From Mycobacterium sp. (GTDB lineage Bacteria > Actinomycetota > Actinomycetes > Mycobacteriales > Mycobacteriaceae): a stretch of 64,000 nucleotides of DNA. Below are positions 1 to 64,000 of this stretch, piece by piece. The DNA is taken from positions 33,772 to 97,771 of the forward strand of contig JAOPVI010000086.1 of NCBI GenBank assembly GCA_025966225.1. The letters run 5' to 3'. The notes below the pieces were generated by a model. That model ran no database searches, had not been told where the DNA came from, and saw only the letters and a list, made by a program, of their open reading frames with translations. The stretch's first letter is position 1, and every line of letters starts with the position of its first letter. The position numbers and the translations under genes are program-made.

Positions 1-2
1 AC

Positions 3-593
3 TACGAGCGCATCGAGCCCGTGGCGGAGTCGTTCCCCGACGACCTCGACCCGCGCATCGACCTTCGCGAGGCCGACCTGGAGCCCGGCCAGAGGTGGAC
101 CGGCTTCCACGCGTTGGAGAAGCAGCTGTGGGCCACCGGGTTGCAGCCCGACGCCAACGCGCTCGCCGACCAGCTGATGAAGGACGTCAACGAGCTCGCG
201 GCGGGAGTGAAGGCCGCGAACTGGACCATCGACTCCACCCGGATCGCCGGTGGCGCACAGGGCCTGCTCGATGAAGTCTCGGCCCGCAAGATCAGTGGTG
301 AGGAAGACATCTTCAGCCACACCGACCTCTGGGACTTCCAGGCCAACGTCGACGGCTCGCAGACCGCGGTCGCATCGGTGCGGCCGATCCTCGACGAGCG
401 CCACGCCGACCTCGGCAAGCGCGTGGAAACGCAGTTCGCTGCCGTCGACGCGCTGTTGGCCAAGTACCGTCAGGGCGACGGATTCGTGTTGTACGACAAG
501 GTGTCCGAGCCTCAGCGCCAAGAGCTTTCGCGCGCGATCGATGCCTTGTCAAAGGAGGTCAGCCAGGTGCAGGGTGTCATCGCTCCCCAGTAA
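3..593 (+). CDS. efeO: EfeO/EfeM-type iron uptake protein, C-terminal part (5' truncated by window edge)
   Basis: Open frame runs in from the left edge; protein (ERIEPVAESFPDDLDPRIDLREADL...WTGFHALEKQLW) resembles the EfeO peptidase-M75-like domain; followed directly by a Dyp-type peroxidase as in efeUOB operons. Confidence 0.85.
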   Translation, partial: YERIEPVAESFPDDLDPRIDLREADLEPGQRWTGFHALEKQLWATGLQPDANALADQLMKDVNELAAGVKAANWTIDSTRIAGGAQGLLDEVSARKISGEEDIFSHTDLWDFQANVDGSQTAVASVRPILDERHADLGKRVETQFAAVDALLAKYRQGDGFVLYDKVSEPQRQELSRAIDALSKEVSQVQGVIAPQ

Positions 594-1884
594 TCCAGAG
601 CCCGCAGCCGATCAGCAACGCACGGGTTTCACCCGCCGCAAGCTGATCGGCGCGGCAGGAGTCGGCGCCGCCGTCGTCGGGGCCGCCAGCGCAGGCGCGC
701 TGGCGGGCCGTGCGGCGGCGGTTCAGCCGTCGTCGGGCCAGCTCGAGGGTCCCGTGCCGTTCCGCGGCGAGCGGCAGGCCGGGATCATCACCGAGGCCCA
801 GGACCGCATGCACTTCTGCACGTTCGACGTCACCACGGAGTCGAAGACGGATTTGATTGCGATGCTGCAGGAGTGGACGCTCATGGCCGAGCGGATGACT
901 CGCGGCGAAGAGGCGTTCACGGACGGCGCCGTCGGACTCAACCCGTACGCACCCCCGTCGGACACCGGCGAGGCGCTTGGACTGCCCCCGTCGCAACTCA
1001 CCCTGACCATCGGCTTCGGCCCGTCGTTCTTCGTCAAGGACGGCAAGGACAGGTTCGGTATCGCCGCGCAGAAACCCGCGTTGTTGGCGGACCTGCCCAA
1101 GTTCCCCAACGAAACCATGGATGCGGCCCGCAGCGGCGGCGACATCGTCGTGCAGGCGTGCGCCAACGACCCTCAGGTCGCCGTCCACGCCATCCGCAAC
1201 CTGGCCCGGGTGGCGTTCGGCGTGGCCGCCGTCAAGTACTCCCAACTGGGCTTCGGGCGCACGTCCTCGACCACTCGCGACCAGGCCACCCCGCGAAATC
1301 TGTTCGGGTTCAAGGACGGCACCAACAACCTCAAGGCCGACGAGACCGACAAACTGAACAGTCAGGTTTGGGTTGCCGACGGGGACGGGCCAGGCTGGCT
1401 AACGGGCGGCGCGTACATGATCACCCGGCGGATCCGGATGCGGATCGAGAGCTGGGATCGCACAACGCTTCTCGAGCAGGAGCGGGTGATCGGGCGACAG
1501 AAGGGCAGCGGTGCTCCAAACGGCCTGACACAAGAGTTCCAGGAACTGAACTTCGACATCGTCGACGACGAGAAGACCCCGTTGATCGACACGGACGCCC
1601 ACGTCCGACTGGCCTCGCCGCAACATCTCGGCGGTATCGAGATACTCCGTCGCGGATACAACTTCACCGACGGCACAGATGGTTTCGGCCACCTCGACGC
1701 AGGGCTCTTCTTCATCGCGTTCGTCCGCAATCCGGCGAAACAGTTCATTCCGATGCAGATGGAACTGTCTCGCCGCGACGCGCTCAACGAGTACATCACC
1801 CACACCGGCACGGGCATCTTCGCGTGCCCGCCAGGATTGGGCGATGGTTCCTCGACCTACTGGGGTTCGACGCTCTTCGCCTGA
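574..1884 (+). CDS. efeB: EfeB, Tat-exported Dyp-type heme peroxidase/deferrochelatase
   Basis: GTG at 574 preceded by AAAGGAGG; Tat motif TRRKLIGAAGVGAAVVGAASAGALAG; Dyp-peroxidase features (FGFKDGTNN, GGAYMITRRIRM). Confidence 0.9.
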   Translation: MSSLPSNPEPAADQQRTGFTRRKLIGAAGVGAAVVGAASAGALAGRAAAVQPSSGQLEGPVPFRGERQAGIITEAQDRMHFCTFDVTTESKTDLIAMLQEWTLMAERMTRGEEAFTDGAVGLNPYAPPSDTGEALGLPPSQLTLTIGFGPSFFVKDGKDRFGIAAQKPALLADLPKFPNETMDAARSGGDIVVQACANDPQVAVHAIRNLARVAFGVAAVKYSQLGFGRTSSTTRDQATPRNLFGFKDGTNNLKADETDKLNSQVWVADGDGPGWLTGGAYMITRRIRMRIESWDRTTLLEQERVIGRQKGSGAPNGLTQEFQELNFDIVDDEKTPLIDTDAHVRLASPQHLGGIEILRRGYNFTDGTDGFGHLDAGLFFIAFVRNPAKQFIPMQMELSRRDALNEYITHTGTGIFACPPGLGDGSSTYWGSTLFA

Positions 1885-2990
1885 GCCACGGCGTCTTCCT
1901 CGGCAGCTTCGTCCGTCACTTCGTCGGGTACCTCGGCCTCGTCGACGGCGTCTTCGTCGGCCTCCGACTCGAGTTCGAGTTCGGGTTCGAGTTGGGGTTC
2001 GGGTTCGAGTTCGAGTTCGAGTTGGGGCTCGGGTTCGGGCTCGGCAGGCGATTCGGCCACCAGCGTCGGCCAGTGCGCCCGCCACTCCTCTTCGGAGACC
2101 GTTCCGAGTTGCGAGATGTCGAGTACCTCCGGCATGTCCTCACCCCGCCGACTGGCGGCGATCGAGTACTCGACCTTGCGGACCGTGTCCATGAATTCCA
2201 GGGTCACCGAACGCAGCGCATTCTCGGCGTCGCCGCCAACCCCCACCTCGATGGACACCATTTCGTCCGGAACGAGGTCTGCCGGTACGCCCGCGGCGAC
2301 GACCCGTTCGTAGACCTTCTGCGTCAGGGCAAGGGCGGGCTGGCCCGTCGGCACGTCATCCATCGACGAACTACGCGGCTTCTCCTGCGCCTTGCGTTCC
2401 TCCCACTGCGCGAGCTGCTGTTCGAGCGAAATCGGCTCTCCGGCAAGGACGCCGGGCACGCGGTGGACGAGTTTGCGCACCAATGAGTCGGCCACGTCGT
2501 CGATGTTGAACGGCAGCAGCGTGGAGTCCTCGGCGATGCGGGAGTGAAACAGCACCTGCAGCAGTACGTCGCCGAGCTCCTCGCGCAATTGCTGGGCATC
2601 ACCTCCACGCACTGCGTCGAAGAGCTCGTAGGTCTCCTCGAGCAGATAGCGACGCAGCGAATCGTGGGTCTGTTCGCTCTCCCACGGGCCGCTGGTGCGG
2701 AGCTTGTCCATCAGGGCCACCGCGTCGATCAACCGATCCCCAGGCTGCGGGCCCGGAGCCGTGATCAGCGCCTCCCCCGCGGCCAGGCGCGCGGTGACCT
2801 GCGGATGGTCGGGATCGGACGACAGCAGCACCGGGGCGTCCTCGCCGTCGTGGGACGGTCGGGCCGCAGGCAAGGACCACGGCACGCGGACGGGCATCTC
2901 CTCGGTGTACTGAACGTCGCCAGCCAGCAACCCGATGGCCTCGACTGGGACCAGCGATGGGCGGCGCGGATCGACCAGGACGACCGTCAC
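1857..2990 (-). CDS. mazG: Nucleoside triphosphate pyrophosphohydrolase MazG with long acidic C-terminal tail
   Basis: MTVVLVDPRRPSLVPVEAI start; MazG core LRRYLLEETYELFDAVRGGDAQQLREELGDVLLQVLFHSRIAE; lies 20 bp downstream of mfd on the same strand. GTG start at 2990 preferred to the ORF-track start at 3053. Confidence 0.9.
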   Translation of the reverse strand: MTVVLVDPRRPSLVPVEAIGLLAGDVQYTEEMPVRVPWSLPAARPSHDGEDAPVLLSSDPDHPQVTARLAAGEALITAPGPQPGDRLIDAVALMDKLRTSGPWESEQTHDSLRRYLLEETYELFDAVRGGDAQQLREELGDVLLQVLFHSRIAEDSTLLPFNIDDVADSLVRKLVHRVPGVLAGEPISLEQQLAQWEERKAQEKPRSSSMDDVPTGQPALALTQKVYERVVAAGVPADLVPDEMVSIEVGVGGDAENALRSVTLEFMDTVRKVEYSIAASRRGEDMPEVLDISQLGTVSEEEWRAHWPTLVAESPAEPEPEPQLELELEPEPQLEPELELESEADEDAVDEAEVPDEVTDEAAEEDAVAQAKSVEPQ

Positions 2991-3009
2991 CGGCCTTGCC
3001 GCCGCTCGT

Positions 3010-6000
3010 TCATGAGGTCCCTTTGTCGTTCGCGCGAACGATAGTCGTGTCACTGGCTCCGAGGTCGGTTATATCAACTTCTGTCTGGGGTTTTCCATCT
3101 AGCGCAAGAAGCAAACCAGCCACGACCCGCAGCAATTCCACGTCACGCAACCGCGGTGCGCCGATGCCGTTGCCCGTTCGCGGGATCGGCATCGCGATGG
3201 TCGACGTCGTGGCGCGGTAGGTTGCGCCGGGGTACATCCGCTTGAGGCGTAGTTGCTGGGAGTCCATCAGCGTGAGCGGGGATACGCGCAGCGTCGACTC
3301 CGAGGCGGCGGTGACCTCGGTGACGCCGTACTCGCGGCACAGCAGCCGAAGCCGGGCCATCGCGACCAGCCGACGGGCGGGTTCGGGCAACTCTCCGTAC
3401 CGGTCGACCAGTTCGTCGACGACGGCCGAGATCCCCGGCCCGTCCGATGCCGCCGCCAGCCTGCGGTAACCCTCGAGTCGGAGCCGGTCGCTTCCGATGT
3501 AGTCCGGCGGCAGGTGCGCGTCGACGGGCAGATCGATACGGACGTCCTTCGGTTCCTCTACTGCGGCAATGGTTTTACCGTCGACGGCGGCGCGGTAGGC
3601 CTCCACGGCCTCGCCCACCAGCCGGATGTAGAGGTCGAAGCCAACCCCGGCGACGTGGCCGGACTGCTCGATGCCCAGCACGTTTCCGGCTCCGCGGATT
3701 TCGAGGTCCTTCATGGCCACGGCCATCCCGGCACCCAGCTCGTTGTTCTGCGCGATCGTCGCCAGCCGGTCGTAGGCGGTCTCGGTCAGCGGCACCTCCG
3801 GCGGATAGAGGAAGTAGGCATAGCCGCGCTCCCGGCTGCGACCCACCCGACCCCGCAGCTGATGTAGCTGCGAAAGCCCGAACGTGTCGGACCGCTCGAC
3901 GATCAGCGTGTTCGCATTGGAGATGTCGAGGCCGGTCTCCACGATGGTCGTGCAGACGAGGATGTCGTATTCGCGGCTCCAGAAGCCCTCGACCGTGCGT
4001 TCCAATCGGTCCTCTGGCATCTGGCCGTGCGCGACGACGACGCGGGCTTCCGGCACCAACGCCCTGATCCGGGCGGCTGCGGCGTCGATCGACTTGACGC
4101 GGTTGTGGATGTAGAACACCTGACCGTCGCGGAGCAGTTCGCGGCGCAGTGCCGCCGCCACCTGCTTGTCGTCCTGCGGTCCGACGAAGGTGAGCACCGG
4201 AAAGCGCTCCTCCGGCGGGGTCAGGATGGTCGACATCTCGCGAATGCCCGCCAAGCTCATTTCCAGGGTGCGCGGGATCGGCGTGGCGCTCATCGTGAGT
4301 ACGTCGACGTGGATGCGCATCGCCTTGATGTGCTCCTTGTGCTCGACGCCGAAGCGCTGCTCCTCGTCGACGACCACCAGCCCGAGGTCCTTCCAGGTGA
4401 CGCCCGTCTGGATCAGCCGGTGGGTGCCGATCACGATGTCGACCGATCCGTCGGCCATGCCCGCGAGCACCTTGCGCGATTCGGCGGGGTCGGTGAACCG
4501 CGACAGCCCCTTCACAGTCACGGGGAAACCGGCCATGCGCTGGGAGAACGTCTGCAGGTGCTGGTCGGCCAACAACGTCGTCGGCACCAGTACGGCGACC
4601 TGCTTACCGTCCTGCACGGCCTTGAACGCCGCACGCACCGCAATCTCGGTCTTGCCGTACCCGACGTCGCCACAGATGACCCTGTCCATCGGGACGGCCT
4701 TCTCCATGTCGTTCTTGACCTCGGTGATGGCGGTCAGCTGGTCCATCGTCTCGGTGAACCCGAACGCATCCTCCATCTCGGCCTGCCACGGCGTGTCCGG
4801 CCCGAACGCGTGTCCAGGCGACGCGTGCCGCTTGGCGTAGAGCGAGACGAGTTCGCCTGCGATCTCCCTGACCGCGCGGCGGGCCTTGGTCTTGGTGTTC
4901 GCCCAGTCGCTGCCGCCGAGCCTGCTCAACGTCGGCTCGGCACCGCCGACATAGCGCGACAGCTGATCCAGCGAGTCCATCGGCACGAACAACTTGTCCG
5001 ATCCGCCACCCCGCCTGCTGGACCCGTACTCCAGCACCAGGTACTCGCGCCTGGCGCCGCCGACGATGCGTTCGGACATCTCCACGAACCGGCCGATGCC
5101 GTGCTGATCGTGGACGACCATGTCGCCTGCCGTCAGCGCGAGCGGGTCCACGACGTTGCGCCGCTTTGCCGCCAGCCGCTTGCCCTCGGGCGCCGTCGCC
5201 CGGTTGCCGGTCAGGTCGGACTCGGTGAACACGACGAGGTTCGCACCAGGCACGATCACGCCGTCGTGCAGCGGACCCTTGAGCACGCCGACGACACCGG
5301 GCTTCGGCGTGGCGCCGGGCTCCAACATCGTTGCGGGGATGTCGGATTCGCCAAGTTGCTCGACGACGCGATGCGCGGTGCCGGTGCCGGGTGCCACGAT
5401 CGCAGCGAGCCCACCCGTCGCGACGTGAGCTCTCAGCATCGCGAACATCTCGTCAAGGTCCTGGACGTGTCCGCGTGCCGATGGCGCAGCACGCACGTCG
5501 ACCTCGAGTGCCGATTCGTCGGCGAGCTGACTCAACGTCCACCACGCGTGTCCGCGCTCGCGGGCACCGGAGCGCACCTCTTCGAGCTCACGGAAACCCG
5601 AGCCACCGAGATGCTCGACGTCGATGGGGGCGTCCCCGCCGATCGCCGCCACCGACCACGACGCCTCTAGGAACTCCTTGCCCGTCTTGATCAGGTCGGC
5701 CGCTCTGGTGCGCACCTTCTCGGGGTCGCAGACGAGCACCGGCGTGCCTGCGGGTAGCTGGTCGTACAGCAGCGCGGGTTCGGTCGGCCGCAACACCGGG
5801 AGCAGCGCCTCCATGCCGTCGACGGGGATGCCGTCGGCAAGCTTGGCAAGCATCTCGCCGACGGTGCCCGTGATCCGGTTGTCGCGCGCGGGCAGGTCAA
5901 CCGCAAGGGCCGCGGCGCGCTCGCGCACGTCGTCGGTGAGCAGTAGCTCCCGACACGGCACCGCGACCACCGTGTCGAGCTCGACCTCGGGGATGGAGCG

Positions 6001-6690
6001 CTGATCGGCGACGGAGAACATCCGCAGCTCGGTCACCTCGTCACCCCAGAACTCGGCGCGGACCGGATGTTCGGCGGTCGGCGGGAACACGTCGAGGATG
6101 CCGCCGCGCACCGCGAACTCGCCCCGCTTGCCGACCATGTCGACGCGGGTATACGCCAGTTCCACCAGCCGGACGATCACGCCCTCGAAGCCCCCGTGCA
6201 GGTCGACTTCCGACCCGACCGTCAGGGTGACCGGTTCGATGTCGGCGAGGCCGGGCGCCATCGGCTGCAGAAGCGAACGCGCCGTGGTGACGACGACCCG
6301 CAACGGCGCACCCAGCCGCGCGTCGTCGGGACGGGCCAACCGACGCAACACCAGCAGCCGCGCTCCGACCGTTTCCACACCAGGTGAGAGCCGCTCGTGG
6401 GGCAGCGTCTCCCACGAAGGGAACAGCGCGACGGCGTCGCCGAGCACGGCGCGCAATTCCGCGGTCAGGTCGTCGGCCTCGCGTCCGGTGGCGGTGACGA
6501 CGAGCAGCGGCCCGGCCTGCGCCAGCGCCGCGGCGACGAACAGCCGTGCACTGGCCGGCCCGACGAGCGCGGCCCCATCCGCGTCACCTGCGGTCCGATC
6601 CTTCAGATCGGCGAACGTCGGAGCAGTCAACGCCAGTTCGACGAGCCCGGCAATCGGGGTCTGGACATGGATATGCCCCGGTGCGGTCAT
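3010..6690 (-). CDS. mfd: Transcription-repair coupling factor
   Basis: 1226 aa; helicase motifs ([62 protein letters not shown]), CarD-like RID and TRCF C-terminal domain. Confidence 0.98.
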
Positions 6691-6797
6691 GATGACCCCA
6701 GTCTAGGAGGCGGGCTTCCGTCAAAACTCGGCCGCCCGGCGTCAAGAGGCCGCCAAGATCGTCGCGCACCGCCTTCCGCGCGCGCACGGTGGTCGAC

Positions 6798-8195
6798 ATG
6801 ACACTTCTCGATTCGTTGCCGTCGCTGCACCGGGCCGCCCCGATGCGCATCGATGCCGGCATCTGGCCCATTACCGCGCAGGTGGACGTCGCCGGCCGGT
6901 TGTGCGTCGGCGGAGTCAGCCTCTGCGAGCTCGCCGACCAGTACGGCACCCCGTCCTACGTCATCGACGAAGCTGACTTTCGGTATCGCGCACGCCGCTA
7001 CCGGACGACCATGCGTGGCACCCGGATCGTCTACGCAGGCAAGGCCTTGCTGACCACCGAGGTGGCCCGTTGGGTGTCCGACGAAGGCCTCGGGTTGGAC
7101 GTCTGCTCGCCAGGTGAGCTCGCCGTCGCCCTTGCCGCGGGCGTCGACCCGCGCAGCATCGTCGTGCACGGCAACGCAAAGTCGACGAGCGACCTCAAGT
7201 CGGCCGCGGCGGCAGGCGTCGGCCGCATCGTGATCGACAGCGGCACCGAAATCGCGTTGATGGCCAGCCAGCTTCGCACTACGCGACAGGTGCTCGTCCG
7301 CATCACCCCCGACGTCGACATCCACGGGCACGCCGCGGTCACCACTGGAATCACCGATCAGAAGTTCGGGTTCGCCATCGCAGGCGGCGACGCCATGATG
7401 GCCGCAAGGCGCGTGCTCGACCAACCGATGCTGCAGCTCGTCGGCCTTCACTTCCACCTCGGCTCCCAAGTCACAGCTCCCGACGCGTACGGCGAGGCGA
7501 TTCGACGCACCATCGCGCTCATGGCGGACATCAGGACCCGATACGGCGTCGTGCTGCCTGAGTTGAACATCGGTGGAGGACACGGTGTTCCCTACGTCAC
7601 GGGCGACGACGAACTCGACCTCGTCGAGCTCGCCGACGTCATCGACGACGCGCTCGACGAAGCGTGCGCCGCCGAGCGCTACCCGCGCCCGATGATCGTC
7701 GTCGAGCCGGGCCGGGCGCTCAGCGCCCGCGCCGGGGTGACGTGTTACCGCGTGGCGTCGATAAAGACCCAGCCTGGCGGCCACACTTTCGTCGCCGTCG
7801 ATGGCGGGATGGGCGACAACCCACGGGTGGCGCTGTACGGGGCTCGCTACACCGTCGCCATCGCCAACCGCCATCCGCTCGGCCCGACCAAGCCCGTCAC
7901 AGTGGTCGGAAGGTATTGCGAGGCCGGCGACGTCATCGCTCGTGACGTCTTGCTGCCAACCGACCTGCATCCAGGAGATCTGCTTGCGGTGGCCTGCACG
8001 GGCGCCTACCACCACAGCATGGCGTCGACGTTCAACATGGTGGGCCGTCCACCGGTCGTGGCAGTGCGTTACGGGCGGGCACGCCTGCTGGTAAGGCGCG
8101 AAACGACCGACGACCTGCTGCTTCGCGAGGTCGCTACTCCTCGTGAAGGACGGGATCGGACTCCAGATGCGTCAACCCGTTCCACATCAGATTGA
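6798..8195 (+). CDS. Diaminopimelate decarboxylase-like PLP enzyme (LysA family)
   Basis: LysA-family motifs VYAGKALLTTEVARWVSDEGLGLDVCSPGELAVAL, ELNIGGGHGVPY, CEAGDVIARDVLLP. Confidence 0.85.
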   Translation: MTLLDSLPSLHRAAPMRIDAGIWPITAQVDVAGRLCVGGVSLCELADQYGTPSYVIDEADFRYRARRYRTTMRGTRIVYAGKALLTTEVARWVSDEGLGLDVCSPGELAVALAAGVDPRSIVVHGNAKSTSDLKSAAAAGVGRIVIDSGTEIALMASQLRTTRQVLVRITPDVDIHGHAAVTTGITDQKFGFAIAGGDAMMAARRVLDQPMLQLVGLHFHLGSQVTAPDAYGEAIRRTIALMADIRTRYGVVLPELNIGGGHGVPYVTGDDELDLVELADVIDDALDEACAAERYPRPMIVVEPGRALSARAGVTCYRVASIKTQPGGHTFVAVDGGMGDNPRVALYGARYTVAIANRHPLGPTKPVTVVGRYCEAGDVIARDVLLPTDLHPGDLLAVACTGAYHHSMASTFNMVGRPPVVAVRYGRARLLVRRETTDDLLLREVATPREGRDRTPDASTRSTSD

Positions 8196-8769
8196 CCAGA
8201 TGGGCGGCGACCACTTCCTTCTTCGGTTCGCCGGTATCAAGCCACCACTGCGCCGTCATCGACACCGACCCCACCAGCGCCTGGGCGTACAGCGGTGCGA
8301 GCTCCGGGTCGAGCCCGCGGCGGGAGAAGTCGCCCGCGAGGATCGACGCCACCTGGCTGACGGCGTCGTTGAGCAGGCTGGAGTAGGTACCCGACGCGAT
8401 GCTGGCCGGGGAGTCGCGAATCAGGATGCGGAAGCCGTCGGTGCGTTCCTCGACGTAGGTGAGCAGGGCTAGGGCCACTCGTTCGACGCGCACCCGCGAG
8501 CGGTTGTTGGTCAGGGATGACGTGATTCCGTCGAGTAGGGCCGACATCTCGCGGTCGACGACGACGGCGTAGAGCCCTTCCTTGCCTCCGAAGTGTTCGT
8601 AGACAACGGGTTTGGAGACGCTGGCGCGTTGGGCGATCTCCTCGATCGAGGTCGCTTCGTAGCCGCGCTCGGCGAAAAGCGACTTCGCGATCTCGATCAG
8701 CTGCTGGCGGCGTTCGGTGCCAGTCATCCGCGCGCGGGGTGCACGCACTTCCTTTTCCGGCGCTGCCAC
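8134..8769 (-). CDS. TetR/AcrR family transcriptional regulator
   Basis: N-terminal TetR HTH: RRQQLIEIAKSLFAERGYEATSIEEIAQRASVSKPVVYEHFGGKEGLYAVV. Confidence 0.92.
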   Translation of the reverse strand: MAAPEKEVRAPRARMTGTERRQQLIEIAKSLFAERGYEATSIEEIAQRASVSKPVVYEHFGGKEGLYAVVVDREMSALLDGITSSLTNNRSRVRVERVALALLTYVEERTDGFRILIRDSPASIASGTYSSLLNDAVSQVASILAGDFSRRGLDPELAPLYAQALVGSVSMTAQWWLDTGEPKKEVVAAHLVNLMWNGLTHLESDPVLHEE

Positions 8770-8845
8770 GGCACTGAGCCTATTCCTCGGGTCGCTACGC
8801 TCCTACTCTCCGTGCCTAGGCGTTCGACTAAAGTCACACCCGCAG

Positions 8846-8917
8846 TCCGTCGTGGTGTAATCGGCAGCACTTCTGATTTTGGTTCAGACAGTTCAGGTTC
8901 GAGTCCTGGCGACGGAG
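8846..8917 (+). tRNA. tRNA-Gln (anticodon TTG)
   Basis: tccgtcgTGGTGTAATCGGCAGCACttctgattTTGgttcagACAGTTCAGGTTCGAGTCCTGGcgacgga; 7-bp acceptor stem pairs, GTTCGAGTC T-arm, CTGATTTTGGTTCAG anticodon arm. Confidence 0.96.
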
Positions 8918-9088
8918 CAGCGAAAACAGCCCGCGATCGCGAATTTGGCGACGCGACGCGCCGGGCAGCCGTCGCAGGATTCACAACCGGCGGCCCGGTC
9001 ACGCCTCCGGCGGCCCCGCTAGTTTGGTTTGACCGCGCACCTGCGGCGAGAATGGCGACGCTGGTGTCCGATCCTCGGGAGGTCTCAA

Positions 9089-10561
9089 ATGACGGCGGCA
9101 ACCGACACGGCCGTGCTGGTCCTGGCCGCAGGCGCGGGCACCCGGATGCGGTCCGACCTCAACAAGGTCCTGCACCCCCTCGCGGGCCGCAGCATGCTTG
9201 CGCACGCACTGCACGCGATCGCCAAGGTCGCCCCGCAGCACCTCGTCGTGGTGGTCGGCAGCGACCGGGAACGCGTCGGCGCCGCCGTCGTAGACCTGGC
9301 CGAGGACCTGGGCCGAAGCATCGACATCGCCGTTCAGGACGAGCCGCGCGGCACGGGCCACGCGGTCGCCTGCGCTCTGCCCTCGCTGCCCGCGGACTTC
9401 GCGGGCACCGTGGTCGTCACAACCGCAGACGTGCCGCTCATGGACTCCGACACCCTCGCCGAGCTGGTCAGCCGACACGGCGCCGCGGGCGCCTCGGCGA
9501 CGGTGCTCACCACGACGGTGCCGAACCCGACCGGCTACGGCCGCATCCTGCGGACGCAGGACGGCGAGGTCATCGGCATCGTGGAGCAGGCCGACGCCAC
9601 CACGTCGCAGCGCGCCATCCGCGAGGTCAACGCCGGCGTGTACGCGTTCGACGTCGCTGCCTTGCGCTCTGCGCTGAGCCAGCTGCGCTCCGACAACGCC
9701 CAGCAGGAGCTCTACCTGACCGATGCCATCGGCATCGTCCGCAGCGACGGCGGCATCGTCCGTGGCCAACACATCGACGACAGCGCGCTGGTCGCGGGCG
9801 TCAACGACCGCGTTCAGCTGGCCGAGCTCTCCGCCGAACTCAACCGCCGCATCGTCGCCACCCATCAGCGCGCTGGGGTCACGGTGATCGATCCGGGCAC
9901 CACCTGGATCGACGTCGACGTGACCATCGGGCGCGACACCGTCGTCCAGCCGGGCACACAGCTGCTCGGGTCGACTCGCATCGGAACGAAGTGCGTTGTA
10001 GGCCCCGACACGACGTTGACCGACGTATCCGTCGGCGACGGCGCGTCGGTGATCCGCACCCACGGCTGCTCGTCGGCGATCGGCGACGACGCGACCGTCG
10101 GCCCGTTCGCCTACCTGCGGCCAGGCACCCAGTTGGGATCCGACGGCAAGCTCGGCGCGTTCGTCGAGACCAAGAACGCCGTGATCGGCGCGGGTAGCAA
10201 GGTGCCGCACCTGACCTACGTCGGCGATGCCGACATCGGCGAGCACACCAACATCGGTGCGTCCAGCGTGTTCGTCAACTACGACGGAGAGACCAAGCGC
10301 CGCACCACGATTGGCTCGCATGTGCGCACCGGCTCCGACACGATGTTCGTCGCCCCGGTCACCATCGGCGACGGCGCCTACACGGGCGCGGGCACCGTCG
10401 TCCGCGACGACGTCCCGCCTGGCGCCCTTGCGGTGTCAGCCGGTCCCCAACGCAACATCGAGGGTTGGGTGGAGCGCAAACGGCCGCAAAGTGCGGCGGC
10501 GGAAGCGGCCCGCAAAGCGGCCACCACCCCCGAATCCGGGGGCGCCGGCGACGCCGAGTGA
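9089..10561 (+). CDS. glmU: Bifunctional UDP-GlcNAc pyrophosphorylase / glucosamine-1-phosphate N-acetyltransferase
   Basis: [28 protein letters not shown]; left-handed beta-helix acetyltransferase domain in C-terminal half. Confidence 0.97.
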
Positions 10562-10674
10562 AGGTGGTAGCCGGACGCCTTCCGTTGGCATTCTGGTAAC
10601 CCGGCATCGCGAAGCAGGAACCGCTACGTACGATTGCCCCCGTATCGCTCCCCGACCGCGAAGGCAGCACCACA

Positions 10675-11655
10675 GTGGGCACGGACTGGACCGACAACCG
10701 CAAGAACCTGATGCTGTTCTCTGGGCGCGCGCACCCGGAACTGGCCGAACAGGTCGCGAAGGAACTCGACGTCCAAGTGACGGCGCAGACCGCACGTGAC
10801 TTCGCCAACGGCGAGATCTTCGTGCGTTTCGACGAGTCGGTGCGAGGGTGCGACGCCTTCGTGCTGCAGAGCCACCCCGCGCCGCTGAACCACTGGCTGA
10901 TGGAACAGCTGATCATGATCGACGCGCTCAAGCGGGGTAGCGCCAAGCGCATCACGGCGATCCTGCCGTTCTATCCGTACGCCCGGCAGGACAAGAAGCA
11001 TCGCGGCCGCGAACCCATCTCGGCCCGCCTGGTCGCCGACCTGTACAAGACCGCGGGCGCCGACCGCATCGTCTCGGTCGATCTGCACACCGATCAGATC
11101 CAGGGTTTCTTCGACGGTCCGGTCGACCACATGCGGGGTCAGTCGCTGCTGTGCGGCTACATCGCCGACAACTACGCCGATCACGACATGGTCGTGGTCT
11201 CCCCCGACTCGGGCCGGGTGCGCGTCGCCGAGAAGTGGGCCGACGCGCTCGGCGGTGTTCCGCTCGCCTTCATCCACAAGACGCGTGACCCGCTGGTGCC
11301 CAACCAGGTGAAGTCGAACCGCGTCGTCGGCGACGTCCGCGGCAAGACCTGCATCCTCACCGACGACATGATCGACACCGGCGGCACCATCGCCGGAGCG
11401 GTCGAGCTACTCAAGAAGGACGGCGCCAAGGACGTCATCATCGCCGCCACGCACGGCGTGCTGTCCGGCCCCGCGCCGCAACGCCTGGCCGACTGCGGCG
11501 CCCGCGAGGTGATCGTCACGAACACCCTGCCGATCGGCGAGGACAAGATGTTCCCGCAGCTGACCGTCCTGTCGATCGCACCTTTACTGGCCAGCACCAT
11601 CCGCGCGGTGTTCGACAACGGCTCCGTCACCAGCCTGTTCGACGGGTCGGCGTAG
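10675..11655 (+). CDS. prs: Ribose-phosphate pyrophosphokinase
   Basis: MLFSGRAHPELAEQVAKELDV; DKKHRGREPISARLVADL; PRPP loop CILTDDMIDTGGTIAGA. Confidence 0.97.
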   Translation: MGTDWTDNRKNLMLFSGRAHPELAEQVAKELDVQVTAQTARDFANGEIFVRFDESVRGCDAFVLQSHPAPLNHWLMEQLIMIDALKRGSAKRITAILPFYPYARQDKKHRGREPISARLVADLYKTAGADRIVSVDLHTDQIQGFFDGPVDHMRGQSLLCGYIADNYADHDMVVVSPDSGRVRVAEKWADALGGVPLAFIHKTRDPLVPNQVKSNRVVGDVRGKTCILTDDMIDTGGTIAGAVELLKKDGAKDVIIAATHGVLSGPAPQRLADCGAREVIVTNTLPIGEDKMFPQLTVLSIAPLLASTIRAVFDNGSVTSLFDGSA

Positions 11656-11686
11656 TGGCGGCCGACGAGCGCTCGCGCGAGGAGCC

Positions 11687-12034
11687 ATGACCGAAGCGGC
11701 CACCATCTATCACAATCCCAAGTGCTCGACGTCACGCAAGACGTTGGACCTGTTGCGGGACAACGGGATAGAGCCGACAGTCGTGCAATACCTGAAGACC
11801 CCACCGTCGCGGGCCGAACTCGAGAAGATGATCTCCGACGCAGGCCTCGACGTGCGTGCCGCCGTCCGCAAGCGTGAATCGCTCTACACCGAACTCGGGC
11901 TTGCCGACGCGTCCGACGACCAACTGCTCGACGCCATGGCCGAACATCCGATCCTGATCGAGCGGCCCTTCGTCGTCACCGCTAAGGGCACGCGCTTGGC
12001 CAGACCCATCGACTCCGTCCGCGAGATTCTGTGA
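11687..12034 (+). CDS. ArsC family (glutaredoxin-dependent) arsenate reductase-like protein
   Basis: TIYHNPKCSTSRKTLDLLRDNGIEPTVVQYLKTPPSRAEL; IERPFVVTAKGTRLARP. Confidence 0.9.
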   Translation: MTEAATIYHNPKCSTSRKTLDLLRDNGIEPTVVQYLKTPPSRAELEKMISDAGLDVRAAVRKRESLYTELGLADASDDQLLDAMAEHPILIERPFVVTAKGTRLARPIDSVREIL

Positions 12035-12690
12035 CCCGGCGGCTCATCGCAACGGCCGCGCTCGTCGCGGCCACGGTGGCTGGCTGCGGGCCCGCCGCTC
12101 CGGACTACCAGTCGCTGTGGTCGACCACTGCCACCCCCACGACGCCGGCGACTACCGGCGCGCCCGTGCCGATCTCGCAGTACCTCGCCTCCGTCGAAGT
12201 GGGCGGTCAGACCGTCGCGCCGGACAAGCTGACCGATCTGACGGTGACGATGCCGGTGCCCCCGGGTTGGCACCCCTACACCAACCCGAACCTCGCGCCG
12301 GGTACCCGGACCATCGTCAAGGGCGACACCTACCCCACCGCGATGCTCCTGGTCTTCCAGCTGTCGGGCGCCTTCGACGCCGCCGAGGCGCTCAAGCACG
12401 CGGACGTCGACGCCGAACTCTCGGAGAACTTCAAGAAGCTCAACGGGTCGAGCGACAACTTCCGCGGTTTCCCGTCCTCGATGATCGAGGGCAGCTACGA
12501 CCTCAACGGCAAGCGGATGCATAGCTACAACCGCATCGTCATCGCGACCGGGAAACCGGCCAAGCCCGACGCGCCCGGCCAGAAGTACCTCATCCAGTTC
12601 ACGGTGACCGGTTTTGCCGATCAAGCTGCGAACGATGGACCCGACGTCGAGGCGATCATCAAGGGCTTCACGGTCGCGGCGGCGAAGTAG
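12031..12690 (+). CDS. lpqT: LpqT/LpqN-family lipoprotein
   Basis: Lipobox VAGC; LpqN-family body; GTGA overlap with upstream arsC-like gene; next to prs as remembered for lpqT in M. tuberculosis. Confidence 0.8.
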   Translation: MTRRLIATAALVAATVAGCGPAAPDYQSLWSTTATPTTPATTGAPVPISQYLASVEVGGQTVAPDKLTDLTVTMPVPPGWHPYTNPNLAPGTRTIVKGDTYPTAMLLVFQLSGAFDAAEALKHADVDAELSENFKKLNGSSDNFRGFPSSMIEGSYDLNGKRMHSYNRIVIATGKPAKPDAPGQKYLIQFTVTGFADQAANDGPDVEAIIKGFTVAAAK

Positions 12691-12720
12691 CACTACCCCA
12701 CTAGGTACGGCGCCGGGGGT

Positions 12721-12738
12721 CCCCCCGCTTGCGGGGGG
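12721..12738. terminator. Perfect GC hairpin (CCCCCCGC-TT-GCGGGGGG) between lpqT-like gene and SDR gene
   Basis: 8-bp perfect stem with 2-nt loop in the 30-90 bp gap after the lpqT stop; no U-tract. Confidence 0.4.
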
Positions 12739-12773
12739 AGAGCGAAGCGACCCGGGGAACTATCCTGGCGACC

Positions 12774-13640
12774 ATGAGCGACTGGACCGCCGCAGACCTG
12801 CCCTCCTTTGCCGGACGCACCGTCATCGTCACGGGGGCCAACAGCGGCCTCGGTGAGGTCACCGCGCACGAACTCGCACGCGTCGGCGCCAAGGTGATCC
12901 TCGCGGTGCGCAACACCGCCAAGGGCGACGCCGCCGCGGCCGGCATGTCCGGTGACGTGGAAGTCCGCAAGCTCGACCTGCAGGACCTGGCTTCGGTGCG
13001 GGAGTTCGCCGACGGTGTCGACGGCGTCGACGTGCTGGTGAACAACGCGGGGATCATGGCGGTGCCATACGCGCAGACCGCCGACGGATTCGAGAGTCAG
13101 CTCGGCACCAACCACCTGGGCCACTTCGCGCTCACCAACCTGCTGTTGCCCAAGATCTCCGAGCGCGTGGTGACTGTTTCGTCACTCTCGCATATGACCG
13201 GGTACGTCAGCCTCAAGGATCTGAACTGGAAGGCGCGGCCCTACTCGGCCTGGCTGGCGTACGGTCAGTCGAAGCTGGCCAATCTGCTGTTCACCAGCGA
13301 ACTGCAGCATCGACTCGACGTAGCCGGGTCGTCGGTGAAGTCGCTCGCCGCACACCCGGGCTACTCAGCCACCAACCTTCAGGGCCAGACCGGGAACAAG
13401 ATCGGAACCAAGTTCTGGAAGGCTGCCAACCGACTAGGCACCGACGCCGCCTTCGGCGCCCGCCAGACGCTCTACGCCGTCGCCAAGGACGTGCCCGGCA
13501 ACAGCTTCATCGGACCCCGCTTCGTCATGCGGGGCGCCACCGGCCAGAGCCCACGTAGCCCGCTGGCGAGATCCAAGTCCACGGCGGCGGCGCTGTGGGA
13601 CCTATCCGAGCAGCTGACAGACGTGAAGTACCCGCTCTGA
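12774..13640 (+). CDS. Short-chain dehydrogenase/reductase
   Basis: TVIVTGANSGLGEVTAHELARVGAKVILAVRN; NNAGIM; YGQSKLANLLF. Confidence 0.93.
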   Translation: MSDWTAADLPSFAGRTVIVTGANSGLGEVTAHELARVGAKVILAVRNTAKGDAAAAGMSGDVEVRKLDLQDLASVREFADGVDGVDVLVNNAGIMAVPYAQTADGFESQLGTNHLGHFALTNLLLPKISERVVTVSSLSHMTGYVSLKDLNWKARPYSAWLAYGQSKLANLLFTSELQHRLDVAGSSVKSLAAHPGYSATNLQGQTGNKIGTKFWKAANRLGTDAAFGARQTLYAVAKDVPGNSFIGPRFVMRGATGQSPRSPLARSKSTAAALWDLSEQLTDVKYPL

Positions 13641-13797
13641 TTTCTGATCCAGCGCCTGTTTGCGCTAACCTTGCGGGCGATCACGGCGAGGGTGTCACTC
13701 GGTTGTCCGCCAAGTGCACCGTTATCGACGGGAACACAACTGCTTCGAGTTGCGACCCTGGCCGTGCCACGACACGCCAGCACAGGAGCAACATCAC

Positions 13798-14463
13798 ATG
13801 GCCAAGACCAAGGCCCACACCGCCAACAATCTGACCGCTGAGGTCCGCGACAAGACCGGCAAGGGCGCGTCGCGTCAGGCCCGTCGCGACGGCAAGGTCC
13901 CCGCCGTGCTCTACGGCCACGGCGCCGATCCGCAGCACCTGGTCCTGCCTGCCCGCGAGTTCTCGGCCGTGCTCCGGAACTTCGGCACCAACGCGGTGTT
14001 GACGCTCGACATCGCAGGCAAGGAAGCGCTCGCGCTGCCGAAGGCCATCGAGATCCACCCGATCCGTCGCACCATCACGCACGTCGACCTGATCATCGTC
14101 CGCCGCGGCGAGAAGGTGACCGTCGAGGTCAACGTCGACGTCGAGGGCGACGCCGGCCCGGACACACTGGTCAACCAGGAGTCCAACACCATCGAGATCG
14201 AGTCCGACGCCATGTCGATCCCCGAGCACCTGACGCTTTCGATCGAGGGCGCCGTGGCGGGCACCCAGTTCAGCGCCGCCCAGGTTCCGCTGCCCGACGG
14301 CGTCACGCTGATCTCCGATCCGGAGCTGCTCGTGGTCAACGTCATCACCGCACCGACATCTGAAGAGCTCGAGTCCGAAGGCGGCGGCGCGTCGCTGGGC
14401 GAGCAGGCCGAAGAGTTCGCCGAGGCAGTGGCCGAGGCCGAAGCAGAAGCCGAGTCCGAATAG
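13798..14463 (+). CDS. rplY: 50S ribosomal protein L25/general stress protein Ctc
   Basis: L25 domain ([28 protein letters not shown]) plus TL5/CTC C-terminal domain and acidic tail; upstream of pth. Confidence 0.95.
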
Positions 14464-14487
14464 CTTCGGGCCGGGCGGACTGCGGTC

Positions 14488-15063
<576 letters not shown>

Positions 15064-15076
15064 CTTCCCCGCGGGG

Positions 15077-16111
15077 CTAGCTCGGCCCGCGGATACCGCT
15101 GTCGACGACCTTCACGGGCTTGTGCGGGTAACGCTTCTCGGCGTGCGCCTTGGCCTTTGAGTCGGGGAGCACGTACAGCGTCTCCTCCTTGTCCTGCAAC
15201 GGTTTGAGCACCAGCTTCACGAATCCCTTGCGGTCCTCGAGGTAGGGCTCGATGACGTCCTCGCCCGCCGGGCATACCGCCAGACAGTAGGCGGCCTTGT
15301 AGTTGGCCTTGAAGGACAGGCTCTGCCACATCGATGCGTTCTCGGAATCGCTGACGCGGGAACGGAAGTCGGCGGCATCGTCGCTGTCGGCGATGGTCTG
15401 GGCCCAGTCGGTGAAACCGCCCATGAACTCACGGTAGTTGTGTACCGAGCAGGCGACGAAGTCGAACTCGCCGTCCTTGCCGATCGCGCCGACCGGGCAC
15501 GCCGCGACGCAGAGTTTGCATTCCAGACAGGGCGAATAGTCCAGCGGCTCGCCGTAACTCGAGACCGGGGCGTCCACCATGATCGTGGCCAGCAGGATGA
15601 AGTTGCCGAACTTCGGATGAATCACGTTGCGGTGGATGCCCATTACGCCGAGTCCAGCGGCGACGGCGACCGGCTTGTGTGCAACGACCCAGATGCGGCC
15701 GGGAAACTTGTCCATCTCCATGGGGAACGTCGCCGAGGGGTTGAGTGCGCGATGCCCGGCGTCCTGAAGTGCGCGCGTGATCCGGTGCGCGGCCTCGTTG
15801 ATGATTTCGCCGGTGCGATGGAACTCCTGGTTGGCGACGCTGCGGGCGGGCGAGCGGACGTTGTCGCGGTTCATCTTCACGACCAGCGAGATGTAGCTCT
15901 TGGTCCCGGGAAGCGCATTGTCGACGTGATCCCGCTCCGAGGCCAGGTCGGGATTGTCGACGCTGGCGAAGGCGACGTCGTCCGCGCCCGCCTCGAGACA
16001 GACCGTCCTCAGCCAATCCGCGTCGATCACGCCGGGCGGTTCGGTGTGCCTGCCGCGGACCTTGCGCACGGTGGGATGGTCGGCGATTCGCGTGGGCAAC
16101 TTGTCGGTCAT
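15077..16111 (-). CDS. 4Fe-4S ferredoxin-type protein, epoxyqueuosine reductase/reductive dehalogenase-like
   Basis: CLECKLCVAACPVGAIG and CLAVCPAGED cysteine clusters; DADWLRTVCLEAGADDVAFASVDN N-terminal region. Confidence 0.8.
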   Translation of the reverse strand: MTDKLPTRIADHPTVRKVRGRHTEPPGVIDADWLRTVCLEAGADDVAFASVDNPDLASERDHVDNALPGTKSYISLVVKMNRDNVRSPARSVANQEFHRTGEIINEAAHRITRALQDAGHRALNPSATFPMEMDKFPGRIWVVAHKPVAVAAGLGVMGIHRNVIHPKFGNFILLATIMVDAPVSSYGEPLDYSPCLECKLCVAACPVGAIGKDGEFDFVACSVHNYREFMGGFTDWAQTIADSDDAADFRSRVSDSENASMWQSLSFKANYKAAYCLAVCPAGEDVIEPYLEDRKGFVKLVLKPLQDKEETLYVLPDSKAKAHAEKRYPHKPVKVVDSGIRGPS

Positions 16112-16223
16112 GACAGCTGAGTATAGTCAGCTATATCCAGATGTCGTCAAGATCCAGTGCGCAGGCGTAAAGATCCCGTCTGAATCGTGAATACGCCCAG
16201 CGGACGGGGGTAAACCTGAATTC

Positions 16224-16742
16224 ATGACACAAACGACTCGGGCTGCGCATACGCCGCTCCTGCGGCGCCTGCTCGATGGCGGGCGTACGTGGGGTTCCCT
16301 CGAGATCTCGGCGAGCCGCTACGGCGTCACGCGCTACCGCCTCGTGGTCTTTCCGCCCGGCATATCCGGTGATGAACGCGTGGTGCTGCGGCTGTGGCGC
16401 ACCTTCCCCGTGTGGGGCATTGCGACCTGGCTACTGGCCGAAGTGGTGTTGATGGACGTGGTCAGCGCTGGTCAGGCGCTCGCCTTCGCGACGGGCACGT
16501 GCGCGGCGGTAGGTGTGGTGATGATGGCGCTGGCCGGCCATACTCGCCACCGCGTCCGCACGTTGACCGTGGTGCGGATGGTGGGCGTCAACGACCCCAT
16601 GTCGGGACCACTGCTCCGGGACCTGCGCACGCTGACCGAACGGCTGACCAACGCCGACGCCAGACTCGCCGCGGGCGAACTCACCACCGTCGAACACGAG
16701 GCCGAAGTGTGGCGCGTCTACGACGAGATGCCTGCCGCCTAG
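16224..16742 (+). CDS. Conserved mycobacterial hypothetical membrane protein
   Basis: 172-aa ORF with two hydrophobic segments; plausible start and stop in an otherwise unassigned gap. Confidence 0.65.
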   Translation: MTQTTRAAHTPLLRRLLDGGRTWGSLEISASRYGVTRYRLVVFPPGISGDERVVLRLWRTFPVWGIATWLLAEVVLMDVVSAGQALAFATGTCAAVGVVMMALAGHTRHRVRTLTVVRMVGVNDPMSGPLLRDLRTLTERLTNADARLAAGELTTVEHEAEVWRVYDEMPAA

Positions 16743-17583
16743 TCGGAGGTGCGGCGCGCGTAGGCGCGCAGCGCGAACGGGGCGAGCACCGCCGTCATTG
16801 CCAACGACCAGAGGATGGTCGCCAACACCGGATGATGCAACGGTAGCTGCGCGTCCGGCGGCGCGACGGGACCGTTGCCCCACAACTCCCGCATGGCCTG
16901 CGCGAGCGACGAAACGGGATTCCACTCCGCGATCACACGCAGCCACTTCGGCATCGGCTCGGTGGGCGCAAACGTGTTGGCCAGGAACGTAATCGGGAAC
17001 AGCACGCTGAACAGCACTCCGTTGACCGCCTCGACCGACCGCATCAGCGATCCGACCAGGATGCCGAACCAGATCATGCCGAACCCGAACACGAGGATCA
17101 GCGCGAACGCCAACACCGCCTCAGCGAAGCCGCCGCGAATGCGCCACCCGATGCACAGTCCGGTGATGGCCATGACGACCACGCCGAGCGACGAATGGAT
17201 GAGGCTGGCCACACTGCGCCCGATGAGCACCGACGAGCGCCGGATGGGCAGCGATCGGAACCTGTCGATGATGCCCTTCTCGACGTCGCCGGTGATGCCA
17301 GAGGCCACGATGAACGCCGTGAACACGATGGTCTGCGCCTGAATGCCCGGCAACAGGAACTCGCGATAGGACGCGCCACCGGTGTTCGAGATCGACGCCC
17401 CGAACACGAACGCGAAGAGCAGCACGAACATGATGGGCTGCACGGTGACGTCGCTGAGCATCTCCGGCATGCGCTTGGTGTGGATCATGTTGCGCTTCAC
17501 CATGATCCAGGACTGCTGGACGATGCTGGTCTGGCGGGTGGCCGGCCGCCCCACGTCGACGGCGGACGTGGGTTCGACGGCGG

Positions 17584-17587
<4 letters not shown>
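16739..17587 (-). CDS. ABC-2 type transporter permease (DrrB-like)
   Basis: SWIMVKRNMIHTKRMPEMLSDVTVQPIMFVLLFAFVFG; ATGA overlap with the ATPase gene. Confidence 0.92.
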
Positions 17588-18552
<965 letters not shown>

Positions 18553-18631
18553 CCGGCCCACGCTATCGGTCGGCACCGACGGGCTGCCAACGCCTTCCCG
18601 GCGAGTGTGCGCAGAGTGCCAGAAATGCTCG

Positions 18632-18652
18632 GCGTGTCGCGTGCCGACACGC
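18632..18652. terminator. GC-rich stem-loop downstream of the FAAL-like gene
   Basis: GCGTGTCG-CGTGC-CGACACGC, 8-bp perfect arms, in the gap between the FAAL stop (18680) and the ABC ATPase start (18552). Confidence 0.4.
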
Positions 18653-18679
18653 ACGCTCGCGCAGGTAGGGGGCCGGGGA

Positions 18680-20314
18680 CTAGCTGACGAGCGAGACCGA
18701 GTTGGCGCGGCGCAGCTTGCCCGACGGGGTCTTCGGAATGGTTCCCGGACCGAGCACCACCACGTTGCGCGGCCGTACGTCGACCTCGGTGACCACCTCG
18801 TGCGCGACCTCGTGCTCGATGCGACGCACCTCGATCGGATCCTGCCAAGCGTTGGATTCGACTGCGACGGCGAAGGTTTCGCGTGAGTGCCCGGCGTCGA
18901 GGCGCACCGCAACCGCACAGCCGGGGCGCACGCCCGCCACGCGGCCAGCAGCCCGCTCGATGTCGGTCGGGTAGATGTTGCGGCCCGCCATGATGATGAC
19001 GTCCTTCACGCGGCCGCAGACCACGATGTGGCCGTTCTCCATCTGGTAGCCCAGGTCGCCGGTGTCGTACCAGCCGTGCTTGTCCTGCGCTGCCAAGAAG
19101 CCACCCATCGTCAGGTATCCGGGGGTCAGCGACTCGCCACGCAGTTCGATGACTCCGACCCCGCGGGCGGGCATCACCTCACCGTTCTCGTCGATGACGC
19201 GGGCCTCGAGGTCCTGCAACAGCGGGCCGAGGGAAGCCAGCCGCCTGGTGTTGCCCTTGGAGGACGGCACGGCGCGCCGCAGCGCGGCCAGCAGATCGGC
19301 GTCGACCTCGTCGACCACCAGGCCGGCGCCGCATTCGGAGAACGACACCGCCAGCGTGGTCTCGGCCATCCCGTAGGCGGGCAGGATGGCATCGGGGCTC
19401 AACCCGAACGGCTTGCCCGCGTCCAGCAGGTCCTCGACGTCGGCGGGCTCGACCGGCTCGGCGCCGGACAGGGCGAACCGCAGCGTGGACAGGTCGAACT
19501 GACCGGGCTCGGCCTGCTTGCGCAGCCGCTTGGCGAACAGCGCGTATGCGAAGTTCGGCGCCGCGGTCATGGTGCCCTTGTACTTGTCGATCAACTTCGC
19601 CCACAGCAAGGTGTCGCGGAGGAAGTCCATCGGGGTGACCTTGACGAGCTCCGCGCCGAAGTACATCGGGATGGTGAGGAAGCCGACCATCCCCATGTCG
19701 TGGAAGCACGGCAGCCAGCTGACCATGACGTCCTTCTCGACGTCGTACTGCGCGCCGACGAACATCGCCTCGGCGTTGGAGTGAATGTTGCGGTGCGTTA
19801 TTTGCACGGCCTTGGGAGATCCAGTCGAGCCGCTCGTCAATTGCATGAGCGCGAGATCGTCCTCACCCGTCTCGACGGGGTCGATCGGATCGGCCTCGAG
19901 CAGGTCGCCGATCCTGAGGACCGTGATGCCCTTCTCCTCGAGCACGGGGATCGCGACCAGGAAAGGCTCGGAGACGATCACGGCCTTGGCCTCGATCATG
20001 TCGATGACGTTCATCGTGTCCTCGGCCCAGACGGCGAGGTCGGTACGCGGGGTCGGTTGGTGCAGCATCGTCAGGCTGGCGCCACGCATCCACAGCGCCT
20101 GCGCGGTCGGCGCGATCTCGACCGGGAAGCCGGCCAGCACGCCCACGGCGTCACCGTGTCCGACGCCGGCCGCTGCGAGGCCGCCCGCGACGCATCTGGC
20201 GCGCTGGTGAACCTCGCCCCAGGTGTGGCGGATCGGCTCGTGGGGTTCACCGGTGACCATGCCCGTGGTGACAGTGCGGGCGTTGTGGAACATCTTCTCG
20301 GTAAATCTGCTCAC
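18680..20314 (-). CDS. Fatty acyl-AMP/acyl-CoA ligase (Pks16-like)
   Basis: AMP-binding motif [39 protein letters not shown]; beside ispE and near pth as recalled for pks16 (Rv1013). GTG at 20314 has an AGGAG-type RBS. Confidence 0.85.
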
Positions 20315-20572
20315 GACAGTCTCCTGCTGCAGTCCGGCGCCAGTGCCACGGTTTCCATGCTCCACCTGCAAGTACATAGTTCTTGCGAGGCGCGCACGCA
20401 CAATTGGGAAGCGGTTTCGTCTCGAATCGGTGGCGGTCCAGCGAACCCGGACTTCGTCGTCCAGGTTAGGGCACCGCGATCTGCGTCAGCGCCGCGCGTC
20501 CGCCCACCGAGGTGCCCGGTGGGGAGAGTCGTCGCGGTGCACGCGTGACCGGTAGCTTTCACCGTCTCCCAT

Positions 20573-20589
20573 CTTAAGAGACTCTTAAG
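20573..20589. promoter_or_regulatory. Perfect palindrome CTTAAGAG-A-CTCTTAAG in the ispE/FAAL intergenic region
   Basis: 17-bp palindrome in a 333-bp intergenic region, AT-richer than surroundings. Confidence 0.5.
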
Positions 20590-20647
20590 TGACTACCAAA
20601 CCTTTGCGCGAATTGAGGCGTGGGTCACACGTCGACTTCAGTCGCCG

Positions 20648-21634
20648 TCACCGTGAACGCGACGGTGCGGGCACCACGCGGGCGCCGTGCACCGGCCCGC
20701 TGGCAGCCCGAACGGTCCGGCACACGCCGTCACCCGCCAACTGCACACCGACGTCGACCGCGGCGGAGGCGGAGCTACACAAGAACGCGCACGTCGGCCC
20801 TGAGCCGGACACCATGCCGGCCAGCGCCCCCGCGTCGATACCCGCGCGCAACGTACGCCGCAGCCGGGAATCCAGGCTCAGTGCGGCGGGCTGCAGGTCG
20901 TTGCCGAGCAACGGCGCCAGTTCACCGGCATCCCCCGAGGCCAACGCGGCGAGCACGGGTTCGGGGTCGTCCAGCCGCGCAGGCAGGTCGCGGTCGGCCT
21001 CGTCGACGCGGTCGCGCAGTCGGTCGAGTTCGCCGAACACCTTTGGCGTCGCGAGTCCGCCGTCGGCGAAGGCCAACACCCAGTGAAAGGTATTGCGGGC
21101 CAGCACCGTTGCCAGCTGCTCCCCTCGGCCGGTACCCAACGCGGTGCCGCCGTGCAATGCGAAGGGGACGTCGCTGCCCAACTCCGCCGCCAACGCGTGG
21201 AGGTCGCGCCGTGGGACGCCCAACTCCCACAACGCGTTGATCGCCACCAGTACGCCTGCGGCGTCCGCACTGCCGCCCGCCATCCCGCCTGCCACCGGAA
21301 TGGACTTCTCGATGGAGATGGCGACGTCGGGCGTGCGCCCCACGTGGTCGGCAAGGAGTTCCGCGGCCTGCCACGCGAGGTTGCGTTGATCGGTCGGCAG
21401 CGGCCCGCCATTGTCGGAATCCTCCCCCGTGATCTCCAACGAGAGCACGTCGGCGGTGCGGACCGTGATCTCGTCGAAGAGCGAAACGGCGTGGAAGACG
21501 GTCGTGAGCTCGTGATAGCCGTCGTTGCGGACGTCGCCGACACCGAGATACAGATTTACCTTGCCTGGCACCCTGACCGTGACGGAGCCAGTGGGAACCC
21601 ACTCCGACGCGGTATTACCGTCCGATGCAGGCAC
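20648..21634 (-). CDS. ispE: 4-diphosphocytidyl-2-C-methyl-D-erythritol kinase
   Basis: [41 protein letters not shown] kinase motif [17 protein letters not shown]; start is one of several possible. Confidence 0.93.
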
Positions 21635-21821
21635 GCCACGACAGTATCGCCGGGATGGCTTGGCCATAGCCGGAACACGAACCCGGAAAGAAACAAAGGT
21701 GGTGAGATACCCCTCATGGATCCCGCCGCCCGGCACCAGGCTGGCTCGATACCGCAATGACCTCAGGCTAGTGTTTGCTCCGAAGGTGTGTCAAGGATCA
21801 CAGACGGGACCCGCTCCGCAG

Positions 21822-22676
21822 GTGAATGACGTTTTCCGACCCTACGCTCAGAGGGTGCTGGCCTCCGGGGACCGCTACCAGGAGTACGTCATCGACGGCG
21901 CCGTTGGCCACGGCGGATCCGCAGTGGTTTACCGCGCACACTGTGCCGAGCAACCCGCGACGACGGTCGCGCTCAAAGTGCTCGACGCGCACCATCAGGA
22001 CCCCGGCCACCTGAGCCGCCTTCAGCGCGAGTACGACTTTGCCAACCGGGTCAAGCACCCGCACGTGGTGACGATGCTGGACTGCGGCCCCGGCTGGCTC
22101 GCCATGGAGCTGATCGGCGGCGGATGTGTAACGAAGCTCACCGCGCGGTCCGACGTGCTCGCCGCGCTGCTCCAGATCGCGGAAGCCCTCGACCACACGC
22201 ACCGCGAAGGTGTCGTGCACTGTGACGTGAAACCCACGAACATCCTTGTTGCGGAAGACTTCTCCGTCAGAGGTGCGATCTTGATCGACTTCGGCGTGGC
22301 CCGCAACGTCGCCGACAACGTCGGACACCGACCCACCCACGTCGAGGCATCGCTGCCGTACAGCGCTCCCGAAGTGCTGCGCGGGCACGCTGCCACCCCG
22401 GCCGCCGACGAGTACGCCCTGGCCTGCACCGTGGTCGAACTACTGACGGGTACAACACCATTCACCGCTTACACCGCGATGGGGCTGATCGATGAACACC
22501 TCAACAGTCCCGTCCCGCACTTCTCTCGGCACATCGACTGGATGCCCCGAGCGTTCGACTCGATTCTCGCCAAGGCCATGGCCAAGGATCCCGACAACCG
22601 CTACGACTCGTGCGGGGAGTTCATCGGACTCGTGATCCGGGTGCTCGGACCGACGGTGGATGGTTACGTAACTTAA
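21822..22676 (+). CDS. Compact serine/threonine protein kinase (non-RD type)
   Basis: GAVGHGGSAVVYRA, VALKVLD, VVHCDVKPTNILV, DFGVA, APEVLRG; the protein ends after the kinase domain with no TM/sensor domain. Confidence 0.88.
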   Translation: MNDVFRPYAQRVLASGDRYQEYVIDGAVGHGGSAVVYRAHCAEQPATTVALKVLDAHHQDPGHLSRLQREYDFANRVKHPHVVTMLDCGPGWLAMELIGGGCVTKLTARSDVLAALLQIAEALDHTHREGVVHCDVKPTNILVAEDFSVRGAILIDFGVARNVADNVGHRPTHVEASLPYSAPEVLRGHAATPAADEYALACTVVELLTGTTPFTAYTAMGLIDEHLNSPVPHFSRHIDWMPRAFDSILAKAMAKDPDNRYDSCGEFIGLVIRVLGPTVDGYVT

Positions 22677-22702
22677 CTTTTACCTCTCCAAGTATCCCCT
22701 CA

Positions 22703-22719
22703 GCTAACCCGGGGTTAGC
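22703..22719. promoter_or_regulatory. Perfect palindrome GCTAACCC-G-GGGTTAGC next to permease start
   Basis: 8-bp arms and 1-nt centre, 9 nt before the ATG at 22728. Confidence 0.5.
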
Positions 22720-22727
22720 GTCAGTTG

Positions 22728-24215
22728 ATGACCGCGACCCAGTACGACAAGTCGGCGCTTGCTCACGAAGACGAGGGTTACGACAAGGGCCTGAAACCCC
22801 GCCAGCTCCAGATGATCGCCATCGGCGGAGCAATCGGCACCGGACTCTTCATGGGCGCTGGCGGCCGGTTAAACACCGCCGGCCCAGGGCTTTTCATCGT
22901 CTATGCGATCTGCGGCGCATTCGTCTTCTTCATCCTTCGTGCGCTCGGCGAACTCGTGCTGCACCGGCCGTCGTCGGGCTCGTTCGTGTCGTACGCCCGT
23001 GAGTTCCTCGGCGAGAAGGCCGCCTACGTCGCCGGGTGGATGTACTTCTTCAACTGGGCCTGCACGTCGATCGTCGACGTCACGGCAATCGCCTTGTACA
23101 TGCACTATTGGGGCGCATTCGAAGCCGTACCGCAGTGGACCATCGCGTTGATCGCGCTCGTCATCACGCTCACCGTGAACATGATCTCGGTGAAAGTCTT
23201 TGGCGAGCTGGAGTTCTGGGCGGCGTTGATCAAGGTCATCGCCCTCGTGACGTTCCTCGTGGTCGGAATAGTCTTCCTGGCCGCTCGATTCACCGTCCAG
23301 GGCCAGTCCACCGGGGTTTCGGTGATCGCCGACCACGGAGGCATCCTGCCGACCGGCATACTCCAATTGGTCATCATCACCTCCGGCGTGATATTCGCCT
23401 ATGCCGCAGTCGAATTGGTGGGTACCGCTGCGGGTGAGACCGAGAATCCGGCGAAGGTCATGCCCAAGGCCATCAACTCGGTGGTGTTCCGGATCGCGGT
23501 GTTCTACGTCGGGTCACTGATCCTGCTGGCGCTGCTGCTGCCGTACACCGCGTACAAGCAGGGCACCAGTCCGTTCGTCACGTTCTTCTCCAGTATCGGC
23601 GTGCCCGCCGCAGGCGACATCATGAACTTCGTCGTGCTGACTGCTGCCCTCTCAAGCCTGAACGCGGGGTTGTACTCCACCGGCCGGATCCTGCGCTCGA
23701 TGTCGATGAACGGCAGTGCGCCGAAGTTCACCTCCAGGATGACCACGCGAGGCGTGCCGTTCGCGGGTATCGCCCTGACGGCGTGCTTCACGGTCGTCGG
23801 CGTCTTCCTCAACCTGGTGGTGCCTGCGGAGGCCTTCAACATCGCGCTCGACCTGTCGGCCCTCGGCATCATCGCGTCATGGGCCACCATCGTGATCTGT
23901 CAGATCCAGCTGTACCGCGGGTCGAAGAAGGGCATCCTCGAACGGCCGTCGTTCCAGCTGTTCTGGACCCCGTACACCAGTTACGCGACGCTGGTCTTCC
24001 TGGCCGCCGTGACTGTGCTGATGTGCTACGAGAACTACTGGAACCTGGTTGCTCTGGTCGTCATCGTGCCCGTCCTGATCGGTGGTTGGTACGCCGTCCG
24101 CGGGCGGGTGCTCGAAGTGGCCCGCGAGCGCGTCGGAATCACCGGTAACTACCCGGTCGTGGCGGAGACCCCGCTCATGGACGAGTTCCTGCATAAGGAC
24201 GCCAAGGACGACTGA
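22728..24215 (+). CDS. Amino acid permease (AnsP/GabP-like, APC family)
   Basis: [35 protein letters not shown]; 12-TM profile; [12 protein letters not shown]. Confidence 0.92.
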
Positions 24216-24308
24216 CGCACGGGACCATTCGTTGACATGTAGAGCTGACGGCGATCGCTACTCGCAATTCGTCGCCCTCAGCGCCATCTCAACGCCAATC
24301 AGCGCCAA

Positions 24309-26401
<2,093 letters not shown>

Positions 26402-26445
26402 CTATTACAGGACGGTAACGAAAAGCCATTGAGGCAGCAACTCGC

Positions 26446-27279
26446 TCAGCAGCCGATTCCGTAGGCAATTGTCGCGTTCCGCGAAGTCTCGTTCGCTAGC
26501 TGTTCAGCGGGACGGTCCACGACCTCGGCCAATGCGCGAACCGTGTACGGCAGGCAGTATGACTCATTTGGTGCCCCGCGGAACGGATGTGGGGTCAGGA
26601 ACGGCGCGTCGGTTTCGACGAGCAGCTGCTCCGGCGGGATGAGCCTGGCCGCCTCGCGGAGCTCGCGGGCGTTGCGGAAGCTGACCGTGCCAGACAGGCT
26701 CAGCAGCCATCCGGCGTCGACGCAGATGCGCGCCATCTCGGGGCCCGACGAGAAGCAATGGAAGATCACCGTCTCGGGAGCGCCTTCGGCACGCAGGACG
26801 TCGAGCACCTCGGCGTCGGCCTCGCGGTTGTGAATCATCAGCGGCTTGCCGGTGCGCTTGGCGAGCCCGATGTGCCACGCGAACGCCTCCCGCTGCTGGG
26901 CGACATCGGCGCAGCCGTCGAGCTCGCCCGGCCAGTACATGTCCATGCCGGTCTCGCCGATGGCCACGACCCTGGGATGCGCCGACAGCCGTTCGAGCTC
27001 GGCGCGTGCCGCGTCGTCGAGGGCGTTGGCCCGGGTCGGATGCAGGGCGACGGCGGCATAGACGCGCGGATCCCAGTCGGCTGCTCGGGTGACCCAACGC
27101 GCCGACTCCATGTCGTCGGCGATCGTGACGACGGCCGTCACGCCGACGGCCGCGGCCCGGTCGAGGATCGCGTGCACGTCGTCGGCGTCCGATGCACCGC
27201 ACGCGTCCAGGTGCGTGTGGGCATCGAACAGGGGAGCCAACGGTTCCGGCGCAGGTGGCCGCTCGCGCGTGAGAGTCAC
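26446..27279 (-). CDS. tatD: TatD family metal-dependent DNase
   Basis: [52 protein letters not shown] at 27279 chosen; the ORF-track upstream extension is antisense to metG. Confidence 0.93.
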
Positions 27280-27306
27280 GCCCCACACAATAAAGTGGAC
27301 TCCCTC

Positions 27307-28890
27307 ATGACCAATCCATCCCCCGGCGCGAGGACGCGCACCCCCGCGTCGCCGTACTACATCACCACCGCCATCGACTACCCGAACGGCGCTCCCCACA
27401 TCGGACACGCGTACGAGAAGACCGCCACCGACGCCGTCGCGCGCTTCAAGCGGCTCGACGGGTTCGACGTCCGTTTCCTCACCGGCACCGACGAGCATGG
27501 GCTCAAGATGGCGCAGACCGCGGCGGCCGAGGGCATCTCCACTGCGACGCTGGCGCGGCGCAACTCCGACGCCTTCCAGCATTTCCAGGAGAAGCTCAAC
27601 ATCTCCTTCGACCGCTTCATCCGCACCACCGATGACGACCACGTCGAGGCGTCCATCGAAATCTGGAACCGGATGAACAAGGCAGGCGACATCTATCTCG
27701 ACTCGTACGCCGGCTGGTACTCGGTGCGCGACGAGCGCTTCTTCACCGACGACGAGCTCGAGCTGCGCGACGACGGCATCCGGTACTCCATCGAGACGGG
27801 CACCCCGGTGACGTGGACCGAGGAGCAGACCTACTTCTTCCGGCTGTCGGCCTACGCCGATCGGCTGCTAGCGCACTACGCGGCGCACCCCGAGTTCATC
27901 GGCCCCGACACGCGGCGCAATGAGGTGGTGAGCTTCGTCTCCGGCGGACTGCGCGACCTGTCGATCTCGCGCACGACGTTCGACTGGGGCGTCCAGGTGC
28001 CCGACCACCCCGACCACGTCATGTACGTATGGGTCGACGCGCTCACGAACTACCTGACGGGGGCCGGTTTCCCAGACACCGAATCCGACTCGTTCCGCAA
28101 GTACTGGCCTGCCGACCTGCACGTGATCGGAAAGGACATCATCCGGTTCCACACCGTCTACTGGCCCGCGTTCCTGATGTCGGCGGGCATCGAGTTGCCG
28201 CGTCGGGTCTTCGCGCACGGCCACCTGCTCGTCCGTGACGAGAAGATGAGCAAGTCGGTGGGCAACGTCGTCGACCCGGTCGACCTCGTCGACCGCTTCG
28301 GTGTCGACCCGGTGCGCTACTTCCTGCTGCGCGAGGTGCCGTTCGGCCAAGACGGAAACTTCACCGAGGACGCGATGATCGGCAGGATCAACGCCGACCT
28401 GGCCAACGAGTTGGGCAACCTGGCGCAGCGGTCGCTGTCGATGGTGAACAAGAACCTCGGCGGAATCGCACCTCAGCCGGGCGAGTTCACGGACGAGGAC
28501 CGCGAATTGCTGGCCAATGCCGACGAACTGCTCCCGAAGGTGCGGGCGCACTTCGACGTGCCCGCGATGCACCTCGGGTTGGAGGCCATCTGGCTGATGC
28601 TCGGCGCGGCCAACCGCTACTTCTCCGCACAGGAGCCGTGGGTGCTGCGCAAGTCCGACGCGGCGTCCGACCAGGAGCGGTTCGCGACCGTGCTCTACAC
28701 CACGCTGGAGGTCGTGCGGATCGCCGCGCTACTGGTGCAATGGGCCATGCCGGACTCCGCGGCCAAGTTGCTCGACCTGCTCGGTCAGCCTGCCGATCAA
28801 CGCACCTTCGGCGACATTGGCACGCGGCTGGCGCCCGGCACGGCGCTCCCGACGCCGGAAGGTGTGTTTCCCCGCCACCAGGTGGAGTGA
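27307..28890 (+). CDS. metG: Methionyl-tRNA synthetase
   Basis: [22 protein letters not shown] (HIGH); KMSKSVGN (KMSKS). Confidence 0.97.
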
Positions 28891-28914
28891 CCTGCGCCAC
28901 AGTTGGCGTCGTCG

Positions 28915-28941
28915 TGTCACACTTCGGCGGTCAGAGGTGTC
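28915..28941 (+). promoter_or_regulatory. Candidate ECF41-type promoter: TGTCACA-N16-TGTC
   Basis: tgtcaca 28915-28921, 16-nt spacer, tgtc 28938-28941, about 55 nt before the oxidoreductase/ECF operon. Confidence 0.5.
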
Positions 28942-28993
28942 TTGAGGTCAGCCCGGCTCAACTGTTGAGTCGAAGAATCTCAAAGGAGTACTC

Positions 28994-30181
28994 ATGGCCA
29001 CGCCCACCCAGAAGACCCAAGTCGTCGTCATCGGTGGCGGATACGCCGGTGTCCTTGCCGCGAACCACTTGCGGCTCAACGGCGGCGTCGCCATCACGCT
29101 GATCAACCCACGGCCCAAGTTCGTCGAGCGCATCCGGCTGCACCAACTCGTCACCGGGTCCGACGACGCCGTCGTGGAGTACGCGGAAGTGCTCGGGGTC
29201 GACGTCCGACTGCTCGTCGACACGGCCGAACGCATCGATGCCGCGACGCGCACCGTGACGCTGGGTTCCGGCGGCACCATCGGTTACGACTACCTGATCT
29301 ACGCCGTCGGAAGCACCGGCGCCGCGTTGACAGTGCCAGGGGCGGCCGAATTCGCTTACCCCATCTCGGAGTTGGAGCACGCCGAGTCGCTGCGCGCAAA
29401 GCTGGCCGACGTGACTCCCGGAGCGCCAACGGTCGTAGTGGGCGCAGGCCCGACCGGTATCGAGACTGCCACCGAGTTGGCCGAGGAGGGCCACGACGTG
29501 ACGTTGGTGTGCGGCGGCGTACTCGGCCCGTACTTCAGCGCCCGCGCGCGTCGGTCGGTGGCCAAGCACATGCACAAGCTCGGCGTGACGGTCATCGACG
29601 GGCAAGATGCCAAGGTCACCGAGGTACGCAAGCACTCGGTGACGTTGGCCGACGGCCGCGAGCTACGCAGCTTCGTCACCATTTGGACGGCCGGATTCGG
29701 CGTGCCGGACCTGGCCACCCGCAGCGGCCTGGCCACCGACGCGATCGGACGGCTGCTCACCGACGAGACGCTGACGAGTGTCGACAATCCGTACATCGTG
29801 GCCGCCGGTGACGCGTCCGCGCCGTCGGACACGCCACTGCGGATGAGCTGCCAGGCGGCGCTCCCGCTCGGCGCCCAATCCGCCAACACCGTGCTCAGCC
29901 GCATCGCGGGCACCCAGCCGGCAGTGGTAAACCAGGCCTTCACCGGCCAATGCGTCAGCCTGGGCCGCAAGGCAGGCACCATCCAGCTGGCCCACCTCGA
30001 TGACCGCGTGACGCAGCTCTACGTCGGCGGTCGCGCCGCGGCATCCATCAAGGAAGCGGTGTGCAAGGGCACGGTCTCGTTCCTGGCCAAGGAGGCCCGC
30101 AAGCCGGGTTCGTACTTCTGGCTCAAGGGCGGCAAGCGTGCGCAGCAGCTGGCGGCCGGGCAGGCGGCAGCGGTCCGATGA
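28994..30181 (+). CDS. NAD(P)/FAD-dependent oxidoreductase (NDH-2-like)
   Basis: VVVIGGGYAGVLAANHLRLNG and VVVGAGPTGIETATELAEEGHDVTLV nucleotide-binding folds; VDNPYIVAAGDAS. Confidence 0.92.
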   Translation: MATPTQKTQVVVIGGGYAGVLAANHLRLNGGVAITLINPRPKFVERIRLHQLVTGSDDAVVEYAEVLGVDVRLLVDTAERIDAATRTVTLGSGGTIGYDYLIYAVGSTGAALTVPGAAEFAYPISELEHAESLRAKLADVTPGAPTVVVGAGPTGIETATELAEEGHDVTLVCGGVLGPYFSARARRSVAKHMHKLGVTVIDGQDAKVTEVRKHSVTLADGRELRSFVTIWTAGFGVPDLATRSGLATDAIGRLLTDETLTSVDNPYIVAAGDASAPSDTPLRMSCQAALPLGAQSANTVLSRIAGTQPAVVNQAFTGQCVSLGRKAGTIQLAHLDDRVTQLYVGGRAAASIKEAVCKGTVSFLAKEARKPGSYFWLKGGKRAQQLAAGQAAAVR

Positions 30182-31077
30182 GCTCGGGTGACGCCGACGA
30201 ACACGCGCAGCGGTTCACGCTGCTACGGCCGTTGCTGTTCACCATCGCATACGAGATCCTAGGCACGGCAACGGAATCCGATGATGTTCTGCAGGAGAGC
30301 TACCTACGTTGGGCCGACGTCGACCTGACCACGGTGACCGACACCAAGGCCTACCTCGCCAAGCTGGTCACCCGGCAGGCGCTCAACGCGCTTCGCGCCC
30401 AGGCGCGTCGGCGCGAGGAGTACGTCGGGCCGTGGCTACCCGAGCCGTTGCTCGTCGACACCGGTGACGCTTCGTCGGACGTGGTGCTCGCCGAATCGGT
30501 GTCGATGGCGATGTTGGTGGTACTGGAGACGTTGGGTCCCGACGAACGGGCGGTCTTCGTGTTGCGCGAGGTATTCGGATTCAGTCACGACGAGATCGCC
30601 TCGGCCATCGGCAAGTCCAGCGCGTCCGTTCGGCAGCTTGCACACCGCGCCAGGGAGCACGTCGCTGCCCGGCGCAAGCGGTTCGATCCCGTCGATCCGC
30701 AGCGGTCGATGGAGCTCACCGCGCAGTTCTTCGCCACGGCGGCGACGGGCGACGTCGATGCCCTCATCACGATGCTGGCGCCAGACGTGGTGTGGACCGC
30801 GGACAGCGACGGCAAGGTCAGCGCCGCGCGCAGGCCGGTACTTGGCGCCGACAGAGTCGCCCGTCTGGTGCTTGGGCTCATCCGCGGGGCAGGCGAGTTG
30901 GGCCGCGTCGAGCCCGCCTTCTACAACGGTGCGCCCGCACTGGTGCTCTACCTCGGCGACAACCTGGAGGGCATCATCTCCGTCGAGCTCACGGACGAGA
31001 AGATCAGCCACTTCTATGCGATGCGCAACCCCGAAAAGCTCGGCGGGGTCACGGTCGCACGCGAGATCTCGCGCTGA
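30178..31077 (+). CDS. ECF sigma factor with fused SnoaL-like C-terminal domain (ECF41/SigJ type)
   Basis: Sigma2 and sigma4 regions; WLPEP linker motif; C-terminal SnoaL-like domain with DSDGK and NPEKL motifs; ATGA overlap with the oxidoreductase. Confidence 0.9.
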   Translation: MSSGDADEHAQRFTLLRPLLFTIAYEILGTATESDDVLQESYLRWADVDLTTVTDTKAYLAKLVTRQALNALRAQARRREEYVGPWLPEPLLVDTGDASSDVVLAESVSMAMLVVLETLGPDERAVFVLREVFGFSHDEIASAIGKSSASVRQLAHRAREHVAARRKRFDPVDPQRSMELTAQFFATAATGDVDALITMLAPDVVWTADSDGKVSAARRPVLGADRVARLVLGLIRGAGELGRVEPAFYNGAPALVLYLGDNLEGIISVELTDEKISHFYAMRNPEKLGGVTVAREISR

Positions 31078-31124
31078 ACGCTTGCGGAGCGACAATTCGA
31101 CCAAGCGCGTGACACGCTAGTGCG

Positions 31125-32381
31125 ATGCGTGTCGAGCGGATCGTCTCGTCGCGCAGCGCCTCCGAGGTGCTGCGCAGCGTGGCCGCCGCGACCGCCCGCC
31201 TCGGTTTGGCGCCGCCCGCGGCGTTGAGCGGCGACTGGTTCGGCGCGCGGGCAGTCATCGCTCCGAGTGTGGCGATCGAACCCGTTCACGTCGACCGCGT
31301 CTTCGACGTCGACCCCCGCGCCGCGCCGACGATGCCAGCCGATGCGGTCGGCGGCGGCTGGGTCGGATACCTGTCCTACCCCGATGCCGGGGCCGACGGC
31401 CGGGGTCCGCGGATCCCCGAGGCCGCGGGCGGATGGTCCGACGATGTGCTACGCCAGGATGTCGACGGAAACTGGTGGTACGAAAGCCTTTCCGGTTCCG
31501 CGGCGCCGGAGTGGCTGCGCGAGGCGGTGAGCGCCCACGGCGAGCCTGGGCCCTGGACCATCGACTGGATCGAACCCGACCGCGAGGTCCACCACTCTGG
31601 AGTGCTGGCCTGCCTGGAGGCCATCGCCGCGGGCGAGGTGTACCAGGCTTGTGTGTGCACCCAGTTCGTCGGCGCAGTTGGCGGCACCCCCGTCGAGTTC
31701 TTCGCCGACGTCGTCGCCCGCACGGCACCCGCGCGCGCGGCGTTCGTCGCAGGCGACTGGGGCGCGGTGGCGTCGCTGTCCCCGGAACTGTTCCTGCGCC
31801 GCACCGGCGACACCGTCACGTCTAGCCCCATCAAAGGCACGCTCCCGCTTGACCGCCCCCCGTCGGCGTTGCGCGCTTCGGTCAAGGACGTGGCCGAGAA
31901 CATCATGATCGTGGACCTGGTCCGCAACGATCTGAGCCGCATCGCGCTGACCGGGACCGTCACGGTGCCCGAACTGCTCGCGGTGCGCCGGGCGCCAGGA
32001 GTGTGGCACCTGGTGTCGACGGTGTCGGCCCGCGTCAGCGTCGACGTGTCGATGGCGACGGTGCTCGAGGCCGCCTTCCCCCCGGCCTCTGTCACCGGCA
32101 CGCCGAAAGCCCGGGCCCGGGAGCTCCTTTCGAAGTGGGAGCCGCGCCGCCGCGGGGTTTACTGCGGCACAGTCGGTTTCGCCTCTCCGCTCGCCGGCAC
32201 CGAGCTCAATGTCGCGATCCGCACCGTCGAGTTCGACACCGCGGGACATGCGGTGCTCGGCGTCGGCGGCGGCATCACGGCCGATTCCGACCCCGACGCC
32301 GAATGGCAGGAGTGCCTGCACAAAGCCGCCCCCATCGTGGGGACCGCCGCTCCTCAGCGCCGGATAGCCGCGCAGAGCTGA
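31125..32381 (+). CDS. pabB: Aminodeoxychorismate synthase component I
   Basis: Chorismate-binding motifs SPIKGTLPLDRPPSALRASVKDVAENIMIVDLVRNDLSRI; PPASVTGTPKARARELL. Confidence 0.92.
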   Translation: MRVERIVSSRSASEVLRSVAAATARLGLAPPAALSGDWFGARAVIAPSVAIEPVHVDRVFDVDPRAAPTMPADAVGGGWVGYLSYPDAGADGRGPRIPEAAGGWSDDVLRQDVDGNWWYESLSGSAAPEWLREAVSAHGEPGPWTIDWIEPDREVHHSGVLACLEAIAAGEVYQACVCTQFVGAVGGTPVEFFADVVARTAPARAAFVAGDWGAVASLSPELFLRRTGDTVTSSPIKGTLPLDRPPSALRASVKDVAENIMIVDLVRNDLSRIALTGTVTVPELLAVRRAPGVWHLVSTVSARVSVDVSMATVLEAAFPPASVTGTPKARARELLSKWEPRRRGVYCGTVGFASPLAGTELNVAIRTVEFDTAGHAVLGVGGGITADSDPDAEWQECLHKAAPIVGTAAPQRRIAAQS

Positions 32382-33337
32382 GCCCAGTTGCCCGACGCAA
32401 TTCGGGTGCGGTCTTCGCCGCTGAGCTCGGCTTCGGCAAGGAACTCACGTGCGACGCCGCCGTCGGTCGGGACGAAGGGATAGTCGGCGGCGAACATGAT
32501 TCGTCCGACCCCGACGACGTCGACGGCCCACTGCAGGTACCGCTGACTGAAGACGCCGCCAGGGGTGAGGTAGACGTTGTCGCGGACGTACTCGGAGATG
32601 GTGCGCGACAACGCCGCAACCGGGGCCATCCGGTCGATCCGCTCGAGATAGAACGGCACCATTTCGCCCCAGTGCCCCAAGATCACCTGCAGTCGCGGGA
32701 ACCGGTCGAAGACACCTGCCAGGATGAGCCGGAGCAACTCGACGCCCGCGTCGTAGTGCCAACCCACTCCGTGGGTGGCGAACGCGGCGTCCACGACGTC
32801 GCCGAATCCGCCGTAGTAAGCGGCTCGCACCGCTGCCGGCGGCGATTGCGGATGCAGGTAGAGCGGCGCGCCGAGCGCCTCGGCCGCCTCGAAAATCGGC
32901 CAGAACTCAGTGTGATCGATTGGAGTGTCACGCACGCGGCTGAAGATCAGTGCCCCGTTGAAGCCGAGCGTGGTTACCGCGCGGGCCAATTCGTCCGCCG
33001 CGGCCTCCGGACGCTGGGCCGCCAGGGTCGCGAAGCCCTGCAGCCGGTCCGGATGTGCACGCACCGCGGCGGCGGCCTCGTCGTTGCACGCAGTCTGCAG
33101 TGCGACGCCATCGGCCGCGTCGAGATTCCACACGCCAGGCGTGGTCAACGAGAGCACCTGAGTGTCGACCCCCGCTGCGTCCATCACGGCCAGACGTTCG
33201 TCGCCGAGCGAAAGTAGCGCCCGTTCGGCGGCACCGGCCGAGCCCGTGGCTGGGTCCTGCCACCGCGGATCGAGGCGCTGCCACGCCTTGAGGACGTCGG
33301 CGGTGACGTAGTGCTCTTCCAGCCCAACGATTTTCAT
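32354..33337 (-). CDS. Amidohydrolase family protein (ACMSD/gamma-resorcylate decarboxylase-like)
   Basis: GLEEHYVT; ILGHWGEMVPFYLERID; IMFAADYPFVPTDGG. Confidence 0.88.
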   Translation of the reverse strand: MKIVGLEEHYVTADVLKAWQRLDPRWQDPATGSAGAAERALLSLGDERLAVMDAAGVDTQVLSLTTPGVWNLDAADGVALQTACNDEAAAAVRAHPDRLQGFATLAAQRPEAAADELARAVTTLGFNGALIFSRVRDTPIDHTEFWPIFEAAEALGAPLYLHPQSPPAAVRAAYYGGFGDVVDAAFATHGVGWHYDAGVELLRLILAGVFDRFPRLQVILGHWGEMVPFYLERIDRMAPVAALSRTISEYVRDNVYLTPGGVFSQRYLQWAVDVVGVGRIMFAADYPFVPTDGGVAREFLAEAELSGEDRTRIASGNWAQLCAAIRR

Positions 33338-33385
33338 GATCTACCCTAGGTGTCGAGGATGGCTTCCGCATTGCCCCTTCAGTCG

Positions 33386-33405
33386 ATAGTAAACGCATTT
33401 ACTAT
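33386..33405. promoter_or_regulatory. Operator-like perfect inverted repeat ATAGTAAA-cgca-TTTACTAT
   Basis: 8-bp perfect AT-rich arms in the 97-bp divergent intergenic region between the amidohydrolase and marR-type genes. Confidence 0.75.
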
Positions 33406-33434
33406 TTGTTGGCTGGGAACTAGGCTCGGGGTTC

Positions 33435-33905
33435 ATGGGCAACGACGCACACGCCATCACCGACCTCTTCGAGACCGTTTCGCTCGGTGGTCCCGAGCGT
33501 GCCGTCGGCTTCGTGATCTGGCGCGTGATGCACCGCTACGTGCGGGCGGCCGACCGCGCGCTGACCGGTCTCGGGCTGACCCACCTGCAGTTCCAAACGC
33601 TGGCGCTGGCGGCCTGGCTCGGGCGATCCGGAGCCCCCGTCACCCAGGTCGACGTCGCCAGGGCCGGCGACATCGCGCCGATGCAGGTGTCGCACATGAT
33701 GAAGACGTTGGCGGCCAAGGACTGGATCGGCCGCCCGCGCAGCACCTCCGACGTCCGCGCCAAGAACGTCGAGGTGACGACCGCTGGGGTGGCGGTGCTC
33801 CGGCGCGCGTTGCCCGTGATGATCGATGTGCAGCGCGAGGTGTTCGGCGCGGCGGGTGAGCCTGGCGGCATCCTGCTGAATTCGCTTCTGCAGCTGGACG
33901 ACTAG
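33435..33905 (+). CDS. MarR family transcriptional regulator
   Basis: VTQVDVARAGDIAPMQVSHMMKTLAAKDWIGRPRSTSDVRAKNVEVTTAGVAVLRRALPV winged helix. Confidence 0.9.
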   Translation: MGNDAHAITDLFETVSLGGPERAVGFVIWRVMHRYVRAADRALTGLGLTHLQFQTLALAAWLGRSGAPVTQVDVARAGDIAPMQVSHMMKTLAAKDWIGRPRSTSDVRAKNVEVTTAGVAVLRRALPVMIDVQREVFGAAGEPGGILLNSLLQLDD

Positions 33906-33916
33906 GATTCACCCCC

Positions 33917-34765
33917 TCAGCTTCGCGACCGCAGAACCGCATCGTAGAGCTCACGCCGCGACGGGGCACCGGGATTGGCCGCGATCACCTCGGCGCACGC
34001 GTCCTTCACCCTCGCGCCCGCATCGACGAGCTTCGTCACCTCGGCGACCAGTTCGGCCACGTCGGTTCGCGGGAGCGCTCCGGCCAACACGACGGTCAGC
34101 TCTCCGAGCACCCCGTCGGCAGCCCAGTCCGCAAGCTCGGCCAACGTGCCGCGCTTGACCTCCTCGTGGGTCTTGGTCAGTTCGCGGCAGACCACCGCTC
34201 GTCGATCCGCCCCCAACGTGTCGACGGCGTCGCGCAGGCATTCGCCCAACCGGCGCGGCGACTCGAAGAACACACACGTCCGTTGCTCAGCCGACAACCC
34301 GGTCAGCCACGTCACCCGCGCGGAGTGCTTGCGCGGCGCGAAACCCTCGAAGCAGAACCTGTCGGACGGAAGGCCCGACACTGCCAGCGCCGTCGTCACC
34401 GCCGAGGGCCCAGGCAGACAGCTGACCGCCAGACCCGCCGCTGCGCAAGCCGCCACCAGCCGGTAGCCCGGATCGCTGATCAGGGGCATGCCCGCATCGC
34501 TGACAACCAGCACCGTCGCACCACCCGCGACCTCCTCGACGAGCCCTGGCACCCTGGTCGCCTCGTTCTGGTCGAAGAAGCTGACGATGCGCCCAACTGG
34601 CCGGACGCCGAGCGCGCTGGCCAGCACTCGCACGCGGCGGGTGTCCTCCGCGGCGATCACGTCGGCGCTGCCCAGCGCCTCGATCAGCCGGGCCGATGCG
34701 TCCGCGGCCTGCCCAAGAGGCGTGGCGGCGAGCAGCAGGCGTCCTCCTGTCTTGGGGCCAGTCAC
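33917..34765 (-). CDS. rsmI: 16S rRNA (cytidine1402-2'-O)-methyltransferase
   Basis: GRLLLAATPLGQAADASARLIEALGSADVIAAEDTRRV; SDAGMPLISDPGYRLV; divergent from pmt. GTG start at 34765. Confidence 0.94.
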   Translation of the reverse strand: MTGPKTGGRLLLAATPLGQAADASARLIEALGSADVIAAEDTRRVRVLASALGVRPVGRIVSFFDQNEATRVPGLVEEVAGGATVLVVSDAGMPLISDPGYRLVAACAAAGLAVSCLPGPSAVTTALAVSGLPSDRFCFEGFAPRKHSARVTWLTGLSAEQRTCVFFESPRRLGECLRDAVDTLGADRRAVVCRELTKTHEEVKRGTLAELADWAADGVLGELTVVLAGALPRTDVAELVAEVTKLVDAGARVKDACAEVIAANPGAPSRRELYDAVLRSRS

Positions 34766-34789
34766 ACGGCACAGCCTACGATCGGCTGC

Positions 34790-36334
34790 GTGACCGCTCC
34801 GACGCTCGATGACATCGCGCCCGAGCGCTCGGCCCCGGTGATCAGTCCGGGCCCGCTGGTGCCGATGCCCGACTTCGGCCCGCAGGACCGTTTGCAGGGC
34901 TGGGTCATGACGGCAATCATCACCGCGCTCGCGGCGCTCACGCGGTTCCTCAACCTCGGATCGCCAACGGATGCAGGCACCCCGATCTTCGACGAGAAGC
35001 ACTACGCGCCGCAGGCCTGGCAGCTGCTGGGCAACGGCTTCGTCGAGGACAACCCCGGCTACGGGCTGGTGGTGCACCCGCCGGTCGGCAAGCAGCTGAT
35101 GGCGATCGGTGAGGCGCTGTTCGGCTACACCGGACTGGGCTGGCGGTTCTCCGGCGCAGTGTGCGGCGTGATCATCGTGCTGCTGGTGGCCCGCATCGTC
35201 CGGCGGATCACCCGCTCGACGCTGATCGGCGGCATCGCCGGGCTGTTGATCATCGCCGACGGCGTCAGCTTCGTGACGGCGCGCACCGCGCTGCTCGACG
35301 TCTTCCTGGTGGTTTTCGTGGTCGCCGCATTCGGCGCGCTGATCGTCGATCGCGACCAGATGCGCGAGCGGATGCACGTCGCGCTGCTCGAAGGCCGCAT
35401 CGCGGACACCCCGTGGGGGCCCAGACTCGGAGTGCGGTGGTGGCGATTCGGCGCCGGGGTGCTGCTCGGCCTTTCGTTCGCGACGAAGTGGTCGGGCCTG
35501 TACTTCATCTTGTTCTTCGGCCTGATGACGTTGGCGTTCGACGTCGTCGCCAGGCGGCAGTACCGAGTGCCGCGACCGTGGCTCGGGACGTTGCGGCGCG
35601 ACTTCGGGCCCGCGGTCTACGTATTCGGCTTCATCCCGTTCGCCGTCTACCTCGGCTCGTACGCGCCCTGGTTCGCGTCGGAGACCGCCATCGACCGCCA
35701 CGAGGAGTACCGGTCGATCGGCGAGGGTGGTCTGTTGCCAGACGCCATTCGGTCGCTGTGGCACTTCACCTACGGCGTCTTCAAGTTCCACTCGGAATTG
35801 ACCAACGCCGCAGGCAACCACCACCCGTGGGAGTCGAAGCCGTGGACGTGGCCGATGTCGCTGCGCCCGGTGCTCTACGCGATCGACCAGGACAACATCG
35901 CGGGTTGCGGTACCCAGTCGTGCGTCAAGGCCGTGATGCTCGTTGGCACGCCTGCGATGTGGTTCGTCGCGGTGCCGGTGCTGGGCTGGGCGCTGTGGCG
36001 GGCGTTCGTCAAGCGCGACTGGCGCTACGCGGTGGCGCTGACCGGCTATTTCGCGGGTTACCTGCCTTGGTTCGCCGACATCGACAGGCAGATGTACTTC
36101 TTCTACGCCGCGCCAATGGCCCCGTTCATGGTGATGATCATCGCGTTGATACTGGGCGACGTGCTCTACGCGCCGAGGCAGAACGCGGAACGCCATGCGC
36201 TCGGGTTACTCGTGGTGTGTTTCTATGTCGCGCTTGTCATTACGAACTTCGCCTGGCTGTACCCGGTGCTGACGGGCCTCCCGATCTCACAATCGACGTG
36301 GAACATGGAGATCTGGCTGCCCTCCTGGCGCTAG
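34790..36334 (+). CDS. pmt: Protein O-mannosyltransferase (PMT family)
   Basis: LTRFLNLGSPTDAGTPIFDEKHYAPQAWQLLGNGFVEDNPGYGLVVHPPVGK; multi-TM GT39 family. Confidence 0.94.
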   Translation: MTAPTLDDIAPERSAPVISPGPLVPMPDFGPQDRLQGWVMTAIITALAALTRFLNLGSPTDAGTPIFDEKHYAPQAWQLLGNGFVEDNPGYGLVVHPPVGKQLMAIGEALFGYTGLGWRFSGAVCGVIIVLLVARIVRRITRSTLIGGIAGLLIIADGVSFVTARTALLDVFLVVFVVAAFGALIVDRDQMRERMHVALLEGRIADTPWGPRLGVRWWRFGAGVLLGLSFATKWSGLYFILFFGLMTLAFDVVARRQYRVPRPWLGTLRRDFGPAVYVFGFIPFAVYLGSYAPWFASETAIDRHEEYRSIGEGGLLPDAIRSLWHFTYGVFKFHSELTNAAGNHHPWESKPWTWPMSLRPVLYAIDQDNIAGCGTQSCVKAVMLVGTPAMWFVAVPVLGWALWRAFVKRDWRYAVALTGYFAGYLPWFADIDRQMYFFYAAPMAPFMVMIIALILGDVLYAPRQNAERHALGLLVVCFYVALVITNFAWLYPVLTGLPISQSTWNMEIWLPSWR

Positions 36335-36444
36335 CTTCGCACTGCGCTCGCCCACACATTCCGCTCGCCCCACACACCGTCAGTTGTTCCTACGGCCGAG
36401 TTCGACATCAGGGCTGCCGCGGCCCGACCGCCGTGGACCTCGGA

Positions 36445-36633
36445 ATGGGCTGGGACGACGCCAGGGGTGCCGTGAGCCACTACGAGTCATTCGAAGGATC
36501 CGTCGTGCAACGAATTCGACGCCAAGAACTGATACAACAGCTGGGCTGGTTCGAGATCGAAGTCGTCGATGCCCATTCGCCCATGTCGGTCGTGCGTCGG
36601 GCTCGCAACGCCCTGCTACGGCGCCGCCGCTGA
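36445..36633 (+). pseudogene. C-terminal remnant of a DUF559-like (vsr-type nuclease) protein
   Basis: Frame reads ...PTAVDLGMGWDDARGAVSHYES...QRIRRQELIQQLGWFEIEVVDAHSPMSVVRRARNALLRRRR, matching the conserved C-terminal layout of mycobacterial DUF559 proteins as I recall it; N-terminal half missing. Confidence 0.55.
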
Positions 36634-36634
36634 A

Positions 36635-37867
36635 CTACAGGGGGTCGCGGGCCACCGGACACGACATACAACGTGGCCCGCCGCGGCCCGTACCGAGTTC
36701 CGACGCCGCGATCGGTAGCACCTCGATGCCCGAATCTGCTAGCCGCGCATTGGTTTCGGCATTGCGCTCGTATGCGACGACGACGCCAGGGGCCAACGCC
36801 AGCGTGTTGTTGCCGTCGTCCCACTGCTCACGCTCCGCCGTGACGGGGTCGAGCCCGGTGTCGATGACCCGCAGCTTCTCGATGCCCATGGCGTCGGCGG
36901 CGGCCTGGACGAAGGGTGCTGCGCGTTCGATCGTCACGCCGTCGGACTTTTGGCGAATCGTGAACGCCGACAATGAATCGACGACGTTCGGGTACATGAC
37001 CACGGCGTCGGTATCGACCATCGTGCACACGGTGTCCAGATGCATCTGTGCGCGTTCCTGAGCGATCGGCACGGCCAACACGGTGTGCGCAAGGTTGTCG
37101 TCGAAAAGACTGCGCGCCAGCGCCTCCGCGCCTGCAGGCGTGGTCCGCTCACCCACTCCGACGGCGACCACGCCCGGCCCCAGCAGCAGCACGTCGCCGC
37201 CCTCGACGGGGGCCGACCGCGACTCGTAGGCCCGTCGCACGCCGAGGAACCGGGGGTGGTGGGCGTAGATCAGGTCGGTCAGCGACGTCTCGCGCATCCG
37301 CGCGGGCAACGCCAGCGACGTGATGGCCACGCGCGGCCCGATCCAGAACGACGAATCGCGGGTGAACAGCAGATTCGGCAGCGGATCGATGACGAAGTCG
37401 CCGCCGTGATGCATGCGGCGCACCAACGACAGCTCGCCCTCGTGGAACGGCAGCTCGTTGAACGTCATCCCCGCCATCAGCACCCGCGCAAGGGTGTCCG
37501 GATCCAGCGTGCGCAGGTACTTCGAAAGTTCTTGGGCCAGTGGCAATCCGAGCCGGCGCGAGTCGACGGCCGCGGCGATGCCCTGCATGCGGGCGGCACC
37601 ACTGACCAGCGCTTCGGTCAACAGGTCACCAAGCAATAGCACCTCGACGCCGCGGGAGCGCATCACGTCGGCGAACGCATCGTGCTCCTGCTGCGCCTTG
37701 GCCACCCAGGGCAGCCCGTCGAACAGCAGCGCGTCGTTGTTGCGTGGGGTCAGCCGCTGCAGCTCCGCGCCTGGGCGATGCAGGATGACCACACGCAGCG
37801 TGCCCACCTCTGAATTGGAGCCCAGCACAGTGCCCGTCACACCTAGCACCGTAACCTCATTCGTCAC
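36635..37867 (-). CDS. arcA: Arginine deiminase
   Basis: [83 protein letters not shown]. Start may be GTG 37840 instead. Confidence 0.95.
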
Positions 37868-37884
37868 CTCAACTATTGTTTAGG
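37867..37884. promoter_or_regulatory. SoxR-box-like palindrome CCTCAACTATTGTTTAGG
   Basis: 18-bp element with CCTCAA/TTTAGG arms in the arcA-soxR divergent gap; compare canonical CCTCAAGTTAACTTGAGG. Confidence 0.65.
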
Positions 37885-37886
37885 TC

Positions 37887-38318
37887 ATGGAGCTACCCGA
37901 CCTGACCCCCGGCGAGCTGTCGCATCGCAGCGGCGTGGCGGTGTCCGCACTGCACTTCTACGAACGCGAAGACCTCATCATCAGCAGACGCACCTCGGGC
38001 AACCAACGCCGCTACGGGCGCGAGACGTTGCGGCGAGTGGCCTTCATCCGGATGTCGCAGCGACTCGGCATTCCGTTGGCGCGCATCCGCGATGCGCTCG
38101 CGACGCTGCCGAACGACCGGGTCCCCACGAGCAGGGACTGGGCCAAGTTGTCCGCTGGCTGGCGCGCCGACCTCGACGAGCGCATCCTGCACCTGCAACG
38201 ATTACGCGACAACCTCACCGGCTGCATCGGATGCGGTTGCCTGAGCCTCAAGACGTGCACGCTCTCGAATCCGAACGACGTGCTGGCGGCCAGCGGGCCC
38301 GGCGCGGCCAAGCTGTGA
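37887..38318 (+). CDS. soxR: Redox-sensitive MerR-family regulator SoxR
   Basis: LTPGELSHRSGVAVSALHFYEREDLI; [2Fe-2S] motif CIGCGCLSLKTC (C-x2-C-x-C-x5-C). Confidence 0.94.
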   Translation: MELPDLTPGELSHRSGVAVSALHFYEREDLIISRRTSGNQRRYGRETLRRVAFIRMSQRLGIPLARIRDALATLPNDRVPTSRDWAKLSAGWRADLDERILHLQRLRDNLTGCIGCGCLSLKTCTLSNPNDVLAASGPGAAKL

Positions 38319-38343
38319 ATTTCGAATGTATGTGCGATAGCAT

Positions 38344-38982
38344 GTGTACGTGTCCTTGGCGGTTCAGGCGTCGCTCTTCGACCACGCCGAACGGCGTGAG
38401 CTCGGCGGCGGGGCGTGGATCGACGTGCGGGCAGGTTGGTTGACGGGCGGGCAGGAACGCAGCGACCAGGGAATTGGATTCTGCGGGGAAGACCTGTTCG
38501 ACGACCTCGAGCAGACGATCCCGTGGCGCGCCGAACGCCGCCAGATGTACGACCGCGTGCTCGACGTCCCGCGGCTGGTCAGCTTTCACGACCTCACCAC
38601 CGAGCCGGCTCCACACCCCGGCATAGCGCGGTTGCGGGTGCGGCTCAACGACATCTACGCACGCGAACTGGGCGAACCGTTCACCACGGCGGGCCTGTGC
38701 CTGTACCGCGACGGCACCGACAGCGTCGCGTGGCACGGCGACACCATCGGCCGCAGCAGCACCGAGGACACCATGGTGGCGATCGTCAGCCTCGGCGCAA
38801 GGCGGGTGTTCGCACTACGACCGCGCTCCGGCGGCCGCGCGCTCCGGCTGCCGCAGGGCCACGGCGACCTGCTGGTGATGGGTGGATCGTGTCAACGCAC
38901 GTGGGAGCACGCGGTACCCAAGACCGCCAAGCCAATGGGCCCGCGGATCAGCATCCAGTTCCGGCCAAGGAGTGTGCGCTAG
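38344..38982 (+). CDS. alkB: AlkB-type 2OG-Fe(II) dioxygenase
   Basis: VAWHGDTIGR (HxD), RRVFALRPRSGGRALRLPQGHGDLLVMGGSCQRTWEHAVPKT, RISIQFRP. Confidence 0.9.
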   Translation: MYVSLAVQASLFDHAERRELGGGAWIDVRAGWLTGGQERSDQGIGFCGEDLFDDLEQTIPWRAERRQMYDRVLDVPRLVSFHDLTTEPAPHPGIARLRVRLNDIYARELGEPFTTAGLCLYRDGTDSVAWHGDTIGRSSTEDTMVAIVSLGARRVFALRPRSGGRALRLPQGHGDLLVMGGSCQRTWEHAVPKTAKPMGPRISIQFRPRSVR

Positions 38983-39635
38983 TTGCCGCGGATCGCCTTC
39001 ACCGACGCGGACAACAGGTCGCTGGCCCGCTGGGTATTGACGGGTACCACCGGCTTGCTCGGATCGACCAGCGGATTCGCGGTCACGATCACCCGGTAGT
39101 TCCCGAAGGCCGCGACGTAGTTGTAGAGCTCGCCGCTCGCAGGCTTGCCGTTGACCATCGTCTGCACGACGCGGTGGGTGCCCAACGTGCGCACCCCGTC
39201 GATCGTCGGCGACTCGACGACCTCGTCGAGGCCGCGCATGCCGTTGGCAGCGAAGGCGAACTTCTTGCAGGCGTCGCCGGGGTCGGGGAACGGCAGCGCC
39301 TCCGACGTCTCGACGGCGATGGTGATGAACCGGTTGCCCTCACCCTCGGCCGTCGTCGCGGCCATGTTGCCCTTGAGCCCTTCCGGCACCGTCAGGCCCG
39401 CGGCGACCTTCGCGCAGTCGGCCGGATCGAAGACCACCCCTGGCGGCAGGGCCTGCCCCGACAGCAGGTGCGGATCGACGCCGGCAGGCCCAAATGTGCT
39501 GACCTTGAACGCAGGCCCGAAGCTCGACTTGACGTCGAGCACCTTGGCGATGTCGGTGGTGGTCGGGGTCGATTCACCGCTGGCGCACGCGGTCAACAGA
39601 CCGGCGCACGCGACGACGAGCAGCGTTCTGAGCAT
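38979..39635 (-). CDS. DUF5642-like lipoprotein
   Basis: Lipobox LLTACAS; DPADCAKVAAGL; paralogue of next gene; ATG 39635 chosen. Confidence 0.75.
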   Translation of the reverse strand: MLRTLLVVACAGLLTACASGESTPTTTDIAKVLDVKSSFGPAFKVSTFGPAGVDPHLLSGQALPPGVVFDPADCAKVAAGLTVPEGLKGNMAATTAEGEGNRFITIAVETSEALPFPDPGDACKKFAFAANGMRGLDEVVESPTIDGVRTLGTHRVVQTMVNGKPASGELYNYVAAFGNYRVIVTANPLVDPSKPVVPVNTQRASDLLSASVKAIRGN

Positions 39636-39663
39636 CGGCGTCAATCTACCCGTCTTCGACCCG

Positions 39664-40344
39664 TCAACTTCGTATCGCCGACACGGTTTCGACCAGAAGG
39701 TTCGACGCGAAATCCTGTTCCAGCGGTGGCCCGGATGCGCCTGGATCGGTGACGAGCACGGCGTAGACGACGTAGGCGCCGAGGTATGCGACGAATGTCT
39801 CCGCCCGCGAATGCGTTTCGGTACCACCTTCGACCTTGCTCGTCATGTCCGTCGCCAAACCCAACGTCGTCGTCCCGGCGATCACGGGAGCATCCGTGAA
39901 GGCGACGACGGCGTCGGTGTGGTCGGTGAACATCCTCCATGGCACGCAACCGTCTGGAATCGCCGGTCCGAATCCCACGTTGGCCTCGGCCACCACCACG
40001 TAGGCGATGCCGCCGGGCCCGGACGCGGACCAGCCGTTGACCGGGACGTCAGCGGTGATCGGGGTGACCAGGCCGGCGCACTCCGGCGGGACGCTGTTCC
40101 AGTTCTGGCCGATGCCCCACAGCGCCGTCGGGGTGGCATCGGCAGGGAGCGCGGACAACTCGTAGTCCGGGGGAAGCTTCGTCCTGGCGCGAACGACGTT
40201 GGAGGGGGTCACCGTGAACGCAACGGACGTCGACGACGCCGGCGCTGATGACGAGGCCGAGCCCGATGAAGACGTTTCGGGTGCGGTCGCCTGACCGCAC
40301 GCCGCGCAGAGCGCCACTGCCACGCAGGACGCGAAGACGCGCAT
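39664..40344 (-). CDS. DUF5642-like lipoprotein (tandem paralogue)
   Basis: Lipobox ALCAACG; PPECAGLVTP; same domain layout as the downstream gene. Confidence 0.75.
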   Translation of the reverse strand: MRVFASCVAVALCAACGQATAPETSSSGSASSSAPASSTSVAFTVTPSNVVRARTKLPPDYELSALPADATPTALWGIGQNWNSVPPECAGLVTPITADVPVNGWSASGPGGIAYVVVAEANVGFGPAIPDGCVPWRMFTDHTDAVVAFTDAPVIAGTTTLGLATDMTSKVEGGTETHSRAETFVAYLGAYVVYAVLVTDPGASGPPLEQDFASNLLVETVSAIRS

Positions 40345-40413
40345 GAAACCTTGGTACCACGGCTACGCTGACGGGCACCGACATCGTGGCGGGACGCGCC
40401 GAGAGGACATGTG

Positions 40414-41385
40414 ATGTGCACCCGAGTCTTGTGGAATAGCAATGACATCGCGGTCCTGACTGGTCGGACCATGGACTGGCCGGAGTCGACGGAGCCGCTC
40501 ATCGTCGCCTTCCCTCGCGGTCGCAAGCGCGACGGCGGGCTGCTGATAACGAAAGTCGTCGTTCCTGACAATCCGCTACGTTGGACGAGCACCTACGCCA
40601 GCTTGATCACGACGGTCTACGGGATAGGCACCGTCGACGGGCTCAACGAGCGGGGGCTCGGCGTCCACGCGCTGTACCTCAAGTCCACCGACGTCGGGAC
40701 TCGCAACGCCGAACTCCCCGGCCTGCACACCGGGCTGTGGGCGCAGTATCTGTTGGACCAGGCCGGCAGCGTCACCGAGGCCCTGGCTCTGATGGACGGC
40801 ATCCAGCTGGTGATGGTCAGCGCCCACGGGCACGACGCGACCCTGCACCTCGCGATCGAGGACGCCGATGGCGACAGCGCCATCGTCGAGCTCGCCGCAG
40901 GCCAGGTCGTCGTGCACCACGGCCGCGAGTTCACCCTGATGACCAACGACCCAACCTACGACGAGCAGCTGAAGTTACTTGCCGCGCAGGATTTTTCGCA
41001 TCCCAGCTGCGAGCTGCCCCTTCCCGGAAACGTCAATGCCATCGACCGATTCCAGCGGGCCGCCTACTACTCGGCGCTGCTCCCCAAGCCGCTCGACGAG
41101 CGCCAGGCCGTCGCAGGCGTCATGGCGATCATGCGCAACGTCTCGGTGCCATTCGGCGCGCCATACGCCGAATTCGGCGTCTACAACACCGAGTACCGCA
41201 CGGTGTGCGATCTGACCAACCACACCTACTTCTTCGAGCTGACCACCAGCCCGAGCATCATCTGGGTGAACTTCGACGACCTTCACCTCGATGAGGGCGC
41301 GCACGCGCAGGCCATCGACCCCTACGACGAGTCGCTGTCCGGCAACGTCACCGGCCGCTTTGCCAAGCACGAGATCGGCTTCTGA
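40414..41385 (+). CDS. Linear amide C-N hydrolase (choloylglycine hydrolase family, Ntn)
   Basis: MCTRVLWNSNDIAVLTGRTMDW places Cys2 as nucleophile; GLNERGLGVHALYL; TNDPTYDEQL. Confidence 0.92.
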   Translation: MCTRVLWNSNDIAVLTGRTMDWPESTEPLIVAFPRGRKRDGGLLITKVVVPDNPLRWTSTYASLITTVYGIGTVDGLNERGLGVHALYLKSTDVGTRNAELPGLHTGLWAQYLLDQAGSVTEALALMDGIQLVMVSAHGHDATLHLAIEDADGDSAIVELAAGQVVVHHGREFTLMTNDPTYDEQLKLLAAQDFSHPSCELPLPGNVNAIDRFQRAAYYSALLPKPLDERQAVAGVMAIMRNVSVPFGAPYAEFGVYNTEYRTVCDLTNHTYFFELTTSPSIIWVNFDDLHLDEGAHAQAIDPYDESLSGNVTGRFAKHEIGF

Positions 41386-41461
41386 CGACGTGACCCAAAC
41401 GCGTGCAGATTTCGTTTGCCAACCGTAGGCTTGCGCCTGCTTCCGACCACAGGAGACTCTC

Positions 41462-42166
41462 ATGATTAAGCCCTTGCAGATTTGCGGTACCGCGATCGCC
41501 GTGCTCGCGTTGGGCGTCGCACTCACGGGTTGCGGCTCGAAGAGCGAAACCACCACTTCGTCCTCGTCGTCGACCAGCACCAAGACGAGTTCCGAGACGA
41601 GCGCGACCGCCAAGCCGAGCGCCACGCCTGCTGCGGGCAAGAACGAGACCATCGCCGATTACATCAAGGGAGCCGGCCTCACGGAGACCCCCGTCAAGCG
41701 TGGCGACGCAGGCGCTCCGACCATCGACCTGCCCGTCCCGGACGGCTGGGCGGAGGCCGGCGACAAGACGCCCGACTACGCGTACAACGCGCTCATCTTC
41801 AGCGACCCGGCGACGGCCAGCGACCCCCCGTCGATCATCGCGATCGTGTCCAAGCTGACGGGCGACGTCGACCCGGCCAAGCTGGTGCAGTACGCACCCG
41901 GCGAACTCAACAACCTGCCCGGCTTCGACGGCCCCCCCACGGGCGAGACCAGCACACTGGGTGGTTTCGACGCGGTCCAGCTGGGCGGCAGCTACGTGAA
42001 GGACGGCGACAAGCGCATGATCGCGCAAAAAACCGTCTTCATTCCCGCCGCGGACAACAGCGGCATGTTCGTGCTTCAACTCAATGCCGACGGCACCGAG
42101 GACCAGATGGGCCCGCTGATGGACGCCACCTCCGCTATCGACGAGAACACCAAGATCACGCCGTAA
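41462..42166 (+). CDS. LpqN/LpqT-family lipoprotein
   Basis: Lipobox LTGC; Ser/Thr-rich linker; LpqN-type domain. Confidence 0.85.
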   Translation: MIKPLQICGTAIAVLALGVALTGCGSKSETTTSSSSSTSTKTSSETSATAKPSATPAAGKNETIADYIKGAGLTETPVKRGDAGAPTIDLPVPDGWAEAGDKTPDYAYNALIFSDPATASDPPSIIAIVSKLTGDVDPAKLVQYAPGELNNLPGFDGPPTGETSTLGGFDAVQLGGSYVKDGDKRMIAQKTVFIPAADNSGMFVLQLNADGTEDQMGPLMDATSAIDENTKITP

Positions 42167-42328
42167 TCAGGCGGCTCCCAGCGAGCGTTGACACCCGATC
42201 GTGGTCGTGACAGACGGCTCAATCTTCGTCGGCCATAAACGCGGACGGCTCCGAGGCGCAGGCTGGACCCCTGCAGGAGGCCACCATCCGACGCAGTCAC
42301 AGCACCCCCACAATCGAGGAGAGGCAAC

Positions 42329-42715
42329 ATGACAGCCGCTCAGCAGCCGAATTCCAGCGAACCGCCGCCGCCTCAGCGTGGGCTGACTCGCGAGGAACGC
42401 GGTCGCGACGTCAGTGAGGCGCAGGCCGAGGTCGAGGCGGAGACGTCGAAGTGGAAGCAGTTCACGCGTGCGATGAGCCCCCGTTTCGTCTGGTCGATGG
42501 CCGAAGGCTATCCGGTTGTGCTCAAGCAGTTCATCCAGTTCTGCCTGATCATCATCTACCCGGCGTGGGTGTTCGCGGTCTTGTGCGGCGGCTTGGCGAC
42601 GCTGCTGTTCTACGTGACGATCTATCCGATCCTCTGGGTATTGTTCTGGCCGATGCGGAATTACCAGAAGAAGAACCATCCCGAGGAATACGCCGCCTCC
42701 CAAGAGCGCAAGTAG
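42329..42715 (+). CDS. Conserved actinobacterial membrane protein, unknown function
   Basis: RBS (GGAGAGG) before ATG; basic N-terminus and two TM segments. Confidence 0.7.
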   Translation: MTAAQQPNSSEPPPPQRGLTREERGRDVSEAQAEVEAETSKWKQFTRAMSPRFVWSMAEGYPVVLKQFIQFCLIIIYPAWVFAVLCGGLATLLFYVTIYPILWVLFWPMRNYQKKNHPEEYAASQERK

Positions 42716-42726
42716 CGCGGCGCCGC

Positions 42727-43644
42727 GTGGGGCTCTTCAGCCGCTCCGGCGGCGTAATGGTAACGGTGACGCCGGAGGTCGTTCGGCCGCGGCAGACCGT
42801 GACGGCCGCCGTCACGACGGACAAGCCGATAGACAAGGTCCGCTCGGCCCGCCTGGACTGGGGTTACACGAACTTCTACCGCTACCACTGGGCCGGTCGG
42901 GTCGACTCCGCCGCCGCGGCGGGCAACGACACCATCTGGACGGCCGATCAGGTCGGCACCAACTACGGCGGCGACCGCGACACCGACGAGTGGGTGAGCG
43001 TCACCGTCGAGGACGTTCCCATCGCGACCGGCGAGTTCACCGGTACCTCTGCGACTTTCAAGATTCCCTCGTGGGCACCAGCTTCGTCATCGGCGATCGC
43101 GCGGTGGGAATGCCGACTCACCATCGAGCGCGGCGGCCGGTCCGCCAGTCACGATCGGGTCGCCCGCGGCGAGTTCACCGTGCTCATCGGCACCGCCGAC
43201 GTCGAGGCGTACGTGGAGCCGCTCGAAGTGGTCTCCGGCGCGGTCGAGACCGTCATCGACATCACGCTGTCGAAGCCGGTGTACCTGGCCGGCGAGACCA
43301 TCATCGGCCAGGCGACCCTGACACCCACGATGGATCTGCCGGACGGCGAGCTCGCGGTGTCGTGGCAGCGTGAACGGGAGTCCCACCCCTTGACCCGCGC
43401 GCCCGGCCCCGGCGCCCAACTGGACGGTCGAATCGTGCCGCTGGGCAAGCGAATTCCGCTGCGGGCGGGCGTACCCGTGGTGCTGCCCTTCGAGATACCA
43501 CTCCCGGCCGACGCTCCCCCGACGGCGGCGGCCGTCCACTCGTCGATCAACTGGTTCGTGCAAGCCAGGTTGTTCTACGCGGGTTTCAACGCCCATCGGC
43601 TCGAGCGGGTGCGACGTTCCATCGTGGTGGTCAACGCGCCCTGA
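42727..43644 (+). CDS. Arrestin-fold-like protein, unknown function
   Basis: Two all-beta repeats with motifs VRPRQTVTAAV, VYLAGETIIGQATL, VVLPFEIPLPADAPPTAAAVHSSINWFVQARL reminiscent of arrestin-like/Spo0M-type proteins; GTG 42727. Confidence 0.55.
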   Translation: MGLFSRSGGVMVTVTPEVVRPRQTVTAAVTTDKPIDKVRSARLDWGYTNFYRYHWAGRVDSAAAAGNDTIWTADQVGTNYGGDRDTDEWVSVTVEDVPIATGEFTGTSATFKIPSWAPASSSAIARWECRLTIERGGRSASHDRVARGEFTVLIGTADVEAYVEPLEVVSGAVETVIDITLSKPVYLAGETIIGQATLTPTMDLPDGELAVSWQRERESHPLTRAPGPGAQLDGRIVPLGKRIPLRAGVPVVLPFEIPLPADAPPTAAAVHSSINWFVQARLFYAGFNAHRLERVRRSIVVVNAP

Positions 43645-43647
43645 GCG

Positions 43648-44477
43648 TCACGCCCGGGATACCGCCGAAGCCTCGGCGATCTGTTCGGCCGTCGGCCGCA
43701 CTCCGGTATAGCGCTCGAACTGCTCGGCCGCCTGTAGGGCGATGACCTCGGCCCCGGTGATGACGTTGGCCCCTGCGGCGCGCGCCGCGGTGATCAAGGG
43801 CGTCTCCGACGGCAGCGCAACGACGTCGAACACCGTGTGCGCGTTGGCGATCGCACTGGCCTCGAAGGCCTTTTCGGTCGCCTCGGGCGCGCCTGCCATC
43901 CCGATCGGGGTGACGTTCACGATCACCGATGCGGAACGGGTGCCGACGTCGGCCGCGTAGTCGTAGCCGAGCCGCTCGGCGAGCGCACGGCCCGCGTCCC
44001 CGTTGCGCGCGACGATGACCCCGGAGCCGAAACCATGGTCACGGAAGGCCGCGCCCACCGCGCTCGCCATGCCCCCGCTACCGCGGATCAGCACCGAACC
44101 CGACGAGTCCAGCCGGTACTCGTCGATGAGCCGTTGGACCGCAAGGTAATCGGTGTTCGCCGCGGTGAGCCGGCCGCCGGGCACGGACACGTCGTTGACG
44201 ATGGTGTTGACCGAACCGATGGCGCGCGCTGACTGCTCGACTTCGTCGACCAGTCCGATGACGTCCTCCTTGAACGGCATCGACACCGAGCAGCCGCGGA
44301 TGCCGAGCGCCCGCACCCCGCCGATGGCCGCGGCGATGTCGGTAGTGGTGAACGCCTTGTAGAGGTAGTCGAGGCCGAGTTCGTCATAGAGGTAGTTGTG
44401 GAACCTGGTGCCGATGTTGCTCGGGCGCGCGGCGAGCGAAATGCAGAGTCGAGTGTCCTTCGACAAGGGCGGACGCA

Positions 44478-44478
<1 letters not shown>
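43648..44478 (-). CDS. Shikimate 5-dehydrogenase-like protein (AroE family)
   Basis: CISLAARPSNIGTRFHNYLYDELGLDYLYKAF; SVSMPFKEDVIGLVDE; ANTDYLAVQ; start ATG 44478 overlaps the pat stop (TGATG). Confidence 0.88.
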
Positions 44479-45485
<1,007 letters not shown>

Positions 45486-45548
45486 CTACGTGCATGCCAT
45501 CTGCCGGGCAATTGTGCCGGGCAATCACTGGCAAGCAATCAGTCCGGG

Positions 45549-45791
45549 TCAGCCGGGCAGACCCTGCTCCTCCGGCGGCAACGGGGCGGGACCCTTGATG
45601 CTCGGGGCAGCCTCGGGGATCGCGGCTTCAGACGGCGGGAGGGTGGCGGTAACTGTCACGCCGGTCGACATGTCGCCTGCCATGGTTCCGGAATCAGGCG
45701 AACCCTGCAGGACCATGGCGAACAAGGCTGCCGCGACGACGGCCCCGCTTCCTGCGATGGCTGCGAAAGGCTTGATGGTTCTTGCGTTCAC
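45549..45791 (-). CDS. Small secreted/membrane-anchored Pro-rich hypothetical protein
   Basis: 80 aa with signal-anchor-like segment; RBS-like GGAG before start. Confidence 0.5.
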   Translation of the reverse strand: MNARTIKPFAAIAGSGAVVAAALFAMVLQGSPDSGTMAGDMSTGVTVTATLPPSEAAIPEAAPSIKGPAPLPPEEQGLPG

Positions 45792-45962
45792 GTTCGGTCT
45801 CCTAATAACTCAGACTCTTCCTACGAGAATTACAGCGCGATCACAGGTCGCCGGTATTCCGGATTTCAGAAAGTTTCTTACTCAAGGTAACGAACCTGCT
45901 TTCAGCCGGGGCCGCCGGCCGCGGACCCGCCGGGCGACGGGCTTGCGCGCAACGAGCCGTCG

Positions 45963-46499
45963 TTGTGTCGGTTAGCAATCCGTACTAACGTCGAACGCAG
46001 GTTGAGTCCGCAGCCGCACGAGGTGTGGCCGATGGCTGAAGGCCACCCCGCCAAGTTTCGGAGTTCTAGCTTGTCCGCCGCAAACACCGCTCCTGTCGCA
46101 CCCACACCCGGTGCGCCGCACAAACCTGCGAGTTTCTCGAGCAGCCTCATCGGAACGGCCATGGTGCTGGTGACGGCGGTCGGCGAGCTCGATGCGTCCA
46201 ACGCCTGGGACCTCGCCGACTACGTCGAAGGCGTGCTGGACGCGAAACGTCGCCTGATCGTTGATCTTCGTGGCCTGAGTTTCTGTGGTACACAGGGCTT
46301 CTCATCGTTGCACCACATCAACGTGGCGTGTTCGCGCAGCGACGTGAACTGGGTGGTCGTACCAGGACGCGAAGTGTCCAGGTTGCTGCGAATCTGCAAT
46401 CCCGAGCGCACCCTACCCGTCGCCGGCACGTTGGACAGTGCCATCGGTGTGGTCAGCAGGCCGCCGCGGAACCACCTCAGGACACTCTCCCGGAATTAG
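45963..46499 (+). CDS. STAS-domain (anti-anti-sigma-like) protein
   Basis: TAVGELDASNAWDLADYVEGVLDAKRRLIVDLRGLSFCGTQGFSSLHHI. True start may be ATG 46032. Confidence 0.85.
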   Translation: MCRLAIRTNVERRLSPQPHEVWPMAEGHPAKFRSSSLSAANTAPVAPTPGAPHKPASFSSSLIGTAMVLVTAVGELDASNAWDLADYVEGVLDAKRRLIVDLRGLSFCGTQGFSSLHHINVACSRSDVNWVVVPGREVSRLLRICNPERTLPVAGTLDSAIGVVSRPPRNHLRTLSRN

Positions 46500-47118
46500 C
46501 GCCTGGCACGCCGGAGCGGGCCGCGACGGACGGGGCCGCCCCCTTGACGTACACGCCGATGGCGACGTCCTCATCCACGTAGCCCGCGGTCTGGTTCAGT
46601 TCGTCGGTCTCTGCGATCAGTGCGTTGGCCTCGTCGCCGGTGAGCGGATAGTCATCGACGCGGTGCCGCCAATGCGCCGCAATGATCGTCGTGCCCAGGC
46701 GAAGTCGTCGACATTCCCGGTCAAGCACGCCGCGCAGCGCAGGCCCACTGAGGTAGTAGGCCACTTCCGACAACACGATCAGGTCGAAGTCCTCGGCAGG
46801 CCACTCCGAGTCGAGGGACAGATGGCGCAGGGTGACGCGGTCTCGTCGGTTGCTGCGGTCCAAACGGGCGCGGGTCGCCTCGAGGGCCGCTTCCGCGACG
46901 TCGGTTGCCGTCACGTGCTCGCATCGGTGGGTGAGGTGTTCGGTGAGCACGCCGACCGAGCACCCCGGCTCGAAGGCATGGCGAAACCCCGGCTTTGGCA
47001 GCATGGCGACGGTGAGCGCGTACTTGCGCTGCTCGTACCACCGTTCGGAGAGCCGCCACGGGTCAGGCGATTCGGCGTACATGTCGACGAAGTACTGGTC
47101 GGGCAGGCGCAGGTTCAC
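46477..47118 (-). CDS. SAM-dependent methyltransferase (NodS-like)
   Basis: DQYFVDMYAESPDPWRLSERWYEQRKYALTVAMLPKPGFRHAFEPGCSVGVLTEHL; LIVLSEVAYYL; GTG start in GTGA overlap. Confidence 0.9.
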   Translation of the reverse strand: MNLRLPDQYFVDMYAESPDPWRLSERWYEQRKYALTVAMLPKPGFRHAFEPGCSVGVLTEHLTHRCEHVTATDVAEAALEATRARLDRSNRRDRVTLRHLSLDSEWPAEDFDLIVLSEVAYYLSGPALRGVLDRECRRLRLGTTIIAAHWRHRVDDYPLTGDEANALIAETDELNQTAGYVDEDVAIGVYVKGAAPSVAARSGVPGANSGRVS

Positions 47119-47882
47119 CGGAACACCACCTCACCCAGCCGTAGCAGTCGCTGGACGGCAAACGGGGGCACCACCGGCTCGAAATCGGATGAAAACGCGG
47201 CGAGCTGCGACTGAAAGACATTGACAGCTGCTCGCTTCCGCGCGGTCGCGGCCGGGTCGAGCGGGATCCTGAACATGCGCTGCCACGGCACGTCCTCGTC
47301 GTCTGGATGCGCCCAGTGCCACATCCAGACCGGGTACTCCAGCGGGGTCGCGCCGACCTGATGGGCCGCCACGCTCGCCGCACGCCCGACGGCCTCGTGG
47401 TCCGGATGCCCGTCGCCTCGCCATGTCGTTGCACACCACGCACCCGTCGGGCCGCTGTCGAGCAGTTGGCCGATCACGTCGGAAAGTTGCGACTCGTGCG
47501 CGCGAAGGTCCCCGTCGGGCAGTCCCAAGAAGATCGGCTCACCGAGCCCCAGGACTGCTGCCGCACGGCATAGTTCGGCGCGCCGGTCACGTTCCAACCA
47601 AATGCGCTCCATGCGCGAGAGGCCGGGATACGCGCCCCCGCCGTCGGTCGCGCACACCACCTGGACGTCGACGCCGCGCGCACGCAATGCGGCCGCCGTC
47701 GCTCCGAAGCCGAACGTCTCGTCGTCGGGGTGCGGAGCAACAAGGACCAGCCCGGGACATTCGTCCAGGTTCAGTTCGGGAAACTCCCGCTGCCAGGCGA
47801 GCCACGTGGTGGTCGGCGTACCTCCCGACGCGACCGGGGCAGCCGCGAAGCGAGCGCCGTTCTCGCACCACCCGGCTTTCAC
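47115..47882 (-). CDS. PIG-L/LmbE family deacetylase
   Basis: LVLVAPHPDDETFGFGATAAALRARGVDVQVVCATDGGG; GDGHPDHEAVGRA; GTG 47882 in GTGA overlap. Confidence 0.93.
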   Translation of the reverse strand: MKAGWCENGARFAAAPVASGGTPTTTWLAWQREFPELNLDECPGLVLVAPHPDDETFGFGATAAALRARGVDVQVVCATDGGGAYPGLSRMERIWLERDRRAELCRAAAVLGLGEPIFLGLPDGDLRAHESQLSDVIGQLLDSGPTGAWCATTWRGDGHPDHEAVGRAASVAAHQVGATPLEYPVWMWHWAHPDDEDVPWQRMFRIPLDPAATARKRAAVNVFQSQLAAFSSDFEPVVPPFAVQRLLRLGEVVFR

Positions 47883-48820
47883 CTGGCCGCCACCCGTCCC
47901 AAGGCGGCGAGGTCCCGCTCGGCGTGACTCTGCCGCACGTACATCGTCAAGTCGGCGACACGCTGCGCGTGCTTGGTATCCAAGGCCAAAGGTGCTGGGC
48001 CCAATGCCCTTCCGGTACGCGTGATCGCCTCGTCGACGGCGTGTTCGACGACGGCACGAACCCGACGGGCGATCAGTTCGGCCCGGTCGTCGGGGAGCTG
48101 GGCATCGATGTAACTCGCCGCACACGCGAGTATCGCTTCGGCGGCGGCCAGCGCTGCGTCGACCGCCCCGAGGTGGGCGTGGGTGTGAACGTCGTCGCTG
48201 CCGTTGCGGTATTCGTCGCCGACCGCACGGTAGAGCGGGGCGGCCACGCCGCGTGCGCCACCCAGCCAGCACGCCGCCACTCCCACCGCGCCGTGCCAGA
48301 AACCAGGGCGGTCGAGATACTGTCCCGGTCGCCCGACGGGCGTGGCCACTGCATTGGTGAACTGCACGGATCTGGTATCGCTGGCGCGCATTCCGGCGTT
48401 TCGCCAACTGCTCGTCAACGGCCTTACTTCGGCCTGATTCAGCTCGACGGCATACAGACCGCGGGTGTTGTCGTGACGCCGCGCGGTCACCAGGGCATGC
48501 GTGCACAACTTCGCTCCAGAACACCAGGCCTTGGTGCCCTCGAGGACTGAGTTGGACGTTTGCTCATCGACGCGCAGAACCGCGTCCGGCGCCTCGGCGG
48601 CCCACACCCCCCACAACTGTTCCCGCGATGGGGGCGGGCCATCGAGCTCGGCCAGGATCGCCACGGCGTCGGTGTGCGCCTCGGCCAGGCGCCCTGCCAC
48701 CACGTCGTATTCGGTGAGCGCCGCCAGCTTCGACAGCCGCTTGCCAGTCTGGCCGGAACCCGGGGCGGGAAGGTCGAGCTCTCCGGCTTCGAGCCAGCGC
48801 CAGACCAATTCGGCGCTCAC
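47879..48820 (-). CDS. Acyl-CoA dehydrogenase-like protein
   Basis: LEGTKAWCSGAKLCTHALVTAR; ASDTRSVQFTNAVA; C-terminal helical DTKHAQRVADLTMYVRQSHAERDLAALG; GTG 48820. Confidence 0.88.
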   Translation of the reverse strand: MSAELVWRWLEAGELDLPAPGSGQTGKRLSKLAALTEYDVVAGRLAEAHTDAVAILAELDGPPPSREQLWGVWAAEAPDAVLRVDEQTSNSVLEGTKAWCSGAKLCTHALVTARRHDNTRGLYAVELNQAEVRPLTSSWRNAGMRASDTRSVQFTNAVATPVGRPGQYLDRPGFWHGAVGVAACWLGGARGVAAPLYRAVGDEYRNGSDDVHTHAHLGAVDAALAAAEAILACAASYIDAQLPDDRAELIARRVRAVVEHAVDEAITRTGRALGPAPLALDTKHAQRVADLTMYVRQSHAERDLAALGRVAAR

Positions 48821-49545
48821 GCTGATTCCCGGCCTGCGCGAATGCCCACGGATCTGAGGTGGCTCGCGAAACCGTGTGGCGCTCGGCCCACCTGCCGCGC
48901 CGAGGTCACCACCGACAGCTGTTCGTCGCGATGGATGCGACAACCCGCCTGCTCGAATCGCCGTACGAGCTCGACGTCCTCACCGGTCGCCAACGGGGCG
49001 AACCCACCTACCCGCCAATACGCGTCGGCGCGAAATCCCATGTTGGCTCCGTGGATGTGACCGTGCTCACCGCCGCGACGCTTCGCGCGATATGCGTTCA
49101 GATACATGCGAGCGACTGTCGCGGGCACGCGCCGCCAGTTCGCGATGCGGACGACGCCAAGCACCATGTCGGCACCGGACTCGGTCTGCTGGACCAGCCA
49201 ATCGGCGTCGACGCGACTATCGGCGTCGGTGGTGGCGTACCAGATGCGTGATTCATCGGTCAGCTGCTCACTGCAAAAGCCCCGCGCGTATTCGAAGCCC
49301 GCCCGCCGGGCAGCCCCCACATTGCGGACCTCGACTTCGACGAAATGCACGTCGGCGCCGAAGTCTCCTGCGAGGTATCGACTCTGGTCATCACATGCGT
49401 CGAGCACGACGACGATGAGCACGGGAACGCGCAGACACGCCGCGGCCGTCACCATCGCCTTGACGCACTCCGGCAAGTTGGTCGACTCATTGTGCGCGGG
49501 TATGACGACCACGGCCTGCTCACAGGTCAGCCCGGTATTTCCCAC
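48817..49545 (-). CDS. Family 2 glycosyltransferase
   Basis: VVVIPAHNESTNLPECVKAM; YATTDADSRVDADWL; GANMGFRADAYWRVGGFAPLATGEDVEL; GTG 49545 preceded by GAGGAG. Confidence 0.92.
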   Translation of the reverse strand: MGNTGLTCEQAVVVIPAHNESTNLPECVKAMVTAAACLRVPVLIVVVLDACDDQSRYLAGDFGADVHFVEVEVRNVGAARRAGFEYARGFCSEQLTDESRIWYATTDADSRVDADWLVQQTESGADMVLGVVRIANWRRVPATVARMYLNAYRAKRRGGEHGHIHGANMGFRADAYWRVGGFAPLATGEDVELVRRFEQAGCRIHRDEQLSVVTSARQVGRAPHGFASHLRSVGIRAGRESA

Positions 49546-49570
49546 GGCTAGCTCCTCGCTCCTTCGGATG

Positions 49571-49598
49571 CTGGGCATCCAATGTCAAAGATGCCCAG
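49571..49598. promoter_or_regulatory. Inverted repeat CTGGGCATC-N10-GATGCCCAG upstream of the GT2 cassette
   Basis: 9-bp perfect arms 26 nt upstream of the GT2 start. Confidence 0.55.
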
Positions 49599-49791
49599 GA
49601 AGTCCATGGGCTTGAACTAGGGCGCGGGTAACGGTGCAACTGCCGAATCACTTCAGATGCCGATTCGGTCGCGCACATGTGTACCCGCCATCGCGAGCCG
49701 AGAAACGGGTGACTCGTTTCGAGGTCTGCCCGGCAGGGTAGCCACTGCACGAAAGACGCACGTCGACCCACCGGAGCCGGAGGCGATCAAG

Positions 49792-50160
49792 ATGTCGGAC
49801 GTTCAACACGACGAGCCACGGTCACCGGATCGGTCGGCCGACAACGACGCACACTCCCACGGCGCCAGAACATTCTGGAACTGGACGCTCGCACTCTTGG
49901 CCGTGCTCGGAGCATTGGCCGTCGTGGCCTTCGCATATCTCAGTGTGATGGGCACGGCCGCCTGCACCGACGGGCCGTGCGGGGGTACCGGCCCTAGTGA
50001 ATTCGTGTTCAGCCTCATTCTGTACGGACCGCCGATCGTCGCCGTCGTCGGTGTGCTGCTGTCCTTCCTGACCGCCAAGCACCGGCTGGGGTTCCTCGTA
50101 CCGGTATGCACTTGGGCCGCGACGGCAATCGCCTTCGTCATACTGGTGACCACGTTCTAG
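49792..50160 (+). CDS. Small membrane protein, unknown function
   Basis: 122 aa from ATG 49792 with three hydrophobic segments. Confidence 0.65.
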   Translation: MSDVQHDEPRSPDRSADNDAHSHGARTFWNWTLALLAVLGALAVVAFAYLSVMGTAACTDGPCGGTGPSEFVFSLILYGPPIVAVVGVLLSFLTAKHRLGFLVPVCTWAATAIAFVILVTTF

Positions 50161-50164
50161 CGCA

Positions 50165-51061
50165 TCACGACGCCTCCACCATCGCACCGCTGTGAATGCC
50201 CGCGCGCCCGAGTGCGTCGACCACGAGCACTCGCAGTCGCCGTCCTACGTCGAATTGCTTGCCCGGCAACGTCCGGGCCACCATCCTGACCTTGATCTCG
50301 TCGACTCCGATGCTTTCCACGCCCATTACTGCGGGCTCGTCCAGCAAGAGCTCCGGAAGTGTGTCGTCCTTCATCGCGGTCGCCGAAACACCGCGAAGGA
50401 CATCGGTGACCTTGGTCAGATCCGCCGTCGCCGGCACAGGCACGTCGATCACCGCGCGCGCCCAATCCTTGGATAGGTTGAGCGACTTGACGATCTGACC
50501 GTTGGGCACGGTGTAGACCTCGCCATCGCCGGTCCGGAGCTTCGTGACACGAAGGGTCACGTCTTCGACCGTGCCGCGAGCGTCGTCGGACGAACCTGTG
50601 ATGGTCAACTGAACGAGATCCCCAAAGCCATATTGTTTTTCGGTGATGATGAAGAATCCACTCAAGAGGTCCTGCACTATTCGTTGAGCTCCGAAGCCGA
50701 ACGCAGCGCCCAATACCGCTGCCGGCGCGACCAGTGATCCAACGGGCAATCCGAAGGCATCGATGATGTCGACCGACACCACGACGTACAGCACCGCGAT
50801 GGACACCGACGAGATCACCGACGCGACAGCTTGACGATGCTTGACGGCTTCGGACTGCACGGCGTCTTGCGTGGAGCCTGCGAGCCGGCTACTGATCTTG
50901 GCGGCGATGCGGCGCAGCACGCGGGTCGCGACGACCGTGGCGATCACCACCACGACGATGTGAAGTCCCTTCGTCGCGATCCAGTGGCCGAACTCCGATG
51001 ACCACAGTCCGGTCCAGGTCGCTCTCGGCGAGACTGCGTGAAAAGTATTCATAGACTTCAT
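50165..51061 (-). CDS. MscS-family mechanosensitive ion channel
   Basis: PAAVLGAAFGFGAQRIVQDLLSGFFIITEKQYGFGDLVQL; VEDVTLRVTKLRTGDGEVYTVPNGQI. Confidence 0.94.
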   Translation of the reverse strand: MKSMNTFHAVSPRATWTGLWSSEFGHWIATKGLHIVVVVIATVVATRVLRRIAAKISSRLAGSTQDAVQSEAVKHRQAVASVISSVSIAVLYVVVSVDIIDAFGLPVGSLVAPAAVLGAAFGFGAQRIVQDLLSGFFIITEKQYGFGDLVQLTITGSSDDARGTVEDVTLRVTKLRTGDGEVYTVPNGQIVKSLNLSKDWARAVIDVPVPATADLTKVTDVLRGVSATAMKDDTLPELLLDEPAVMGVESIGVDEIKVRMVARTLPGKQFDVGRRLRVLVVDALGRAGIHSGAMVEAS

Positions 51062-51179
51062 AGATATAGGCAGACCGGCTCAGGGAGCCTGGCCTGCCGG
51101 CCTCCTCGAGATTGCGTCGCGTTCGCCCCCGGTCATGCTTCCCGCGATGCGCGGCGCTAAAACATGCCCAGGCAGCCTG

Positions 51180-52178
51180 TCACGTCGCAGCCACTCGCCG
51201 TATCAACGTCCTCGTCGCCTTCTCCAGGATCCCTTGAGCCTTGTCAGCGTCCTTCACACGTCCGGCCCGCTTCACCGCAGCAGCGATGGTCATGCCAGCT
51301 TCGTAGCCCTCGACGACGCGTGGGTCGACGTAGGACCCACGCGCGACGGCGGGAGTGTTGCCCAAACCTTCGGCGACCTCCTTCATCACTGCGGATTCGA
51401 CTCGCTTGATCACCTTCGGATCGACCGGAGGATCTGCATCGACGAACGCCACCGCCGCAAGCACCGTGCCGTGCCAAGTTCTCAGATCCTTGACGCTGCA
51501 GTCCGCCCCCGCCAGTTCCTTGAAGCGTGCATTGAGGTCGCTTGCGTGCACGTCGATCCATCCGGACCCGTTGCGGCACATCAGTAGTCGCTCGCTTCGA
51601 GCGCTACGGCGAAGCAGCGACCGCACCGCCCGAACCACTTCGGGGTCGTCGAGCTCCAAGGTGCGACGGACCCCACTCTTGGCGGGGTAGTCGAATTCCA
51701 CGGAGTCCTTGCGCAGTGTGACGTGTTCACACAGCAGCGTGGAAAGCCCGTAAGACTCGTTCTCCTCGGCGTATAGCTCTCCGCCGGAGCGAAAGTACCC
51801 GAGATCCAGAAGGTGCAGCGCCAAGGCCAACACACGGTCGCGCGTGAGGCCGCGACCGGCGAGGTCCTTGGCGACACTCGCCCGCCAGTCGGGAAGTCGC
51901 ACAGACATTTCGAGCACTCGGTCGAATTTCTCCTCGGCCCGTTCCTCTTGCCACGACTGGTGATACAGGTATTGGCGTCGACCCGCGGCGTCAGTACCGA
52001 CCGCCTGAATGTGGCCGTTCGGGTGAGGACTGATCCACACCTTCTTCCACGCAGGCGGAATGACCAACTCGTTGATTCGCGTCAGGGTGGCGTCGTCGGT
52101 GAGCGCCTTGCCTCCTTGGACGTGATAGGAGAACCCCTTGCCGCGCCGCTTCCGCGTTATCCCGGGGCCAGTGAGCAC
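51180..52178 (-). CDS. Eukaryote/poxvirus-type DNA topoisomerase IB
   Basis: PAWKKVWISPHPNGHIQAVGTDAAGRRQYLYHQSW; KDLRTWHGTVLAAVAF; ARGSYVDPRVVEGYE (catalytic Tyr). Start may be up to 8 codons further upstream (52202). Confidence 0.92.
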   Translation of the reverse strand: MLTGPGITRKRRGKGFSYHVQGGKALTDDATLTRINELVIPPAWKKVWISPHPNGHIQAVGTDAAGRRQYLYHQSWQEERAEEKFDRVLEMSVRLPDWRASVAKDLAGRGLTRDRVLALALHLLDLGYFRSGGELYAEENESYGLSTLLCEHVTLRKDSVEFDYPAKSGVRRTLELDDPEVVRAVRSLLRRSARSERLLMCRNGSGWIDVHASDLNARFKELAGADCSVKDLRTWHGTVLAAVAFVDADPPVDPKVIKRVESAVMKEVAEGLGNTPAVARGSYVDPRVVEGYEAGMTIAAAVKRAGRVKDADKAQGILEKATRTLIRRVAAT

Positions 52179-52228
52179 GCTTCTTCTAAGTCTGATTGCC
52201 AGCCCCCGCCCACCTGGAACGCGCTGGC

Positions 52229-52486
52229 TCAGCGCTCGCGCAGTTCGGAGATCAGATCGCTCTTGTTCAGCCCGGAGTATCCCGTGATGCCAAGTTCCTT
52301 GGCCCTAGTCCTCAGTTCGAGCACCGTCCAGGCGTCATAGGACCCCGCGCGGCCACCCTTCCTACCGACGGCCGACCTACCCGTTGCCGCCGCAGCGTTG
52401 GAGAACCGCGCGGCCTGCTCCTGGAAATTGCCCTGCTCACGAAGCTCGTCGTACATTTCCTCGGCTTTGATCGAGGCATTGAGCAT
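52229..52486 (-). CDS. Small protein with Rho-N/SAP-like C-terminus
   Basis: WTVLELRTRAKELGITGYSGLNKSDLISELRER; ATG 52486 chosen over 52558. Confidence 0.75.
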   Translation of the reverse strand: MLNASIKAEEMYDELREQGNFQEQAARFSNAAAATGRSAVGRKGGRAGSYDAWTVLELRTRAKELGITGYSGLNKSDLISELRER

Positions 52487-52572
52487 GTCCCACTCCTTGA
52501 TCGCGTTCGTGGGCGGGTATGCCCAGATCAACGATCGCGTAAACGTAACCGCTGGCACGAGGATCGAAACGC

Positions 52573-53040
52573 TCAGGGATGCGCCTCGTGACCCGGGCGA
52601 AACCTGGTGCGACGCGCTTCTTTCATGCGCGCCTCGAAGACGTGCCGCTCGCCGTCCTGAAGCTCGGCCCGAACCCGACGTTCGTGTTCTCGGAACACCG
52701 ACCAGTAATCATCGTCGAACTCCTCGACGACTTGAAATGTCCATCGACCGTGCAGCACGTTGCGACCGACCAGGTCGGTTCGTAGCCGCTCGGCCACCTC
52801 AGCGTGGCCAGCGTCGGCCAGCTCGTCGCAGGCATCCCCCACGAGCAGGTCGGCGTGCCCGATCAGCTGATGAAACGAGTACAGGTGTCCGCGCGCCCGC
52901 TCCACGAACTCGAGCGCCTCCGACAGCTTGCCGACCGCGCGAACAGTCGGGTCATCCATGCCCCGGCCGCGCTCGCCGGGGTCGTCGGGGTCTCCCGCCA
53001 CGGTCGCCGAGTACCCGGCCGCAGGATGGCGCAACCGCAA
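52573..53040 (-). CDS. Conserved hypothetical protein
   Basis: Likely begins at internal MDDPTVRAVGKLSEALEFVERARGHLYSFHQLIGHADLLVGDA; helical protein of unknown function. Confidence 0.65.
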   Translation of the reverse strand: MRLRHPAAGYSATVAGDPDDPGERGRGMDDPTVRAVGKLSEALEFVERARGHLYSFHQLIGHADLLVGDACDELADAGHAEVAERLRTDLVGRNVLHGRWTFQVVEEFDDDYWSVFREHERRVRAELQDGERHVFEARMKEARRTRFRPGHEAHP

Positions 53041-53063
53041 TCCTCAGGTGCGCGCCTCGGCGG

Positions 53064-53939
53064 CTACCGCGTGCCAGGTATCGACTTTGCGTCGGATTCC
53101 GCCGTGCTCGAGATGAATTCGTCGAGGAGGTCGGCTACCTCAACGGGCGCCTCGACGTGGGCGAAGTGCCCGACACCCGGCAGGACCTCGAGCCGGCAGT
53201 CCGGCCGAGCCTCGAGTGCCGCGTAGGCATGGTCGACCGGAATGATGGTGTCCTCTTCACCCCAGATGGCCAGGGTGGGCATTTCCGCACGCAGCTGCAA
53301 GCGGTTGAGCGCGCTGACGGCCTGACCGCGGTAGTCGACGACCGAACGCAGGGTGCGCAGGAACGCGTCGCGGGTCTGGGGATCCGAGAACGACGAGTAG
53401 GCGTTCCAGATCTCGGCACCGCGCGGTGAGCGAAGCCCGCGTGAACTCAGAAACGACCGCACGGCGTTCCCGGCGCGCAGCACCGGTGTCGGCGCGATGA
53501 TCGGCATGACAAGTTCGGCTCCCGGCGCCGAGAGCAGGCGCAGTATAAAGCCCACGTCCTGACCCAGTCCCCCGCTGCTGATGAGCACGAGCCTGCGGCA
53601 GTAGTCGGGATGCTGATAGAGGAACTGCATGGCAACGCCGCCACCAAGGGAGTGGCCGACGACCGTCGCCGACTCGATCCCGAGCTCGTCCAACAAGTCG
53701 CGCAGCCCGACGGCGAAGGCGCCGAGCGAGTAGTCGCTGCGGGGTTTCGACGATTGCCCGTGGCCGAGGAGATCGGGTGCGACGACCCGATACTTCTTGG
53801 CCAGCTGGGGCATGATCTCGCGCCAGGTCTGCGAGCTGCCTGCCATGCCGTGAATCAGCAGGATCGCCTCGTCGCCCTCGCCCGCGTCGCGGACGGCGAT
53901 TCGCTCGCCGTGGATGTCGATGAACTTCAGTTCCGTCAT
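53064..53939 (-). CDS. Alpha/beta hydrolase
   Basis: AILLIHGMAGSSQTWREIMPQL; VVGHSLGGGVAMQF; catalytic Asp/His region IWGEEDTIIPVDHAY, LPGVGHFAHVEAP. Confidence 0.92.
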   Translation of the reverse strand: MTELKFIDIHGERIAVRDAGEGDEAILLIHGMAGSSQTWREIMPQLAKKYRVVAPDLLGHGQSSKPRSDYSLGAFAVGLRDLLDELGIESATVVGHSLGGGVAMQFLYQHPDYCRRLVLISSGGLGQDVGFILRLLSAPGAELVMPIIAPTPVLRAGNAVRSFLSSRGLRSPRGAEIWNAYSSFSDPQTRDAFLRTLRSVVDYRGQAVSALNRLQLRAEMPTLAIWGEEDTIIPVDHAYAALEARPDCRLEVLPGVGHFAHVEAPVEVADLLDEFISSTAESDAKSIPGTR

Positions 53940-54018
53940 GAGACCCCTCCGCCAGTACTCACCGGCTAAGAGTACCCACCGGTAACTTTCTCACCACACA
54001 TTCGTCGTTGCCATCACA

Positions 54019-54039
54019 TACCCACGGAAGGGGTGGGTA
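54019..54039. promoter_or_regulatory. Inverted repeat TACCCAC-N7-GTGGGTA in hydrolase/WS-DGAT divergent region
   Basis: 7-bp perfect arms; related TACCCACC/TACTCACC elements at 53954-53982. Confidence 0.5.
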
Positions 54040-54050
54040 ACGTCACCAGC

Positions 54051-55412
54051 ATGGAATTGATCTCGCCAACCGACTCGTTGTTCCTCGTCGGCGAATCCCG
54101 CGAGCACCCCATGCACGTCGGCGGACTGTCGCTGTATCAACCGCCAGAGGGTGCGGGCCCCGACTTCGTGCGCGACATCTACGAGGACATCTCGAAGCGC
54201 GACGACTTCCAGCCGACCTTCCGCAAGCACCCAGCGCGCATGCTGGGTGGCATCCCGCCCGTGGCGTGGACCTACGACGACGACGTCGACATCGACTATC
54301 ACCTGCGCCGGTCGGCGCTGCCTCGTCCTGGCCGGGTGCGTGACCTGCTCGAGCTCACGTCACGGCTGCACGGCACGCTGCTCGACCGGCACCGCCCGCT
54401 ATGGGAGGCAAACCTGATCGAGGGCCTCAACGATGGCCGCTTCGCCGTGTACGTGAAGTTCCAGCACTCGCTCATCGACGGGGTATCCGCCCAACGGTTG
54501 CTGATGCGCGCGATGACGTCCGACCCCGACGACCTCGAGTTGCGGGTGCCTTGGACATTGGGGCCGAGGAAGCGATCCAAGGCACCGGAACCACGCTCGG
54601 CGCTGCGGTCGCTCGCCGACACCGCGGGAGCGATTGCCGGACTTGCCCCATCGGGGCTGGCCGTGGCTAGGGCGGCGCTCTTCGAACAGCACCTCACCCT
54701 GCCGTTCCGGGCGCCGAAGACGATGTTCAACGTGAACATCGGCGGAGCCCGCCGCGTCGCGGCGCAGTCGTGGCCGCTCGCGCGCATCCGGGCCATCAAG
54801 GACGCCGCGGGGGTGACGGTCAACGACGTCGTCCTGGCCATGTGCGCAGGCGCGTTGCGCGGGTACCTCGCCGAGCATGATGCACTGCCCGACGCCCCGC
54901 TGATCGCGATGGTGCCGCTGAGCCTGCGCTCCAAGGACGATCAGGATGCGGGCGGCAACATGGTCGGCACCATCCTGTGCAACCTCGCCACCGACATCGA
55001 CGATGCGGCCAAGCGGCTCGAGTCGATCAGCACGTCGATGAGCGAGAACAAGCAGGTGTTCGCCGAACTTCCGAAGACGCAGGCACTCGCACTGTCGGCG
55101 TTCCTCATGTCCGGCATCGCAATGGGTCTGCTGCCCGGGTTCGTGTCGAACGCGCCGCCGCCGTTCAACATCGTCATCTCGAACGTGCCCGGTGTCCGGG
55201 AACCGATGTATTGGGGTGGCGCCAGGCTCGACGGCAACTACCCGTTCTCGATCCCGCTCGACGGCCAGGCGCTCAACATCACAATCACCAACAACGCCGA
55301 CAACCTCGACTTCGGCATCGTCGGGGGCCGGCGCGAAGTGCCTCACATGCAGCGGCTGCTGCTCCACCTCGAGGACTCCCTGGCCGACCTGGAACGCGCC
55401 GTCGGGGTCTAA
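54051..55412 (+). CDS. WS/DGAT family O-acyltransferase
   Basis: LISPTDSLFLVGESREHPMHVGGL; VKFQHSLIDGVSAQRL; VNDVVLAMCAGALRGYL; NIVISNVPG. Confidence 0.93.
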   Translation: MELISPTDSLFLVGESREHPMHVGGLSLYQPPEGAGPDFVRDIYEDISKRDDFQPTFRKHPARMLGGIPPVAWTYDDDVDIDYHLRRSALPRPGRVRDLLELTSRLHGTLLDRHRPLWEANLIEGLNDGRFAVYVKFQHSLIDGVSAQRLLMRAMTSDPDDLELRVPWTLGPRKRSKAPEPRSALRSLADTAGAIAGLAPSGLAVARAALFEQHLTLPFRAPKTMFNVNIGGARRVAAQSWPLARIRAIKDAAGVTVNDVVLAMCAGALRGYLAEHDALPDAPLIAMVPLSLRSKDDQDAGGNMVGTILCNLATDIDDAAKRLESISTSMSENKQVFAELPKTQALALSAFLMSGIAMGLLPGFVSNAPPPFNIVISNVPGVREPMYWGGARLDGNYPFSIPLDGQALNITITNNADNLDFGIVGGRREVPHMQRLLLHLEDSLADLERAVGV

Positions 55413-55486
55413 CGCTTCCGCTCTCGCAGCTTCACCGAACGTGCGGCGAGGTTGTCCTCAGCTCTGGTGTGGCTAGCCTTGCCTCG

Positions 55487-56362
55487 ATGACTTTCGCGCG
55501 CGCCACCGTGATCGATGCGTCGGACTTGAGCGCTCGAATGCGCCGGATCGTGCTCGACGTGCCAAACCTCACCCGACTCGGACTTCCGACGGCGGCCGAC
55601 GCGGCGGTGGGCATCTACGTCCCTGCCGCAGGTCGACATGGCGTACCGGACATGCAGTGCGTCGACGGGGTGTGGGACTACCACGACCCCGAGTCGGCGC
55701 CGGAGGGCCGCAACTACTCGATTCGCTTCCACGACTCGGACGCCAAACGACTCACCGTCGACGTCGTCCTGCATGCCAGCGGGCCGGGCACCGAGTGGGC
55801 GCGACGAGCCGCCCCCGGCGACGCTGTCGGACTGAGCCACGCGCGTTCGTGGTACCTGCCCGAGCCCACTGCGGACTGGCAGCTGCTGGTGGCCGATCTG
55901 GCCGGCCTGCCCGCGATGGCCCGGATCATCTCCGAGTCCTCGAGCCGGACGGACATCTTCGCGATCGCCGAAGTCCGCGAGCACACCGAACTCGACTATT
56001 TGCCAGCGCCTCCGAACCTCACGCTGGTACCCGCCGTGGGCAGTGGCAACGGCCGACCGGGCAGCAGGTTGGCCGAACTTGTTGCGCAACAGTCCCTTCC
56101 GCCGGGACGGGGCTACTGCTGGTTCGCGGGCGAGGCGACGGAATCCCGTGCGGTGCGCAAACACTTCCGCGCGTTGGGTTGGGCAGGCGAACAATTCGAC
56201 GTCGTCGGGTACTGGCGCCACGACTCGGAGGCCTGGGACCGACGGTTCGCCGAGGTCGCCGACGAGGTCGTCGGGGTGTACGAGCAGGCGCTCGCCGACG
56301 GCAAGGGAGACAAGATCGCCTCCGAGGAGTTCGACGAGGCGCTCGAGTGGGTCGGACTCTAG
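55487..56362 (+). CDS. Siderophore-interacting protein (FAD-binding ferric reductase-like)
   Basis: RNYSIRFHDSDAKRLTVDVVLHASGPGTEWARRAAPGDAVGL; YCWFAGEATESRAVRKHFR. Confidence 0.9.
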   Translation: MTFARATVIDASDLSARMRRIVLDVPNLTRLGLPTAADAAVGIYVPAAGRHGVPDMQCVDGVWDYHDPESAPEGRNYSIRFHDSDAKRLTVDVVLHASGPGTEWARRAAPGDAVGLSHARSWYLPEPTADWQLLVADLAGLPAMARIISESSSRTDIFAIAEVREHTELDYLPAPPNLTLVPAVGSGNGRPGSRLAELVAQQSLPPGRGYCWFAGEATESRAVRKHFRALGWAGEQFDVVGYWRHDSEAWDRRFAEVADEVVGVYEQALADGKGDKIASEEFDEALEWVGL

Positions 56363-56370
56363 CGCCTGAC

Positions 56371-56433
56371 GAAGTGGCCCAGTGAATGGACGTCTGATTG
56401 GCATATATGCCTAGGCCATTACGGTCGTAGCGT
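56371..56433 (+). promoter_or_regulatory. Candidate MocR operator/promoter copy A (upstream of AhpD-like/MFS/HAD genes)
   Basis: GAAGTGGCCCA...GGCATATATGCC...GCCATTA-N4-CGTAGCGT; the same blocks at the same spacing recur at 60387-60449. Confidence 0.65.
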
Positions 56434-56440
56434 TGCTGGA

Positions 56441-56920
56441 ATGACAACCAATACAGCAGTAGAAGAAACCCCGCGCCTGGACTGGGCAACGCTGGCGCCC
56501 GAGGCCTACAAGGCGATGATCCGGTTGGACACGGTCGCGAAGCTGGGGGTCGAACCGACCTTGCTCAATCTGGTCAAGATCCGCGCCTCCCAGCTCAACC
56601 ACTGCGCCTTCTGCCTCGACATGCACAGCAAGGACGCGCTGGCAGCAGGCGAATCCGCCGAGCGCATCATCCAACTCGACGCGTGGAACGAGTCGAAGCA
56701 CTTCTACACCTCCAGGGAGCTCGCCGCGATCGCGCTGACCGAGGCGATCACCGTGCTCACAGATGGATTCGTTCCGGACGAGGTTTTTGCGAAGGCCACC
56801 AACGAGTTCGACGACACCGAATTGGCCCACCTCATTGCCGCGATCACGGCGATCAACGCGTGGAACCGCTTTGGGGTGTCCACCCGGATGGTTCCCGGTC
56901 ACCACACGCCGAATGCGTAA
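56441..56920 (+). CDS. AhpD/carboxymuconolactone decarboxylase family protein
   Basis: KIRASQLNHCAFCLDMHSKDALAAGES (CxxC...H core). Confidence 0.93.
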   Translation: MTTNTAVEETPRLDWATLAPEAYKAMIRLDTVAKLGVEPTLLNLVKIRASQLNHCAFCLDMHSKDALAAGESAERIIQLDAWNESKHFYTSRELAAIALTEAITVLTDGFVPDEVFAKATNEFDDTELAHLIAAITAINAWNRFGVSTRMVPGHHTPNA

Positions 56921-58109
56921 GTCCGCTGGACTGGCGTTGACGGGGGAAGCGATCGCGTTCACGAGTTTGTACGCGGCGGCGGGGGCGCTGATGCCGCTGC
57001 TCGTCGTCTATCAGGAGCAGTGGCAGTTCCCTCCGATGCTGCTCACGCTGGCGTTCGCCGTGTTCGCGGTCGGCTTCCTCGCCGCCGTGCTGACGGCGGG
57101 CTCGCTCTCCGACCACGTCGGCCGGCGGCCAGTCCTGGTGGGCGCATTGATCATTCAATTGATCTCGAACGTCATGTTCCTCGTCGCCCCCGATGTCGAA
57201 TGGGTGATCGCAGGCCGCATCGTGCAAGGCCTTGCCACCGGCGCAGCCACGACGGCCTTCACCGCAGCCCTCGTCGAACTCGCGCCGCCGAATCGGAAGG
57301 GGTTGGGCGCGGTGCTCGGAAGCGTCGGGCTGACCGGTGGACTCGCCGTCGGCTCGTTACTGGCGGGCCTCGCGATCCAGTTCACGACTGCGTCAAATGC
57401 CATCGTCTTCACGGTGCTCACCGTCGTCACGATGCTTGGAATCGTCGCCGTCGCCCTGGCTCCGGAGACGGTGACCCGCGCCCCGGGCGCGCTGCGCTCG
57501 CTGATCCCGCGGGTGGCGGTCCCCCCAACTGCCCGAAGGGAATTCGCCGCCGCGGCGCCCGTGATCGCTGCGGTGTGGATGGTCTCCGGGCTCTCCGGCG
57601 GGCTGGCCCCGAGCATGGTCCACAGCGTCTTCGGAGTGAACAGCGGCCTACTCAGCGGCCTGTCCGGGTTCGGCTCGCCTGCGATGTCAGCCGTCAGCGG
57701 ACTGGCGTTCGCCCGACTGGATCCCCGCCGGGCGATGACCATCGGCATCTTTGCGTCGATCGGCGGGGCCATCGGCATCGTCAGCGGGATCCTTGGCGGG
57801 AGCCTTGCCATCATGCTCATCGGACAGGCGATCGCCGGTGCCGGCTTCGGCGCGTCATTCACGGCATCCTTGCAGCTGATCGTCCCGCTCGCGGCCGCGC
57901 ATCAGCGGGCGGCGGTCGTCGCGAGCGTCTACCTCGTCTCCTACCTCGCGTTCGGCGTGCCGATCGTCGTCGCAGGACAACTCGTCGAGCCCGTAGGGTT
58001 GGTGCCGACGGTGTTCTGGTACACCGTGACAACGGTGGTGTTGGCGCTCATCGGCCTCAGGGTGCAGCCAGCCCTTGGAGGGAGGACCAGGCATGAGCAC
58101 ACCGGCTGA
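56913..58109 (+). CDS. MFS transporter
   Basis: 12-TM profile; SDHVGRRPVLVGALI motif A; overlaps the AhpD-like stop by 8 nt. Confidence 0.92.
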   Translation: MRKSAGLALTGEAIAFTSLYAAAGALMPLLVVYQEQWQFPPMLLTLAFAVFAVGFLAAVLTAGSLSDHVGRRPVLVGALIIQLISNVMFLVAPDVEWVIAGRIVQGLATGAATTAFTAALVELAPPNRKGLGAVLGSVGLTGGLAVGSLLAGLAIQFTTASNAIVFTVLTVVTMLGIVAVALAPETVTRAPGALRSLIPRVAVPPTARREFAAAAPVIAAVWMVSGLSGGLAPSMVHSVFGVNSGLLSGLSGFGSPAMSAVSGLAFARLDPRRAMTIGIFASIGGAIGIVSGILGGSLAIMLIGQAIAGAGFGASFTASLQLIVPLAAAHQRAAVVASVYLVSYLAFGVPIVVAGQLVEPVGLVPTVFWYTVTTVVLALIGLRVQPALGGRTRHEHTG

Positions 58110-58914
58110 AACCGGCCATGGCCCTTGGCTTGTCACCCTGGACGTCGACGGCACCGTGCTGCGGAGCGACGAGACCGCCAGCGCCGAGGTGATCGAGCAG
58201 GTTCGCCGCCTCAGTGCCGCAGGTCATCAGGTCATGCTTGCCACCGGTCGCTGCCCGGCGACCACGGTTCCGGTGGTCGAGTACCTGGGCATCACGCCGC
58301 AGTTCCTGGTGTGCTCCAACGGCGCCATCGTCATGCGCCGCGACCCCAACGCACCCGGTGGCTACCGACGGGAGTGGGCGGAGTGCTTCGACCCGACCGA
58401 TGCGCTCAAGACGATCAGCGGGCATCTCCCGAAGGCCCGCTTCGCGGTCGAGGACGCATGCGGGCACTACCGGTACACCGAACCGTTCTCCAACGCCACC
58501 ATCGGGGCAGGCGCCAAGCAGGTGACGTTCGACGAGTTGCTACATCACCAGGCCACTCGCGTCGTCGTGGTCTCCCCCGATCACGACATGGTGGACTTTC
58601 TCGCCGTGGTCGAGCGAATGGGCCTGCACCGGGTGAGTTACTTCATCGGCTGGACGGCCTGGCTCGACATCGCCGCCGAGGGCGTCAACAAGGCCACGGC
58701 GATGGAACGCGTACGCATCGAGCTCGGCATCCCGCGGGAGCGGGTGCTGGCCGTGGCCGACGGGCGCAACGACATCGAGCTACTCACGTGGGCCGCCGAA
58801 CGTGGGCGCGGCGTCGCAATGGGCCACTCGCCCGCCGACCTGCTCGCCGTCGCCAATGAAGTCACCGGCACCATCTCCGAGGACGGGCTAGCCGAGGCCT
58901 TGGCCACCCTGTGA
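58093..58914 (+). CDS. Cof-type HAD-IIB hydrolase
   Basis: LDVDGTVLRSDETASAEV; NGAIVMRRD; VLAVADGRNDIELLTWAAERGRGVAMGHSP. Confidence 0.92.
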   Translation: MSTPAETGHGPWLVTLDVDGTVLRSDETASAEVIEQVRRLSAAGHQVMLATGRCPATTVPVVEYLGITPQFLVCSNGAIVMRRDPNAPGGYRREWAECFDPTDALKTISGHLPKARFAVEDACGHYRYTEPFSNATIGAGAKQVTFDELLHHQATRVVVVSPDHDMVDFLAVVERMGLHRVSYFIGWTAWLDIAAEGVNKATAMERVRIELGIPRERVLAVADGRNDIELLTWAAERGRGVAMGHSPADLLAVANEVTGTISEDGLAEALATL

Positions 58915-58972
58915 CGCCGACGCCCGACTTCGCCCATGCCGGTGAGGCCTCCACCCGCCTCCGCCGACCGAG

Positions 58973-60409
58973 TTACGGCAGCACGCTGCACAGCGCGTCC
59001 AGCGCGCCCGGCCACGCGCTGTCGGATGGTCCCGCGTAGCCGATCACCAGCGCGTCGCGCTCCGGCTCCTCGACTCCGGAGCCGGCCTCCTGGTAGCGGT
59101 ACTCCGCCAACCCGCTGACGGCCAGCCCATGGCGGGCCGCCGCCTCGACCACGGAACGCTCTGTCCCGCGCGGCAGTTCGAGCACCGCCTGCAGGCCGGC
59201 GTCCATACCGGTCACCCGTATGCCGGGGGCCTGCTGCGCCAGAGTGGCGACCAATTGGTCGCGACGGCGCCGGTATTGGAGCCGCATTGAGCGCACATGA
59301 CGGTCGTACGAGCCAGACTCGATGAACTCCGCGAGGGTCAACTGCTCCAGCGCGCTCGGCCAGTCGACGGCCCCCTTGGCAACGACGACGTCGGCGACCA
59401 GTTCCTCGGGCACCACCATCCATGCGAGCCGAAGGCCCGGGGCCAGCGACTTGCTCGCCGAACCGAAGTACACCACCCGCTCGGGGTCGAGCCCCTGCAG
59501 TGCACCTACTGGCTGACGGTCGTATCTGAATTCGCCGTCGTAGTCGTCCTCGAGGATCAACCCGCCGCTGGCACGCGCCCAGTCGACTGCCGTCGCACGT
59601 CGGTCCGGGCGCAACTCGACTCCAGTCGGATACTGATGCGCAGGCGTCAGCAGGACCGCCCCGACGCCGGGCAGGCTCGCCAAATCGTCTGTGCACGCAC
59701 CACGCTCGTCCACGCAGAGCGATGGGATGCGCAGCCCGGCACCCTCCAGCAGGTCGCGGTAGACGTCGAATCCGTACGACTCGACGGCCACCGCCGGGAC
59801 CCGGCGGGCCTTGAGCACGTGCGCTGTCAGCATCAAGCCGTGGTGGAAACCGGAGCAGACGACGACCCGCTCCGGCTGGGCGTACACCCCTCGGGCCCGC
59901 GCCAGATAATCCGCCAGCGCGGTGCGCAACTCGATCCGGCCCGCTGGGTCGCCGTACCCGAAGGCATCGTGCGGCGCGGCACTCAGAGCCCGACGGGCCG
60001 CGGCGAGCCACTGCGCACGCGGAAACTCGGCGAGCTTCGGTGAGCCGGGCATCAGGCCGTGCGTGGGCCGCTGCCGGGTCGGCCTGGCGCCGCCCGTCGC
60101 CGCGGTAGTCGTGCGCGGCTCGGCCCGCCTGGCCACCCTGGTTCCCGAGCCCTGTTTGGCGGTGAGCCAGCCCTCCGCGATCAGTTCGGCGTACGAGTCG
60201 GCGACGGTATTGCGGGCCACGCCGAGGTCGGCGGCAAGCGAGCGCGACGACGGCAGCCGCGTGCCGGGGGTCAGCCGGCCACTGCGCACGGCCTCGCGCA
60301 GGGCATCCATGAGCCCGGCCCGCAACCCCGATCCGGTGAGGTCCAGATGCATGTCGGCGCCCAATACCGCAGCTGACCCGCGACGCGAAGTGGCCCATGA
60401 ATCGGTCAT
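58973..60409 (-). CDS. MocR/PdxR-type regulator (GntR HTH fused to PLP aminotransferase domain)
   Basis: GntR wHTH (LTPGTRLPSSRSLAADLGVARNTVADSYAELIAEGWL); PLP lysine motif GSASKSLAPGLRLAW. Confidence 0.94.
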   Translation of the reverse strand: MTDSWATSRRGSAAVLGADMHLDLTGSGLRAGLMDALREAVRSGRLTPGTRLPSSRSLAADLGVARNTVADSYAELIAEGWLTAKQGSGTRVARRAEPRTTTAATGGARPTRQRPTHGLMPGSPKLAEFPRAQWLAAARRALSAAPHDAFGYGDPAGRIELRTALADYLARARGVYAQPERVVVCSGFHHGLMLTAHVLKARRVPAVAVESYGFDVYRDLLEGAGLRIPSLCVDERGACTDDLASLPGVGAVLLTPAHQYPTGVELRPDRRATAVDWARASGGLILEDDYDGEFRYDRQPVGALQGLDPERVVYFGSASKSLAPGLRLAWMVVPEELVADVVVAKGAVDWPSALEQLTLAEFIESGSYDRHVRSMRLQYRRRRDQLVATLAQQAPGIRVTGMDAGLQAVLELPRGTERSVVEAAARHGLAVSGLAEYRYQEAGSGVEEPERDALVIGYAGPSDSAWPGALDALCSVLP

Positions 60410-60449
60410 GAAAATGGACCATAGCCCTATGCCATTAACCGCGTAGCGT
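60387..60449. promoter_or_regulatory. Candidate MocR operator/promoter copy B (at the MocR gene start)
   Basis: GAAGTGGCCCA...ATGGACCATAGCCCTATGCCATTA-N4-CGTAGCGT; collinear with 56371-56433. Confidence 0.65.
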
Positions 60450-60525
60450 CGGGGTTGAAAGTGAAACAGTCCAGTTCAGGACTCGACATGCCATTTCCGC
60501 TCGGCGGCCACTGAACTACGCGGCA

Positions 60526-61185
60526 CTACGCGGCGGAAAGATAGCTCTCCCACGCGTCGATCGACGTGAGGAGCGTCGGGTCGGCATCGTCGCCCCACAA
60601 CTCGACTCCAGTGAACCGCACGGTGTACAACCACTGCGGGGCCTCGCCGAGTCCGGCTGCATGCGCATCGGGGAATACGTGGACGCCGTGCACCGACTCG
60701 ACCTCGCCGAGCTTGCCGCGGGCGTAGCGCGGCAGCCGAGTATGGCCGTGCGGGTGGATGTTTCGGGTGACGACGCGGTCCCCGACCGCGAAGCGCGCAG
60801 GCGTCAGCGTCGGGCGCTCACTCGGCGTACCCGCCTGGGTGGACGGCCAGACCCGCTCGGGCGTCAACACGCGCTTGACCGGCAATGCAGGTGTGACGGC
60901 GCGCCCGGCCGCCAGGTCCTCGTCGGTGACCAGGCCGCTCTTCAGTAGGAGCGCCTCGAGGCCACGCATCCAGATCTCGAAGTAGCTCGAGGACAGGTAC
61001 ACCGCGGGTGGCAGGGACTCGCGAGCGCTGCGGCCCATGTCCAGGTTCCAGAGGCCGGTCGCGCTCGCGGCGAGGCTCACGCCGAAGGATCTGCGCTCCC
61101 ACTCAGCATGGAACGTCGGCTCGTCGGCCTCGGTCACCACGGGACCGAAGTTCATCATCCCGCCCATGTCGTGCACGCCGTCCAC
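60526..61185 (-). CDS. Nitrile hydratase beta subunit
   Basis: MGGMMNFGPVVTEADEPTFHAEWERRSFGVSLA; VGDRVVTRNIHPHGHTRLPRYARGKLGEVESVHGVHVFPDAHA; GTG 61185. Confidence 0.93.
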   Translation of the reverse strand: MDGVHDMGGMMNFGPVVTEADEPTFHAEWERRSFGVSLAASATGLWNLDMGRSARESLPPAVYLSSSYFEIWMRGLEALLLKSGLVTDEDLAAGRAVTPALPVKRVLTPERVWPSTQAGTPSERPTLTPARFAVGDRVVTRNIHPHGHTRLPRYARGKLGEVESVHGVHVFPDAHAAGLGEAPQWLYTVRFTGVELWGDDADPTLLTSIDAWESYLSAA

Positions 61186-61796
61186 TAGCGGGTCACCTTG
61201 TCGGGGTCGAGCGCCAACCCGGTGCCGATCATCGAGTCGCGCGTGACGAGGGACGCAAGTTCGTCCGCACTCCAACCGTCAGTCCCGTTGGGCCGCATCG
61301 GAATGACGAGGTGACGTAGCTCGGCAGTGGAATCCCACACCCGGATGCGAGTGGTCTCCGGCAGTGTCACCCCGAAGTCCGCGAGCACGCTGCGCGGTTC
61401 CATCACCGCGCGCGACCGATACGGCGCCGACTTGTACCAAACCGGCGGCAGTCCGAGCAGCGGCCACGGGTAGCAGGAGCACAAGGTGCAGACCACCATG
61501 TTGTGTTCTTCCGGCGTGTTCTCGGCCACGTTCAGGTGTTCACCCTGACGGCCGCCGAAGCCCATGTCGGCAACCGCGGTGGTCGCGTCTTCGCGCAGGG
61601 CTTGGGCGAAGCCCTCGTCGGCCCATGCCTTGGCGACCACCTTCGCCCCGTTGCGTGGCCCGATCCGCGTCTCGTATGTCTCGACGATCGCATCGACGGC
61701 GGCTGGATCGATGTACCCCTTCTCAGTGAGGATCGATTCCAGGGTCCGCATCCGCACCTCGACGTCGGACAGTTCGCTGTGACCACTGTCGGTCAT
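61185..61796 (-). CDS. Nitrile hydratase alpha subunit (cobalt-type motif)
   Basis: [41 protein letters not shown] metal site. Confidence 0.95.
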
Positions 61797-61913
61797 GGGC
61801 TCACGATAGCTACCCGCTGACGTGTAGATGCTCCCTTTCCTCGAGCCCGATTCCGGCCGTCCCTCCCGTGATCAACGCGGTGGGACCGGTGAGTTCCGTG
61901 CCGAGGTCCCGGG

Positions 61914-62690
61914 TCACCGCGCTCCGCTGGTCACGTGCGAGGCGAGCCAGTCGGCGAACCGGGTCGGGAAGACGGTGGCGCCGTCGGCGGGAACGATGCT
62001 GTGATCGTCGATCACCTCACCGAAGTAGGGGGCTTGCGAATCGGCCACCACCTGGCGTTGGTCGCCCTGGGCAGCGAGGCCCGTGCGAATGAAGTCGTCC
62101 ATCCCGATCTTCTCGGGCCCCGCAATCTCGGTGATCCCGTTGACTGGAGCACCGGTCACCGCGCGGGTGACGGCGGATGCGACGTCTTCAGCGGCCATGG
62201 GCTGCATGAGCGCGTGCGGCAGTCGCACGACGTTTCCGTCCGTCGCCGAGTCGGCGATCTGCGTGACGAACTCGTAGAACTGCGTCGCCCGCACGATCGA
62301 ATACGCGGCGCCGGACTCCTTGATCAGCTTTTCCTGGGCATCCTTGGCGCGGAGGTAGCCGCTGTTGGGATTGCGGTCGGAACCCACGACGGAGAGCGCG
62401 ACGTGGTGCGCGACGCCGGTCGCCCGTTCGGCCGCCAGCAGATTGCCGGTCGACGTGGTGAAGAAGTGCATCACGTCGTCGTCGGCGAACGACGGTGAGT
62501 TCGACACGTCGACGACCACCTGTGCGCCTGCCAGCACCTCGGTAACCCCCTCCCCGGTCAGGGTGTTGACCCCCGATCGCGGAGCCGCGGCGATCGCCTC
62601 GTGCCCCAATTCGGTGAGGTTGGCGACGACCTTCGAACCGATGAGTCCGGTACCACCGATGACTACGACTTTGAGGGCTTTGAGCGTCAT
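61914..62690 (-). CDS. NAD(P)-binding atypical SDR (NmrA-like)
   Basis: KVVVIGGTGLIGSKVVANLTELGHEAIAAAPRSGVNTLTGEGV. Confidence 0.9.
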   Translation of the reverse strand: MTLKALKVVVIGGTGLIGSKVVANLTELGHEAIAAAPRSGVNTLTGEGVTEVLAGAQVVVDVSNSPSFADDDVMHFFTTSTGNLLAAERATGVAHHVALSVVGSDRNPNSGYLRAKDAQEKLIKESGAAYSIVRATQFYEFVTQIADSATDGNVVRLPHALMQPMAAEDVASAVTRAVTGAPVNGITEIAGPEKIGMDDFIRTGLAAQGDQRQVVADSQAPYFGEVIDDHSIVPADGATVFPTRFADWLASHVTSGAR

Positions 62691-62789
62691 GACTTGCCTT
62701 TCAGGTGCGATTGACTGATGCCTTCAGCCTCGCGCCGACGGGCGTCCGTCGAACCCTGGGAAGTCCGTGGTCCTATCCGCCTGGTGGCC

Positions 62790-63998
62790 TCACTTCGCGG
62801 GAGCGGTGAGGTCGTAGACGGTGTCCGAGCCAACCCTGACCGGGGTGAAGTTGGCAGCCACCCAGGCCGTGATGTCGGTGTGCGACTTGCCATCGGATCC
62901 GCCCGGTTTCTTGTCACTGCTGGGCGCCACGTAATAGGTGACCCGATGAGCGGCGACGTACTGCTGGAACTGGGCCAGTGTCGGCACCGGATCGCGTCCG
63001 CCGAATCCGCCGATGGCCATCACCGCGGTGTCGGTGGGCAACTCGAGGCTGGCGGCCGCCGAAGAGCGGTCGACGGCCGCCGACCAATCGGTCTTCGTGG
63101 CGCGCAGCATGGCCTCCAGCCGCGGATTGTCCACGTCCTGCCCCCAACCTCCGCCGCCCTGCTTGTCGGCCTCGGCGGGACCGACCCTGGGCATACCGCC
63201 GTCGTGGGGTTGGCCGATCGTCGCAATGCTGTAGGCGCCCGCTCCCAGTAGCGCAACTGCGAGGCCCGCGGCCAGTGACACTGCGGCGAACCGCTGGCGT
63301 GCTTCCGACGTCAGCGACAGCAGAAGGGCGGCGGCCGCGATGATCGCCGCCGCGAGGATGGTCCAGCGCAGTGCGGGGAGCCAGGTTGCGTTGCGGCCAA
63401 GGGTCCACCAGCTCCACACCCCGGTCCCGAGGATCATCGCGACGAGGCCGCCGCGGCCGAACCAGGATTCGCGCTTGCCCCACATCTCGTAGACGCCGAT
63501 CGCGAAGATCCCGGCGACCGCAGGCACGAACGAAAGGGAGTAATACGGATGGACCATGGACTTCATGTAGCTGAGTACGAGGCCGTCGACCAGCAGCCAA
63601 CCGCCGAACAGAATCGCGCCCGCCCGCACCATGTCGGTGCGCGGGGCGCGGCCCCGGGAGACGAGCACCAGCACCAACGCGAGTAGGGCGGCGGGGAGCA
63701 CCCAGCCGATTTCGTAGCCGAATTCACCGGAGAAGAGCCGCGTCAGGCCCTGAGGTTGATCGAAGCCGTGTAACCCACCGTGGTGGCCCTCGCTGGCCTC
63801 GAAGGAAGTGCCCGCCGACGCGCCGATCACGGGGTTCGGTTCGAACATGTCGTGGTTCTTGCCGAGCACGCGGGCGAATCCGTTGTAGCCCAACACCAGG
63901 TTCATGAAGTTGTTGTCCTCCGAACCCGCGATGTAGGGCCGCGAGGACGCCGGCCACAGCAGGGTCAGCAGGACGAACCAGCCCGCCGAGACAAGCAA
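62790..63998 (-). CDS. GT39/ArnT-like glycosyltransferase, C-terminal portion (truncated by window edge)
   Basis: Multi-TM protein continuing past the right edge; AVMAIGGFGGRDPVPTLAQFQQYVAAHRVTYYV tail typical of actinobacterial YkcB-like proteins. Confidence 0.82.
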   Translation of the reverse strand: MLVSAGWFVLLTLLWPASSRPYIAGSEDNNFMNLVLGYNGFARVLGKNHDMFEPNPVIGASAGTSFEASEGHHGGLHGFDQPQGLTRLFSGEFGYEIGWVLPAALLALVLVLVSRGRAPRTDMVRAGAILFGGWLLVDGLVLSYMKSMVHPYYSLSFVPAVAGIFAIGVYEMWGKRESWFGRGGLVAMILGTGVWSWWTLGRNATWLPALRWTILAAAIIAAAALLLSLTSEARQRFAAVSLAAGLAVALLGAGAYSIATIGQPHDGGMPRVGPAEADKQGGGGWGQDVDNPRLEAMLRATKTDWSAAVDRSSAAASLELPTDTAVMAIGGFGGRDPVPTLAQFQQYVAAHRVTYYVAPSSDKKPGGSDGKSHTDITAWVAANFTPVRVGSDTVYDLTAPAK

Positions 63999-64000
63999 TG

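Follow-up and report, generated by a model that had tools for sequence, protein, structure and literature searches.

Four genes on the minus strand of the 64-kb window (the whole stretch of mycobacterial DNA that was analysed) encode a family 2 glycosyltransferase (GT2), a flavoenzyme of the acyl-CoA dehydrogenase (ACAD) fold, a PIG-L de-N-acetylase and a NodS-like methyltransferase. Judged by comparison of sequences and genomes, the four are one real functional unit, and we consider the chances about even that this unit is a general-stress biosynthetic operon for a protective amino-sugar compound, with a chemistry that we infer from its enzymes. The features concerned are as follows.

46477–47118, minus strand: NodS-like class I SAM methyltransferase, 213 aa (PF05401, 4.3e-15)
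47115–47882, minus strand: PIG-L/LmbE-family zinc de-N-acetylase, 255 aa (PF02585, 2.2e-26)
47879–48820, minus strand: ACAD-fold flavoenzyme, 313 aa, without the classical catalytic Glu (PF02770, AF2, Foldseek)
48817–49545, minus strand: GT2, soluble GT-A family 2 glycosyltransferase, 242 aa, GTG start (PF00535, 2.5e-12)
49571–49598, no strand assigned: 9-bp inverted repeat within the cassette's predicted mRNA leader (arms 49571–49579 and 49590–49598, exact)
49682–49706, minus strand: predicted SigF promoter of the cassette, GTTT-N16-GGGTA (strict motif match)
49716–49740, plus strand: divergent predicted SigF promoter, GTTT-N16-GGGTA, for a plus-strand gene (strict motif match)
50165–51061, minus strand: MscS-type channel (PF00924)
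51180–52178, minus strand: DNA topoisomerase IB (TopIB), a recurrent neighbour of the cassette (PF01028/PF21338)

Organization and conservation of the cassette

Open reading frames and Pfam matches confirm the four genes, their order and coordinates, and the 4-nt GTGA overlap at all three junctions, as described in a sequence-only reading of the window; Pfam also places the STAS, MscS and TopIB genes where that reading had put them, and the GAGGAG that it noted ahead of the GT2 gene lies at 49557–49552, 6 nt before the GTG start, as the ribosome-binding site. A search for phage matches returned none. A 4-nt gene overlap is by itself commonplace in operons; what is out of the ordinary, as far as sequence comparison goes, is its conservation here, with −4 RTGA junctions recurring at all three boundaries of the cassette among 80 mycobacterial loci.

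That the genes form a coherent cassette, as had been proposed, is borne out by their distribution. The ACAD gene is present in 82 of 149 genomes of the genus, and its partners accompany it almost without exception: PIG-L in 67/68 genomes (Fisher P = 4e-26), GT2 in 55/57 (P = 1e-17) and the methyltransferase in 52/53 (P = 2e-17). The exact four-gene order is kept, mostly with RTGA overlaps, in 45 of the 80 loci retained, all of them mycobacterial and found in the collection scan with a narrower ACAD alignment, the broader one being too diverse for that scan. Conservation outside close relatives, which had been suggested as a test, was found in at least four phyla, often with other gene orders: the four-function set recurs in other Actinomycetota, Pseudomonadota, Deinococcota and one cyanobacterium, with cassettes in Acinetobacter, Comamonas, Legionella, Sulfitobacter, Paracoccus, Deinococcus radiophilus and Nostoc. 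In some slow-growing mycobacteria the ACAD gene persists by itself or with PIG-L as its one partner, so that the enzymes may to some extent be separable.

Predicted SigF promoters and stress context

Only two strict SigF matches occur in the window, both just upstream of the cassette, and the site at 49706–49682 conforms to the promoter of the SigF regulon; the consensus used matches that published for Mycobacterium smegmatis (PMC4694148). With the pattern taken as a GTTT-N14-19-GGGTA-type promoter, 19 of 52 relatives carry a SigF-class motif upstream of the cassette, as against 0.4 expected (shuffle mean; shuffle maximum 3), and in the remaining 33 it is absent within 150 bp upstream. These motifs make it very probable that SigF, the sigma factor of the general stress response, drives transcription of the mycobacterial cassette. 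Of seven sites examined for the alphaproteobacterial EcfG motif, only one had it, and we claim no EcfG control on that basis.

The neighbourhood is likewise one of stress genes. In Comamonas the cassette lies between trehalose genes (otsA-ACAD-PIGL-MT-GT2-otsB, with overlapping genes), a catalase gene is near it in 22/80 mycobacterial loci, and TopIB in 29/80 and also in Cupriavidus; an MscS gene adjoins it in one other actinobacterium and in Deinococcus radiophilus. Acinetobacter baumannii has the same four genes in the order ACAD-PIGL-MT-GT2. In a published transcriptome table ACICU_02435-02432 are given as one operon, and ACICU_02432-02435 are down 31–62-fold together with otsA, otsB and catalase (PMC5660220); this repression was seen in colistin-dependent, lipid A-defective mutants and is not a direct stress test. 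Searches of the text turned up neither a function nor a pathway for ACICU_02435-02432 (PMC5660220). Within the open-access literature searched, the cassette is represented only by the A. baumannii expression and synteny data and no pathway is described for it, in agreement with the sequence-only reading, which knew of no characterised product; provisionally, we regard the pathway as undescribed. The SigF promoter, the stress context of trehalose, catalase and TopIB genes and the co-regulation in A. baumannii did not figure in that reading.

The encoded enzymes

All four proteins retain the motifs of their families, and the catalytic motifs of the GT2, PIG-L and methyltransferase proteins are intact. 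In the GT2, D107xD109, E189-D190 and R80 are conserved at 95–100% among 84 homologues, and the AF2 model (pLDDT 86) has a GT-A fold containing the DxD and ED motifs; a fold search with it did not discriminate donor or acceptor. The PIG-L protein belongs to its superfamily by score (PF02585, 93.3 bits) and by the residues H51/D53/D54 and H159/D161/H162, its zinc motif (HPDDE at 51–55, with H159/D161/H162) being conserved at 95% or more. The methyltransferase matches the Pfam NodS family (PF05401) at 56.5 bits against a cut-off of 24, conserves DPW, E-x-G-C-S-x-G and D73, and finds 4isc (1.1e-27) and NodS 3ofj (2.9e-11) in the PDB; it scores 63.8 bits, and its Rubrobacter homologue 74.6, below the NodS equivalog cut-off of 300. 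Identity of cassette enzymes with mycothiol, bacillithiol, mycofactocin or arsenosugar glycosyltransferase equivalogs was rejected at the curated cut-offs.

The ACAD-fold protein matches Pfam over the middle domain only (PF02770, 5e-08, at the cut-off), and its AF2 model (pLDDT 92) has the alpha-beta-alpha ACAD fold with a Foldseek probability of 1.00. In an alignment of 122 homologues Q297, R255 and G274 are invariant, the position of MCAD E376 falls on Gln297/Ser298, that of the isovaleryl-type E254 is the variable residue 170, and neither classical catalytic position holds an acidic residue. Acyl-CoA dehydrogenase activity is accordingly judged unlikely, since the catalytic Glu is missing at both positions. 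Profile comparison finds FMN monooxygenases nearest, DszC-type first, and the best Foldseek E-values are to DszC/TdsC, MsuC and nitrososynthases, whereas by TM-score true acyl-CoA dehydrogenases (0.83–0.84) rank above DszC (0.75), so that the monooxygenase reading rests on the residues, sequence profiles and E-values. On these and on the model, the protein is probably a flavin monooxygenase-like enzyme. Like it, DszC/TdsC, MsuC and the nitrososynthases ORF36, KijD3 and DnmZ are without the canonical catalytic Glu; they differ in sharing only about 15–19% identity with it, and its N-terminal domain is shortened (313 aa). Nitrososynthases act on amino sugars, whose amine they oxidise. Two-component flavin monooxygenases (DszC, SfnB, nitrososynthases) combine an ACAD fold lacking the Glu base with the use of reduced flavin supplied by a reductase; the fold and the missing Glu of the cassette protein fit that class. 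SfnB (31 of 430.9 bits) and DszC (31.4 of 850) were both rejected as equivalogs.

Proposed pathway and alternatives

Our current working hypothesis is that the soluble GT2 would use a nucleotide sugar as donor and place its N-acetyl-hexosamine on an acceptor, that the PIG-L enzyme would take off the acetyl group and the NodS-like enzyme methylate the exposed amine, and that the ACAD-fold flavoprotein might then oxidise the amino sugar; for this last step an oxygenase reaction dependent on reduced flavin, in the style of nitrososynthases or DszC, is more likely than acyl-CoA dehydrogenation. No flavin reductase gene is linked to the cassette in mycobacteria. What results may be a small glycoside or amino-sugar conjugate with a protective role, which the cell would make together with trehalose and catalase when exposed to osmotic, desiccation or oxidative stress. 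The earlier proposal is borne out in part. Its logic of a deacetylase paired with an N-methyltransferase is independently supported, because a NodB-type polysaccharide deacetylase (PF01522) stands in the place of PIG-L in seven Rubrobacter-type loci; the intact zinc motif speaks for the deacetylation step as well, and the NodS-family match for the methylation step. The acyl oxidation step of that proposal is unsupported, because both catalytic acids are missing and the nearest profiles are those of FMN monooxygenases.

The Nod factor enzymes NodC/NodB/NodS likewise combine a GT2, a sugar N-deacetylase and a NodS-family N-methyltransferase, and the Rubrobacter-type cassettes share the NodB-type domain; the cassette differs in its small, soluble GT2 in place of a processive membrane synthase, in mostly having PIG-L for NodB, in lacking a NodA acyltransferase, in its extra flavoenzyme, and in a stress rather than a symbiotic context. 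Mycothiol and bacillithiol assembly (MshA-MshB, BshA-BshB) also pairs a glycosyltransferase with a subsequent PIG-L-family de-N-acetylase. MshA and BshA are GT4 enzymes, whereas the cassette has a GT2, a methyltransferase and a flavoenzyme, and no ligase or acetyltransferase.

A more specific version, which we hold tentatively and with less than even confidence, is that the cassette is a horizontally mobile operon spread over four phyla and makes a widely shared stress metabolite new to the literature. This would be an amino-sugar glycoside, N-methylated and oxidised by a flavoenzyme, with trehalose or trehalose-6-phosphate as a possible core, and the ACAD-fold flavoprotein would have turned into an oxidase or oxygenase of amino sugars. 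If so, many non-tuberculous mycobacteria, A. baumannii, Deinococcus and soil proteobacteria would share one protective metabolite route, its product formed by the same four enzymes whenever the general stress response is on; this would raise the question of what accompanies trehalose in survival of desiccation and oxidative stress, and would bring into amino-sugar chemistry a flavoenzyme annotated everywhere as acyl-CoA dehydrogenase.

The glycolipid route of the sequence-only reading, in which a sugar placed on a lipid is deacetylated and methylated or acylated while the ACAD-fold enzyme desaturates an acyl chain, would account for the ACAD annotation, for the structural likeness to true acyl-CoA dehydrogenases (TMq up to 0.84) and for an EEP-family (phosphodiesterase-like) gene located after the cassette at 22 mycobacterial loci. 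We think it unlikely, given the absence of a conserved Glu at either base position, a GT2 model without a transmembrane-type extension, and a list of recurrent mycobacterial neighbours that includes no gene for an acyltransferase, acyl carrier protein or ETF. Somewhat less likely again is that the enzymes alter residues of a surface or storage polysaccharide, a glycan induced by stress and assembled with the help of further glycosyltransferases: Novosphingobium and Paracoccus have extra glycosyltransferase genes next to the cassette, GT4-like genes are near it in 24 mycobacterial loci, and the NodB-type deacetylase would fit, but most cassettes have no polymerase, flippase or extra glycosyltransferase alongside and the GT2 of the window is small and soluble. 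We regard as improbable a role in low-molecular-weight thiol or amide detoxification, with PIG-L as a Mca/Bst-like amidase and the flavoenzyme and methyltransferase detoxifying adducts; oxidative-stress neighbours such as catalase are consistent with it, as is the relationship of PIG-L to BshB2, MshB and Mca, yet its best score (49.8 bits, BshB2) is far under the MshB, BshB1, BshB2 and Mca equivalog cut-offs (182–277 bits), complete cassettes have a dedicated GT2, and the PIG-L slot can hold a sugar deacetylase. That there is no pathway, only four stress genes under a common promoter, would suit the many stress-related genes clustered nearby and the species retaining the ACAD gene alone, but is highly improbable in view of the near-complete co-occurrence, the changes of gene order and the exchange of one deacetylase for another with the set of functions preserved.

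The predicted leader of the cassette

The 9-bp inverted repeat just upstream of the GT2 gene, reported by the sequence-only reading, is present and exact, and the predicted leader containing it forms a stable fold (−62.9 kcal/mol, z −4.4). Its sequence is not conserved in relatives, and the idea that it is a conserved operator was rejected on that ground. Hairpin leaders are also present in three close relatives.

Conservation of the cassette

The features described in the sequence-only reading were found in the window: the reading frames of the four genes, joined by three GTGA overlaps, a GAGGAG ahead of the first GTG start, and a 9-bp inverted repeat (49571-49579/49590-49598) whose two arms match exactly. 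The cassette is real and no artefact. The genome that holds it is 6.3 Mb in size (G000, contig C276), and the closest relatives of the cassette in the named collection are Mycobacteriaceae without exception. Within the genus, the gene for the ACAD-fold (acyl-CoA dehydrogenase-fold) flavoenzyme is present in 82 of 149 genomes, and co-occurrence with it was found for PIG-L in 67/68, GT2 in 55/57 and the methyltransferase (MT) in 52/53 genomes (Fisher p=4e-26, 1e-17 and 2e-17, respectively, uncorrected for relatedness of the genomes). The order GT2-ACAD-PIGL-MT, with junctions that are mostly 4-nt RTGA overlaps, is seen in 45 of the 80 named mycobacterial loci, and PIGL-GT2-ACAD-MT in two. Most of 20 actinobacterial loci of wider spread hold the full set in variable order, and annotated plasmids of Acinetobacter, Legionella, Deinococcus radiophilus, Paracoccus, Comamonas and Sulfitobacter carry all four functions; on a Nostoc plasmid, ACAD-PIGL-MT is accompanied by a GT2 in convergent orientation, and annotated plasmids of Pandoraea, Roseomonas, Kitasatospora and Deinococcus radiodurans have ACAD-PIGL-MT without an annotated GT2. 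Judged from gene content, the cassette is conserved as a set, also beyond close relatives; its order is often changed, and a set retained while its order is shuffled is what would be expected of a shared pathway.

A second or alternative version, approximately 38% identical to that of the window, occurs in three genomes of the genus (G324, G384 and G408), which suggests horizontal gain and independent acquisition. Acinetobacter plasmids carry the cassette, and one copy (L036) adjoins insertion sequences and a trehalose-6-phosphate synthase gene. In some slow-growing mycobacteria, including M. simiae, M. asiaticum and M. palustre (loci L063, L077, L078, L086 and L121), the ACAD gene stands without the other three and is followed by a gene of the EEP phosphatase/nuclease family, a pattern suggestive of gene loss in steps or of a role that can be separated from the cassette.

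Predicted activities of the cassette enzymes

Pfam searches gave clear GT2, PIG-L and NodS domains; for the ACAD protein the match was limited to the acyl-CoA dehydrogenase middle domain, with a score at the cut-off. In homologue alignments GT2, with a modelled GT-A fold, keeps its DxD and ED motifs and PIG-L keeps HPDDE and H/D/H; the catalytic motifs of the cassette enzymes are intact, the ACAD base excepted. The methyltransferase is a PF05401 member matching a solved relative (PDB 4isc, 1e-27) and NodS (3ofj, 3e-11). At seven Rubrobacter-type loci, and on the Rubrobacter plasmid itself, no PIG-L was detected, and a PF01522 polysaccharide deacetylase lies beside ACAD and MT, together with a Pyr_redox_2 flavoprotein and GT2. 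This non-homologous deacetylase in the PIG-L slot is the best evidence for a sugar deacetylation step.

The acyl oxidation step proposed from sequence alone was not supported. Classical ACADs were favoured by the Foldseek TM-scores of the ACAD protein model (pLDDT 92); by profile and Foldseek E-value, however, the nearest structures were the monooxygenase DszC, TdsC, MsuC and amino-sugar nitrososynthases. The catalytic Glu of butyryl-CoA dehydrogenase aligns to a Gln invariant in 122/122 family members or, without a one-residue alignment gap, to the next residue, which is variable in the family. The alternative isovaleryl-type position, placed by eye, is variable among the homologues. A further hint at sugars comes from Deinococcus, where the ACAD domain forms part of fusion proteins (L039 1199-3538 and L126 3048-5297): their N-terminal region of ~370 aa weakly matches GH-A glycosidases, with similarity of the GH53/GH42 type. 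Taken together, this makes acyl-CoA dehydrogenation unlikely; the reading that we prefer, though unproven, is that the enzyme oxidizes an amino sugar in a flavin-dependent reaction.

We propose that GT2 would transfer a HexNAc, PIG-L would de-N-acetylate it, the methyltransferase would N-methylate and the ACAD-fold protein would carry out the flavin oxidation, to give what may be a protective small molecule. The logic resembles, in shortened form, that of NodC/NodB/NodS and of MshA/MshB, but curated membership tests failed for both. No assignment to a described pathway was found in the open-access literature searched, by which the cassette is novel as a pathway, made of known enzyme kinds.

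Stress-gene context and predicted SigF promoter

Recurrent stress-related neighbours at the mycobacterial loci are TopIB (29/80) and catalase (22/80). Catalase, a PA2169-family gene, a GlgE-type gene and TopIB neighbour the cassette in Cupriavidus, catalase in Sulfitobacter and Novosphingobium, and MscS in Deinococcus. In Comamonas it is inserted between otsA and otsB with overlapping reading frames; in Legionella it follows otsB. A transcriptome table for A. baumannii lists the four genes (ACICU_02432-02435) as one operon, down 31-62-fold with otsA, otsB and catalase in two colistin-dependent mutants (PMC5660220), and in an A. baumannii record the homologues lie in the order ACAD-PIGL-MT-GT2. 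A stress-gene context is thereby shown, and for one distant species co-regulation as well. Directly beside the cassette, 37 mycobacterial loci (e.g. L089 7206-7817) have a divergent nucleotidyltransferase-like gene (PF14907/DUF2204). In the window, 43648-45476 (-) holds two genes in 4-nt overlap, one for a Pat-like GNAT acetyltransferase with a cAMP-binding domain and a shikimate-dehydrogenase-like one whose sole domain match is Shikimate_dh_N.

The 64 kb window contains exactly two strict promoters (GTTT-N14-18-GGGTA) for SigF, the general-stress sigma factor of mycobacteria, and both lie just upstream of the cassette, facing away from each other:

49706-49682, - strand, predicted SigF promoter of the cassette (strict motif match)
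49716-49740, + strand, divergent predicted SigF promoter (strict motif match)

Allowing the published variants GGGAA and GGGCA (PMC4694148) within 150 bp of the start, the motif was found in 19/52 relatives (shuffles: mean 0.4, maximum 3), mostly with the 5' end of GTTT at -33 to -40; a predicted SigF-type promoter is thus enriched upstream of the cassette. A short gene without a Pfam match (49716-50160, +) probably belongs to the same stress response, given its position behind the divergent promoter. The window (49540-49680) and three close relatives (L047, L050 and L051, at 7186-7236) have stable hairpins in the stretch from the SigF promoter to the GT2 start, with arms of 9-23 bp overall and differing sequences; this leader is possibly mRNA-stabilizing.
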